Below, in pieces: positions 1-45,934 of a stretch of 45,934 nt of DNA. The notes beneath the pieces are model-generated. The model did not search any database. It was not told the origin of the DNA and saw only the letters and a program-made list of their open reading frames with translations. Position numbers and translations under genes: made by a program. Source of the DNA: Candidatus Daviesbacteria bacterium (lineage in GTDB: Bacteria > Patescibacteriota > Microgenomatia > Daviesbacterales > UBA10151); NCBI GenBank assembly GCA_027451625.1, contig DAIDIY010000002.1:1-45934 (forward strand), written 5' to 3'. Position 1 is the first letter of the stretch. Each line of letters opens with the position of its first letter.

Positions 1-1
1 A

Positions 2-514
2 AGAATTATATTTAATGGAATAGCTTATTTGAGGCTTAGAAAAGGTAAAAAACAAATTGAAAAAATAATTCAGTGGCATTTTATTCAGGATATTTTAGGA
101 TGGATAGTTTTATTAGTAGTTAGCCTGCTAATAATTTTGGGTAATTATAGATTTTTGGATCCACTTTTATCTTTAGGAATTGTTGGCTTTATATTATTAA
201 ATGTTTTTAAGAGTTTAAAAAAAACAATAATGCTTTTTTTACAAGCAGTTCCAGAAGGAATAGATATATCGGGTTTGGAATTTCAATTTAAAAATATTCC
301 ATCGGTCCAAGAAGTACATGACACACATCTATGGTCGCTTGATGGAGATAGCCATGTTTTGACTAGTCATATTACAGTAGCTAAAGAAACAATAAAGAGC
401 AGAGTTAACGATATAAAGTGTAATATAAAAGAGATTTTAAATAGGAGTAACATTCACCATGCAACTATTGAGATTGAATATGAAGGTGAAAAATGTGATT
501 TAGCTAATTGCTGA
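2..514 (+). CDS. Cation diffusion facilitator (CzcD/ZitB-like) metal efflux protein, 5'-truncated by window edge
   Basis: The reading frame is open to the left edge, so only the C-terminal part is seen. The visible part starts in a membrane segment (NGIAYLRLRKGKK). It then has the HxxxD motif (HFIQD) that cation diffusion facilitators use in transmembrane helix 5 to bind zinc or a similar metal, and a further long hydrophobic stretch. The end is the cytoplasmic ferredoxin-like domain with the family signature HLWSLDGDSHVLTSHI. These transporters export divalent metals such as Zn2+ in exchange for protons. The last residues (EKCDLANC) carry two cysteines that could bind metal. A TTG at position 29 is in frame but lies inside the transmembrane region, so it is not the real start. 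Family assignment is firm; the metal is not known. Confidence 0.85.
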   Translation, partial: RIIFNGIAYLRLRKGKKQIEKIIQWHFIQDILGWIVLLVVSLLIILGNYRFLDPLLSLGIVGFILLNVFKSLKKTIMLFLQAVPEGIDISGLEFQFKNIPSVQEVHDTHLWSLDGDSHVLTSHITVAKETIKSRVNDIKCNIKEILNRSNIHHATIEIEYEGEKCDLANC

Positions 515-595
515 AGCCTGGATAATTGTATTTATATATTCTTAATAAAGGAACCTAAAAAGTTGAATTATCAGATTATTTTAGACTCTCAATGA

Positions 596-624
596 TTGAC
601 TTATAGTATGTGAGAGGATATAAT
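596..624 (+). promoter_or_regulatory. Sigma70-type promoter for the hydrolase gene, leaderless layout
   Basis: TTGACT at 596-601 and TATAAT at 619-624 are separated by 17 bases. Transcription should begin near 631, and the ATG is at 632, so the mRNA would have essentially no leader. There is no Shine-Dalgarno sequence. Confidence 0.75.
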
Positions 625-631
625 CAGTTGT

Positions 632-1807
632 ATGGCAGAAAATGAAGTCAATATTACTGCCCCTCACGAACTAAGAAGAGAAGAAGAAACTAATACTCTA
701 GAATTGCTCGATGGATTTTATCATCTAATTGGAGCTGTAACTCACAAATCTGAAGCTAGAATCCGCCAGACTGATGGATATTTTATAAAAGCCACTGAAA
801 GGCCGATGACGGAACGTGCAGTTAGAGCAAAATTAATAGAAAAGTTTAGGAAAATACCAAAAATAGATACTTTTGCACGGAAGGAGATAATTGCTGAAGC
901 TCATGAGAGAGATGAAATTCTTTGTCAATTTATGACTCAAGGAGAGGTAGCTGTTAACCTAAGTTATAAAAATGAGAATTTAGGTTTTCAAAAAGCCCCT
1001 TTTACTAGATTACATCCAGTAGATGTGGAAAAAAATGAAGTTGCTAACGATTTACCAACTATATTCCTGATTCCTGGGATTGCTAATGATTTAGGAAGTA
1101 TTGGTGTTTTAGCCAGAGAGCTGGCTATAAATAGAAACGTCGTTTTAGTAGCTCAGCCAGACTCCCAAATGGGTGAGATCACACATCAATTTGTGGATGC
1201 TGCAACTGAGGAGAAGAATTTAACTATTTATGCTGATTTTTTTGAGAAGGCTCTAAGAAATCTTATCGCCCCAGAAGATAAAATAGAATTTTGGGGACAT
1301 AGTATGGGTGGGCAATTAATATTTGAGCTTCTTAACCGTCCTGAACTTCGAGATAGAACGAGCCAGGCTGTAATTCTTTGTCCCTCTGGAAGTGCTAATA
1401 TTAGCCGATCTGAGCTTAACATAGCTTTACTTAGAGAAATGGGTAATTTAATTAAAGCAGGAATAAAAAGTGATTTAGTAAAGTTCTCATTAGTAATGGG
1501 ACGAAAAAGCCCTCAAAATGATGCGCAGTCAGCTCTAAAAAAGAAAGTTATGAATACTAATTTAGACCTAGTTCTATCTTATTCTGATGTTTGGAGAACA
1601 GCTAGAGTTGCCGAAGGAGGAAAAATAATAGTCGTTACTGGTGGAGAGGATAAAATGACAAGAAGCGCAGAATTTTTTGCTAATCCAAATAGAGATCCTA
1701 GTCAAGTTAATTCACAAATTCAGGTTATCAATTTACCGCAAGGTTCTCACGCCACTCCAGGAGTTAGACCTGATGAAGTAATTAACATTGTATCTAAAGT
1801 TGTTTAA
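632..1807 (+). CDS. Alpha/beta-hydrolase fold protein
   Basis: The C-terminal two thirds has an alpha/beta-hydrolase fold. IFLIPGIANDLGSIG supplies the oxyanion-hole loop. GHSMGG, near residue 224, is the nucleophile elbow with the catalytic serine. GGEDKMT fits the acid region and GSHATPG near the end carries the probable catalytic histidine. The first ~140 residues are charged and helical and match nothing I recognise. No signal peptide or membrane segment is visible, so it is probably cytoplasmic. It stands alone behind a near-consensus promoter whose -10 box ends seven bases before the ATG, which fixes the start. The fold suggests an esterase, lipase or acyl-transfer role; the substrate cannot be inferred. 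Confidence 0.8.
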   Translation: MAENEVNITAPHELRREEETNTLELLDGFYHLIGAVTHKSEARIRQTDGYFIKATERPMTERAVRAKLIEKFRKIPKIDTFARKEIIAEAHERDEILCQFMTQGEVAVNLSYKNENLGFQKAPFTRLHPVDVEKNEVANDLPTIFLIPGIANDLGSIGVLARELAINRNVVLVAQPDSQMGEITHQFVDAATEEKNLTIYADFFEKALRNLIAPEDKIEFWGHSMGGQLIFELLNRPELRDRTSQAVILCPSGSANISRSELNIALLREMGNLIKAGIKSDLVKFSLVMGRKSPQNDAQSALKKKVMNTNLDLVLSYSDVWRTARVAEGGKIIVVTGGEDKMTRSAEFFANPNRDPSQVNSQIQVINLPQGSHATPGVRPDEVINIVSKVV

Positions 1808-2047
1808 TTGTTTGCAAATAACTTATGTACCCCTTGGGAAGGAAATTTTACTAACTGGTTTTTTATTAGAATTGACAAAATTTACTTTTTAATCAGTTAA
1901 GAGTATTTAAACCATTTTTAGTGATTTTTAGCTTTATTTGATATACTCTTAGAAATGACGAAGTAAATAAATGGAATGTTATTTTTTTGGTTGATAAGAA
2001 TCCAGCTGATAAAATAATCTTATTGCATCGTTCCCCTGAAAAAATAT

Positions 2048-2329
2048 ATGCTAAAAAAGACTGTAAATATTTTGTTGGTGGTTGAGTTGATTTGTTTAAT
2101 TTTTACTTTTATTTTCGGCACAGTGGAATCTGGATGTGATGCAAAAACATACGATCTGTTTCATCCATTTGGTCATTATAAAACCATTGTTTATAATCCT
2201 AATTCACCCCCAATAGGTTGTGCATCTATAGGTATCAAACCTGGATTTTTACCAGAATATACTGTTTTCTTAAATGCTGATATTTTAATTATCACAGTAG
2301 TTTTTAGGATCATTTTGTTTTTATTTTAG
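2048..2329 (+). CDS. Small membrane protein of unknown function
   Basis: This 93-residue frame has one hydrophobic segment at residues 5-25 and another at the C-terminus (ADILIITVVFRIILFLF). The loop between them has two cysteines (ESGCDAK and IGCASIG) and looks extracytoplasmic, so a disulfide is possible. I do not recognise the family. The following DNA is decayed coding sequence, so this could be part of a degrading locus, but the frame itself is intact. Confidence 0.45.
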   Translation: MLKKTVNILLVVELICLIFTFIFGTVESGCDAKTYDLFHPFGHYKTIVYNPNSPPIGCASIGIKPGFLPEYTVFLNADILIITVVFRIILFLF

Positions 2330-2515
2330 AGATTACCCCCAAACTCCTTAATACCCAATACAAGATATTTTGTATTAGATTCTTCATCATATAAACCTGG
2401 ATAATCATGCTCTATGTTCATATTATGCGATACTCTATATCATCTTGCATTTAATATCAAAAATTCCTTAGTTATAAAATCAGATAAAAAGGTTGTCGCA
2501 ATAGTCTTTACAAAG

Positions 2516-2867
2516 ATGTATACAAAACTAATTATGAAAATTAATATAAGAATTCCATACTTAGTCCTTGCTTTTCTTGCTTTTTAGTCACACCAGCTAG
2601 AATTTATACGCAATATTCTCCATATGCACTTCAAGATCCATATATAACTGCACAATTTCAACATTATCCGGATAAAGATGAGATTAGTATAGATATTTAT
2701 AAGAGCTAAAATAATGTGTCTAATACTGGATTTAGCTTAGCATTCAAAATACTCCTAGAGGAGACCCTGGCCCTCTAACAGATACAATGAATAATTATTT
2801 TTGGTTCTACAAGGTACGTCTAGGCATACATTATGTGAATATGAGAATTGGAGTAAATAATTGTTGA
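2516..2867 (+). pseudogene. Decayed secreted-protein gene
   Basis: An ATG at 2516 opens a frame with a signal-peptide-like start (MKINIRIPYLVLAFLAF) that ends in TAG. The next frame continues with a plausible exported sequence (VTPARIYTQYSPYALQDPY, then TAQFQHYPDKDEISIDIYKS) before another stop. A third piece (MNNYFWFYKVRLGIHYVNM) runs to about 2867. At least two frame changes separate the pieces, so I read it as a broken gene for a small exported protein. It lies just left of the recombinase relic and may have been cargo of the same vanished element. Confidence 0.45.
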
Positions 2868-3118
2868 ATGATTATTTAAATGACGTATACCTAAGGTTGA
2901 GTTTACTAGCAAAAAGATCAATAGTTGCTACAATTGGTTTGAACCTGACTTTAGATAACAAAAAACTGCGTTGTGAATTACTAAAACCGTTTGAGAGAAT
3001 TAAAGAAGCTGCTGATATTATGAAGGAAGATGCTAAAAAAATTATCCCAAAAAAGAGGACTGTTATAGAAGGCCAATCATACTATTTTAATCCTCAAAAC
3101 CCCTTTTGGGGTGACTGA
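2861..3118 (+). pseudogene. Serine recombinase C-terminal relic ending in tRNA-His
   Basis: The segment KRSIVATIGLNLTLDNKKL followed by KPFERIKEAA matches the C-terminal tail of large serine recombinases found in CPR genomes (pattern I.A.IGSNLTL.DKKL....KPF). The resolvase and recombinase domains are missing. The frame crosses the 3' CCA end of the tRNA-His gene on the opposite strand and stops at a TGA in its acceptor stem; the codon for W in the final NPFWGD is the complement of CCA. An intact recombinase at 44321 and another relic at 9968 end in tRNAs in the same way. I infer the scar of an element that integrated at the 3' end of tRNA-His. Confidence 0.65.
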
Positions 3119-3182
3119 GGAGAATTGAACTCCCGACATCCAGATCCACAATCTGGCGTTCTGCCACTGAACTACAGTCACC
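3107..3182 (-). tRNA. tRNA-His (GUG)
   Basis: On the minus strand the sequence folds into a complete cloverleaf. The acceptor is GTGACTG/CAGTCAC with the extra 5' G (position -1, at 3182) facing C73, which is diagnostic of tRNA-His. The anticodon stem CCAGA/TCTGG encloses TTGTGGA, giving anticodon GTG. The T-arm loop is TTCAATT. The 3' CCA is encoded (3107-3109). Confidence 0.93.
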
Positions 3183-3213
3183 ATAGTTGATATTTTATCC
3201 TAAATGGAAAAGA

Positions 3214-4959
3214 TTATCCAGAAAAAGGTAGTAGTTTCCAAAGAGTGAATGGATGAAGTATAGCTGAAAATAAATTAGGCTCCATAGGAGGAAAGTTTAA
3301 TTCATTTATACCTGAATGGGGAATATAGTCAATTTCTTCATCTTTATAATATGGTTTAGATAAAACGAATCGGAATGGATAGTCAGGTAAGAGATATCTT
3401 GCTTCTAGTGGATTTGAAAGTCCTGATGGAGCTAAATGAATATTTAAGATTGTTTTTACCACATCTGAAATAATTGTTAAGGTATATTCTCCTTCAGGAT
3501 CTTTTTTCCATTTAAGAGATGTATTTACTACTAGTGAAACTGGGTCTTTAATCTCAGTTTTAAAATTTATCGGTGAGGAATCAAATGGAATATTATTATG
3601 GAATAGCTGTAGTGAAATATTGTAACTTCCAGCTCCGGGAGCATCTATCATTATAGTAAAGGTAGCGCTATCTCCAGGGTCGACCTGAGTATTGGCAGGT
3701 AAAGAAACTGAAGCAATTCCTAGAGGGGATTTGTTTCCTGTTAATGATAACTTGATATCATTGGAGGAGATCCATGATGCGTTTCCCGTATTTTTAAACT
3801 GTAAATCTATTTTATAATGCTCCCCTGCAACAAGAGATGGATATATAGATCCTTTGATAATCTGAGCTTTAAATGACTGGATAGGTTTTCCAGAAATTTT
3901 GGATAAATTCTGGATTGCATAATAATCATCATAAAAGGGTGGATATGAAGCTCCTAAAATTTTTGGGTTTTGTTCTTCTCCATTTGGTTTTTCAAATGAA
4001 AAATGGTCGAATGGGGAAGCTTGATAATCTAATAGAAATGGTGTTATTGCCACAATGCGGCTATCATTCCAGACATTAGTAAAAGCTTCTTTAAAATAGT
4101 CACCGACTTGAGAAGCTAAAGGAAAACTTGAGTTATTCGTTAACCCTTCATCGTGTTCCCAGCCTGTTTCCGTAATAAATACAGGCAAGTTCTTATTTAA
4201 ATCTAATGATTTAAGATATGTAAGCTCCCATTGATACGTTCTTAAAGAGTTTCTACCACTGGCATCAGGACTGCCAATAAAATTTTTAGGGTAGGAGTGA
4301 GAAACCCAACCATCGAGCTTGTTAAAAATTCCTGGAACAGCTTTGTTCATCTCAGATAGAAACTGTGCTTCATCCATGTAATTTGGCATTTGAGTAGGAG
4401 CAGCTGCATCAAATCCAGCATTCATAACAAAAAAGTTGCTACTTCTTTTTTTTAAAGCATCAATTGTTTTATTTAAGACAGTGGCATAGGATGCTGGATC
4501 TACTTGTCCTCCCCATTCTTGGCCATTATTGGGTTCGTTATAAACGATGACATATCGATTTTTAATAGGCCAGTCTAGGTTATTTAGAAAATCAGCCCAG
4601 GCCTCTTCTTCTCCATCATACGGTCTTTTCCAATAGGAATTATCAGCAGAAGTAGCGAGACGAACAATTGGTATTAAATGTTTATCTCGAAGATAGTTAA
4701 AAAATGATTGCCATTTGTCATGATTTCTATCTCCGCTTTCTATGATGACAGTTACATAACCCCAGTCACCACCATTTGAATTTACTAAATCAGCAGCGGC
4801 TGAAGCTTCATTAGGGGTGGCAGATATAATATGAATTCCAAATTTATTGTTAGGCACTGATAGCGGATCAAAAATAGCATAAGCCTTAGGAGTCAATATA
4901 CTCAGATAGATTATAGCTAAGAAAAAAACAAATAATATTTTAATTATGGTAGTTCGCAT
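3214..4959 (-). CDS. Secreted glycoside hydrolase (GH5/GH39-like TIM barrel) with C-terminal Ig-like domain
   Basis: The 581-residue product begins with a signal peptide or anchor (residues 5-28, hydrophobic, with AYA before the mature part). The next ~330 residues look like a clan GH-A TIM-barrel glycosidase: VIVYNEPNN (near residue 142) supplies the acid/base glutamate and VFITETGWEH (near 262) the nucleophile. The segment around residues 385-470 (LQFKNTGNASWISSNDIKL) resembles the NBR1-type Ig-like domain, often found on CPR exported proteins. The tail has no clear sorting signal. It probably hydrolyses an external or cell-surface polysaccharide. Nothing visible links it in an operon; it diverges from the polymerase IV pair. 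The enzyme class is well supported, the family number and substrate are not. Confidence 0.75.
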   Translation of the reverse strand: MRTTIIKILFVFFLAIIYLSILTPKAYAIFDPLSVPNNKFGIHIISATPNEASAAADLVNSNGGDWGYVTVIIESGDRNHDKWQSFFNYLRDKHLIPIVRLATSADNSYWKRPYDGEEEAWADFLNNLDWPIKNRYVIVYNEPNNGQEWGGQVDPASYATVLNKTIDALKKRSSNFFVMNAGFDAAAPTQMPNYMDEAQFLSEMNKAVPGIFNKLDGWVSHSYPKNFIGSPDASGRNSLRTYQWELTYLKSLDLNKNLPVFITETGWEHDEGLTNNSSFPLASQVGDYFKEAFTNVWNDSRIVAITPFLLDYQASPFDHFSFEKPNGEEQNPKILGASYPPFYDDYYAIQNLSKISGKPIQSFKAQIIKGSIYPSLVAGEHYKIDLQFKNTGNASWISSNDIKLSLTGNKSPLGIASVSLPANTQVDPGDSATFTIMIDAPGAGSYNISLQLFHNNIPFDSSPINFKTEIKDPVSLVVNTSLKWKKDPEGEYTLTIISDVVKTILNIHLAPSGLSNPLEARYLLPDYPFRFVLSKPYYKDEEIDYIPHSGINELNFPPMEPNLFSAILHPFTLWKLLPFSG

Positions 4960-4983
4960 TTATAATTTTTACATTTCTCTTTA

Positions 4984-5013
4984 TTGACTTTCGTATTTTC
5001 TTCGGTATATATT
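4984..5013 (+). promoter_or_regulatory. Promoter for the 5020 gene and dinB
   Basis: TTGACT at 4984-4989 is followed by TATATA/TATATT at 5006-5013 (16 or 18 bases apart). The ATG at 5020 is six to eight bases after the -10 box, so the transcript should be leaderless. Confidence 0.6.
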
Positions 5014-5019
5014 TAGACT

Positions 5020-5262
5020 ATGCAAGAATTTAATGAATCTATCTCTGTTTGGGTATTTTTCAATAACAACCTAATTCAGCCACGTTCCTTTGTTTGGCAT
5101 AATCGTCATATTAAAATCTCTAAGGTAAACTTAGTTCACACAAGCAAGATAGGGACGGAAGTATTTTACCATTTTTCTGTATCAAGTGAAGATAACTTTT
5201 ATCGTTTAAAGTTTAATATTCATAATTTGCATTGGTATCTTGAGGCAGTAGAAGAAGGATGA
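5020..5262 (+). CDS. Small protein paired with DNA polymerase IV (DUF6504-like)
   Basis: This 80-residue protein has a beta-rich pattern with many aromatic residues (ISVWVFFNNN, FVWHNRHIKI, LHWYLEAVEEG). Small proteins of this kind are encoded beside dinB/imuB-type polymerases in many bacteria, and its 3' end overlaps the dinB start by four bases (GATGA), so the two are translationally coupled. It has no membrane segment. I infer a role in translesion synthesis, perhaps binding the polymerase or DNA, from position and resemblance only. The start is set by the promoter just upstream. Confidence 0.65.
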   Translation: MQEFNESISVWVFFNNNLIQPRSFVWHNRHIKISKVNLVHTSKIGTEVFYHFSVSSEDNFYRLKFNIHNLHWYLEAVEEG

Positions 5263-6581
5263 AAATAATACTTCATATAGACTTCAATTCTTATTTTGCT
5301 TCTGTTGAACAACAAGCAAACCCTAGGCTTCGGAACAAACCTATCGGTGTCACAGGAGGAGATAGGATGAGCAGAACTGTTCTTTCAACGGCTTCAGTGG
5401 AGGCTAAAAGATTAGGAGTTAAAACAGGAATGCAGATTTGGGAAGCTAAAAGAGTCTGTCCGCAAATAATTATTATACAAGGTGACAGTGAGAAATATTT
5501 ATATTGCAGTAAAAAATTTTGGAATCTTTTAAAAGATTTTAGTCCTATAATTGAGATATTCTCAATAGATGAAGTGTTTTTAGAGTTAGGTATTAAAGAG
5601 TTAAAATTAATAGAAAATGATCAAATTGAATTTTATCAAAACTCTGATTTTAAGAACTTAGATATAAATTTCTTTAAAGCAGAAATTATTGCAAAAAAGA
5701 TAAAAGAAAGGATTAGAGACGAAATAGGCGAGTGGATGAGATGTTCAATTGGTATCTCATATAACAAATTAATCGCAAAGTTGGCTAGCAGTCTTCAAAA
5801 ACCGGATGGACTGGTAATTATAAAAGATGCTGCTCAAGCAGTTAATATTTTAGATAAAGTTGAAATAGATGAGATCTGTGGTATTGGCCCTAGGATAAAA
5901 AGACGTCTTTATAATTTAGGAATTTCAAATTTTTCATCTCTTAGGAGCGTACCTAGATCCTATTTAGTATCTTCTTTTAAAAACTACGGTTTTAGACTGT
6001 ATGATATGGCTCGAGGATTAGATAACTCACCGATCCAACCATTTTATGAAAAACAAGAGGTTAAATCGATCGGGCATAGATATACTCTAACTTCTGATAC
6101 ATCAGATCCGAATAGAATAAGGCAGATACTTATAAAAATTAGTGAAATGGTAGCAGTAAGACTCCGAGAAAAAAAATTAACTGCGAAAACTATACATGTC
6201 TGGTATAGGTCATCTTTTGATATAAATACTTTTTTGCCGGAAAGCCATACATTTAATGGAGATAGCATGCAGACAACACTCTCCGATTTTACTAACGATG
6301 GACTAGAAATATTTTTTTCAGGATGGCGAATTTTTAATACTATCTGGCAAAGAGAAAACATAAGAATGATTGGTATTGCTCTCTCTGGATTAAAGAGAAC
6401 TCAGTTTTCTACCCTCTCCTTTTTGGAAAGCGAGAAGAAGCGACAAAAGATAATAAATGTACTTGATTTAGTTAATAATAAATTTGGAGAATTTACCTTA
6501 AAAAGAGGTATTCTTTTAGGTTCTGATCCAATACAAAGAAAACCTAATCCTTATCTTTCTGATCGAAGATTTAAATTATAA
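5259..6581 (+). CDS. dinB: DNA polymerase IV (Y-family translesion polymerase)
   Basis: The N-terminus MKIILHIDFNSYFASVEQQ is the classic Y-family start with the metal-binding aspartate (D8). FSIDEVFLEL near residue 104 gives the DE catalytic pair. MRCSIGISYNKLIAKLAS is the palm motif, IDEICGIGPRIKRRL the helix-hairpin-helix thumb, and the last ~180 residues form the little-finger domain. The enzyme copies past damaged bases with low fidelity. The length, 440 residues, exceeds the roughly 350 of E. coli DinB and is closer to UmuC or Gram-positive forms. I do not see a clear beta-clamp pentapeptide at the C-terminus. The start overlaps the upstream gene by four bases. Confidence 0.93.
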   Translation: MKIILHIDFNSYFASVEQQANPRLRNKPIGVTGGDRMSRTVLSTASVEAKRLGVKTGMQIWEAKRVCPQIIIIQGDSEKYLYCSKKFWNLLKDFSPIIEIFSIDEVFLELGIKELKLIENDQIEFYQNSDFKNLDINFFKAEIIAKKIKERIRDEIGEWMRCSIGISYNKLIAKLASSLQKPDGLVIIKDAAQAVNILDKVEIDEICGIGPRIKRRLYNLGISNFSSLRSVPRSYLVSSFKNYGFRLYDMARGLDNSPIQPFYEKQEVKSIGHRYTLTSDTSDPNRIRQILIKISEMVAVRLREKKLTAKTIHVWYRSSFDINTFLPESHTFNGDSMQTTLSDFTNDGLEIFFSGWRIFNTIWQRENIRMIGIALSGLKRTQFSTLSFLESEKKRQKIINVLDLVNNKFGEFTLKRGILLGSDPIQRKPNPYLSDRRFKL

Positions 6582-6706
6582 AAATTTTAATGAACTATTA
6601 TCTGAACAGAAGACACAAATTATTTTGAATCCCTACTTAACTGTATCATCATAGGGTTTAACAAGCTTATGAAGGCATTTGTTTCTTTTGCTGAGTAGAA
6701 ATAATA

Positions 6707-6735
6707 TTGCTTTGTCTCCGAATATCTGTCATAAA
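6707..6735 (+). promoter_or_regulatory. Promoter deciding the start of the 6742 gene
   Basis: TTGCTT at 6707-6712 and CATAAA at 6730-6735 are 17 bases apart, and the ATG at 6742 follows six bases later. This makes 6742 the likely start rather than an in-frame TTG at 6679. Confidence 0.5.
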
Positions 6736-6741
6736 TATCTT

Positions 6742-7365
6742 ATGAACCAAAAAGGTAATTCTGCATTATATGTTATCTTCGGAATATTGTTATTAGTTTT
6801 AGTGGGTGGAGGTGCTTATTATCTTGGAGCAATAAAAAATCAAGTCTCACAATCCGCAGTACCTTCTGTCACTCCGGGACAAAGTAATCAAACAAATACT
6901 CCTTTAGTTTCTCCAACAGGTATTCCCGGTTGGGATACTTTTGATGGTATAGGATATAGCCTAAATTATCCTAGTAATTGGACCGTGAGCAAAATGTTGT
7001 ACAGCAATGAAATATACGATCCTTCAAGTGTTGTAAAAGGAGGAAATGGTGGAGGTGTGGTTTCATACACCAGTTCATTGCTCTTCAGTGCATCACCTTA
7101 TATAAAAACAGTTCAAGAATATGTTAATGGAATAAAGGAGTCGCAGATATCTCCAAAAGAATTGGCTTCTGCTTTCTCGGAAAAGGATATAACTCTCAAT
7201 AGTTTAAAAGGAATAGAGTATACTCTTGGAGGCGAGGGGTCTGTAGGGACTTATCTTGCATTTACAAATGGAAAGTATTTAGTAAATTTTGGACCACTTG
7301 ATTCATATCCATCTTCAATTGCAATTGTTAATCAAATCCTGAGTACTTTTAAATTTACTGATTAA
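6742..7365 (+). CDS. Membrane-anchored exported protein, PsbP-like
   Basis: The product has about 207 residues. It starts MNQKGNSALYVIFGILLLVL, a short positive tail and a single transmembrane anchor, followed by a low-complexity Ser/Thr/Gln/Pro linker. The outer domain has a PsbP/lipoprotein-like pattern (IGYSLNYPSNWTVS, then GIEYTLGGEGSVGTYLAF). Proteins of this layout are common in Gram-positive and CPR genomes and have no settled function. The start at 6742 is chosen because the hydrophobic anchor begins there and a promoter ends six bases before it. Confidence 0.65.
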   Translation: MNQKGNSALYVIFGILLLVLVGGGAYYLGAIKNQVSQSAVPSVTPGQSNQTNTPLVSPTGIPGWDTFDGIGYSLNYPSNWTVSKMLYSNEIYDPSSVVKGGNGGGVVSYTSSLLFSASPYIKTVQEYVNGIKESQISPKELASAFSEKDITLNSLKGIEYTLGGEGSVGTYLAFTNGKYLVNFGPLDSYPSSIAIVNQILSTFKFTD

Positions 7366-7497
7366 AAGTACTCCAAGTACCATCTCCTTGTTCATAAATT
7401 TATGCATAAAAAGACTGGAAAGAAAAAAGCTACATTGAACCATTATTATGAAGCTAAACTTAGAAGAAAAATCATCAAAAAACTCTACTTTTGCATT

Positions 7498-7572
7498 TGG
7501 AGCGAGCGACGGGACTCGAACCCGTGACGTCCACTTTGGAAAAGTGGCATTCTACCACTGAATTACGCTCGC
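7498..7572 (-). tRNA. tRNA-Gly (UCC), intact copy
   Basis: The minus strand gives acceptor GCGAGCG/CGCTCGC (perfect), D-arm, anticodon stem CCACT/AGTGG around loop TTTCCAA (anticodon TCC), T-arm loop TTCGAGT, discriminator T and encoded CCA at 7498-7500. A TATAAT on the minus strand at 7586-7591 lies 13 bases upstream of the 5' end and is a likely promoter box. A second, mutated copy lies at 10256-10330. Confidence 0.93.
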
Positions 7573-7644
7573 ATATATTTTTACTATTATACAAAAATAA
7601 AGATTTTACCACTAGAGGTAAAAATACGTATTGAAGTCTAAAAT
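7498..7644. repeat. Left copy of a 147-bp direct repeat containing tRNA-Gly
   Basis: Positions 7508-7637 are identical to 10266-10395 (constant offset 2758). The match extends to 7498 with three mismatches in the acceptor region and to 7644 with one more. The repeat covers the whole tRNA plus about 70 bases of its upstream flank, including an inverted repeat (TTTTACC, six bases, GGTAAAA). Confidence 0.9.
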
Positions 7645-7900
7645 TTAGAAGAACAAAAGATTAGTCACCAATTTATTTATCCACGAATGCCAAAGGTGAA
7701 TGCATATGTTGAGAGATTTAATCGAACCATCCAAGAAGAGTTTATCTTAAGAAATGATGAGATCTATTTATGACTTAGCAGCATTTCAAAAGAAGCTGAC
7801 AGATTATCTTTACTGGTATAATTACAAAAGACCACATTCATCTTTAAAATATATGTCACCTATGACCTTTATACAATCAATCATTCCGAAAAGTGCGTGA
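7645..7900 (+). pseudogene. IS481/IS3-type transposase C-terminal relic, frameshifted
   Basis: The first part reads SHQFIYPRMPKVNAYVERFN and RTIQEEFIL, the end of an rve integrase core in IS481/IS3-like transposases, with the last catalytic Glu in YVERFNR. The frame stops at a TGA; the next frame resumes with DLAAFQKKLTDYLYWYNYK and RPHSSLKYMSPM, the normal transposase C-terminus, ending at 7900. A one-base frame change therefore interrupts it, and the N-terminal two thirds is absent because the sequence joins directly to the tRNA repeat. No terminal inverted repeats were found. Confidence 0.8.
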
Positions 7901-7935
7901 CTTATACAAACTGAAATATCTATCTTTTAATCTGT

Positions 7936-7941
7936 TATAAT
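7936..7941 (+). promoter_or_regulatory. Probable -10 box of the 7959 gene
   Basis: TATAAT at 7936-7941 lies 17 bases before the GTG at 7959. No good -35 hexamer is visible, so this is a weak call. Confidence 0.35.
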
Positions 7942-7958
7942 AAAACCCATAACAGTAT

Positions 7959-9944
7959 GTGGGCATAGAACATATGGAGTCTTCCGAAAATACAACTCAA
8001 CTCCTTAAAAACAAATGGAAGCTTGATGAGAGCAAGGAAGTAAAAAAAGCCGCTGAGGTAACAAGGAGGCATACCGGAGAATGGCCAAAACGGGATCCAT
8101 TATCCAGGATCCAAAACTACCTTGATCGGTTAGATAACCTCATCAATCCCACTCCTCTAGAAGGACATCCCAACTTTGACAGAAAAGAACGGAATTTGGA
8201 GATGTTAAAGGTACGATTGCACGATAGATATGTAGTCAAACCAGATGAAATTCCTGAAGGCTTTTGGGAAAACCAGAGAAGAATCATCAGAGAACGAGGT
8301 CAAGGTGGAGATTTAGCTCAGGTGGATTTTGACGAGTTAAAACGACAGAACACCGAAGCCATCATTGCAGATCAAACATCGAGTCTTGATAAATGGGCTG
8401 ATTACTTTTTTTCTTCTGATTCCTCATGGGTACCTGATTCTTTGAAATACTATACCTTCAGAAGCGTCTTGGATATGGCGGAATATGATAAAGAGAAGAA
8501 AGAATATCCGAAACGGTCAAAAGGTACGACTAAACCATTCCCTGATTTAAATCGTGAAGCGTTAGAATATGTGCTTGATGCAGTAAACAAAAAATATCAA
8601 CAAACCCAACAAGAAAGAAAAGCCGAAGAACAGCAGCGTAAAGCAGCAGGACGAGAACTTACTGATATTGAAAAACTTCTGGAAGGAGAAAACTTTGCCA
8701 AACTCTATGCCTATGCAATTGAAAAAGTTACTCCTGCTTCACCGGAGCAGCTTGCCGCAACTTCCGGCCAATGGGTAAAGTACGACCATAGATCAGATCA
8801 TATGCCACTAGTTCAGTCCCTCCAAGGTCATGGTACTGGTTGGTGTACAGCTGGAGAATCAACTGCTCAGAAGCAACTTCAAGGCGGAGATTTCTATGTC
8901 TATTATTCTTTAGACCAAGATGGTAAACCAACTATCCCAAGGGTGGCAATAAGGATGGAAGAAAATAAAATTGCCGAGATTAGGGGTATAGCTGCAGACC
9001 AAAATCTGGATTCCGGAGCAGCTCAAATTGTTGATGAAAAACTAAAAGAATTTGGAACTGAAGGTCAATCATATAAAAAGAGAGCTCATGATATGGAGTT
9101 TTTGACAATAATTGATCATAAAACCCAAGAAAATCAACCTCTTACCGGTCAAGAACTTGCGTTTCTCTATGAAATAGATTCACCAATTGAAGGCTTTGGT
9201 TACAGCAAAGATCCGCGTATTACAGAAGTCCGATCAAAAAGAAATGTTGATGAAGACATGTTGGTTGTCTTTAACTGCGACAGAAACCAGATTGCCCATA
9301 ATATGCGAGAGCTTAGGCCAAATAAGAAAGCATATGTTGGGAAACTGGAATCTGGTATATTTGACCAAATTGTACGGTACAACATAGAACAAGTCTACAC
9401 TTCCTTCCCTGAAGGGAAGATAAGGCTTCAGACTGATGAGATTGGAGGGAAAAATAGAGAACAACTGAAGCAGGAACTGGCACAGCTCGAACAAACAAAT
9501 TTACTTTGGGTAAGTACCTGGGCAAAATCTATGATAGATAATCCCAAATTCACCACTCGTACTACTCCAGATGACATCCAAACAGTGAGACTGACCGTGC
9601 AAGATTTAGGATTCGACAGAGGAACTCCAACAACAGATCAAATCTATAAAAAAGCAGCAGAACTTGGGTTAGAGCTTTGTCCTGCAGAGCTTGGAGTTCA
9701 TAGAAGGTTAAAAAATTTAAACCAACCTGAAGAAGACTGGTATTACATTGGGATGAAACCAATTACTGCTTCCGACGGCAGTCCGGACGTCTTCGCTCTG
9801 GTTCGGTATGGAGGTAGGCTCGGGCTGGATGAGCGTTGGGCTGGACCTGGCCGCGAGTGGGGTCTCGGCAGTAGGTTTGTCTTTGGCCTCCGCAAGCCAA
9901 GCCCTCAAAACCTTAGTCTCTTAGGAAGAATTTTTAAGGGTTAA
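7959..9944 (+). CDS. Large protein with a WCTAGE domain and a DGR-type variable C-terminus (candidate DGR target)
   Basis: The 661-residue product has a charged N-terminal helical region and a coiled-coil-like stretch near residues 205-235 (rich in Q, E, K, R). A domain around residues 285-360 is marked by GHGTGWCTAGESTAQKQL and GGDFYVYYSLD; similar Gly-Trp-Cys-Thr motifs occur in phage, plasmid and CPR proteins of unknown function. The last ~60 residues (YYIGMKP, then ERWAGPGREWGLGSRFVF, then GLRKPS) have the form of a C-type-lectin-fold variable region of diversity-generating retroelements: fixed W, P, W and RFVF with scattered substitutions between. In known DGRs these positions are specified by AAC-type codons in the template repeat. 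The 3' end is clearly richer in GC than the rest. No signal peptide is seen. The start could also be ATG 7974. Confidence 0.6.
   Translation: MGIEHMESSENTTQLLKNKWKLDESKEVKKAAEVTRRHTGEWPKRDPLSRIQNYLDRLDNLINPTPLEGHPNFDRKERNLEMLKVRLHDRYVVKPDEIPEGFWENQRRIIRERGQGGDLAQVDFDELKRQNTEAIIADQTSSLDKWADYFFSSDSSWVPDSLKYYTFRSVLDMAEYDKEKKEYPKRSKGTTKPFPDLNREALEYVLDAVNKKYQQTQQERKAEEQQRKAAGRELTDIEKLLEGENFAKLYAYAIEKVTPASPEQLAATSGQWVKYDHRSDHMPLVQSLQGHGTGWCTAGESTAQKQLQGGDFYVYYSLDQDGKPTIPRVAIRMEENKIAEIRGIAADQNLDSGAAQIVDEKLKEFGTEGQSYKKRAHDMEFLTIIDHKTQENQPLTGQELAFLYEIDSPIEGFGYSKDPRITEVRSKRNVDEDMLVVFNCDRNQIAHNMRELRPNKKAYVGKLESGIFDQIVRYNIEQVYTSFPEGKIRLQTDEIGGKNREQLKQELAQLEQTNLLWVSTWAKSMIDNPKFTTRTTPDDIQTVRLTVQDLGFDRGTPTTDQIYKKAAELGLELCPAELGVHRRLKNLNQPEEDWYYIGMKPITASDGSPDVFALVRYGGRLGLDERWAGPGREWGLGSRFVFGLRKPSPQNLSLLGRIFKG
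9771..9899 (+). other. Candidate DGR variable region (VR)
   Basis: This stretch is much richer in G and C than the surrounding DNA. It encodes a tryptophan-framed pattern ending in RFVF and a conserved-looking tail GLRKPS. The codons between the fixed residues are unusually mixed (GGA, CCT, GGC, CGC, GAG; GGT, CTC, GGC, AGT). This fits adenine-directed mutagenesis of a template rich in AAC/GAC codons, where A is replaced by any base. The template itself is not in this window. Confidence 0.55.
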
Positions 9945-9967
9945 TGCTTTGATTTTTTGTCCCTTAG

Positions 9968-10285
9968 TGTTTTTCCCGCGTAGCGGGTCGAGATATTGAA
10001 AAAGACAGCTTTGATTTCGGATTATTGGCTGCTCAAAGGTTCGAACATGGAGATCCTGAAGACAAAAAAACCATTTTCAAGACAGTCGGCTCGAACCCGA
10101 TTTTACTAGATCAAAATTTGCAATTTCAGCTTCAATATTTGTTTTTTATGTATAAACAGGGTGTAAAAAAAACGAAAGATGAAATTGATCATCTCAAACC
10201 TATAAAAAGGTTGTCAGAACAACCCGAATTAAAAATTTATCTAAAAAATTCTATATGGAGCAAAAGACGGGACTCGAACCCGTGA
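9968..10285 (+). pseudogene. Serine recombinase C-terminal relic ending in the tRNA-Gly copy
   Basis: The frame is open from about 9968 and reads RDIEKDSFDFGLLAAQRFEH, then GDPEDKKTIFKTVGSNPILL and DQNLQFQL. This is the typical C-terminal tail of CPR serine recombinases (RFE.GD...KK.I...GSNL.L.D..L). The catalytic and zinc-ribbon domains are gone; the gene before it occupies their place. The frame crosses the CCA end of the tRNA-Gly copy (the W codon in SIWSKRR is the complement of CCA) and stops with a TGA in the T-arm. It should mark the right end of an integrated element. A start at TTG 10025 would be artificial. Confidence 0.7.
9975..9987. other. GC-rich hairpin downstream of the variable region
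   Basis: CCCGC, loop GTA, GCGGG form a perfect 5-bp stem in AT-rich DNA, about 75 bases after the variable region and 30 bases after the stop codon. Several characterised DGRs carry a GC-rich hairpin or cruciform just after their variable region that helps retrohoming. It could instead be a weak terminator. Confidence 0.4.
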
Positions 10286-10330
10286 CGTCCACTTTGGAAA
10301 AGTGGCATTCTACCACTGAATTACGCTCGC
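10256..10330 (-). tRNA. Second tRNA-Gly (UCC) copy with damaged acceptor stem
   Basis: It is identical to the copy at 7498-7572 from the 5' end through the T-arm, including anticodon TCC and CCA. The 3' acceptor strand differs: CTTTTGC instead of CGCTCGC. Against GCGAGCG this leaves one mismatch (6:67) and two G-U pairs (3:70 and 5:68). It may be a tRNA pseudogene or a weak tRNA. The altered bases are also codons of the recombinase relic that runs through it. Confidence 0.75.
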
Positions 10331-10402
10331 ATATATTTTTACTATTATACAAAAATAAAGATTTTACCACTAGAGGTAAAAATACGTATTGAAGTTTAAA
10401 AT
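10256..10402. repeat. Right copy of the 147-bp direct repeat
   Basis: Partner of 7498-7644. With it, this copy brackets about 2.6 kb holding the transposase relic, the candidate DGR target and the recombinase relic. Its end (TTGAAG at 10389-10394) may also supply the -35 box for the following glycosyltransferase gene. Confidence 0.9.
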
Positions 10403-10426
10403 ATTTAAGATTTATGATGAAATTAG

Positions 10427-11665
10427 ATGAATTTAAAAGTCTTAATGTTTGGATGGGAGTTTCCTCCTTTTAATAGTGGCGGGCTTGGTACAGCTTGCTT
10501 GGGGTTAACTAAAGCTCTTGTCTCGCAAAAGGTAGAAGTTGTTTTCGTTTTACCCAAAAAGATTGATGTTAAGTTGGACAATGTTAATTTTTGTTTTGCT
10601 AACGAGAAGCCCATGAAAGTTAAATACCACGTTGTTAAATCATTTCTCTCTCCTTATTATAATGAGACCTCATATCAAGATGCTTATTATCAACAGACAC
10701 AAAGAATGCATTATGGACCAACTCTCTTAGATGAAGTCCTTCGCTATGCTGAAGAAGCTAAAAAGATAGCTGTAATGTATCAATTTGATATTATTCATGC
10801 TCATGACTGGATGTCATTTAAAGCAGGAATAGCCGCTAAAGAGATTTCAGGAAAACCTCTTATTGTACATATTCACTCAACTGAGATTGACCGAACTGGT
10901 GGATTAAATATTAATCAAACTATCTATGATATAGAAAAAGAGGGTATGGAAAAGGCTGATAAAGTAGTAGCGGTCTCTCAATGGACTAAAGATTTGATTG
11001 TAAAAAGATATGGTATTCCTGAGGATAAAATTTGGGTTATTCATAACGGAGTACGGTTAGACGACTATACTAAAATGGAGGCTGTGAAAAGCGATGAGAT
11101 CCATTCTTTAAAAAAAGCAGGATATAAAATTGTGTTGTTTGCTGGCCGGATTACTATTCAGAAAGGACCTGATTATTTTATCAAAGCAGCAAAAATTGTT
11201 AGTAGATTTTATCCAAAAGTGATGTTTGTTGTTGCCGGGGCAGGCGATATGGAAAATACGATGATAGAGGAAGCTGCAAGACTCGGGATTACAGATAAAG
11301 TTCTTTTTACCGGATTTTTAAGAGGTAGAGAGTTAATGCAGATTTATCAGATGGCAGATCTTTTTGTAATGCCTTCAGTTTCAGAACCATTTGGAATTAC
11401 AGCTTTGGAAGCGGTAATTAATAAAACTCCAGTTTTGATATCTAAACAATCTGGCGTTAAGGAAGTTTTATCTCATGCCTTAGTTGTTGATTTTTGGGAT
11501 ACAGAAGAGATGGCGAATAAGATATTAGCAGTTTTAAATTATGATTCACTAAAACTATCTTTGGGTGAAAATGGCTATCATCAAGCAAGGTCGATTAATT
11601 GGGATAAAGCAGCTAACAATCTTTTACAGGTCTATCGTTCAGTTTTAGATCATTACTTTGGATAA
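10427..11665 (+). CDS. Glycosyltransferase GT4/GT5, glycogen-synthase-like
   Basis: The start MNLKVLMFGWEFPPFNSGGL with the GG loop is typical of glycogen/starch synthases and related GT-B enzymes. IIHAHDWMSFKAG and the linker IPEDKIWVIHNGV follow. The C-terminal Rossmann domain has VLFAGRITIQKGPDYFIKA, and EPFGITALEAV provides the E-x7-E donor-binding motif. The 412-residue length fits GT4. It should transfer glucose from ADP- or UDP-glucose to an alpha-glucan. The next two genes, a GH57 and a GH15 enzyme, point to a glycogen or alpha-glucan metabolism operon. The promoter probably uses TTGAAG at 10389 and TTATGA 17 bases on. Confidence 0.85.
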   Translation: MNLKVLMFGWEFPPFNSGGLGTACLGLTKALVSQKVEVVFVLPKKIDVKLDNVNFCFANEKPMKVKYHVVKSFLSPYYNETSYQDAYYQQTQRMHYGPTLLDEVLRYAEEAKKIAVMYQFDIIHAHDWMSFKAGIAAKEISGKPLIVHIHSTEIDRTGGLNINQTIYDIEKEGMEKADKVVAVSQWTKDLIVKRYGIPEDKIWVIHNGVRLDDYTKMEAVKSDEIHSLKKAGYKIVLFAGRITIQKGPDYFIKAAKIVSRFYPKVMFVVAGAGDMENTMIEEAARLGITDKVLFTGFLRGRELMQIYQMADLFVMPSVSEPFGITALEAVINKTPVLISKQSGVKEVLSHALVVDFWDTEEMANKILAVLNYDSLKLSLGENGYHQARSINWDKAANNLLQVYRSVLDHYFG

Positions 11666-11709
11666 ATAATGAATATTGCCAAGATTTTCAAATGGTGACA
11701 TACTAAATT

Positions 11710-11715
11710 AGGAGG
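11710..11715 (+). promoter_or_regulatory. Shine-Dalgarno sequence of the GH57 gene
   Basis: AGGAGG lies 12 bases before the GTG start at 11728. It is one of the few strong ribosome-binding sites in the window and supports the GTG start inside the operon. Confidence 0.65.
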
Positions 11716-11727
11716 GGAAGTTTTGTC

Positions 11728-13023
11728 GTGCCAAAGATCTGTTTCTATTTTCAGGTTCATCAACCAAGCCGTATCAAAAAATATCGGTTTTTTGATATCG
11801 GTAAGGAGCATTCATATTTCGACGACTCTTCCGACTCTAATTTAAATAACCGTAAAATTTTAGAAAAAGTAGCTGGTAAATGCTATTTACCTGTAAACAG
11901 ACTACTTCTTGAGCTTCTAAAAAAAGATCCAGATTTTAAGATCAGCTTTTCTTTATCAGGAGTTTTTATGGAACAAGCTGAAAGATGGATGCCTGAACTT
12001 GTTAAATCGTTTAAAGAGCTAACAGATACAGGTCAAGTTGAGATATTATCTGAAACATATTACCACTCGTTATCATTTCTTAAATCGATGCCGGAATTTC
12101 GACGACAGATCCAGATGCATAAAAGGAAAATAAAAGAATTATTTAATATTGATCCAAAAGTATTTCGCAATACAGAGCTAATTTTCAATAATATGATAGG
12201 GAGGGAAATTGAAAGTTTAGGTTATGAAGGAATATTGGGAGAGGGAGCGGATAGAATTTTAGGCTGGCGAAGTCCGAACTATGTTTATAAACCTAAGGGA
12301 AGTAAAAAAATTAAAATGCTTCTTAAAAACTATAGACTTTCAGATGATATTGCTTTCCGTTTTTCATCTCAAGATTGGTCAGAGTATCCATTAACTGCTG
12401 ATAAGTTTGCTTATTGGTCTTCGTTGAATGAAGGCGATGTTATTAATCTGTTTATGGATTATGAAACATTCGGAGAGCATCAATGGGAGAGCACAGGTAT
12501 CTTTAATTTTTTGAAGTTTCTACCAGATGCAATTAAAAAAACCGGGGGTAATTTTGCGACTCCTTCTGAAGTGGTTGAAACTATCAATGATCGAGGTGAG
12601 CTTGATGTTGCTGATTTTGTTTCATGGGCAGATACAGAAAGAGATTTATCGGCGTGGCTTTCTAATCCGATGCAGGATGATGCTTTAAGTAAGCTCTATG
12701 AACTTGAAGGAGATGTTGTGGCATTAGATGATCCTGAGATTATGCATACTTGGAGACTTCTTACTACTTCGGACCATTTCTATTATATGTGTACTAAATG
12801 GTTTGCCGATGGAGATGTACATAAATATTTTAATCCTTATGATTCGCCGTATGAGGCTTTTATAAATTTTATGAATGTTTTAACAGATCTAAGATTACGA
12901 ATTAACCACAGTAAAAAAGTGAAACATATTAAAACAGAGGAAATCAACAAAGAGCTTAGTGAATTAGTTAACAAGCATCGTAAGGTTGTTAACAATAAAG
13001 AAGAATTTAAAGTATATGCCTAA
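11728..13023 (+). CDS. GH57 family alpha-amylase / alpha-glucan-processing enzyme
   Basis: The N-terminus MPKICFYFQVHQPSR holds the GH57 HQP motif. VFRNTELIFNNMIG near residue 150 carries the catalytic nucleophile glutamate (NTE). NLFMDYETFGEHQW near 244 carries the acid/base aspartate. ADTERDLSAWLSN is a further conserved stretch of alpha-amylase-like GH57 members. The enzyme cleaves or rearranges alpha-1,4-glucans in the cytoplasm; no signal peptide is present. It starts with GTG behind a strong Shine-Dalgarno sequence, 63 bases after the glycosyltransferase, and its last codons overlap the start of the GH15 gene (13016), so the three are one transcription unit. Confidence 0.9.
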   Translation: MPKICFYFQVHQPSRIKKYRFFDIGKEHSYFDDSSDSNLNNRKILEKVAGKCYLPVNRLLLELLKKDPDFKISFSLSGVFMEQAERWMPELVKSFKELTDTGQVEILSETYYHSLSFLKSMPEFRRQIQMHKRKIKELFNIDPKVFRNTELIFNNMIGREIESLGYEGILGEGADRILGWRSPNYVYKPKGSKKIKMLLKNYRLSDDIAFRFSSQDWSEYPLTADKFAYWSSLNEGDVINLFMDYETFGEHQWESTGIFNFLKFLPDAIKKTGGNFATPSEVVETINDRGELDVADFVSWADTERDLSAWLSNPMQDDALSKLYELEGDVVALDDPEIMHTWRLLTTSDHFYYMCTKWFADGDVHKYFNPYDSPYEAFINFMNVLTDLRLRINHSKKVKHIKTEEINKELSELVNKHRKVVNNKEEFKVYA

Positions 13024-14977
13024 AAGTCTTGTTCTGGGAAATGGAAATATTTTAATAGGATTGGATAAATTCGCACAAGTTAATGAGTTATATTATCCTC
13101 ATGTTGGTCTTGAAAACCAAATGGGAGGATTTGATCTTCATCGGGTTGGAGTATATGTAGATGGTCAATTCAGCTGGCTTAATGATGGAAGTTGGGAAAT
13201 AAAAATTGACTATCTTTCTCAAACACTTGTTGGTGATATTAGTGCTACAAATCATAATTTAAACATAAGGTTAGAGTTTAATGACTTTGTATACAACGAG
13301 ACAGATATCTTTCTAAGACAGGTGAAGATTTATAATTTAGATGAAAAAGAACGATTTTTTAAAATCTTTTTTAATCAACAATTTCAGATATATGAATCGT
13401 TCCGTGGAGATACGGGATACTTCGATCCTATTAAGCATGTTTTAGTTCATTACAAAGGAAGACGTGTTTTCCTGATTAATCTTGTTTCACAGTATTCGGC
13501 TTTTGATGATTTTAGTATTGGAAATTTTAACTCATCGGGCAAAGAGGGAACATTCAAGGATGCGGAAGATGGTTTACTCTCCAAAAATCCTATAGAGCAC
13601 GGACTTGTTGATTCTGTTATAGCAATATCTTTTAAACTAAATCCCTTGGAGAGTGATAGCTGTTATTATTGGATAGCTTGTGGACGCTCAATTGATGACG
13701 CTCAAAGATTGAATGAATATGTTCTAGATAAAACTCCTCAGCATCTTCTTAGAACGACTGGAGATTTTTGGAAAGCCTGGGTAAATAAACAGCAGTTTAA
13801 TTTTTATGATTTAGATTCTAAGATTACTGATTTGTTTAAAAAGTCCCTTTTCATAATTAGGACTCATGTTGATAATCAAGGAGCAATTATTGCCTCTGGA
13901 GATTCTGATATGTTGCAACACGGAAAAGACAATTATAGTTATATGTGGCCTCGGGACGCTTCACTTGTGGCTTTAGCTTTGGATAAAGTAGGTGATAATG
14001 AGATAGCTAGGCGTTTTTTTGAAGTCTGTAATGAAGTAATAACTGAGGGGGGATATTTTATGCATAAATATAGGGCTGATAAATCACTTGGAAGCTCCTG
14101 GCATGCATGGATTCATAACGGTCAACCTCAACTTCCAATTCAAGAAGATGAGATAGCCTTGGCTATAATTGCATTAAAACAGCATTTTGATATTGATAAA
14201 GACTTAGAGTTTATTGAGAGTATATATAATTCTTTTATTAAAAAAGCAATTGACTTTATGATCTCTTATCGTGATGAGAAAACGCATCTGCCAAAGCCTA
14301 CATATGACCTTTGGGAAGAAAAATTAGGAATACATACTTTTACCGTTGCAGCAGTCTACGGAGCTTTGATAGCAGCATCTGATTTTGCCTCACTTTTAGG
14401 AAAAGTTGATGCATGTAAATTATATAAAGAAGTTGCATCTGAGATAAAAAGTGCCCTGATGAAATATTTATATGATGGGGAGAGAGGTTATTTTTATAAG
14501 CTTGTCTATTTCAATGGAGATGATGTTATGGTAGACAAAACTATTGATATCTCAAGCAGTTATGGGGTTTTTAAATTTGGTGTTTTAGATATCGAAGATG
14601 AAGATTTGGCTAAGTCATTTTCAGTTACCGAAAGTGCTTTAACTGTACCTGGAAATGTGGGAGGAATAGTCCGCTATGAGCAAGATTATTATTACAAAGT
14701 AGACCCAGAAGGAATTGGAAATCCCTGGTTTATTACGACTCTTTGGTTAGCACAATATAATATTGCTAAAGCTAAAAATAAAGAAGAATTAAAAAAACCT
14801 TATCAAAGACTGTTATGGGTAGTCGATCATGCTTTAAGTTCGGGAGTATTATCAGAGCAGATGAATCCATTTACAGGTGAGCATGTTTCTGCGGGACCTC
14901 TTACCTGGAGTCATTCAGAATTTGTTAATACAGTTTTGCTTTATATAGAAAAGCTGGCTAACCTAGAAAAATCTTAA
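13016..14977 (+). CDS. GH15 family glucoamylase / glucodextranase-like
   Basis: The N-terminal ~260 residues form the beta-sandwich domain of bacterial and archaeal GH15 enzymes (MPKSLVLGNGNILIGLDKF). The (alpha/alpha)6 barrel follows: DNYSYMWPRDASLVALALDK is the most conserved segment, then IQEDEIALAIIALKQHF with catalytic-region acids, and GPLTWSHSEFVNTVLLYI near the end. The enzyme releases glucose from alpha-glucan or maltodextrin chain ends (some members act on trehalose or isomaltose linkages). No signal peptide, so internal glycogen is the likely substrate. I choose ATG 13016, which overlaps the GH57 stop (ATGCCTAA), over an in-frame ATG at 12986 that would overlap far more. Confidence 0.88.
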   Translation: MPKSLVLGNGNILIGLDKFAQVNELYYPHVGLENQMGGFDLHRVGVYVDGQFSWLNDGSWEIKIDYLSQTLVGDISATNHNLNIRLEFNDFVYNETDIFLRQVKIYNLDEKERFFKIFFNQQFQIYESFRGDTGYFDPIKHVLVHYKGRRVFLINLVSQYSAFDDFSIGNFNSSGKEGTFKDAEDGLLSKNPIEHGLVDSVIAISFKLNPLESDSCYYWIACGRSIDDAQRLNEYVLDKTPQHLLRTTGDFWKAWVNKQQFNFYDLDSKITDLFKKSLFIIRTHVDNQGAIIASGDSDMLQHGKDNYSYMWPRDASLVALALDKVGDNEIARRFFEVCNEVITEGGYFMHKYRADKSLGSSWHAWIHNGQPQLPIQEDEIALAIIALKQHFDIDKDLEFIESIYNSFIKKAIDFMISYRDEKTHLPKPTYDLWEEKLGIHTFTVAAVYGALIAASDFASLLGKVDACKLYKEVASEIKSALMKYLYDGERGYFYKLVYFNGDDVMVDKTIDISSSYGVFKFGVLDIEDEDLAKSFSVTESALTVPGNVGGIVRYEQDYYYKVDPEGIGNPWFITTLWLAQYNIAKAKNKEELKKPYQRLLWVVDHALSSGVLSEQMNPFTGEHVSAGPLTWSHSEFVNTVLLYIEKLANLEKS

Positions 14978-15010
14978 TAGATTTTATTAATTTTTAATTT
15001 AATATAAAAG

Positions 15011-15655
15011 TTAACTTTGTAGTTTAGTAAGAACAATTAATCTTTTCCAGAAAAATCCTGGTGGAACACAGGTCATCAAAGTAAGATATCTTCCAGTATT
15101 ATCTGGCGGATTAATTACCCATGTAGCAGATGGGTTTACAATCTTAAAACCTTGAACTATATAGGTAAATTTTTGTCCTCCTGCAGAAACAACTATTTTA
15201 TCTCCTCTTTGGATCTTGATTAAATTTGTAAATATAGCTTTAAAATTATCTGGTCTAAAAAATTCTGGAAGAGATGAATGTCCTGTGATAAAAACATTAC
15301 CTACTTCTCCCGGTAATGCTGACCCTGGAAGATGTCCTAAATTATTATCAAAATTATTGTCGTCTACTCTAACTCGAGTTGGGGCTAACCCAATGCTTGG
15401 TATTTGTACGGTAAATTCTGAGTAAGGAGGCTTTTCTAATGGTTGTTTTGTCGAATAAATAGCTGGAAAATCCCCCTGGTTTCTAATAGTAACTCCAACT
15501 GCTTGTGAGTTAGGATCTGGAGAAAGTAATGTGACATTTTGCTGATAAGAAGTTAATTCCCAGTATTCAAATTCTAAAACCGGCATAATAATTTGGACAA
15601 GAAGGAATATACCTATTCCAAAAAAAATTAAAAATATAATTTTTTTAAACCACAT
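15011..15655 (-). CDS. Class D/E-like sortase
   Basis: One transmembrane segment (residues 6-26) anchors the protein. The catalytic domain has the sortase residues: His126 in FITGHSSLP, Cys196 in LMTCVPPG and Arg205 in KRLIVL. Sortases cut a sorting signal in exported proteins and attach them to the cell surface or to each other. The length, 214 residues, is normal. No protein with a clear LPxTG-like signal followed by a membrane anchor was found in the window. The -10 box TAAGAT ends six bases before the ATG with TTTACT 18 bases upstream of it, again a leaderless layout. Confidence 0.85.
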   Translation of the reverse strand: MWFKKIIFLIFFGIGIFLLVQIIMPVLEFEYWELTSYQQNVTLLSPDPNSQAVGVTIRNQGDFPAIYSTKQPLEKPPYSEFTVQIPSIGLAPTRVRVDDNNFDNNLGHLPGSALPGEVGNVFITGHSSLPEFFRPDNFKAIFTNLIKIQRGDKIVVSAGGQKFTYIVQGFKIVNPSATWVINPPDNTGRYLTLMTCVPPGFFWKRLIVLTKLQS

Positions 15656-15764
15656 AAAGCTATCTTAAATGAAATAACTGGAATAAGTAAAGTTTTTAGG
15701 GTAAAATATACGAGTGTAATGAAGGGAGTAGTAAAAACTGTCTTAACTCTTTGATTATTTAGCT

Positions 15765-15837
15765 GCCCCCATAGCTCAGTGGACAGAGCAAACCGGTTCT
15801 AACGGTGAGGCCGGGGGTTCGAATCCCTCTGGGGGTA
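15765..15837 (+). tRNA. tRNA-Arg (UCU)
   Basis: Acceptor GCCCCCA/TGGGGGT, D-stem GCTC/GAGC, loop GTTCTAA with anticodon TCT, a five-base variable region and T-stem GGGGG/CCCTC all fit. The 27-43 pair is A-G, so the anticodon stem has four good pairs. The discriminator is A and CCA is not encoded (CTA follows), unlike the His, Gly and Pro-like tRNAs of this window. Confidence 0.88.
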
Positions 15838-15849
15838 CTAAACCTATAG

Positions 15850-15878
15850 TTGAATGGTTGTATTTTCGATGATATAAT
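15850..15878 (+). promoter_or_regulatory. Promoter for the methyltransferase gene
   Basis: TTGAAT (15850-15855), 17 bases, TATAAT (15873-15878), then six bases to the ATG at 15885: leaderless. Confidence 0.7.
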
Positions 15879-15884
15879 CCTCAA

Positions 15885-16694
15885 ATGCCGGAGAAATCTT
15901 CTTCTCATTCATATATTAAAGATATATATGGATCAGCTGCAACGTTTGAGTATGTGGCACAAACTGTAGGTATTCCAAAAGATGTAAAAGGTTTATTTTT
16001 TGTCGATATTGGTTCAAGCGTTTCTCCAGTAGTCAAACGCCTTAATGAAATGGGTGGATATGCAATTGGTATCGATTATAAATATACTTCTTTAAAGACA
16101 TTGGTCACATCTGTAGAGCCGTCTTTTACTAATCCAAATAGATGGAATTTTCCAATCACAAGACATATCCCCTCATACTTAAGAGGAGAAACTAAACAAG
16201 ATAATTCTAACAAACCAAGCAATCCACTTACTAGGCTTTTATACTGGATTGTAGAGAGTAAGAACGATTATGCTACCTGGGGGGATAGAGCGAGTTACTT
16301 AAGACAATCTGAAAGAGCTTATAAAGAATTTCTTATAGACTACCAATCTAAAAGCCGACAGGGCATTTATGTTGCAGGTAGAAGCGAGAGGTTACCTTTA
16401 ACCGATGATATCGCTGATATGGTTTATTCTGTTGCATCTCTTTCAATTTTTGTTATCAGGGATCGTCAATCATTTATAGATTCTATGCAAGAGGCTATAA
16501 GGATAACTAAACCTGGAGGGTTAATTGCTATTGATCCCTGGTTTACTCAAGATAACCAAGTATGGACTCCTACAATGTTAAATAATGGTGAAAACTTTTT
16601 AAGTCTTCTTGATAGTAAAAAGATACCCTATCAAATATCACCAAAACTTCAAAGAGAAAATGGTGGTTGTCTTCACATTCAAAAGCCAGAATAG
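15885..16694 (+). CDS. SAM-dependent methyltransferase (class I)
   Basis: The product has 269 residues. LFFVDIGSSVSPVVKRLNEM is a variant motif I with its acidic start, and YAIGIDYKY carries the acidic residue that binds the SAM ribose. AGRSERLPLTDDIADMVYSV is the methyltransferase type-11 pattern for motif II/III, and RITKPGGLIAIDPW is motif post-III. The N-terminus (SYIKDIYGSAATFEYVAQT) may bind substrate, which is unknown. It is soluble. The gene stands alone just after tRNA-Arg with its own leaderless promoter, which fixes the start. Confidence 0.75.
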   Translation: MPEKSSSHSYIKDIYGSAATFEYVAQTVGIPKDVKGLFFVDIGSSVSPVVKRLNEMGGYAIGIDYKYTSLKTLVTSVEPSFTNPNRWNFPITRHIPSYLRGETKQDNSNKPSNPLTRLLYWIVESKNDYATWGDRASYLRQSERAYKEFLIDYQSKSRQGIYVAGRSERLPLTDDIADMVYSVASLSIFVIRDRQSFIDSMQEAIRITKPGGLIAIDPWFTQDNQVWTPTMLNNGENFLSLLDSKKIPYQISPKLQRENGGCLHIQKPE

Positions 16695-16762
16695 GTTCAA
16701 ACATTAGCCTATTGAAGGTTTAATTTATTGACATTAAAATTAATGTAAGTCAAAATATACTC

Positions 16763-17126
16763 ATGTCGGGTGAAAAAGTAGATTCCATACAAACTAGCAG
16801 TCCATTAAAAATAATAGGACAAACTCCTGAAGGAACTTATGCAATGCTAGAAAGTTTGTTAGAGGGTGACGATACTCGTATTTGGGGAAGTGTTCGCCAC
16901 ATGACTTTTGTAAGGGTATTTGCTGAGCGAGAATGTATAAAAACTAACGGATCATGTATGGATTTATTGAGCAGGCATAGACAGACTACAAGCAGGTGTT
17001 GATAGCTCTCAAGATAGCCATTCAACTGAATCCCCAACATTGGAAGAAATGCTAGAAGATTTTAGAGAAATCAGAGAGCGTTTATCTAGTTGGAGTCCTT
17101 CTCGTAAAACTATTAAACCTACATAA
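16763..17126 (+). pseudogene. Small unknown gene broken by a frameshift
   Basis: The frame from ATG 16763 runs TPEGTYAMLESLLEGDDTRI and VRHMTFVRVFAERE before drifting to a stop at 17002. A different frame then continues with a helical acidic sequence (RLQAGVDSSQDS, then SPTLEEMLEDFREIRERLSS) to TAA at 17124-17126. One small indel near 16970-16985 would join them into a soluble protein of about 120 residues. I do not recognise it. TTGACA at 16728-16733 and CAAAAT at 16751-16756 could be its promoter, placing the start six bases after the -10 box. Confidence 0.45.
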
Positions 17127-17136
17127 ATAATTGTCT

Positions 17137-17295
17137 CTAATCCTTGGTTTGAATAAAAATACTAATTAACTGGAAATTCCCATCATTCGTTGAAGCGAGA
17201 TAAGTCCTAGTATCGTCCCAGATGGGGTACAAATTGTTTAGATTGCCACAACGGTCTAAACAGTAACTCAAAATATACTCTATGAGTTTTAATTA
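17137..17295 (-). repeat. Family A coding fragment, copy A1
   Basis: The minus strand is open for about 52 codons with the segment NLYPIWDDTRTYLAS. This matches three other stretches in the window (17-24 kb) at the core EYPIWDDVRTYL. It has no start codon and abuts the end of the beta-propeller gene. I see it as the C-terminal relic of a repeated unknown gene. Function unknown. Confidence 0.5.
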
Positions 17296-18645
17296 GTATA
17301 GCGATTCGACCCCAGTAGAAAATTCGTCATCATTAATAATATACGGAGCTTTAGGGAAGTCGGCAACGTGAGGAGTATCAAGAACTTTTAAATCGGAACC
17401 ATCACTTTTTATACTATAAATCCCTTCTTCCCAAGTCCCGGGATGTTGAATAGTTCCAGGATTAACGTGTTGAGTTCTAAAGATTAAGTGTTGACTATCT
17501 GACATCCATTTCACCTCTTCTGGCATTCCTACAATACTATCTGGTAGAGTTATTGATCTTGAGTTTGAGCCATCAATAGACATAAGCCAAATCGTTATTG
17601 GAGTGCAATTATTTTTGGTTACGCCAATACAACCTCCTCTAATAGTAGCTATAGTTTTACCTTTTTTTGAGACAGCAATTTCTCCGTTAGAGCTATAGAT
17701 TGCTGAATCAGTTACGCTTGACGGAGGAAGATTAGCATGAGAGTAATTACTTTGTGGACTATATCCAGCAACTAGAGTTCTATTTGTGCCATCTACATTT
17801 ATTGACTCCAAGCCATATCCACCTATGCCATTTGTCGCATCAACAAAATACAATTTATTGTTTATAGGAGACCAATATCTAAGTAAACGGATAGTATTTT
17901 GATATCTTCCTACTATTTTTCCATTTCCATCAAATTCAACAATCTGGGTAAAGGACGGGCATCCATCTCCGCAAGGTTGCGCAGCTTCCTCTTTTGTAAG
18001 TCCAGTTACAGCAAAATACCCATCTGGAGCAGATATGACTTGGGTTGGAGCAAAATCGGATATAGTATTTAGATCAATTACTGTTCTTTTATTTGAGCCA
18101 TCCTGGTTCACAATCATGATTTTTCCATCCTCATCATATAAAACTTGGTTACCAACTATATTCCAAGTCAAATATTTTCTATGAGCAGCAGGATTTGAGT
18201 CCGTTAATTTAACGGGGTTGGTTCCATCTACCTTAATGCTCCAGATGTTTACCCCGGTATCATCCCAAGAGATTGTCTGGCTAAGAACGCTTTGTTTAGC
18301 ATTCTTATCTACTGAATAGTAGACAACATAATCTCCTAAAGGAGAAAGTTGAGGATTAAAATTTAGTCCGTAATTTGTTAATTGTTTTAAATCTGTCCCA
18401 TCCGCATTTACAGACCAAATATCGCCCTTTTTGGTAAACACAACCTTGTTTAGGGTCGTTGTGCTAGACAGAGATGTAACTCTATTAGAAAGAGAGTTAT
18501 TTACTTCTGAATTAGTTACATTAGAACTAATTTTTGGTGGGGTGCTAATTCTCTTCTGAAATTTTAGATAAACCACTCCCAATGTCAGTGCAAGAAGGGC
18601 TCCAATAACTATTCCAATTATCAAACTGTTACCTCTTGGATTCAT
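17293..18645 (-). CDS. Membrane-anchored TolB-like (PD40) beta-propeller protein
   Basis: The N-terminus is a transmembrane anchor (residues 5-28, SLIIGIVIGALLALTLGVVY), followed by a Ser/Thr/Asn linker. The rest contains six copies of a motif of the form (N/K)xDG(T/S)(D/N)xxxLT: NADGTDLKQLT, KVDGTNPVKLT, NQDGSNKRTVI, NVDGTNRTLV, SIDGSNSRSIT and KSDGSDLKVLD. This is the WD40-like PD40 repeat of TolB and DPP-IV propellers, so a six-bladed propeller outside the cell is likely. Such proteins usually bind other proteins or ligands. The start is supported by the promoter immediately upstream. It is flanked on both sides by fragments of repeat family A. Confidence 0.78.
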   Translation of the reverse strand: MNPRGNSLIIGIVIGALLALTLGVVYLKFQKRISTPPKISSNVTNSEVNNSLSNRVTSLSSTTTLNKVVFTKKGDIWSVNADGTDLKQLTNYGLNFNPQLSPLGDYVVYYSVDKNAKQSVLSQTISWDDTGVNIWSIKVDGTNPVKLTDSNPAAHRKYLTWNIVGNQVLYDEDGKIMIVNQDGSNKRTVIDLNTISDFAPTQVISAPDGYFAVTGLTKEEAAQPCGDGCPSFTQIVEFDGNGKIVGRYQNTIRLLRYWSPINNKLYFVDATNGIGGYGLESINVDGTNRTLVAGYSPQSNYSHANLPPSSVTDSAIYSSNGEIAVSKKGKTIATIRGGCIGVTKNNCTPITIWLMSIDGSNSRSITLPDSIVGMPEEVKWMSDSQHLIFRTQHVNPGTIQHPGTWEEGIYSIKSDGSDLKVLDTPHVADFPKAPYIINDDEFSTGVESLY

Positions 18646-18652
18646 TAGTAAA

Positions 18653-18681
18653 ATTATCTAATTAATGAGGGCTAAAAGCAA
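18653..18681 (-). promoter_or_regulatory. Promoter for the beta-propeller gene
   Basis: On the minus strand, TTGCTT (18676-18681), 17 bases, GATAAT (18653-18658), then seven bases to the ATG at 18645: leaderless. Confidence 0.65.
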
Positions 18682-18688
18682 ATTTTAA

Positions 18689-18799
18689 CTAGCTACAAAA
18701 AGTTTTGTTGTTAAATAAATAGGTTCTAATAGTGTCTAATTGGGGGTACTCAATGGGATGATCAAGGACCCAAGCGCTGAAGGGGTCGATAAATAGAGC
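18689..18799 (-). repeat. Family A coding fragment, copy A2
   Basis: The minus-strand frame reads ALFIDPFSAWVLDHPIEYP and QLDTIRTYLFNNKTFCS before TAG. Its DNA is clearly similar to copy A3 over about 90 bases, sharing ATCATCCCATTGAGTACCCC. It ends just upstream of the beta-propeller promoter. Confidence 0.55.
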
Positions 18800-18974
18800 T
18801 TATCTCGGTTTTTTTGGCATAATTAAAACTTTTCAATTACGCTCAATAAATTCGTGACTCTAAGGGGAGTTGAACACAAAGATCACAGAAGCACAATAAT
18901 AGCGACTATATTTAAAACATCAAAATGACTCCATAATTTACGAAAAGCTATTTCAGATGATATAAACTATATAG

Positions 18975-19044
18975 ATACGACACTACTTTATACTATATTT
19001 CACTATTGACTCATAGAATTAAGTAATATAAAATAGTGTCGTAT
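18975..19044. promoter_or_regulatory. Inverted-repeat operator with promoter of the fic gene
   Basis: The arm at 18975-18992 (ATACGACACTACTTTATA) and the reverse complement of 19027-19044 match at 17 of 18 bases. The arms are 34 bases apart, centre to centre 52 bases (about five helical turns). The promoter lies between and under them: TTGACT at 19006-19011, 17 bases, TAAAAT at 19029-19034, start ATG at 19043. The right arm covers the -10 box, the start of transcription and the first bases of the ATG. A protein bound to both arms would block transcription. Confidence 0.75.
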
Positions 19045-19984
19045 GGATAATATCTTAAACAAACTAGACACTAAAAAGAAGCAGTTAGAAAAATATAAGC
19101 CCTTTCCAAGAGAAATAATCAAAAATCTTGAAGAATGGTTTCGGGTAGAGCTGACCTATACTTCAAATGCTATAGAGGGTAATACCTTAACACGTCAAGA
19201 AACTGCATTAGTAGTTGAAGAAGGTTTGACTGTTTCAGGAAAAAGCATTACAGAACTTCAAGAAGCTATCAATCATGCAGCTGCGTTTGATTTCATTCAA
19301 ACTTTAGTGGATAAAAAAAGACAGGATTTAACCGAAAAAGATATCTTAGATATTCATAGTATTATCCTGAACAAAATTGACGATGAAAATAAAGGTAGGT
19401 ATCGTAATGTAGCTGTAAGACTAAGAGGATCAGAGACTATCTTGCCAAATCCTCTTAAGGTACCAGAATTAATGGATAATTTTATTATATGGCTTCAAAG
19501 TAGTAGTTCAGATAATCTAATCAAAATTGCTGCGGATGCACATTTTAAATTGGTAAGTATTCATCCATTTGTTGATGGAAATGGACGAACAGCTAGGCTA
19601 CTTATGAATTTGATTCTTATGCAAGCAGGATATCCTCCTGCAATCATACGCAAAGAAGATCGGAATGCATATATTAATTCCTTAGAAAAAGCTCAAACAA
19701 AAGGCGAAATGACAGATTATTATAATTTAATTTTTGATGCAGTAGATCGTTCACTAGATATCTATCTTGAATCAGTTGAACCAGAAAGAATTGAGATTAT
19801 GGAAACTACTAAAGAACATCGTTTCTATACAACCGATGAAGTGGCAAAATTATTACAAGTTGATCCTGAAACCATCCGAAGGTATGTCAGACAAGGTGAT
19901 TTAAAAGCGGTAAAATTGGGAGGTAAGTTTATTCGAGTTGAAAAAGTCGATTTAGATGCATTTATCTTCAACTTAAAAAAGTAA
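19043..19984 (+). CDS. Fic-domain AMPylase-type protein with C-terminal excisionase-like HTH
   Basis: TSNAIEGN at residues 40-47 is the (S/T)xxxE(G/N) inhibitory helix, placing it in class II Fic proteins, which block their own ATP site. HPFVDGNGRTAR beginning near residue 174 is a complete Fic motif, with the catalytic His and phosphate-binding residues present. Fic enzymes usually transfer AMP from ATP to a hydroxyl group on a target protein. The last ~55 residues (FYTTDEVAKLLQVDPETIRR, then GGKFIRVEKVDLDAFI) form a MerR/excisionase-type DNA-binding domain. Together with the inverted repeat over its promoter this suggests it represses its own gene. The target protein is unknown. The start is fixed by promoter and operator. 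Confidence 0.88.
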   Translation: MDNILNKLDTKKKQLEKYKPFPREIIKNLEEWFRVELTYTSNAIEGNTLTRQETALVVEEGLTVSGKSITELQEAINHAAAFDFIQTLVDKKRQDLTEKDILDIHSIILNKIDDENKGRYRNVAVRLRGSETILPNPLKVPELMDNFIIWLQSSSSDNLIKIAADAHFKLVSIHPFVDGNGRTARLLMNLILMQAGYPPAIIRKEDRNAYINSLEKAQTKGEMTDYYNLIFDAVDRSLDIYLESVEPERIEIMETTKEHRFYTTDEVAKLLQVDPETIRRYVRQGDLKAVKLGGKFIRVEKVDLDAFIFNLKK

Positions 19985-19989
19985 GGTTT

Positions 19990-20169
19990 TTACCTGAACT
20001 TCTTGGTATAGTAAGCCTTAGAGTATCGAATTTCCTCGAGTCTCGATATCTCTTGAGGATCATCTTGAAAATCATAGGCAAGAATGATTTTATGTAGCCA
20101 AGGGAGTAGGTGTTCAAAATAAACTGTATCCGGGGTACAAGGTACTATGGGATATTGATCTATTAATAC
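19990..20169 (-). repeat. Family B coding fragment, copy B1
   Basis: Directly after the Nudix stop codon, and in the same frame, the minus strand stays open for 59 codons. It includes YFEHLLPWLHKIILAYD and ends RYSKAYYTKKFR. The same protein sequence returns at 23156-23308 and, decayed, at 25765-25885. Unknown function; probably the C-terminus of a repeated gene. Confidence 0.55.
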
Positions 20170-20670
20170 TTATTTTAAAGCTAGTTTAAGATCCTCAAAA
20201 AACTCATTAACAAATGTCATTTCTCCTGATTCTTGGCAACGTAAGAGATCGTCTGGATGCAGAAATCTTATCCATTCGGCTTCTTCAGAACTAACATTGG
20301 GTAAATCATTGGATTTACCTTTTAGTAGATACCGATATCGGTTATAGGAATTTACACTTTGCATGACTATTTCTAAATTATTAGGTTGGATACCCGTTTC
20401 TTCTTCTGATTCCCGTGCTGCTGCTTGCTCAGGAGTTTCTCCTGTTGATACTCCTCCACAAACAAAATCAATATCACCTGGATTAACGCTTTTTGTAGAT
20501 GCTCTTTTATGAACGAGTGCTCTACCGTGATCATCAACTATAACTGCTATTATAATCTGGAGATGCAAACCAGGATAATTTTCAACTTTTGACCTAGGAA
20601 TAGCTCTTACAACGACTTCTCCTCTTTCGTTTACTAGATCAACTAATTCTTCTCTCTTAACCTCCTTCAT
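20170..20670 (-). CDS. Nudix hydrolase, IDI-like
   Basis: The 166-residue protein contains a full Nudix box, GGVSTGETPEQAAARESEEE then TGI, matching GX5EX7REUXEEXGU, which binds Mg2+ and hydrolyses a nucleoside diphosphate linked to another group. The N-terminus EELVDLVNERGEVV and GLHLQIIIAVI resemble the isopentenyl-diphosphate isomerase-like Nudix branch (YfcD type), but the full isomerase active site is not visible, so hydrolase is safer. A minus-strand TATAAT ends 11 bases before the ATG. The gene sits between repeat fragment A3 (upstream) and B1 (downstream, in frame after the stop). Confidence 0.85.
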   Translation of the reverse strand: MKEVKREELVDLVNERGEVVVRAIPRSKVENYPGLHLQIIIAVIVDDHGRALVHKRASTKSVNPGDIDFVCGGVSTGETPEQAAARESEEETGIQPNNLEIVMQSVNSYNRYRYLLKGKSNDLPNVSSEEAEWIRFLHPDDLLRCQESGEMTFVNEFFEDLKLALK

Positions 20671-20734
20671 AATTTATGATGATTATACAAATGTTAGCCT
20701 TTTGAAAATTAAGCAGGTTCATAATGATTTTATT

Positions 20735-20860
20735 TTAGTTAAGTAACTCATCTATTACAACTGGATCTTCAGAATTTAAACAAGTCCGAACATCGTCCCA
20801 GATGGGGTACTCAATGGGATGATTGTAGGATCGAAACGACGAATAGATTGATAAACAGGA
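20735..20860 (-). repeat. Family A coding fragment, copy A3
   Basis: The minus strand reads YNHPIEYPIWDDVRTCLNSE and DPVVIDELLN before TAA. The DNA aligns with copy A2 through to CCGAGAT at its upstream end, with one single-base indel that shifts the frame. It lies just upstream of the Nudix promoter region. Confidence 0.55.
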
Positions 20861-20899
20861 CTAATCTCGGTATTGTATGAGATTAGAAAAATCCTCATG

Positions 20900-21105
20900 A
20901 AGTAATCTTTTTATAACATCAATTTTGTCGTAATAAAATTATCTCTATCAGATAACTCTTTACTCTTTTTAACTGACTAAATAAAACCTCTAATATCTAA
21001 TTCCTTCACCAATTTCTCCCATACCTAAATTATAAAAGTTCTAATTTCTAAAGGTAGTAAAAAATCTAAGTAGGTTCTAATAGTGTCTAATTAAGTGTAT
21101 TAGAG
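20900..21105 (-). pseudogene. Decayed minus-strand coding sequence with family A core (copy A5)
   Basis: The minus strand contains LDTIRTYLDFLLPLEIRTF, matching copy A2 in the core LDTIRTYL, and then, after a stop, VWEKLVKELDIRGF and KKSKELSDRDNFITTKL in another stretch. Stops and frame changes interrupt it. Together with A3 it fills most of the gap between the Nudix and ParB-like genes; I see nothing else there. Confidence 0.35.
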
Positions 21106-21201
21106 ATGCCAGATTATTAACGTAACCTACGTTTTCCTATAATGAGGCTTATAATTAGCAATCTATAAACTAAGTATTCTTCTTTTACTAACTTATCAAC
21201 G

Positions 21202-21230
21202 TTGACATTAAAAATGATTCGTGTTAGATA
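21202..21230 (+). promoter_or_regulatory. Promoter for the ParB-like gene
   Basis: TTGACA (21202-21207), 17 bases, TAGATA (21225-21230; GATAAT overlaps at 21227-21232). The -10 box overlaps the in-frame GTG at 21221, so the start must be later; ATG 21248 fits. Confidence 0.6.
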
Positions 21231-21247
21231 ATACAGATGCCCAGTTT

Positions 21248-22687
21248 ATGACGAACCGAACAGAAATAATTACTGAGAATCCCTTTACTGATCTTTCTCC
21301 CTTAGAAATAGTACGTAGAAATATTGAGACTCAACGATTTGAAAATATTCCTTTGTCTTTGGTTTTAACTGAAAAGGCCTTGATTGATGAAACCCATGCA
21401 GACGAGTTAGGTACCTCCATGTCTCAAAAAAGAGGTCAAATTACTCCTATTGCAGTTAGAGCAAGGGAAGTACAGGGAAATATGGTTTATGATGTGATTG
21501 ATGGTTTTCATAGATCTGCTGGGAAAAAGAGAAGGGGAGAAGAAACAATTTTTGCCACAGTGGTTTATGGCTGTTCAGATGAAGAAATGTATGATCTAAG
21601 AATTCTTGCTGCTAGCTCAGTAAAGTCTGTCCAATTTCCTAGAATTGCTGAATGGATCTCTAAAACTTGGCAAACAAGCAAGTGGGCAGAGAGAACTGGT
21701 CTAACTGTTTCTCAAGCCTTTGGTATAGCAGTCAATGATAGGGAAACTTCATACAAAGCAAAGTTAGATGGAGAAGAATTGGGTCAACTAAAAGACTGGG
21801 TTAGAGCGAAATGTAGTAGATGGGGTAAATCAGTAGCTGCTACTGCTTCTATTTTAAGAATTGTTGAAGATGCTGATCCTACGCTGGTTAGAGAGGTTAG
21901 AGATTCTGGTGGTGGAAAAGATAGAAAAGGTAAGATTACTCCAGCCAGACTAAAAGAAGTGGTTACTGCATTCCCAGGTAAAGAATTTTATCTAGCTCAG
22001 AGAGCAATTCTGGCTTTTGTTGTTGATAAGAGATTATATACTCGTGAGACCGAAATGCTCGTAGATATGATTAGTCATACTATAAGACCTGATATGGATG
22101 AGGTTGCAATTAAGGAACTTCTTAGTTCTATCAATGTCGCAAATCTTATAAAACAAGCTGCTGGGTTAGATACGCAAGAGGAAGAACCAAATAAAACAGA
22201 AGTGCTGGAAGATTCAGAGGAGCCGGATGATGATGATTTAAGGGCTTTGGAACAAGAATCTATTAACAATATTAGCTTAGATTTAATCCCAACTGCAAAT
22301 GGCAAAAAACCAGTTTCAAATAAGGTAAATCATGGAGCTGGAAGAAAAGTAACTTCATTTTCAGGAGATAAAGATGACTTAGAAGTTCTAAAAGCCCGAG
22401 TTGCAGATTTGGAAGGCGCTTTAGCTAAAGCAAATTCTACACTTCAGGAATCTAACGGATTAGCGGCGGTCTCCGATTGGTGGGCAACAGCACCTTATCT
22501 AACCCCTATAGAAAGAGCTTCGATGAGGAAAGTTTTTGGTGAATACACTGACCTAGTAACAATTCAAGATAAATACGAAATACCAGTTACTCAGATAATT
22601 TTACTTATTCAAAGTGCTTTTGCCAAAAGGAGTATACACCACGAAGACCAAAAAATTCGTGCTGAGATTAGGAGTACAAGCGATTAA
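21248..22687 (+). CDS. ParB/Srx-like N-terminal domain protein with coiled coil
   Basis: The first ~110 residues have the ParB/sulfiredoxin-type fold: an N-terminal strand region (IPLSLVLTEKALIDETHADE), then VYDVIDGFHRSAGKKRRGEE, which is the ParB box II-like DGxHR motif that binds CTP in true ParB proteins. The middle is helical and basic. There is an acidic linker (EEPDDDDLRALEQE) and then a coiled coil (LKARVADLEGALAKANSTLQ). No ParA is near, so chromosome or plasmid partition is not indicated; a DNA-binding or nuclease-type role on a mobile element is equally possible. The start at 21248 is chosen because the -10 box covers the earlier GTG. Confidence 0.65.
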   Translation: MTNRTEIITENPFTDLSPLEIVRRNIETQRFENIPLSLVLTEKALIDETHADELGTSMSQKRGQITPIAVRAREVQGNMVYDVIDGFHRSAGKKRRGEETIFATVVYGCSDEEMYDLRILAASSVKSVQFPRIAEWISKTWQTSKWAERTGLTVSQAFGIAVNDRETSYKAKLDGEELGQLKDWVRAKCSRWGKSVAATASILRIVEDADPTLVREVRDSGGGKDRKGKITPARLKEVVTAFPGKEFYLAQRAILAFVVDKRLYTRETEMLVDMISHTIRPDMDEVAIKELLSSINVANLIKQAAGLDTQEEEPNKTEVLEDSEEPDDDDLRALEQESINNISLDLIPTANGKKPVSNKVNHGAGRKVTSFSGDKDDLEVLKARVADLEGALAKANSTLQESNGLAAVSDWWATAPYLTPIERASMRKVFGEYTDLVTIQDKYEIPVTQIILLIQSAFAKRSIHHEDQKIRAEIRSTSD

Positions 22688-22688
22688 C

Positions 22689-22835
22689 TTTTTTAGATGC
22701 AAAGAAGAGGTTAGAATTATCTACTGCTTTTATAACAAGGAAATCTACTTACTCCATGCATTTAAAAAACAATCACAAAAGACTCCAGATAAGGAACTTA
22801 AAACTGCTCTTGTTAGATATAATATCTTAATCTAA
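22689..22835 (+). pseudogene. HigB/RelE-type toxin, C-terminal fragment
   Basis: The frame reads CKEEVRIIYCFYNKEIYLL then HAFKKQSQKTPDKELKTAL, the C-terminal half of phage Gp49/HigB-type mRNA interferases (R.LY.....I.LLH.F.KKTQKTP..E...A). The N-terminal half is missing; the frame joins into the end of the ParB-like gene. It is followed 28 bases later by an intact HTH antitoxin. I infer that insertion or deletion removed the toxin's front part. Confidence 0.7.
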
Positions 22836-22863
22836 GATCACATATATGTTCTATTAGATTAAT

Positions 22864-23136
22864 ATGAAAAACTGGATTAATCTTAAAATGGAACTGTTAA
22901 AGGACAATAAAGTAGCTTCTGAATATGAGAAGTTATCTCCTAAATATGATCTAATTTCTCAACTAATTGAAGCAAGGATTGAAAAAGGGCTTTCACAAAA
23001 AGATCTAGCTTATAAAGTTGGCACCAAGCAATCTGCTATTTCCAGATTGGAATCAGGTAATAGTAATCCTTCCTTGGCTTTTTTAGAGAAAATAGCTTCA
23101 GTTATGGGACGGAAATTGGTTATTAATATCCATTGA
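22864..23136 (+). CDS. higA: XRE-family HTH antitoxin (HigA-like)
   Basis: The 90-residue protein has a classic XRE helix-turn-helix at residues 35-85: LIEARIEKGLSQKDLAYKVG, then TKQSAISRLESG and NPSLAFLEKIASVMGRKL. The N-terminal helix (YEKLSPKYDLISQ) is typical of HigA antitoxins of the toxin-first HigBA systems. It would bind the toxin and repress the operon. Here the toxin gene upstream is only a fragment, so the antitoxin is orphaned and may remain as a regulator or as protection against a HigB elsewhere. Confidence 0.85.
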   Translation: MKNWINLKMELLKDNKVASEYEKLSPKYDLISQLIEARIEKGLSQKDLAYKVGTKQSAISRLESGNSNPSLAFLEKIASVMGRKLVINIH

Positions 23137-23155
23137 CTCAGGTGCTAAACTATTT

Positions 23156-23308
23156 TTAAAATTTCTTAGTATAATAAACCTTAGAATATTTAATACCTTC
23201 AGGTCTCGTTATCTCTTGCGGTTCATCTTGAGAATCATAAGCAAGCATGATTTTGTGAATCCAAGAAAGTAGGTGCTCAAAATAAAATGTATTCGGGTAT
23301 AAGTATTT
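23156..23308 (-). repeat. Family B coding fragment, copy B2
   Basis: The minus strand is open for about 50 codons with YFEHLLSWIHKIMLAYD and KYSKVYYTKKF before TAA. It is closely similar to B1 in both DNA and protein. It lies 54 bases downstream of the 23362-23871 gene. Confidence 0.55.
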
Positions 23309-23361
23309 CTAATAATATACACAATTTCTAAGAAAGTATTTATTACGTAAGTAAAAAATAG

Positions 23362-23871
23362 TTACCAGTCAAAACCACCTGAACTTGACCTCATTTCAAT
23401 ACTATTGCAGACTTTTGCTACTAGTATTTTTGATTCCCTTTGCCTAAGTTTATAATCCTGAGCACTATCAGTTACATTTATCCTGACATTTGATTTAAGG
23501 TTATCTTCCCAATAGACTGTAGCTCCACAATACAAACATGATTCCAAATAGTAACCGGTGTTTCTAACTTGGATTATACCTTTATCCCTTGAAAACTCAG
23601 CTAGGAAAGGAGTATTGTTATCTGTATCTTTATTTTGGGTTAATAAACCAAAACGTCTTATTCTAACTGGATAACCTCCTTCACAACAGGATCGAGGGAA
23701 CAATCTTCGAAGGGAACTGCCTTGGTCAATATCTTGAATACCTACAAATATAATCCCATCTAATTGTTTTTCCTGATGAGAAACTGCAGCTAAATACTCA
23801 AGACCACTTTTAAGCATGTATAAAAAAATATCTTTTTGGTAGTCTTGTAATTCTGGTTCTTTAGCTAACAT
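23362..23871 (-). CDS. Unknown soluble protein with a CxxC motif
   Basis: The product has about 169 residues. It begins MLAKEPELQDYQKDIFLYML and includes SCCEGGYPVRIRRFGLL, then ESCLYCGATVYWED, a CxxC that could bind zinc. No membrane segment is visible. I do not recognise the family. I prefer the ATG at 23871 to the one at 23886 because the minus-strand TATAAT lies inside the longer version and ends six bases before 23871. It sits between repeat fragments A4 and B2, like the Nudix gene between A3 and B1. Confidence 0.55.
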   Translation of the reverse strand: MLAKEPELQDYQKDIFLYMLKSGLEYLAAVSHQEKQLDGIIFVGIQDIDQGSSLRRLFPRSCCEGGYPVRIRRFGLLTQNKDTDNNTPFLAEFSRDKGIIQVRNTGYYLESCLYCGATVYWEDNLKSNVRINVTDSAQDYKLRQRESKILVAKVCNSIEMRSSSGGFDW

Positions 23872-23887
23872 GGTACGATTATACATC

Positions 23888-23975
23888 CTTTCTTGATGTT
23901 AGTAAGCGAAATATGTTAGGTTTAACCTTGTCCCAAATAGAGTACTCATTGTAAATATGGTCTTGGTAGATATTC
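23888..23975 (-). repeat. Family A coding fragment, copy A4 (divergent)
   Basis: The minus strand reads DHIYNEYSIWDKVKPNIF, similar to DHPIEYPIWDDVRTYL of the other copies. It is weaker than A1-A3. It lies immediately upstream of the 23871 start. Confidence 0.4.
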
Positions 23976-24063
23976 AGTATTTTAAATACCCAAAGTGTAA
24001 TTGGCTTGAAGTTATTTTCATTGAGAGTATCAGCACATCATGAGTACTAACTGAAGAAAATAC

Positions 24064-24093
24064 TTTACAGGTTGTATCATCATACGATATATT
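24064..24093 (+). promoter_or_regulatory. Promoter of the 24100 gene
   Basis: TTTACA (24064-24069), 18 bases, TATATT (24088-24093), then six bases to the ATG at 24100. Confidence 0.55.
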
Positions 24094-24099
24094 AAATTT

Positions 24100-24462
24100 A
24101 TGCTTCGTTTTTTAAGAACTCGTCAAGCACTTATTGACATAATAGTTGCTCTGATTATTGCGTATATCAGTGCTAAATTTTTGTTTCATGGAGCAGTAGC
24201 TAATATTATACCTTGGGGTATACTTGCATTTGCTTCTGCTTTTCTTGCTTCCAATCAGAAAGAGGCATGGAAATTAGGTGGGCTATTTGGATTTGTTGTA
24301 TCGTATTCATTTCTCTGGTTTGATAATACCGGTATCAAACACGTCAATCAAATAATAATACTTATCCCTCTTGTCATTCTGCCTTCGCTTTTCGGAGCAT
24401 TCTGTGGCTCCTCAGCAGCATGGTTAGGTTGGCTATTACGGCAAATGCTCAGAAAAAGGTAA
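24100..24462 (+). CDS. Small integral membrane protein
   Basis: The 120-residue product has four hydrophobic segments: ALIDIIVALIIAYISAKFLF, IIPWGILAFASAFLA, LGGLFGFVVSYSFLWF and IIILIPLVILPSLFGAFCG. Both ends carry basic residues (MLRFLRTRQ and LRQMLRKR), which suggests both are cytoplasmic. I do not recognise the family. The promoter ending six bases upstream supports the start. Confidence 0.6.
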   Translation: MLRFLRTRQALIDIIVALIIAYISAKFLFHGAVANIIPWGILAFASAFLASNQKEAWKLGGLFGFVVSYSFLWFDNTGIKHVNQIIILIPLVILPSLFGAFCGSSAAWLGWLLRQMLRKR

Positions 24463-24832
24463 CATACAAATAAAACCTTCCAATAAAGTCATACATCCTT
24501 AAGTTATAGAACACATATCTAATGGTTGATTCTACATATTTCGTTTTATATCGTCTAATCTAAAACACTGTCCGAAAGATTGCATATAATAAGTAAATGT
24601 ACCTCAGTTTCATTTTGATGTAACTGTTGATAAATACTCCAATATTATTTCAAGCCTTTGATTCTCATGTATACTAGAGTTCTTGTTATTGTAAGAACCA
24701 AGTCACTTAAATATCCAAATAGCCAGGAACTGGCAGGTTCCAAAAAAACTTTAGTGAAGATAAATTAAAAGACTTTTATAAAGCCTCTGAAATAGTAAGA
24801 ATGGATAAACTAATCTTAAGATTGATGGAGCA
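24463..24832. other. Intergenic DNA without a recognised feature
   Basis: I see no RNA gene or conserved element here. From 24723 the plus strand is open in frame with the following gene (RFQKNFSEDKLKDFY), so an older, longer version of that gene or a decayed neighbour is possible. Confidence 0.3.
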
Positions 24833-24861
24833 TTTACAGCAACTAATTGCTCGGTTATACT
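24833..24861 (+). promoter_or_regulatory. Promoter deciding the start of the HAM1-like gene
   Basis: TTTACA (24833-24838), 17 bases, TATACT (24856-24861), eight bases, ATG 24870. The first family motif begins at this ATG. Confidence 0.65.
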
Positions 24862-24869
24862 CAAAAAAC

Positions 24870-25478
24870 ATGGATAGGGTGCTATTTGCTACAACTAATA
24901 CCCAAAAAGTAAACCGTCTAAGGAGATTAACCAGAATTCAACTTTATTCCTTATCAGATCTTCCCTATAAAATAGAAGCACCAAAGGAAGAAGGAAAAGA
25001 TGCTTTAGATATTGCAATCTTAAAAGCTAGATACTATTGGGATAAGTTAAAAGAGAAAGTACCCGTACTGACTCAAGATGATACGTTAAAAATGAAAGTT
25101 GACCCAGAAGATGATCCGAATACATTTATTAAGCAACCGGTTATTGATAAGTATGGCACATTCACTGATGCTTATGCTATTGAGTACTATACCAATTTAG
25201 CCCAAAAATATGGTGGAGAGATTCCGATGTACTTTGAGTATGGTCATGCATTATGTAGCTCTGATGGAGAGGAGATCATTATAGCTAGGAAATCGAGATT
25301 ATATGGAAAGATTGTAACTGAACCGAAAGAAAACGATTCAACAAAAGGATATTTTCTTTCTGCTATCATGAAGGTAAAAATTGACGACAAGTGGAAATAT
25401 TACAGTGAACTAACCGATGGCGAATTAGTCCAGGTAGATAAAAGTATTGAAGAATCTCTCAAGAGAATTTTAAATTAG
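24870..25478 (+). CDS. HAM1/RdgB-like non-canonical NTP pyrophosphatase, divergent
   Basis: MDRVLFATTNTQKVNRLRR is the family start (F.T.N..K). EEGKDALDIAILKARYYW matches the E.G....A..KA helix, and PVLTQDDTLKMKV matches the conserved aspartate loop (usually ADDSGL). RdgB/HAM1 enzymes remove ITP, XTP and dITP from the nucleotide pool by hydrolysing them to monophosphates. The DSGL motif is altered to DDTL and the C-terminal region is diverged, so substrate range may differ. Earlier in-frame ATGs exist (24801), but the promoter and family start both point to 24870. Confidence 0.7.
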   Translation: MDRVLFATTNTQKVNRLRRLTRIQLYSLSDLPYKIEAPKEEGKDALDIAILKARYYWDKLKEKVPVLTQDDTLKMKVDPEDDPNTFIKQPVIDKYGTFTDAYAIEYYTNLAQKYGGEIPMYFEYGHALCSSDGEEIIIARKSRLYGKIVTEPKENDSTKGYFLSAIMKVKIDDKWKYYSELTDGELVQVDKSIEESLKRILN

Positions 25479-25984
25479 TTCTCAATATCATTACCTACAA
25501 ATCATTTATTTTAAACTAAATTAAGTATCATAATAAAGAGTTTTAATTGGTTGGATAATCTAAACATATAATGTAAACATATTAAAGGCTCTCAAACCGG
25601 TTAAAATGCATAATCTGTAATATTTTTTTAGTTTCATGGTGTAAACCCGTTTCGGGCAAGAAAATATTCTTTTGTTGAAAATGCAAACCTAGAGGATTGT
25701 TGACAGAATTTTTTCTGCATATATTTTTGGACAAAATACTTTTTTTACCAAAAAAGCAAAGTATGACTTAGAATACCCCATGCCTTCAGACTTTGATATT
25801 TCTTGGGTTTAACTTAAAAATCATAAGCAACCATAATTTTGTAAATCCAAGGCAGTAGGTGTTCTAAAAAAATGTGTTGAACTTAAATATCCAAATTAAA
25901 AGTAGTTCGAGGGTGTTTGTATTGAGAATATATGTATTCAACCTTTAACAAAGCAGTGAACAATTTATCTTTTTATTTTGCCGA
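25479..25984. other. Intergenic stretch; only a decayed repeat recognised
   Basis: Apart from the family B relic at 25765-25885 and a small hairpin (CCCG, TTT, CGGG near 25650) I see no gene, RNA or terminator. Confidence 0.3.
25765..25885 (-). repeat. Family B coding fragment, copy B3 (decayed)
   Basis: The minus strand reads FLEHLLPWIYKIMVAYD then meets TAA where B1 and B2 continue. The DNA stays similar to B1 and B2 beyond that stop, so this copy is a pseudogene. Confidence 0.5.
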
Positions 25985-26013
25985 TTGTTTCCTAAAAAAT
26001 GTTAAGTTAAGAT
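25985..26013 (+). promoter_or_regulatory. Promoter of the 26022 gene
   Basis: TTGTTT (25985-25990), 17 bases, TAAGAT (26008-26013), eight bases to a GTG start. Confidence 0.5.
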
Positions 26014-26021
26014 AGAAAAAA

Positions 26022-26231
26022 GTGTTTAAAATTATAGGTTTAATATTAATATCTTTTATCTTAGCGTGGCAGTATTATTTGCACAAACATCTTTCATCAT
26101 TTACAAAAAGTTGTAACGGAGATTTTTCATACATCAAATCCTGTCCGATTGGTTCATATTGTAAATCCTCCAAAAGCGAACCTCTCTCGGGTGGATATTG
26201 TTCTCCCTATTTATTTTCTATTTCACATTAG
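26022..26231 (+). CDS. Small secreted cysteine-containing protein
   Basis: The 69-residue frame begins with GTG, set by the promoter ending eight bases upstream. Residues 3-18 (KIIGLILISFILAWQYY) are a signal peptide or anchor. The outer part contains four cysteines (KSCNGDF, KSCPIGSYC, GGYCSP) in a compact spacing that would allow two disulfides. Function unknown. Confidence 0.5.
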   Translation: MFKIIGLILISFILAWQYYLHKHLSSFTKSCNGDFSYIKSCPIGSYCKSSKSEPLSGGYCSPYLFSISH

Positions 26232-26353
26232 CTCTTAATGGACCATGTAAACCGTTTTTTTAAATTTATAGGTGGCAGCTTTATAGTAATTTGTAGAAAA
26301 TTTTAATTTATAATGAAGATTTAGTCCAAAATTTTATACACTAGTTTGTTATC

Positions 26354-26383
26354 TTGAAATTAAAAAATAATTTGTGTCATACT
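26354..26383 (+). promoter_or_regulatory. Promoter of the 26390 gene
   Basis: TTGAAA (26354-26359), 18 bases, CATACT (26378-26383), six bases to the ATG at 26390. Confidence 0.6.
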
Positions 26384-26389
26384 GGGTAA

Positions 26390-27841
26390 ATGTTAAATAA
26401 TGAAAAGGGGATTTTGGGGATAGTTATAGCCATTCTTGTTGTTGTCGTGATTATTTTAGTAGGAGGAGGTCTATATTTAAAATCTAGAGAACAACTGCAT
26501 TCTGTCATGCCTACAAATAACCTTGCACCTCTTGTCTCTCAAGATCAATCTCAGCAACCGAATTATGAAGCTATTATGCGATCTTTAGGTTGCAACTCGC
26601 AGTCGTCATGCATGCAGATTTGCCAACAGCCAGAGAATGCTTCTAAATGCCAATCGGTTTTTCAGCAGTTTGGAGGAAGTAATGGAAATATAAATCCAAA
26701 TACTGAAACAGATTTTGCTATAGCCGGAAACAATGGTAATACTACTACAGCATCTTTACCTAGTTGCCCTTCAAGCAATGGTCTATTTGATCATCTACCG
26801 ACTGATTCGAATGCTTATACCAGTGTTGAACCTTTAGGCCATATGAACGGTCAGCATGTTTTACCTGATCAGGCTGACCATGTTTATATTAATCTGGTAA
26901 AGGATTCTTCTGGCAAATTCTTTCAATTAACTAATGTATATGCACCTGGAAATATAACTTTAATTCAAGTTGCGAAAAAATCAGATTACATTGGAAATAG
27001 TAATGTTATAGATTATCTTTTGGAATTTTCTCCCTGCAAAAGCGTGATCTTTACCTATGATCATATCCAAAACTTAAACAGCAAAATTATATCAGCCCTG
27101 GCCGGACAAACGCCAATTTGCCAAAAGGGTGGTGTTCATACAGATTGTACTTACCAGGATTTATCAATTAAATTATCAAGCGGTGAAAAGATTGGTACGG
27201 CTGGAGGTCCTACTACTTTCACAGATGCGTTTGATTTTGGTGCTGCTGATGTTAGAACTAAGCCTTTAGCTTTTATTGATACTTCTCCTACTTATGAAAC
27301 AGGGGTTACAGCCAGCAGTTATTTACATGCTGTATGTCCATTGGATTATTTTAAGGATTCTTTGAAATCTGCCCTTTACAGTAAACTGACGATTAAAAAT
27401 GTTGGTGCCAACGGCATTCCTCAATGCGGAACCACTATGCAGGATAAAGCCGGAACTCTACAGGGTAATTGGTACCATCAAGGATCCAGTCAGAATTATC
27501 AGGGATTAAATATACAAGGTTCTTTAGCATTTGCCCACTCAAATTTAGATCCTACTGTGGGAGTTTTAAGCTCAGGGTCAGATCTTTTACCAAGTACAGA
27601 TTTAGGAGCACAGATATTATTTACCCCTACAAACAGCGGTTATATTAACCGGGAACCCAGCCAAATTATACCTGATGGTCATGTTTATTGTTTTGACGGT
27701 CCGATTGCTCAAGGAGGTACTGGAGAAGAAGGACATGTTGACCTGCAGCTGATAGATACTTCAACTCTTAAAATAGCTTATGGGAGTGGAGCTTGCTTGA
27801 CTACACCGACTTTAACTAATCCATTAACCTATTCTCGCTAA
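26390..27841 (+). CDS. Large exported, membrane-anchored protein of unknown function
   Basis: The 483-residue product starts MLNNEKGILGIVIAILVVVV, a positive tail plus transmembrane segment like those of type IV pilin-like or sortase-independent anchored CPR proteins. The following region has four closely spaced cysteines (LGCNSQSSCMQICQQ, SKCQS) and a Gln/Asn/Ser-rich linker. The rest is beta-rich and contains further cysteines, consistent with a disulfide-stabilised surface protein. No enzymatic motif is recognised. The start is set by the promoter six bases upstream. Confidence 0.65.
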   Translation: MLNNEKGILGIVIAILVVVVIILVGGGLYLKSREQLHSVMPTNNLAPLVSQDQSQQPNYEAIMRSLGCNSQSSCMQICQQPENASKCQSVFQQFGGSNGNINPNTETDFAIAGNNGNTTTASLPSCPSSNGLFDHLPTDSNAYTSVEPLGHMNGQHVLPDQADHVYINLVKDSSGKFFQLTNVYAPGNITLIQVAKKSDYIGNSNVIDYLLEFSPCKSVIFTYDHIQNLNSKIISALAGQTPICQKGGVHTDCTYQDLSIKLSSGEKIGTAGGPTTFTDAFDFGAADVRTKPLAFIDTSPTYETGVTASSYLHAVCPLDYFKDSLKSALYSKLTIKNVGANGIPQCGTTMQDKAGTLQGNWYHQGSSQNYQGLNIQGSLAFAHSNLDPTVGVLSSGSDLLPSTDLGAQILFTPTNSGYINREPSQIIPDGHVYCFDGPIAQGGTGEEGHVDLQLIDTSTLKIAYGSGACLTTPTLTNPLTYSR

Positions 27842-27929
27842 AAGGATTAAAGTTAGCAAAGTAATCAAATTGTATAGGTATGGTGAGTTATTGCTAAGTT
27901 AGAAACTGTACAGTTATCAATTTAAAAAG

Positions 27930-28250
27930 TTAAGGGATTTTTAATTTATTTTCTGTATTATCTCCTAGCTCATGGATATCTCCATTATGGAATAAAATAT
28001 CTTGAAGAAATTGTTTCCAATTCTCTTTTTGCCTGATTAAAAATTCTAAATCCATAGAGAAATGTTTAAACTCCTCATTTTGTGCATCTTTCATAATTGA
28101 TAATGCTTCTTGGTCTTCCTCAACAGATAATCTTTGCTCATATAAATCAATTGCTTCTGCTTCTTCAATAAAAGACATAATAATACGGGTAAAAGTACGA
28201 GTCTTTTGAGAAAGATCACTAGTAGGTTCACTGTATTGATTAAAAGACAT
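27930..28250 (-). CDS. Encapsulated-ferritin (EncFtn)-like di-iron protein
   Basis: The 106-residue protein matches encapsulated ferritins along most of its length. FIEEAEAIDLYEQRL aligns with the family segment MEELEAVDWYDQR, and QNEEFKHFSMDLEFLIRQ with the segment DEEKEHAAMTLEWLRR. By this alignment the iron ligands are kept: Glu30, Glu60 and His63. The conserved Trp of the entry region is replaced by Leu36. EncFtn proteins form decameric rings, oxidise Fe2+ at the dimer interface and usually sit inside encapsulin shells. No encapsulin gene is in the window, and the tail (ENKLKIP) is not an obvious targeting peptide. A minus-strand TATAAA ends eight bases before the ATG. Confidence 0.75.
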   Translation of the reverse strand: MSFNQYSEPTSDLSQKTRTFTRIIMSFIEEAEAIDLYEQRLSVEEDQEALSIMKDAQNEEFKHFSMDLEFLIRQKENWKQFLQDILFHNGDIHELGDNTENKLKIP

Positions 28251-28376
28251 AAGTATAATTTATACAATAATTTTCAGTAAAGCATACTAAATTAGAATAG
28301 AGGTTCGTAAGACCTAGTTATATAAATTTTTTGAAATCTAGCAATTATTTGAGTCTGAGGAGAAATATATGGTTAT

Positions 28377-28405
28377 TTGAAGAGCAAAATTAATTCATAT
28401 ATAAT
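28377..28405 (+). promoter_or_regulatory. Promoter deciding the start of the glycosyltransferase
   Basis: TTGAAG (28377-28382), 17 bases, TATAAT (28400-28405), seven bases, ATG 28413. An in-frame TTG at 28377 overlaps the -35 box and cannot be the start. Confidence 0.75.
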
Positions 28406-28412
28406 TAATATT

Positions 28413-29663
28413 ATGGGTCTTGAAACAATTACAAAAACATCAGGTCCTATTGATAGGATTTCAATATCACAAAGGGCTAAAGAGATCAGTAGTCAACTTC
28501 CACCTATTAACTCACAATGTCAAGCTGCTGCAGTTATTCCTGTTTGCCGTGAATTTGAAGGAGGAAGAATCATGGAGCTTGTGAAGGAGTTGTCCTCTCA
28601 AAGTGTTGGACAGAATCATTTCGAAGCTATATTGGTAGTGAATAATCCCTTGACTAAGGATTCATTAGCAGTCAAGAGTGTAGAAGACAATTTAAAATTT
28701 TTAGTGCATATTGATGAACAAAAAAGAAATGGATATTTCCCTAATATACATGTCTTGGATTGTACTAACGGTGACCTTCCTGGAAGACATATGGGTTTTG
28801 CTAGAGGACTGGGTCAATTAGTAGCGGAGGATAGATTGTATAAAACAGAGAGAGGAGGTAAAGGAGTTATTATTCAATTAGACGCTGATGTTTCTATAAC
28901 TTCCGGATTTGTCAGCGAGCTGCTTGGTGCTTATAAAAATATTGATATTAATTCAGCCATGATTGGAAGAATACCTCTTCCTATAGATTTCTTAAGTGAT
29001 GATTATTACTTACATTACGCAGCCAGATTCTCAAAATATGTTATTAATAATTTAGTCCAAATAAATAGATTTGCAGCCGATGGGGCAACTTTGTCTTTTA
29101 GAGCATTTACTCATAGAGTTCCTGAAGTTAGAGAGTATATTAGAATGCCTGTTAATGAAGATTTTAGATTGGGTGAAGAACTTTCAAAATTTGGAAAAAT
29201 GTATTTACTAGCAGAACCAAGAGTTTATAAAGCTGACCGCATAAGACCAGATGGGTTCGATTCTGGAAATAGAGATACTGCAGTTAAACCTTCCATAGAT
29301 TGGGAGGCGATCGATCTGTTAATAAGTTATGTATTTGGGAAACGATATACTTTTCAAGGGATGCGTGATATTTTTACCCAAAGTGAGTTTTGGAAGAAAG
29401 TTAGAATAAAATTAGGAGAAAAAGATCGAGATACAGAAAAGAAGTTAAACTTTTATTTATCCCGTGAAGAACAGCTGGCCAGAGTAACTATGGATTGGGA
29501 TAATTTAGACATTAATATGAGAGACTTAGGGCTAAATTTATATGCATTTAGCAGAATGGCCATAGGAGAGGATCAAATTATGCCGCTTAAGTGGAACCTA
29601 GGATATCAATATAAAAATAACAAATCTATTTATGAATGGTCATCTCGCATCTTTTCTATATGA
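28413..29663 (+). CDS. GT2-like glycosyltransferase
   Basis: AAAVIPVCREFEGGRIMELV is the N-terminal nucleotide-sugar-binding strand and loop of GT-A family 2 enzymes, GRHMGFARGLGQLV the conserved helix before the active site, and GVIIQLDADVSITSGFVSEL holds the metal-binding DxD. PVNEDFRLGEEL carries a candidate ED catalytic motif. No transmembrane segments are visible, so it is a soluble or peripheral enzyme. Donor and acceptor are unknown. The 416-residue start used here is fixed by a near-consensus promoter ending seven bases before. Confidence 0.72.
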   Translation: MGLETITKTSGPIDRISISQRAKEISSQLPPINSQCQAAAVIPVCREFEGGRIMELVKELSSQSVGQNHFEAILVVNNPLTKDSLAVKSVEDNLKFLVHIDEQKRNGYFPNIHVLDCTNGDLPGRHMGFARGLGQLVAEDRLYKTERGGKGVIIQLDADVSITSGFVSELLGAYKNIDINSAMIGRIPLPIDFLSDDYYLHYAARFSKYVINNLVQINRFAADGATLSFRAFTHRVPEVREYIRMPVNEDFRLGEELSKFGKMYLLAEPRVYKADRIRPDGFDSGNRDTAVKPSIDWEAIDLLISYVFGKRYTFQGMRDIFTQSEFWKKVRIKLGEKDRDTEKKLNFYLSREEQLARVTMDWDNLDINMRDLGLNLYAFSRMAIGEDQIMPLKWNLGYQYKNNKSIYEWSSRIFSI

Positions 29664-29726
29664 TGACTACGAGTCAGAGCAGACTGATATCTTTAACATA
29701 GGATTATAAGAAGCTTGAAATAAATT

Positions 29727-30143
29727 TTATTTAAATTCCAAGATCAACTCATGCTCCTTTGGTCCTGAAAACTCTACTAATCCTACTCTTTGTTCTAGGC
29801 CCAAGATCAACTGTTTGTTCTCAAAAGGGATTGAGATAAATGAACCTAAAAAAGCTGCTATTATATGAGTAGAAATAGGGGTAAGTTTTTGATGCTTTCT
29901 CTCTATTGCCTCTGATGAAATTAAATCAGGAAGCTTTATACCTAAGATTGAAGCTACCTCTAGTTCTTCTTCTGGATTAATGGGTGAAGTAGTTAAAGCC
30001 GTATTAATATCTTTGATAAATATATGACAAATACCTTTTCCGATTTGGCTTTTTTGAAGCTTCTCGTTTACCAAATCGGTTATATCTAAAAGCTCAATAT
30101 TTTTATTAGTCTGTACATTCATTTTTATAAAGAGATAATCCAT
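29727..30143 (-). CDS. YjbQ/UPF0047 family protein
   Basis: The pattern IELLDITDLVNEKL, THIIAAFLGSFISIPF, then LILGLEQRVGLVEFSG matches the YjbQ family (DIT..V, H...a.l.G.s..vP, l.LG.WQ.i...EfDGP). Members form small trimeric beta barrels, and some have weak thiamine-phosphate synthase activity. The HTTA motif near residue 45 reads DINTAL here, so the histidine usually present is lost and activity may be changed. The later His (STHIIAAF) is present. An ATG at 30122 would also fit the family length. Confidence 0.75.
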   Translation of the reverse strand: MDYLFIKMNVQTNKNIELLDITDLVNEKLQKSQIGKGICHIFIKDINTALTTSPINPEEELEVASILGIKLPDLISSEAIERKHQKLTPISTHIIAAFLGSFISIPFENKQLILGLEQRVGLVEFSGPKEHELILEFK

Positions 30144-30266
30144 AGATTTTTTGCTAAGCGCATAAAGTAGATTACTAATCAGTAGTAAGCAAAAAATGAA
30201 AAAAATGTAAGTGCTAAGAAAGATAAAAAAGTAATTTTTTGGAAGGCTCGATAAAAAGAGTAGAAT

Positions 30267-30899
30267 TTAAATCTTTCCTCGGTTAGGATTTCCTGCCCTG
30301 ATCTCTTTGGAAAGGATATCTCCTTTTTCGTTTACTTGATAGATATATAGTTCTCCAGTTCCTATTTCAAGCTCTGAAATATCTTCATTTGAAATTTTTT
30401 CTAAATATTTAACTAAAGCTCTTAGAGAATTTCCGCTGCCCCCGACAATGACATTTTTACCCTCTTTTAGGTCTTTTAAAATTTCAGATTCAAAATAAGG
30501 GATCAGTCTATTATAAACGTCTTCTAAAGTCTCTCCATTAGGAATTGGATGATCCCAACCTCTCCTTATCTTTTGAAATTCATCTTCTCCGACTTCTTCT
30601 TTTACCTGCCATTTATTTTTGCCTGTATAAATTCCGTAGTTGCGCTCATTTAAAGCTTGGGTTTCGACAGTAGGAATATGAGATAGATTAAGGGCATCTT
30701 TAATCTCATTTACAGTTTGTTTTACTCTTTTAAGTTTGGCTGCGTATGCCTTATGTAATGTTATATCGTGAAGCTCATTGGCTGCTTTCTGTGCTTCTTT
30801 GACACCTTCATCTGAAAGTTCCACATCTTGCCATCCCGTCCAAAGACCTAATGCATTCCACTCTGATTTCCCGTGCCTTACAAGTATTAAATATGCCAT
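30267..30899 (-). CDS. gpmA: 2,3-bisphosphoglycerate-dependent phosphoglycerate mutase
   Basis: LVRHGKSEWN holds the phospho-accepting histidine (His9) and LNERNYGIYTGKNK the catalytic glutamate (Glu85) of GpmA enzymes. GWDHPIPNGETLEDVYNRL is also typical. It interconverts 3- and 2-phosphoglycerate. The odd point is VIVGGSGNSLRALVKYLE: the family almost always has AHGNSLRA here, so the second active-site histidine is Ser155. The ATG overlaps the enolase stop (TAATG), so both come from one mRNA, and pyruvate kinase is encoded divergently just beyond. The length, 210 residues, is a little short of E. coli GpmA. Confidence 0.9.
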   Translation of the reverse strand: MAYLILVRHGKSEWNALGLWTGWQDVELSDEGVKEAQKAANELHDITLHKAYAAKLKRVKQTVNEIKDALNLSHIPTVETQALNERNYGIYTGKNKWQVKEEVGEDEFQKIRRGWDHPIPNGETLEDVYNRLIPYFESEILKDLKEGKNVIVGGSGNSLRALVKYLEKISNEDISELEIGTGELYIYQVNEKGDILSKEIRAGNPNRGKI

Positions 30900-32188
30900 T
30901 ATTTTCTAAAAGCCTTCCATCCAGTATATTTTGCATCCTCTCCTAAAATTTCATCAATTCTTAACAGCTCGTTATATTTTGCAATTCTATCTGTTCTAGA
31001 TAAAGATCCTGTCTTGATTTGTCCGGTAGATAACCCCACTGCTAGGTGAGATATTGTTACATCTTCTGTTTCACCGCTTCTATGAGACATTACAGTTCCC
31101 CAATTATTATCTTTGGCCATCCTTACTACCTCAATTGTTTCTGTTAAAGTTCCTATTTGATTGGGTTTAATTAAAACAGTATTTCCTGCTTTGTTTGTGA
31201 TCGCTTTTTGTAAAAATTTTGGGTTTGTTACAATTAAATCATCTCCTACTAACTGTGTTTTATTCCCAAGCCTTGATGTTAGATTTTCCCATCCCTCCCA
31301 ATCATCTTCTGCCAATCCGTCTTCTATTGAAATTATAGGGTATGCTAAAATTAAACTCTCTAAAAATTCAATCATCTGGTCAGAGGTAAATTTTTTATTT
31401 TCTTTTTTTAAAAGATAATATTCTCCTTCTTTTAATTCGGAAGCAGCAACGTCTATACCTAAGGCAATCTCTTTTCCAAGTTTATATCCGGCTTGAATTA
31501 CTGCTTGAGATATTAAATCTAAGGCTTCTTTATTACCATTTTTTACAGCTGGAGCAAATCCTCCTTCGTCTCCTACAGTAGTTTGATATCCATTAGTCTC
31601 TAAAACTCTTGCTAAAGAATGAAAGATCTCTGCGCCCATCTGGACTGCTAGCTCAAAACTTGTAGCTGAAGCTGGAATAATCATAAATTCCTGAATATCA
31701 GTTGATCCTAGAGCATGTTTTCCGCCATTTATTACATTCATCATCGGTACAGGCATAAGATAGGGGGATTTTTCTCCTGATAATTGTTTTAAATATTTAA
31801 ATAAGGGGATTTTACTATTATTAGCTCCTGCCCAAGCTGAAGCTAATGAAACAGCTAATATAGCATTAGCTCCGAGTCTGTTTTTATTTAAAGTCGCATC
31901 CAAACGAATCATTGTTTGATCAATTTTGGTTTGATTTTCAACCTCGATCCCTACTAGTGCAGGAGCTATCTCTTTTTCTATGTTTTCTACTGCTTTGATA
32001 ATGCTTTTCCCTTGATAGACTTTGGGATTATGGTCACGAAGCTCTAGAGCCTCGTATGTGCCTGTTGATGCACCTGATGGTACAGCTGCTCTTCCGAATA
32101 CTCCATTGTTTAAAATTACATCTGCTTCTACTGTAGGATTACCTCTTGAATCGAGTATCTGTCGAGCTTTAATTTGAGTTATTTTCAC
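30899..32188 (-). CDS. eno: Enolase
   Basis: The sequence is a standard enolase: ARQILDSRGNPTVEADV at the N-terminus, GASTGTYEALELRD, MNVINGGKHALGSTDIQEFM, TTVGDEGGFAPA, SIEDGLAEDDWEGWE, LVGDDLIVTNP, and LIKPNQIGTLTET with the catalytic lysine, then SHRSGETEDVTI. It converts 2-phosphoglycerate to phosphoenolpyruvate and binds two Mg2+. Two starts compete. GTG 32188 has GGAG 12 bases upstream and gives the usual N-terminal length. TTG 32206 lies five bases after a minus-strand TATAAT (32212-32217) and would be leaderless like many neighbours. I list the GTG. gpmA follows with a one-base overlap. Confidence 0.95.
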   Translation of the reverse strand: MKITQIKARQILDSRGNPTVEADVILNNGVFGRAAVPSGASTGTYEALELRDHNPKVYQGKSIIKAVENIEKEIAPALVGIEVENQTKIDQTMIRLDATLNKNRLGANAILAVSLASAWAGANNSKIPLFKYLKQLSGEKSPYLMPVPMMNVINGGKHALGSTDIQEFMIIPASATSFELAVQMGAEIFHSLARVLETNGYQTTVGDEGGFAPAVKNGNKEALDLISQAVIQAGYKLGKEIALGIDVAASELKEGEYYLLKKENKKFTSDQMIEFLESLILAYPIISIEDGLAEDDWEGWENLTSRLGNKTQLVGDDLIVTNPKFLQKAITNKAGNTVLIKPNQIGTLTETIEVVRMAKDNNWGTVMSHRSGETEDVTISHLAVGLSTGQIKTGSLSRTDRIAKYNELLRIDEILGEDAKYTGWKAFRK

Positions 32189-32268
32189 GATACTTTTTCT
32201 CTCCAACTAGTATTATAATATTAAATATAGTCTTAATAAAGTAATCTTATTTTATTTAAATAAATTTT

Positions 32269-33669
32269 ATGAAAAAAACCAAAATAGTTGCCACTATAGG
32301 GCCTTCCTCAAATACAAAAGAGGTATTAGCTAATCTGATAAAATCAGGAATGAATGTAGCTAGATTAAATTTTTCTCACGGAACCAACGAGACAAAAAAA
32401 GAGCATATTAAAATCATCCGTGATTTGGCCAGTGAGTTGTCAGTTCCGATAGCAATAGTTGGTGATTTATCTGGACCAAAGATGAGACTTGGAATAATAG
32501 ATGGAGTAAAGCAGATAGATCAAGGGGAAAAAATAGATCTTTCTATTACTCCCACAAAAGACCAATTACCAATAGGATATGATATATCGGGAGATGTTAA
32601 AGAAGGGGAGAGAATATTTTTAAATGATGGTTTGGTTGAACTTCGAGTTGTTGGAGTAGAAGGAAAAGCCATAAAAACTATTGCTGAAAATTCAGGATGG
32701 GTTTCATCTAATAAAGGATTGAACATCCCTGATACTGTATTATCGAACGTTTTTACAGAGAAGGATAAAACTGATGCCTCCTTTGCACTTGAAGAAGGTG
32801 TAGATTATTTAGCTTTGTCTTTTATCCAAAATGCTGATGATGTTGGTGTTGTTAGAGATTTTATTCAGAAGAAAAATAGTCAAGTTAAAATTATCTCCAA
32901 GATTGAAACAAAGGAAGCTATTAATAATATTGAAGATATAGTTAAAGCCTCTGATGCTGTAATGGTCGCGAGAGGAGATCTTGCCATTCAGACTAAAGCG
33001 GAGGAAGTACCAATACTTCAACAAAAAATAGTTAGACTGTGCCGAAATTATCACCGTCCAGTAATTATTGCCACTCAGATGCTTGAATCTATGGTGGAAA
33101 ATCCGCGTCCGACTAGAGCTGAAGTTTCAGATGTAGCCAATGCTGTGCTTGATCAAGTGGATGCTGTTATGTTGTCTGCCGAGTCAGCATCAGGTAAATA
33201 CCCTGTGGAAGCAGTTAAAGTTATGAATGATGTTATCGTCTCGGTAGAAGAAAATCCAGATTATAAGCATTTTATAAATATTAACTGGGAGAGCTTTTCT
33301 ATGTCAGAGCTTTCTTATAATGCAATTGCTGAGGCAACAACTTCTCTTGCTGATAGGTTAAATTCACCGCTTATTGCCGGAGCAACTTCATCAGGTAAAA
33401 CAGTGCGGATGATATCTTCATTCCGACCTCAGTCGCATATACTTGCTTTAAGCTATGATGATACTATAAGAAACCAGTTAGTTCTTGTTTGGGGTGCATT
33501 TCCAATCAAAGTTGAAATTGTTAAAGACTCTGATCTGTTTTGGGAAGAAGTTCTAAGAGAAGTTAAAAAATTAAGTCTTGCTAAGACAGGGGATGAAGTG
33601 GTGTTAGTAAGGGGAACAACAATAGGAAAAAGTGGTGCGACTGACACTATAAAAGTAATAACAATTTAA
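32269..33669 (+). CDS. pyk: Pyruvate kinase
   Basis: MKKTKIVATIGPSSNTKEVL is the family start, followed by MNVARLNFSHGT. SKIETKEAINNIEDIV holds the catalytic lysine, VMVARGDLAIQ the metal- and phosphate-binding loop, PVIIATQMLESMVENPRPTR the signature region, and MLSAESASGKYPVEAV the end of the barrel. The C-terminal regulatory domain is present (ATTSLADRLNSPLIAGATSS). The enzyme makes ATP and pyruvate from phosphoenolpyruvate and ADP. At 466 residues it lacks the extra PEP-utilising C-terminal domain of some Gram-positive forms. It diverges from eno-gpmA, and its last bases overlap the convergent HIT gene by four. Confidence 0.95.
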   Translation: MKKTKIVATIGPSSNTKEVLANLIKSGMNVARLNFSHGTNETKKEHIKIIRDLASELSVPIAIVGDLSGPKMRLGIIDGVKQIDQGEKIDLSITPTKDQLPIGYDISGDVKEGERIFLNDGLVELRVVGVEGKAIKTIAENSGWVSSNKGLNIPDTVLSNVFTEKDKTDASFALEEGVDYLALSFIQNADDVGVVRDFIQKKNSQVKIISKIETKEAINNIEDIVKASDAVMVARGDLAIQTKAEEVPILQQKIVRLCRNYHRPVIIATQMLESMVENPRPTRAEVSDVANAVLDQVDAVMLSAESASGKYPVEAVKVMNDVIVSVEENPDYKHFININWESFSMSELSYNAIAEATTSLADRLNSPLIAGATSSGKTVRMISSFRPQSHILALSYDDTIRNQLVLVWGAFPIKVEIVKDSDLFWEEVLREVKKLSLAKTGDEVVLVRGTTIGKSGATDTIKVITI

Positions 33670-34067
33670 AAATTATTATCCTTAATCTTCTTTAAAGCCA
33701 AAGACAGCTCTTCAGGAGAAGCTGATTTTTGTCTTGTAAAAGTGAGATCTGAATCATAATCCATTGGGATAAGATGCAAATGAGTATGATGAACTTCTCC
33801 TCCCGCTACCATAATCCCAATCCTATTGGTCTTCGGATGAAAGGCTTGTTTTAATATATGAGCTATCTTTTGAGCTTTGATTAATATTTCACTTAAGGTT
33901 TTTTCGTCAAGGTCAAATATATAAGGTACATGTTTTTTGGGGATAAGCAGCGTATGTCCTGGATTTATCGGCATAATAGTTAAAAAAGCGAGATAATCTT
34001 TGTCTTCATAAACCTTATATGATGGAATCTGGTTATTGATAATTTTACAAAAGATACATTCTTCCAT
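33666..34067 (-). CDS. HIT-family nucleotide hydrolase/transferase
   Basis: CIFCKIINNQIPSYKVYED at the N-terminus and INPGHTLLIPKKHV are conserved HIT segments, and EVHHTHLHLIP is the catalytic histidine triad (HxHxH). HIT proteins of the HinT type hydrolyse aminoacyl- or amino-substituted AMP; others act on dinucleoside polyphosphates. CIFC has two cysteines but no full zinc site is apparent. The length, 133 residues, is normal. It converges on pyk with a four-base overlap, so each may lack a separate terminator. Confidence 0.9.
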   Translation of the reverse strand: MEECIFCKIINNQIPSYKVYEDKDYLAFLTIMPINPGHTLLIPKKHVPYIFDLDEKTLSEILIKAQKIAHILKQAFHPKTNRIGIMVAGGEVHHTHLHLIPMDYDSDLTFTRQKSASPEELSLALKKIKDNNF

Positions 34068-34198
34068 ATTTTTAAATTTTACTACTTAGTTTAATATTAA
34101 TCATCTTTGACTTAAGGAATTTTAAGCTTTTCAATATAGATAATTTTCAGGAAACTTTCAGAATACTTAATTAATATTAGATATAATAAGTTTATAAA

Positions 34199-35644
34199 AT
34201 GACAGGCAGTAAAAAAATCTTTTCAAAACTAGCTGTGCTTGCTAAAAGAGAAGGAAATAAAAAAGCGATCATTGAAGCAGACACTGGCAGGGTGATTACT
34301 TATAAAGAGCTTTTTTGCGCGATACTTGCTTTACAAAAATACTTTGGTGATAATTCTCAAAAGATACTTGTTGCTCTCCCTGGTGGAATTATAGATTCTA
34401 TTATTTGGCTTACATCGCTTACTAATGGAAATTTTTTTATTCCGGTTTCTCCATATCTTACTCGCTTTGAATTTTCTAATATAACAGAGATGCATAAACC
34501 AGATTTGATAATTTCTGAAAAAAAACTTCCCACTTTTGAAAGAGTTATCAAAAATTATTCCAGAGAGAATGAATATTTGCTCTATACTCCAAAAGATGGA
34601 CAAGTGTATCTTTCTACTTCTGGATCAACCGGAGTTCCTAAAGGGGTGATCTTAACATCTGCTCAGATTACTCAAACCGCAGTAAATATTATATTGAGCC
34701 ACCACATCACTTCGAGTGATAAAGGGTTAACACCACTTCCTTTTTTTCATGTTAATGCGCCGGTTGTTAGTCTTATGACATCAATACTCTCAGGGAGTAC
34801 ATTAATTATTGCCCCTAAATATAGTACTAGCCATTTTTGGAAATGGGTTAAGAAGTACAAACCAACATGGATAAGTTTAGTTCCGACAATGATAGCGATG
34901 CTTCTTACTACCCCACGACCTTCATTTCTGGATCATTCAAGCCTGCGTTTTATCAGAACAGCCTCTGAACCTTTATCTGTAGAAAATTTAAAAAGATTTG
35001 AAAATAAATTTAATATCCCTGTGATTGAGACTTATGGATTATCTGAAGCAGCATCTACTGTTGCAGCAAATCCTGTTCCGCCTGAAATGCATAAGCCAGG
35101 ATCAGTAGGTCTTCCCCTTGGAGTATCAATAAACATTTGCGATGTAAATACAGGGAAAGCCTTATCCAAAGGTGAGATTGGGGAGATTTGTATAAAGGGA
35201 AAAAATATTATTAAAAAGTATGAAAACGTTAAATCGAATAAATCATTTATTAAAGGGTGGCTTAAAACTGGAGATTTAGGTTTTGTGGATAGCGATGGTT
35301 ATATACATATAACAGGTAGAATTAAAGATATTATTATAAGAGGTGGAGAAAATATCTCCCCTCGAGAGATTGAAGAGGTTCTCTTAACTTATCCTTCTGT
35401 ATTAGAGGCAACAGTTGTTGGAGTTCCAGATCCTATTTATGGTGAAGTTGTAGTAGGATTTGTTGTCCTATATGATAACGAAAATAAGAATACAACAGCG
35501 AAGATCGGAGACTTTATTTCAAAAAAACTAACGCCTTCAAAGATACCAGAAAGGATCTGTATTCTTGATAATTTACCTAGAAATAAAACGGGGAAAGTTG
35601 ATAAAGTAAGGCTTAGATCTTCTTTACAGTCTGGTAATCTATAA
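34199..35644 (+). CDS. AMP-forming acyl-CoA synthetase/ligase-like (ANL superfamily)
   Basis: The P-loop is LSTSGSTGVPKGVILTSAQI (near residue 140). TYGLSEAAST is the A4/A5 region and WLKTGDLGFVDSDGYIHITG with RIKDIIIRGGENISPREIEE the A7/A8 hinge. PRNKTGKVDK near the end has the catalytic lysine. ANL enzymes activate a carboxylate as an acyl-adenylate and usually pass it to CoA or a carrier thiol. The next two genes, a membrane acyltransferase and an exported esterase, follow with gaps or overlaps of under 30 bases. I infer that the activated acyl group modifies a surface molecule; the acid is unknown. Confidence 0.85.
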   Translation: MTGSKKIFSKLAVLAKREGNKKAIIEADTGRVITYKELFCAILALQKYFGDNSQKILVALPGGIIDSIIWLTSLTNGNFFIPVSPYLTRFEFSNITEMHKPDLIISEKKLPTFERVIKNYSRENEYLLYTPKDGQVYLSTSGSTGVPKGVILTSAQITQTAVNIILSHHITSSDKGLTPLPFFHVNAPVVSLMTSILSGSTLIIAPKYSTSHFWKWVKKYKPTWISLVPTMIAMLLTTPRPSFLDHSSLRFIRTASEPLSVENLKRFENKFNIPVIETYGLSEAASTVAANPVPPEMHKPGSVGLPLGVSINICDVNTGKALSKGEIGEICIKGKNIIKKYENVKSNKSFIKGWLKTGDLGFVDSDGYIHITGRIKDIIIRGGENISPREIEEVLLTYPSVLEATVVGVPDPIYGEVVVGFVVLYDNENKNTTAKIGDFISKKLTPSKIPERICILDNLPRNKTGKVDKVRLRSSLQSGNL

Positions 35645-35673
35645 TCCAGTATGTAAGTATAAGGGTGCCAAGT

Positions 35674-36810
35674 ATGAAAGATAATCAGGACGGCGTTCCT
35701 GTACCTGTGCGTGCACATATATTCGAGATAGATTTAATAAGAGCAGTAACTGTCTTTTCGGTTGTAGCTCTTCATTGTTTAGCTTCAACTCAATTTCTTG
35801 TTCCTGCAGTATCTTCTTTATATTTAGTAAATCTTTTTATTCATCTTCTTCATTACAACCGAGAAATGTTTATGTTTGTAACAGGTCTGGTATTAACTTA
35901 TGCTTATTTCGGAAAGCCTTTTTCCGCAAAGAAATTTTGGTTAAGAAGGGCTTTGTTAATACTAGTTCCGTATCTATTCTGGTCTATAATTTATGTAAAA
36001 ATAAACAACCATACTCTAGGGCTTGAAGCTTATTTAAAATTGCTCTGGCATGATATTCTTGTAGGTGAGGCTTCATACCAGCTGTATTACATCCTTCTTG
36101 CTTTAGAATTTTACATTTTGTTCCCGTTCTTTTTAATATTTCTTAAAAAAGTATCTAAGCATCCTTGGACAACACTATCTATTAGCTTTCTGTTTCAGAT
36201 TTTCTTCTTACATCTTGATTATAACTATCTTCAATCAGGAATTTTTAAATCTGATTTAATTACCAATTTTATTCTTCCTTTCCAAGATCGAATATTTATA
36301 ACTTATCAGTTTTTCTTTATATTTGGAGCTTTTACGGCTATATATATGAAAGACGGCTATTCATTTATGAAGAAATTCGGTAAATTTCTACCTTTTGTTG
36401 TAATTACAAGTATAATTTTATATTCAATATATTATTATTACCTAATAGGTATTAGTAAAAATATATTTTACGCTACATCAGTACTTCAGCCGAGTGTGAC
36501 TATTTACAGTATTGTAATCATCTTATTTTTTCTCTGGCTGGCAATTTCATGGGTAAAAAATCTTAAGCTATACAAAGTAGTAAAGCTAACTGCGGACACT
36601 TCATTCGGAATATATTTTGTTCATGTGGCAATATTATCTTTAGTGGTAAAATATCTACTACCACTCACTCCAAATATATTACCTCTGTCACTTAAAATGG
36701 GTTTGGTAATAGCTGTTACATTTACAACTTCTGTTTTGTTTTGTGCTTTTCTTCTAAAAACTCCTCTTCTTGCTTGGACAATTGGCAGAGGTAGAAAGGA
36801 AAACAAATGA
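35674..36810 (+). CDS. Acyltransferase 3 family membrane protein
   Basis: IFEIDLIRAVTVFSVVALHC is the start of the acyltransferase-3 (OafA/WecH-type) family, with the conserved Arg and catalytic-type His of helix 1. About ten hydrophobic segments follow (for example AFTAIYMKDGYSF between helices, then VVKLTADTSFGIYFVHVAIL near the end, which is the family's conserved late helix). These enzymes move acyl groups, often acetyl or succinyl, across the membrane onto sugars, lipids or peptidoglycan. ATG 35674 is used; a GTG three codons earlier is possible. The gene lies 29 bases after the ligase and overlaps the esterase start by four (ATGA). Confidence 0.85.
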   Translation: MKDNQDGVPVPVRAHIFEIDLIRAVTVFSVVALHCLASTQFLVPAVSSLYLVNLFIHLLHYNREMFMFVTGLVLTYAYFGKPFSAKKFWLRRALLILVPYLFWSIIYVKINNHTLGLEAYLKLLWHDILVGEASYQLYYILLALEFYILFPFFLIFLKKVSKHPWTTLSISFLFQIFFLHLDYNYLQSGIFKSDLITNFILPFQDRIFITYQFFFIFGAFTAIYMKDGYSFMKKFGKFLPFVVITSIILYSIYYYYLIGISKNIFYATSVLQPSVTIYSIVIILFFLWLAISWVKNLKLYKVVKLTADTSFGIYFVHVAILSLVVKYLLPLTPNILPLSLKMGLVIAVTFTTSVLFCAFLLKTPLLAWTIGRGRKENK

Positions 36811-37910
36811 TTCAATTGATTAATATAAAAAATTATAAAAACATCAGGTTAAAATATTTTTTATCAAATAAGAAATTTTTGCGAGCGGGGATGATTATGC
36901 TTATATTATTTGCCATTTTATTATTTTTTTTTGTACGAAATCTTTTTTTTCATTATTTACATCAAAAAAAACACCGAAAAAACCTGTATATACCGACATC
37001 ATCTTTTAAAAGGATTATACCGAACGTCATAAATTCGAAGATTATAGATAGTATAGTGACGACTACTGGATGCGGACAAAAATTATCACTTACTCCAGGG
37101 CGTTCAACTTTGATGGTTATAAAATCTGATAATAAAGAACGAAGGTTTTTAGTTTATCTTCCGAGTAGTTATAACAACTCTGTTAAGCATCCTCTAATAT
37201 TAGTATTTCATGGATACAACGATATACCATCTGATATGGAAAGATTTTCTGGTTTTGATCCCTTAGCAAATACAAATAATTTTATTGTTGTTTATCCTGA
37301 GGGTAGTCCGGGATTGGGAGGAGTATTGGGATGGAATACTGGTCTTCATCCAACTATTCGAGGAAATGATATTCTATTTGTTAGTAACATGCTCAATTCC
37401 TTACAAGCCAATCTTTGTGTAAATCCATACCAAATTTATGCCAGTGGATTTTCCAATGGTGGAGGATTTGTCGGTAGACTTGCTTGTATATTTTCTAATA
37501 GAATAGCTGCTTTTGCTCCTGTATCTGGATCATATTTGACATTATTTAGCTCGTGTAATACTACAAGAGCAGTATCCATTATGGAATTTCATGGTAATGC
37601 AGATAACATCGTTCCTTATATTGGAATTCCTAGTCTGAGAGAAGTAGCGACATTTTATTGGGTAAGCGGATGGGCAAAAAGAGATGGATGCTTGACTAAA
37701 CCTCAGGAAACTTTGGAATCAAACTTAGTTACTAAATATACGTGGACAGGTTGTAGGGGAAATGCGGAGGTCATACATTATAAAATTATAGGCGAAAAAC
37801 ATACCTGGCCGAGGGTTTACTTTTTGGAGAGTGTAAACGGAAGTATTAAATATATAGATACAGCGCATACAATTTGGAACTTTTTTAAGCGCCACCCCTT
37901 ACCTGTATAA
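36807..37910 (+). CDS. Exported esterase of the PHB-depolymerase / feruloyl-esterase (LpqC) type
   Basis: A membrane anchor lies at residues ~28-50 (AGMIMLILFAILLFFFVRNL), after a basic N-terminus. The catalytic part is an alpha/beta hydrolase: LVYLPSSYNN with HPLILVFHGYND (oxyanion region), ASGFSNGGGFVGRLACIF (nucleophile Ser near residue 215), EFHGNADNIVPYIG (acid), and GEKHTWPR (His). This order fits Pfam esterase_PHB/LpqC proteins, which cleave acyl or feruloyl esters from polymers. Its coupling by four bases to the acyltransferase gene suggests it edits or reverses the same surface ester. It faces outside the membrane. Confidence 0.82.
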   Translation: MIQLINIKNYKNIRLKYFLSNKKFLRAGMIMLILFAILLFFFVRNLFFHYLHQKKHRKNLYIPTSSFKRIIPNVINSKIIDSIVTTTGCGQKLSLTPGRSTLMVIKSDNKERRFLVYLPSSYNNSVKHPLILVFHGYNDIPSDMERFSGFDPLANTNNFIVVYPEGSPGLGGVLGWNTGLHPTIRGNDILFVSNMLNSLQANLCVNPYQIYASGFSNGGGFVGRLACIFSNRIAAFAPVSGSYLTLFSSCNTTRAVSIMEFHGNADNIVPYIGIPSLREVATFYWVSGWAKRDGCLTKPQETLESNLVTKYTWTGCRGNAEVIHYKIIGEKHTWPRVYFLESVNGSIKYIDTAHTIWNFFKRHPLPV

Positions 37911-37973
37911 ATTTTCTATTTTAACAAATTATCTAAAAATTGAGTTTTTTTATAAAAATTACTGCGCATGAAT

Positions 37974-38651
37974 TTATTGAATTTTAATTCCAAAGAATTG
38001 AATAAGCGGGTTTTTAATTTTTCTCCTTGCCTCATCATAAGTATAAAGATGGATTATATCGAATATTTTGCTAAAACCAATACCGCCAACTCCTAATTCA
38101 TATTCCTTACTATCAGTTGTGTGAATTTTGAGAACAATTCCCGGCGAAGGCAGTCCGCCGGTATCAATCATCCTATCTTCAATCGAAACTTTTTTTACTT
38201 CATCCTTTGTTAAATCGAGCAGAGTAATAAACTCTGCTGAAGTTGCAAAATTATTTTTTGTCCGATCACCTATTAGGATAATTCTATTCCTGGACGTTAA
38301 AAATAAGCCTGCAGAGCTTATACGACCCCCCGGATCAAGACCCTCAAAGGGGGAGATGGGATTACTAAAACTTTTACCATCAGGAGTATGCAAATAAAAA
38401 AATACCTTTTTTGAGAAATCAATTTTTTCATTCTGCTGCAATACCTTTTTAACTTTCCTTTTAAGGATAGAAAGCATTATCCAGTCAAATATAAATAACA
38501 TAGATATACCAGCAATAAGAAAGACAAGGCCAAGAAGTACAAGCTGAGTTAAGGAATAATAGCCCACGTAAAAGTCACTGCCTCTTAAACGCAGATATAA
38601 ATAAACTGCAAAAAAAGCGATAATAATTAAAAATCTTTTATCAAAAAACAT
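37974..38651 (-). CDS. Unknown protein with two transmembrane segments and a soluble domain
   Basis: Residues 6-22 (FLIIIAFFAVYLYLRLR) and 33-60 (TQLVLLGLVFLIAGISMLFI) are transmembrane. The remaining ~150 residues are beta-rich (SSAGLFLTSRNRIILIGDRT, then ITLLDLTKDEVKKVSIED) and resemble a PH-like or bacterial membrane-flanked domain, though I am not certain. It stands alone, convergent with the esterase gene. Confidence 0.6.
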   Translation of the reverse strand: MFFDKRFLIIIAFFAVYLYLRLRGSDFYVGYYSLTQLVLLGLVFLIAGISMLFIFDWIMLSILKRKVKKVLQQNEKIDFSKKVFFYLHTPDGKSFSNPISPFEGLDPGGRISSAGLFLTSRNRIILIGDRTKNNFATSAEFITLLDLTKDEVKKVSIEDRMIDTGGLPSPGIVLKIHTTDSKEYELGVGGIGFSKIFDIIHLYTYDEARRKIKNPLIQFFGIKIQ

Positions 38652-38817
38652 AGATTAAAAATTATTTTAATATTCCAAATTAAAAAAACCATCTAAAACT
38701 TTACCAACTGTACATAAAAATATTTTTGAATAAAGGATGAAAGTTGACACCAGGCTAAGGCGACTCCTAAAGTTGTTGGAAATATAGTTTCACAGATGAT
38801 AACTAAATTGTCCTGTA

Positions 38818-39351
38818 TCATCTTGAGGGTAAATAGTAATTAAAATAAAAGTCTAGAATTTTTTTATCACGGGTGTGAATAAATTTATCTGTATAATCTT
38901 CTGGCTCTTCATGATTAATAATTCTCATAATATCGGCAAGAGAAATCCAGACTAACTTAAACCCTTTACTGATCTCTTTTTCTGTAAAATTTAATTTCCC
39001 AGGTACCCCGGTAGATAATGCCTCAAAAATATATGATATCTGCAACATCTTATATTGGTTCCTATACTCCAGAGTAATACCCAGATATTTTTTTATCTCT
39101 ATATTCCACCCGGTCTCCTCTAAAACCTCTCTTTTTAATGCTTCTTCTTGATCTTCACCATCTTCAAAACCTCCTCCAGGAAGTTTATGATAATTATTTT
39201 TCTCTACAAAAAGCATTGCAATCATATTCTCCTTGATTAATATAGCTCGTGAAGCTCTTCTAATTTGATAATCATTTGAATTAGAATTATTAGATGAGCT
39301 ATTGCCCGCTTCATGATCTTCAATTTCTGCTATTAAGTATTTATTTTCCAC
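38818..39351 (-). CDS. Nudix hydrolase
   Basis: GGGFEDGEDQEEALKREVLE then ETGW is a complete Nudix box. The N-terminus has a Ser/Asn-rich spacer (SSSNNSNSNDYQIRRAS) before RAILIKENMIAMLF. The protein should hydrolyse a nucleoside diphosphate derivative with Mg2+. It starts with GTG six bases after a minus-strand TATAAT, which supports GTG and a leaderless mRNA. Confidence 0.85.
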   Translation of the reverse strand: MENKYLIAEIEDHEAGNSSSNNSNSNDYQIRRASRAILIKENMIAMLFVEKNNYHKLPGGGFEDGEDQEEALKREVLEETGWNIEIKKYLGITLEYRNQYKMLQISYIFEALSTGVPGKLNFTEKEISKGFKLVWISLADIMRIINHEEPEDYTDKFIHTRDKKILDFYFNYYLPSR

Positions 39352-39449
39352 AATTTGATTATATCAGGTTCTAAAATTTTTTAAGATTTATATGCAAAAG
39401 AATTGAGATACGAGATCACTTCTCGGTAGGATTATAACCTTAATTTAAA

Positions 39450-40127
39450 TTAAGAACCGGCGGGATGTCTTGTCCAATTAGGTATCTTTCTTAAATCTTC
39501 TATGTTTAAACGATGACCCCAATAATTATGCCACCAATTAAGATAGGTCCGATCCCATTTTTGTGCTTCCGCCACTATTAGTTCAAATCCTTCCAATGGT
39601 CTATATATCCCTGATGTTTTACCCTCTCTATCTGTCGAAAGGGAGATAGTAACTGTACTGTCGGCAATAATATACGGAATCCCTCGAGTACTAAAAACTG
39701 TGGTAACTGGTAATATATTTTTTGGTTGAAGATTTTTTCTGCAAACAAGTAAAGCATCAAGAAGGGGCCACCCTGTCTGCTTTGATATTCTTTCATATGC
39801 GGCCACTGTTTCTGATACTCTTTTTCCTGTTCCCAAAAAGGTCCAGTTTTCCTGACTAGCATCTGTTGCGACTCCGTGCCCCATCATAATCATCGCATTT
39901 TTGATCAATTCTATTTCGATCTGATCTTCTAAAAGAACTAACTCTTGAGAAATAAATACATGAGGGTACGGAGATACATTAAGATAAGTCGGCCTTCCTC
40001 TTCTTGCTAAATCCAAATTCTCTACAGACGCTCCGAGTTTAATACCCCAATTATCCAATTCTTTATCCATATTGGGGTTGCCAGTTGTAGGCTTTGAAAA
40101 AATAATTATCTTTTCAGGATCCGTCAT
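39450..40127 (-). CDS. Unknown soluble protein, 225 residues
   Basis: No membrane segment or known catalytic signature is recognised. It has conserved-looking stretches (MMGHGVATDASQENWTFLG, RGIPYIIADSTVTISL, TYLNWWHNYWGHRLNIED) rich in aromatic and His residues. The balanced composition and the absence of decay suggest a real gene. A minus-strand TATAAT lies about ten bases before the ATG. Confidence 0.55.
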   Translation of the reverse strand: MTDPEKIIIFSKPTTGNPNMDKELDNWGIKLGASVENLDLARRGRPTYLNVSPYPHVFISQELVLLEDQIEIELIKNAMIMMGHGVATDASQENWTFLGTGKRVSETVAAYERISKQTGWPLLDALLVCRKNLQPKNILPVTTVFSTRGIPYIIADSTVTISLSTDREGKTSGIYRPLEGFELIVAEAQKWDRTYLNWWHNYWGHRLNIEDLRKIPNWTRHPAGS

Positions 40128-40395
40128 TATATGAATTATTATAAATCCAACTCTTTAATTTATCTCGTATCTGATAGATTACTTAGATTATCCAAGTCTA
40201 CATAGTTTACCTTGGTATAACTGTAATTCCTAAATTAGAAGAGGGAGAATCTATTCTTTCTTCTTAATTTAGTAAGAGTTGATGAATTTGTGAGCAATAT
40301 TATACACATAAGAGGTAGATGCAGACAAAAATTCTTTTCTGAAGTGAATAATCTATAGTTAAATTATTTTGTGCAAATAGGATACAATTACAGGC

Positions 40396-40695
40396 ATGAC
40401 TTTTCCTGAAAATGCAGAATTATCACAATTAACGCAACTGGAGAAACGATTTTAAGGATTCCTGCTCTCCCTGAGGAGATTAGAAACTGAGATCAATACA
40501 TTAAAAGTACAAAGATGGTTTTTCTATTACTTTTATAATCTAGTCGAACAAGAGCGAATAATATTGAACTACTCGAACCCTTGGCTAATTCTATATTAGA
40601 ACACTGGGATCCATCAAAATTCGATTCAAGTCTATTGGATCTAGACTCGATGACCAAAATTGGACAATACGGAAATCAGCAGTACAATTTATTAT
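40396..40695 (+). pseudogene. Decayed small gene with an internal stop
   Basis: ATG 40396 follows TACAAT (40383-40388) by seven bases and reads MTFPENAELSQLTQLEKRF to a TAA at codon 20. The same frame is then open for about 50 codons with a helical pattern (LRRLETEINTLKVQRW), and a second frame continues NIELLEPLANSILEHWD and SKFDSSLLDLDSMTKIGQ. I read this as one former gene with a nonsense and a frameshift mutation. The promoter of the next gene lies in its 3' end. Confidence 0.4.
40660..40688 (+). promoter_or_regulatory. Promoter of the 40696 gene
   Basis: TTGGAC (40660-40665), 17 bases, TACAAT (40683-40688), seven bases to ATG 40696. The -35 box is an in-frame TTG that could be mistaken for a start. 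Confidence 0.6.
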
Positions 40696-40908
40696 ATGAA
40701 TACTGACGATAATCAGGAGCCTCAGGTACCGATAGAAGTAGAATCTGAACAAGACTGGAATAATAATGTTAACCAAATTGTAGAGGTTATGTCGAATGTT
40801 AATACAGAATCTCCTGCAGCCGAGTTGAATGCGACGAGTATGCAAGACTTTGACGGAGAAAGAATCGAGTTTAATGAGGATCTTCCAGGCTTAAATACTA
40901 TTAAGTAA
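40696..40908 (+). CDS. Small acidic protein
   Basis: The 70-residue product (MNTDDNQEPQVPIEVESEQD...) is strongly acidic with almost no basic residues, has no membrane segment and looks partly disordered. I do not recognise it. The strong promoter seven bases upstream is the main reason to call it a gene. It is followed 45 bases later by the 40954 hydrolase. Confidence 0.4.
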   Translation: MNTDDNQEPQVPIEVESEQDWNNNVNQIVEVMSNVNTESPAAELNATSMQDFDGERIEFNEDLPGLNTIK

Positions 40909-40953
40909 AAGGGTCTTGAACTTAGCTAGAACTTCTGAGAGTATTACTCCTGC

Positions 40954-41568
40954 ATGAGTAAGGAACATCACATTATCTACATTCCAGGGTTAAGGGATAC
41001 CAACCCCTTAAATAGACCATTCTATGTTTTAGCCGAAAAAGCTTGGAGAAAACAAGGTTTCTATCCTCATATATTCTATCCCCATTGGGAAGAAGGCAGA
41101 CACATTCAACCTAAGCTAAAAGCAATCACTGATTTAATAGATGAATTAGCAGAACAGCAACATACGGTTTCCTTAGTGGGTCAAAGTGCGGGGGGTTCAG
41201 CTGCACTAAATGCTTTTTTTGAGAGAAGAAACACTGTTTGTGGAGTAGTCAATGTTACCGGAAGACTAAAATCTGGGGTAAATGTTAGACCATCTCTTGA
41301 TCATGCCGCAAAAAACAGCCCTGCCTTTAAAGAATCTGTTTTGTTATTCGAGCAGGAAAATGAACCAAGATTGACTTCCGAAGAAAGAAAGAGAGTGATG
41401 ACTATCAGACCTATTTTAGATGAGGTAGTTCCAGCTCCGACTGTTCCCGTAGAAGGAGCAATAAATCTAGTAGCTCCAATTATGGAACATAGTTTAGGCG
41501 GAGGTTTTATATCAATCCTATGGTCTAAAAATTTTCTATCCTTCTTGAGAGAGCTTGAAACTACTTGA
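40954..41568 (+). CDS. Small alpha/beta-hydrolase-like protein
   Basis: The 204-residue protein starts with HHIIYIPGLRDTNPLNRPFY, an oxyanion-type loop, and has SLVGQSAGGSAALNAFFERR, a nucleophile elbow GQSAGG with Ser. MEHSLGGGFISIL near the end carries the likely catalytic His. This is the layout of compact esterases such as the RBBP9/YdeN type. No signal peptide. TATTAC ends six bases before the ATG. Confidence 0.65.
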   Translation: MSKEHHIIYIPGLRDTNPLNRPFYVLAEKAWRKQGFYPHIFYPHWEEGRHIQPKLKAITDLIDELAEQQHTVSLVGQSAGGSAALNAFFERRNTVCGVVNVTGRLKSGVNVRPSLDHAAKNSPAFKESVLLFEQENEPRLTSEERKRVMTIRPILDEVVPAPTVPVEGAINLVAPIMEHSLGGGFISILWSKNFLSFLRELETT

Positions 41569-41581
41569 ATTCTTCGATTAA

Positions 41582-43762
41582 TTATCCACCTTTTAGGTAG
41601 CAACATTTTTTGTATTTCCTACCACTCCCACAGTAGCAAGGGTCATTTCTCCCAATCTTTCGAGTAATAACTTGACCTGGATTTATCACCATTTCAACTA
41701 GTTTCTGTAATTTCTGATCTTGCTTCCAAGCCTCTTTAGTATAGGTTACAGCATCTATTATTTTTGGACTATTTGCATAGCTACCAAGTCCTAACCATTC
41801 ATTTGCTTTAGTGAGATATTTCCTTGCTACGGAATAAGTCATTAAGTGCTTACCTAAAAAAGTACTTTCTTCATATCTGACTACATAAGTTATACCTCCT
41901 AAGCCAGTATCTAAAGGCATTGCCATCGTATGCGGCTTTCCGTCCTTTTGAGATTTCAATTTCATTTCTCTCATCATTCCAACTAGCTTATCTGCAGTCT
42001 CACTTGAAAGAGTGTACAAAAAGAATATTGCATCAACTATTCTTGGATCACCTGTCGACTTTATTTGGGAAACGAGTTCAATAAAACTACTATTTTTCCA
42101 CTTCTGTCTAATTCTGCTCTTTGCCTTATCCTCCTCAGTACCATATTTTTGCCTTATTATGTCATCATCAATAAGTTGAGCAAAATCCTGCATCAATGCA
42201 ATCCTGGTGCTTGGGGAAGTTGGGTCTACGTATAGCTTCTGGTCCAGGTGATACCCCAAACTTGCTATTTCTGTTCCTCCCATTATCTTGTCAGCTAAAA
42301 GTACTCGTTGGTTAACGTAGTAAAGAAAATCGTAAGGATCTGGAAGATATGTAGCCAGTAGTTCTAAATCAAAAATATTGATGGCTATTGGCCATGGGTC
42401 CTCCTCCTTCTTCTCTAGAAAAGCATGTACCTGCATGTAAAGTGCTGGATAGTTATCAGTGGATACGGTGAGTATATAAACCTCATCAATCGAGTTAGAA
42501 AGTTGAATTTCCTCACCACTATTAGTTAGAAACTTTGCATCTTTGGATAGAAGATGAATTCTCGATTCTAAGCCTTGGTCATACGCATCTTGAACAGCAC
42601 TTTTGAAATCTTTACCTAATTGAACTAAATTTCCTTTTCGTGATAGAACTGTCATTTTTTTTGACTTAGCCTGCACAACTAAAGCTTTATTTCCTAATAG
42701 GGCTAAAACATCTATATCTGTATAATCTATACCCCTCTTTCTTATCCCGTCTCCCCTTAATCTCTGGACTTTTACTCCTTTATATACGTTAGCTTCTCCG
42801 AACACTCTTTGTAGGATTTTATAGGCAACTTCTTCTGTATATTCACCTCTATGCTTCAATGCTACGGAAAAGTAGTCCTTATCTAACTCCTTAATCCAGT
42901 AAAACGGACTTTCGTCGATTGATCTGGCTAAATCAAATGAAACGGGTAATACATACTGTGTTGGTGAAATCTTGATTAGGGGTTTTACTTCTAGTTCATT
43001 AAAGTCTGCTGGAGTATTAAGATCTTGATTACTTTCCCCAGGGATAGCAGAAAATCTAGTGAGAAGATTTTGCAAACCTTCTTCTCTAAGATTTAGCTTT
43101 CTAGGATCAAATGAAAATACATCCAATGCCCATCTACATAAGGTAGCAAAATTATCTTTTGGAGGGATGTTTAGGCGTTTCTTTTCAGATAGTTCTTTTG
43201 TTGCTTTAGAGAAAGCTATCGATTCCTCAATTGAGAAGCCTAAATTTTCAATTATCCATTCCACATCTTTCTGATATCTCTTAGGAGCAGTTTCCCAGTA
43301 CTGGAAATCGTATGCACCTGAATCACCATAGAAAACTGACTCTACTATCGCTTCTGGTGAGGTAAATATGCTTGTTTTGTTCAGAGGAATGGTACTCTGC
43401 GATTTATTTAAGCTTTCTTCGATCATTGAACTAAACGCTTTGAGTCCATAATGGTCATGTAATTGTTGAAGGAGGTGATAAGTATTGGCTATATATTTAC
43501 TAGAATCTTCTTCATTAGGTAATATGCTTAGATCGATCGGTCTTTTTAGGAGTAAACCAAATAGAAATCCTGCCTCTTGGTAGCTGACCCTACTATGCCA
43601 GTCTACATCACCATAGTTATCTAGAGTTAGAAAAAGATCATGCAAAATAATGATTGATAGAGAATAGATATATCCAGGTTGATAAACGAGGTCGTTAATC
43701 TCTTTCAGGGTTTTATCTAAGTCTGGTTTAGTGTTGGGGTTTGATTTCATACCATCAATCAT
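41582..43762 (-). CDS. Large SEC-C protein with a PD-(D/E)xK-like nuclease domain
   Basis: The C-terminus GRNDPCYCGSGRKYKKCC is a SEC-C zinc motif (CxCx8CC), which binds nucleic acid or protein. The middle (about residues 335-375) reads RKRGIDYTDIDVLALLGNKA then LVVQAKSKKM; the D and the Q-x-K pair fit the core of PD-(D/E)xK nucleases of the NERD/Mrr type. The N-terminal ~270 residues are helical and unknown. No membrane segment is present. It lies beside an HTH protein and an intact serine recombinase, so it is probably element cargo; a role in defence or in DNA processing is an inference. The start could also be ATG 43750. Confidence 0.65.
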   Translation of the reverse strand: MIDGMKSNPNTKPDLDKTLKEINDLVYQPGYIYSLSIIILHDLFLTLDNYGDVDWHSRVSYQEAGFLFGLLLKRPIDLSILPNEEDSSKYIANTYHLLQQLHDHYGLKAFSSMIEESLNKSQSTIPLNKTSIFTSPEAIVESVFYGDSGAYDFQYWETAPKRYQKDVEWIIENLGFSIEESIAFSKATKELSEKKRLNIPPKDNFATLCRWALDVFSFDPRKLNLREEGLQNLLTRFSAIPGESNQDLNTPADFNELEVKPLIKISPTQYVLPVSFDLARSIDESPFYWIKELDKDYFSVALKHRGEYTEEVAYKILQRVFGEANVYKGVKVQRLRGDGIRKRGIDYTDIDVLALLGNKALVVQAKSKKMTVLSRKGNLVQLGKDFKSAVQDAYDQGLESRIHLLSKDAKFLTNSGEEIQLSNSIDEVYILTVSTDNYPALYMQVHAFLEKKEEDPWPIAINIFDLELLATYLPDPYDFLYYVNQRVLLADKIMGGTEIASLGYHLDQKLYVDPTSPSTRIALMQDFAQLIDDDIIRQKYGTEEDKAKSRIRQKWKNSSFIELVSQIKSTGDPRIVDAIFFLYTLSSETADKLVGMMREMKLKSQKDGKPHTMAMPLDTGLGGITYVVRYEESTFLGKHLMTYSVARKYLTKANEWLGLGSYANSPKIIDAVTYTKEAWKQDQKLQKLVEMVINPGQVITRKIGRNDPCYCGSGRKYKKCCYLKGG

Positions 43763-43862
43763 TTATAGCCAGATATTACTACGTTTTAGTATGTATTACA
43801 GTACGGATAAAATCTCTTGTTTAAAGTTTTAGGAAACAGGTTAAAAGGTTTAAAATTAGCTT

Positions 43863-44267
43863 ATGGATAAAAAAGCTCTTAAATCCTTTGTTCCAAAAAC
43901 TCCTAAAAAGCTTGGTCGAATAACGGTTATAACAGATGAGGTAACAGCTAAGATCTGTGAAGCATTAAAGAGAGGATCGAGTATTGAGGCAGCTTGTATT
44001 AATGGAGGTATCCATAAGGCTACCTTTTACAGAAAACTACAAAAAGATCCGACTTTTGCAACGAAAATAGGCTTTGCAATTTCTTATATGAGCACTGCCG
44101 CCTATGAAGTTTTACATGACGAAATTGTCTTCAATAAAAATCTCAAAGCGGCAATGTGGTGGCTAGAAAGATCGGTTCCTGAAAGATATAGCAAGAGGGT
44201 TGTTACACTTCAAATCAAAAAAACTGTCAAACTAGCCATTTCTGCAAAAAAGACTCTCAAAACATAG
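43863..44267 (+). CDS. Terminase-small-subunit-like HTH protein
   Basis: The N-terminal part (VTAKICEALKRGSSIEAACI, then GGIHKATFYRKLQKDPTFA) is a helix-turn-helix of the kind in phage terminase small subunits. AAMWWLERSVPERYSKR matches the conserved end of that family. The C-terminus is basic. TAAAAT ends six bases before the ATG. Next to the recombinase gene it could be a DNA-binding accessory factor or element repressor rather than a packaging protein, since no large terminase or structural gene is present. Confidence 0.65.
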   Translation: MDKKALKSFVPKTPKKLGRITVITDEVTAKICEALKRGSSIEAACINGGIHKATFYRKLQKDPTFATKIGFAISYMSTAAYEVLHDEIVFNKNLKAAMWWLERSVPERYSKRVVTLQIKKTVKLAISAKKTLKT

Positions 44268-44320
44268 TTGCAAAAATATTATCCAAGCTGACATGTAAGA
44301 ATTACTGGTAAGATTAAGGT

Positions 44321-45922
44321 ATGTATGACGATGAGGAGCTAGATTTTACCAAGTTTAGATATGTGCTTTATGCCAGAAAATCCACAACAGATGAAACCAG
44401 GCAGGTGCGATCTATTCAAGACCAAATTAAAGAATGCCTGGAGCTGGCAGACAGAATGCACCTGAATGTTGTGAATAGACACAATCCACTAATCGAAACT
44501 CAATCAGCCAAAAGACCCAATAAAAGACCTATTTTTAAACAAATGCTTAAAGATATTCAGGCAGGAAAATATGATGCAATCCTTGCCTGGAACCCAGATC
44601 GCCTTGCAAGGAATATGCTAGAAGGAGGGATGTTAATAGATATGGTTGATACTAACGTAATTAAGGACTTAAAGTTCTACACTCATCACTTTAGCAAGGA
44701 TGCAAATGGAAAAATGCTTTTAGGAATGGCCTTTGTCCTTTCTAAACAATATTCTGATGATCTATCCCAAAAAGTTACGAGAGGTGTAAGAGGCAACTTC
44801 TCTGAAGGAAAAAGCCCTGCACCTAAGCATGGATATATTAGGGATGAAGAGGGATTATATAGACCAGATGGTAAGAACTACGAGTTAATCTGTGATGCTT
44901 GGAAAATGAGGCAGGAAGGTCAATCCCTAGAGGTAATCGCTAAGTATATGGATGATCGAGAATATTTTAGAGTGGTTAAAACCACTGGTCATAAGGTACG
45001 AATGACGGCAGACATTTTATCTACTCAAGTATTCTGCAACCCGTTTTATTACGGCGTTATGATTTCGGAGAAAACTGGGGATCGAGTTGACCTGAGAGAG
45101 ATCTATGATTTTATCCCAGCAACGACAGAAGAAGTTTATAGTGATGTGCAACTTCTTTCTCGTAACAGAAAAACTTCAATGCAAACTAGGCGGGGCAAGG
45201 GTTTTTATCCACTTAAAGCAATGGTGCAATGTGCTTTTTGTGGTCACAATATGGTTGCGGGTCCATCAACAGGCAGTAAGGGTAAGCGTTATCTTAATTA
45301 CCGTTGTGATGATGAAGTTTGCCAAGCAGAGAAAAGACGCATAAACACTAAAAGTGGTAAGCCTAAGAGAAGCATCAGAGCTAAGTACGTATTTAACTAT
45401 ATCTATCAGATATTGGAGGAAGGCTTAAACTTTACAGAAAAAGACTATGATCATTACTACAAAAACCTTGAATCGATAACAAGTGATAAAAGAACTAAAC
45501 TACAAATGCAGTTGCATAGTTTACAAGCAAGTCTGAAGGCTATAGACAGAGAGCTTAAAGATCGTGCCTTAGCCTTGGTGAGTAATAGGATAAAGGACAA
45601 TGTGCGGAAGATCAACGAAGAGAGAATTGATGAGCTAGAAGAAAGCAAAGAGAATATCAAGCAGGAGATTGAGAAAATCCAATTGAAGATAACAGATCCT
45701 CAACAAGATAAATTAACCCTCGAACAGTTCTTGAACTTATCAAAAAATGCTGCTGCAATAGTCCGAGCGGGTAATTCCAATGTAAAAGATGCAATTTGCC
45801 GGATTATTTTCTTGAACTTTTCTGCTGGGGTTGATGAAATGCTGTCCTATCAAGCTAAACCACCATTTGATAGGCTATTAAAAAATAAGGTTTTCTCTTC
45901 TGGTCGGGGACCAGGGAATTGA
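44321..45922 (+). CDS. Large serine recombinase (site-specific integrase)
   Basis: The resolvase domain begins FRYVLYARKSTTDETRQVRS with catalytic Ser21 and neighbouring Arg19; ILAWNPDRLARNMLEGGMLI is also typical. The recombinase domain follows (KHGYIRDEEGLYRPD, YMDDREYF), then a zinc ribbon AMVQCAFCGHNM with YRCDDEVCQ, then a coiled coil (residues ~390-470). It should integrate and excise the element by double-strand breaks at att sites. All domains are present. The final residues (SSGRGPGN) are encoded by the acceptor stem and T-arm of a tRNA on the opposite strand, so the att site lies within its coding end. TAAGAT ends six bases before the ATG. Confidence 0.9.
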   Translation: MYDDEELDFTKFRYVLYARKSTTDETRQVRSIQDQIKECLELADRMHLNVVNRHNPLIETQSAKRPNKRPIFKQMLKDIQAGKYDAILAWNPDRLARNMLEGGMLIDMVDTNVIKDLKFYTHHFSKDANGKMLLGMAFVLSKQYSDDLSQKVTRGVRGNFSEGKSPAPKHGYIRDEEGLYRPDGKNYELICDAWKMRQEGQSLEVIAKYMDDREYFRVVKTTGHKVRMTADILSTQVFCNPFYYGVMISEKTGDRVDLREIYDFIPATTEEVYSDVQLLSRNRKTSMQTRRGKGFYPLKAMVQCAFCGHNMVAGPSTGSKGKRYLNYRCDDEVCQAEKRRINTKSGKPKRSIRAKYVFNYIYQILEEGLNFTEKDYDHYYKNLESITSDKRTKLQMQLHSLQASLKAIDRELKDRALALVSNRIKDNVRKINEERIDELEESKENIKQEIEKIQLKITDPQQDKLTLEQFLNLSKNAAAIVRAGNSNVKDAICRIIFLNFSAGVDEMLSYQAKPPFDRLLKNKVFSSGRGPGN

Positions 45923-45934
45923 ACCCTGCGCCTT
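45901..45934 (-). tRNA. 3' part of a tRNA, Pro-like (cut by window edge)
   Basis: The minus strand shows encoded CCA (45901-45903), discriminator A, acceptor strand GTCCCCG, and a T-arm CAGGG/CCCTG around TTCAATT. The rest is beyond the window. An acceptor ending in G72 (pairing with C1) and CCCCGACCA are typical of bacterial tRNA-Pro, so I suggest Pro; the anticodon is not visible. Confidence 0.75.

Follow-up and report, generated by a model that had tools for sequence, protein, structure and literature searches.

The stretch of DNA analysed here (the window, 45,934 nucleotides) is the entire contig C2 of an assembly of 1.15 Mb in 51 contigs, 98.45% complete. It carries a gene of 661 open codons whose C-terminal tail had been proposed, in an earlier note made from the letters alone, to be a DGR variable region (VR). 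Both the reading frame and its C-terminal end are as that note gave them. The tail is likewise real, although its placement at 9771-9899 was one codon off, and by homology the variable region, VR1, covers 9768-9896 (Table 1). The GC-rich patch noticed there was also recovered, with a GC content of 0.643 over 9768-9896 against 0.404 in the preceding part of the gene and 0.345 in the window. Adenine makes up 0.109 of the same segment vs 0.363 in the gene, a low value that is expected where the adenines of a template (TR) have been replaced.

Table 1. Positions of the features of the window and, in the last three rows, of related loci (numbered on their own sequences).
Feature	Position	Strand	Remarks
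158-bp direct repeat carrying tRNA-Gly(TCC), left copy	7495..7652	-	
Transposase remnant (integrase core, rve_3), broken; upstream of the target	~7665..7900	+	PF13683, E=9e-17, pieced translation
DGR target gene	7959..9944	+	661 aa ORF, frame intact; protein end ...SDGSPDVFALVRYGGRLGLDERWAGPGREWGLGSRFVFGLRKPSPQNLSLLGRIFKG
WCTAGE chassis, ~residues 14-450	7998..9308	+	Helical part, then WCTAGE/GGDFYVYY alpha/beta core at ~residues 270-390
C-terminal DGR target module, ~residues 518-646	9510..9896	+	Profile A2; end modelled as C-type-lectin-like
Variable region VR1, codons 604-646	9768..9896	+	Codon-by-codon alignment with TR/VR pairs of five same-family genomes
VR-type 3' end CTCCGCAAG, IMH-like mark	9888..9896	+	CGC where same-family TRs read CGA
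3' flank; homologous to the spacer between VR and TR leader in intact loci	9918..9994	+	Local alignment; homology stops here
Perfect hairpin CCCGC-GTA-GCGGG	9975..9987	+	31 nt beyond the stop codon; several intact loci have CCGCGnnGCGG
158-bp tRNA-Gly(TCC) repeat, right copy	10253..10410	-	
Leader RNA	L065:~4104-4331; L070:~8080-8306; L077:~5129-5379; further loci		Starts approximate; ends at TR start
Chassis fused to LRR-like or DUF4116-like repeats	L086, L088, L092, L093, L099, L101, L102, L106, L107, L111, L115, L117		
Saccharibacterial chassis protein with another DGR VR type	L094:5896-7863, TR 8165-8278		23/23 mismatches at TR adenines

The two tRNA-Gly repeat copies, identical at 150 of 158 positions (95%), bracket the target gene together with transposase debris, and the segment between them is a small island or a duplication. 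A broken reading frame lies at 10010-10258; its reading as a recombinase tail found no support, since it matched no family and no other copy of it was found. The empty tRNA-Gly site was sought by synteny around the neighbouring glycosyltransferase, and the four relatives with a good match had no tRNA there.

Homologues of the gene were searched in 138 genomes, including its own (G000), and were found in 12 of them; the nearest named relatives are Daviesbacteria, Roizmanbacteria and Levybacteria. In relatives, target-gene homologues up to 60% identical stand directly upstream of TR, avd and a reverse transcriptase (RT). In G020 and G004 the tail occurs a second time downstream of the target, and this copy and the RT both lie within about 2.5 kb; the same arrangement is found in G034, where only the C-terminal module is homologous. 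The gene order of these intact relatives is target, leader RNA, TR, avd (antisense) and RT. Between TR and RT, the opposite strand carries a small gene that encodes Avd (PF22296, E=1e-15; it also matches NF033474 with E=6.5e-17, below the curated cut-off of that model), while the RT is presumably DGR-like, according to our own reading of its SQ motif, GLPLGNVTSQ. The mismatches between template and variable region fall at TR adenines in 27 of 27 cases in G008, 19 of 19 in G034, 17 of 17 on contig 6 of G007, 20 of 21 in G004 and 23 of 26 in G020, whose pair also differs by one codon insertion. A broader scan added 53 loci, and when the adenine rule was tested on their TR/VR pairs it accounted for 313 of 319 mismatches over 15 distinct pairs. 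As a side observation, G004 is a DGR-rich CPR genome, its contigs C5, C16, C25 and C26 carrying six RT loci, each with a nearby Avd match over the cut-off.

In the intact loci, about 225 nt before TR are conserved as a leader, which starts just after a -10-like TATACT box and ends at most 2 nt from the start of TR; a terminator hairpin follows within about 10 nt after TR. RNAalifold gave 55 pairs for this leader, 39 of them with changes on both sides. In its 3' domain 92.9% of cells pair, compared with at most 50% when slid, and 0 of 500 shuffles reach any of these measures. Furthermore, the covariance model of the leader matches loci outside its building set (G030, G085, L071, L104, L133-L135, L137-L139 and L143), several of them beside RTs. 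No Rfam family matches the leader RNA and no description of it was found in the open-access papers searched, the subscription literature lying outside the scope of that search. The leader RNA, a possible new DGR RNA architecture, and the N-terminal chassis considered below are the novel elements of these systems.

The alignment of VR1 with the TR/VR pairs of the relatives supports, by homology to the variable regions of CPR DGR targets, the proposal that the tail is a DGR variable region. The templates of the relatives do carry AAC, AAT or GAC at the codons for which such triplets had been predicted, and the residues of VR1 opposite the Asn codons of TR are hypervariable columns. Over 33 homologues, the entropy at the columns of TR AA codons is 2.68 bits vs 1.31 at other columns (p=7e-5). 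At the 3' end, CGCAAG is present in all five same-family VRs, with CGA at that codon in all five TRs. A full paralogue of the target gene on contig C25 provides a second variable region, VR2, and both VR1 and VR2 read CGCAAG, the VR-type end that is distinct from TR (IMH vs IMH*). The two regions differ at 20 of 34 TR-adenine columns (adenine in at least four of the TRs of five relatives) vs 13 of 79 never-adenine columns (adenine in none), with p=1.2e-5. Their changes at codon positions 1 and 2 and at position 3 stand at 27:9 in the VR and at 16:24 in codons 540-603 (p=0.003), and third-position divergence is 9/43 inside the VR vs 93/204 upstream (p=0.003). Between VR1 and the TRs of the relatives, 45-61% of the mismatches fall at adenines, as expected across genera. 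From this evidence, VR1 is almost certainly the variable region of a DGR target protein.

The fold of the tail was predicted with AlphaFold2 from 33 homologues (pLDDT 88; a model from 4 sequences was poor). The nine best PDB matches of the model are all C-type lectin-type domains (Mincle, MCL, NKp65/KACL), the best of them having a Foldseek probability of 0.94 and E=0.048. A C-type-lectin-like fold is therefore predicted for the tail, weakly by E-value and convincingly by the consistency of the matches, and the tail presumably binds a ligand.

Downstream of the gene, the 3' flank aligns with the loci of G020, G008, G034, G007 and L077 with a score that 0 of 500 shuffles reach. The homology includes the hairpin, which is present as had been noticed from the sequence, and ends just before the site that the TATACT box and the leader occupy in intact loci. 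Since the flank matches up to the hairpin and then stops, the simplest reading is that a complete DGR stood here and lost everything past the hairpin. No such trace of the intact-locus spacer was found in the flank of the C25 paralogue. The hairpin itself is not a universal mark, since some intact loci of this type have it and others lack it.

The machinery itself was not found in the assembled genome. Neither an RT nor a second copy of the tail lies inside the window, as the earlier note had stated. An RVT_1 search of the whole genome gave no match, whereas controls and relatives did, and a DGR RT used as query gave none either. Avd (PF22296) has no match in this genome and matches in 67 of the 138. 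The search for a copy of the tail elsewhere, which that note had recommended, returned at both DNA and profile level only VR1 and, on C25, VR2, neither of them accompanied by a TR. The leader RNA model also found nothing in this genome, with filters that can lose weak matches and with relatives positive. The expectation of a remote or orphan target thus holds for this assembly, from which RT, Avd, TR and leader RNA are all absent. The lack of a template and of an RT in the complete genome had been named as grounds for giving up the variable region; that lack is what the 51-contig assembly presents, and for the identity of the tail more weight goes to its homology with intact DGR loci.

The same condition is met with in other members of the family. 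The genome collection contains 28 tail-bearing targets, of which 16 share their contig with a TR copy and 13 have a near-complete RT frame; eight are followed by at least about 3 kb of sequence without TR. Ten genomes of the collection have targets without a TR close by, and in eight of these an RT is present elsewhere; four genomes of the same class with TR-less targets (G015, G088, G109 and G128) have no RT at all. When the orphan VRs of relatives were compared with the readable TRs beside remote RTs of the same genomes, no matching pair was found. A 64-residue RT fragment directly follows a TR-less target at L082:3992-4183. From the TR-less targets, the remote RTs with unmatched TRs and this fragment, we conclude that loss of the machine or divorce from it is recurrent in the target family. 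Another RT fragment was observed beside a TR-less target at L076:7936-8370. The fragments of L082 and L076 show the decay or rearrangement of DGRs in further lineages of CPR.

These observations are very probably explained by an ancestral DGR that diversified the tail and whose machinery has since been lost, leaving the tail frozen. In the ancestor, a DGR RT with Avd would have copied the RNA of a nearby TR into cDNA, misincorporating at template adenines. This cDNA would have replaced the C-terminal codons, placing random residues on the ligand face of the C-type-lectin-like domain, while the W, P and FVF framework residues would have stayed fixed during diversification. Later, the TR, avd and RT once downstream of the gene would have been lost, with the breakpoint just after the hairpin 9975-9987, and what remains would be an intact gene whose tail, diversified earlier, is now frozen. 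Against this explanation, the frame of the target gene is fully open, a state compatible both with recent loss and with a target still in use.

Most probably, then, the locus holds an amputated DGR whose tail is frozen. A less probable, on the whole unlikely, explanation is that VR1 and VR2 are still being diversified in trans by a TR/RT cassette that lies in an assembly gap or in an unbinned replicon. A small remote cassette could indeed be missing, since the assembly is in 51 contigs and 98.45% complete. Two VRs in one genome speak for such a cassette, as does their low third-position divergence within the VR, which looks as though similar templates had been used to rewrite both since the paralogues diverged. 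For Thiohalocapsa PB-PSB1, moreover, activity in trans on distant targets is reported (PMC10907252), and the eight of ten collection genomes with an RT elsewhere point the same way. Against it stand the absence of RT, Avd, TR and leader RNA from an assembly of this completeness, with no TR that matches a VR at non-adenine sites, the failure of the relatives' remote-RT TRs to match orphan VRs and the four genomes with TR-less targets and no RT. In addition, VR1 and VR2 do not share one current template, since they differ at never-adenine columns. We infer, with moderate confidence, that the DGR machinery was lost from this genome and not left unassembled.

An error of assembly is a much less probable explanation. 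The TR-avd-RT segment would have been dropped at this point, with the tRNA-Gly repeats marking a misjoin; the repeat-flanked position fits this, and metagenome assemblies can break at TR/VR repeats. Only short exact words, however, would be common to VR1 and a TR, the two tRNA repeats are not identical (8 differences in 158 positions), some 265 bp of unrelated sequence lie between the hairpin and the right repeat, and the RT is missing from all contigs, not only from C2. Another alternative, in which the tail would be a conserved C-type-lectin-like domain of the ordinary kind that never served as a DGR substrate in its own lineage, and under which relatives acquired DGRs, agrees with the modules without nearby TR in several relatives but is highly improbable given the low adenine and high GC exactly over the VR, the VR-type CGCAAG end, the VR1/VR2 differences at TR-adenine columns and the similarity of the 3' flank to the spacer that separates VR from TR in intact loci.

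The N-terminal part of the protein, the WCTAGE chassis, gave no Pfam or NCBIfam domain, in agreement with the remark that it is not a usual display scaffold, and no match in PHROG. The chassis recurs with other tails, namely LRR-like repeats in CPR, Firmicutes and Deltaproteobacteria and DUF4116-like repeats in Firmicutes (both names come from the appearance of the sequence, not from a profile). The same chassis was also seen with a different DGR VR type in saccharibacterial proteins, those of L094, L095, L103 and L145, the last of which is filed as a viral contig. The WCTAGE core alone is homologous to parts of giant phage proteins (ORFs of ~3000 aa, L146-L165), which we take to resemble the polyvalent proteins of phage conflict systems. 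The best viral fold matches of the chassis include PcfJ-like models, though these are weak, with E between 0.09 and 0.4. The tail module was found in no viral contig, and the C-terminal part of the protein in no phage record. As a lead, this distribution suggests that the chassis belongs to an effector, acting inside the cell or injected, whose recognition tail can be exchanged.

Taken together, these elements allow a tentative proposal, which we hold to be somewhat doubtful as a whole. CPR DGRs of this type may depart from the RNA architecture of the BPP-1 prototype, with a structured, strongly covarying leader of about 225 nt transcribed 5' of TR and a terminator immediately behind TR where the prototype has its structured 3' spacer; the chassis may be an intracellular module of conflict type (polyvalent/PcfJ-like), on which LRRs and DGR lectins replace each other as recognition tail; and after loss of the machine the tail may be kept as a fixed receptor. 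The locus clearly exemplifies a DGR target in which past retrohoming can still be read from the gene and its 3' flank though the machine is missing, and TR-less copies recur in this target family. Surveys based on RT miss remote targets (Roux et al., 2021; PMC8144416), and machine-less targets of this kind would be missed by any survey that begins from the RT. Moreover, 'unrecognisable' CPR DGR targets gain a defined chassis, common to LRR-tailed and phage proteins, and the leader RNA element could make the priming of CPR DGRs testable.

Among known systems, the locus resembles the cellular DGRs of CPR (Patescibacteria), 'DGR clade 2', in its C-terminal VR, in the C-type-lectin-like fold, in adenine-specific TR/VR differences (here in the relatives) and in lacking a recognisable N-terminal domain (Roux et al., 2021; PMC8144416). 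It differs from them in that RT, TR and avd are not in this assembly. As in the remote or incomplete target loci of Thiohalocapsa PB-PSB1, a target without RT and TR lies beside transposon debris; some orphan VRs of that organism match a distant TR at all non-adenine sites, whereas no TR was found here (PMC10907252). With the DGR of Bordetella phage BPP-1 (mtd/avd/TR/brt) the window has in common an IMH-like 3' end of the VR and a GC-rich hairpin downstream. The phage-type hairpins have stems of 7-10 bp and 4-nt GRNA loops at 4-34 bp from the VR, while that of the window has 5 bp, a 3-nt loop and a distance of 78 nt (PMC3240598, PMC12875486). In BPP-1 a structured spacer 3' of TR recruits bRT-Avd and primes cDNA (PMC12875486), whereas the CPR loci have their structured RNA 5' of TR and a terminator within about 10 nt after TR. 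The CPR leader arrangement thus looks like the mirror image of the BPP-1 spacer, and by analogy the leader may do the same job.
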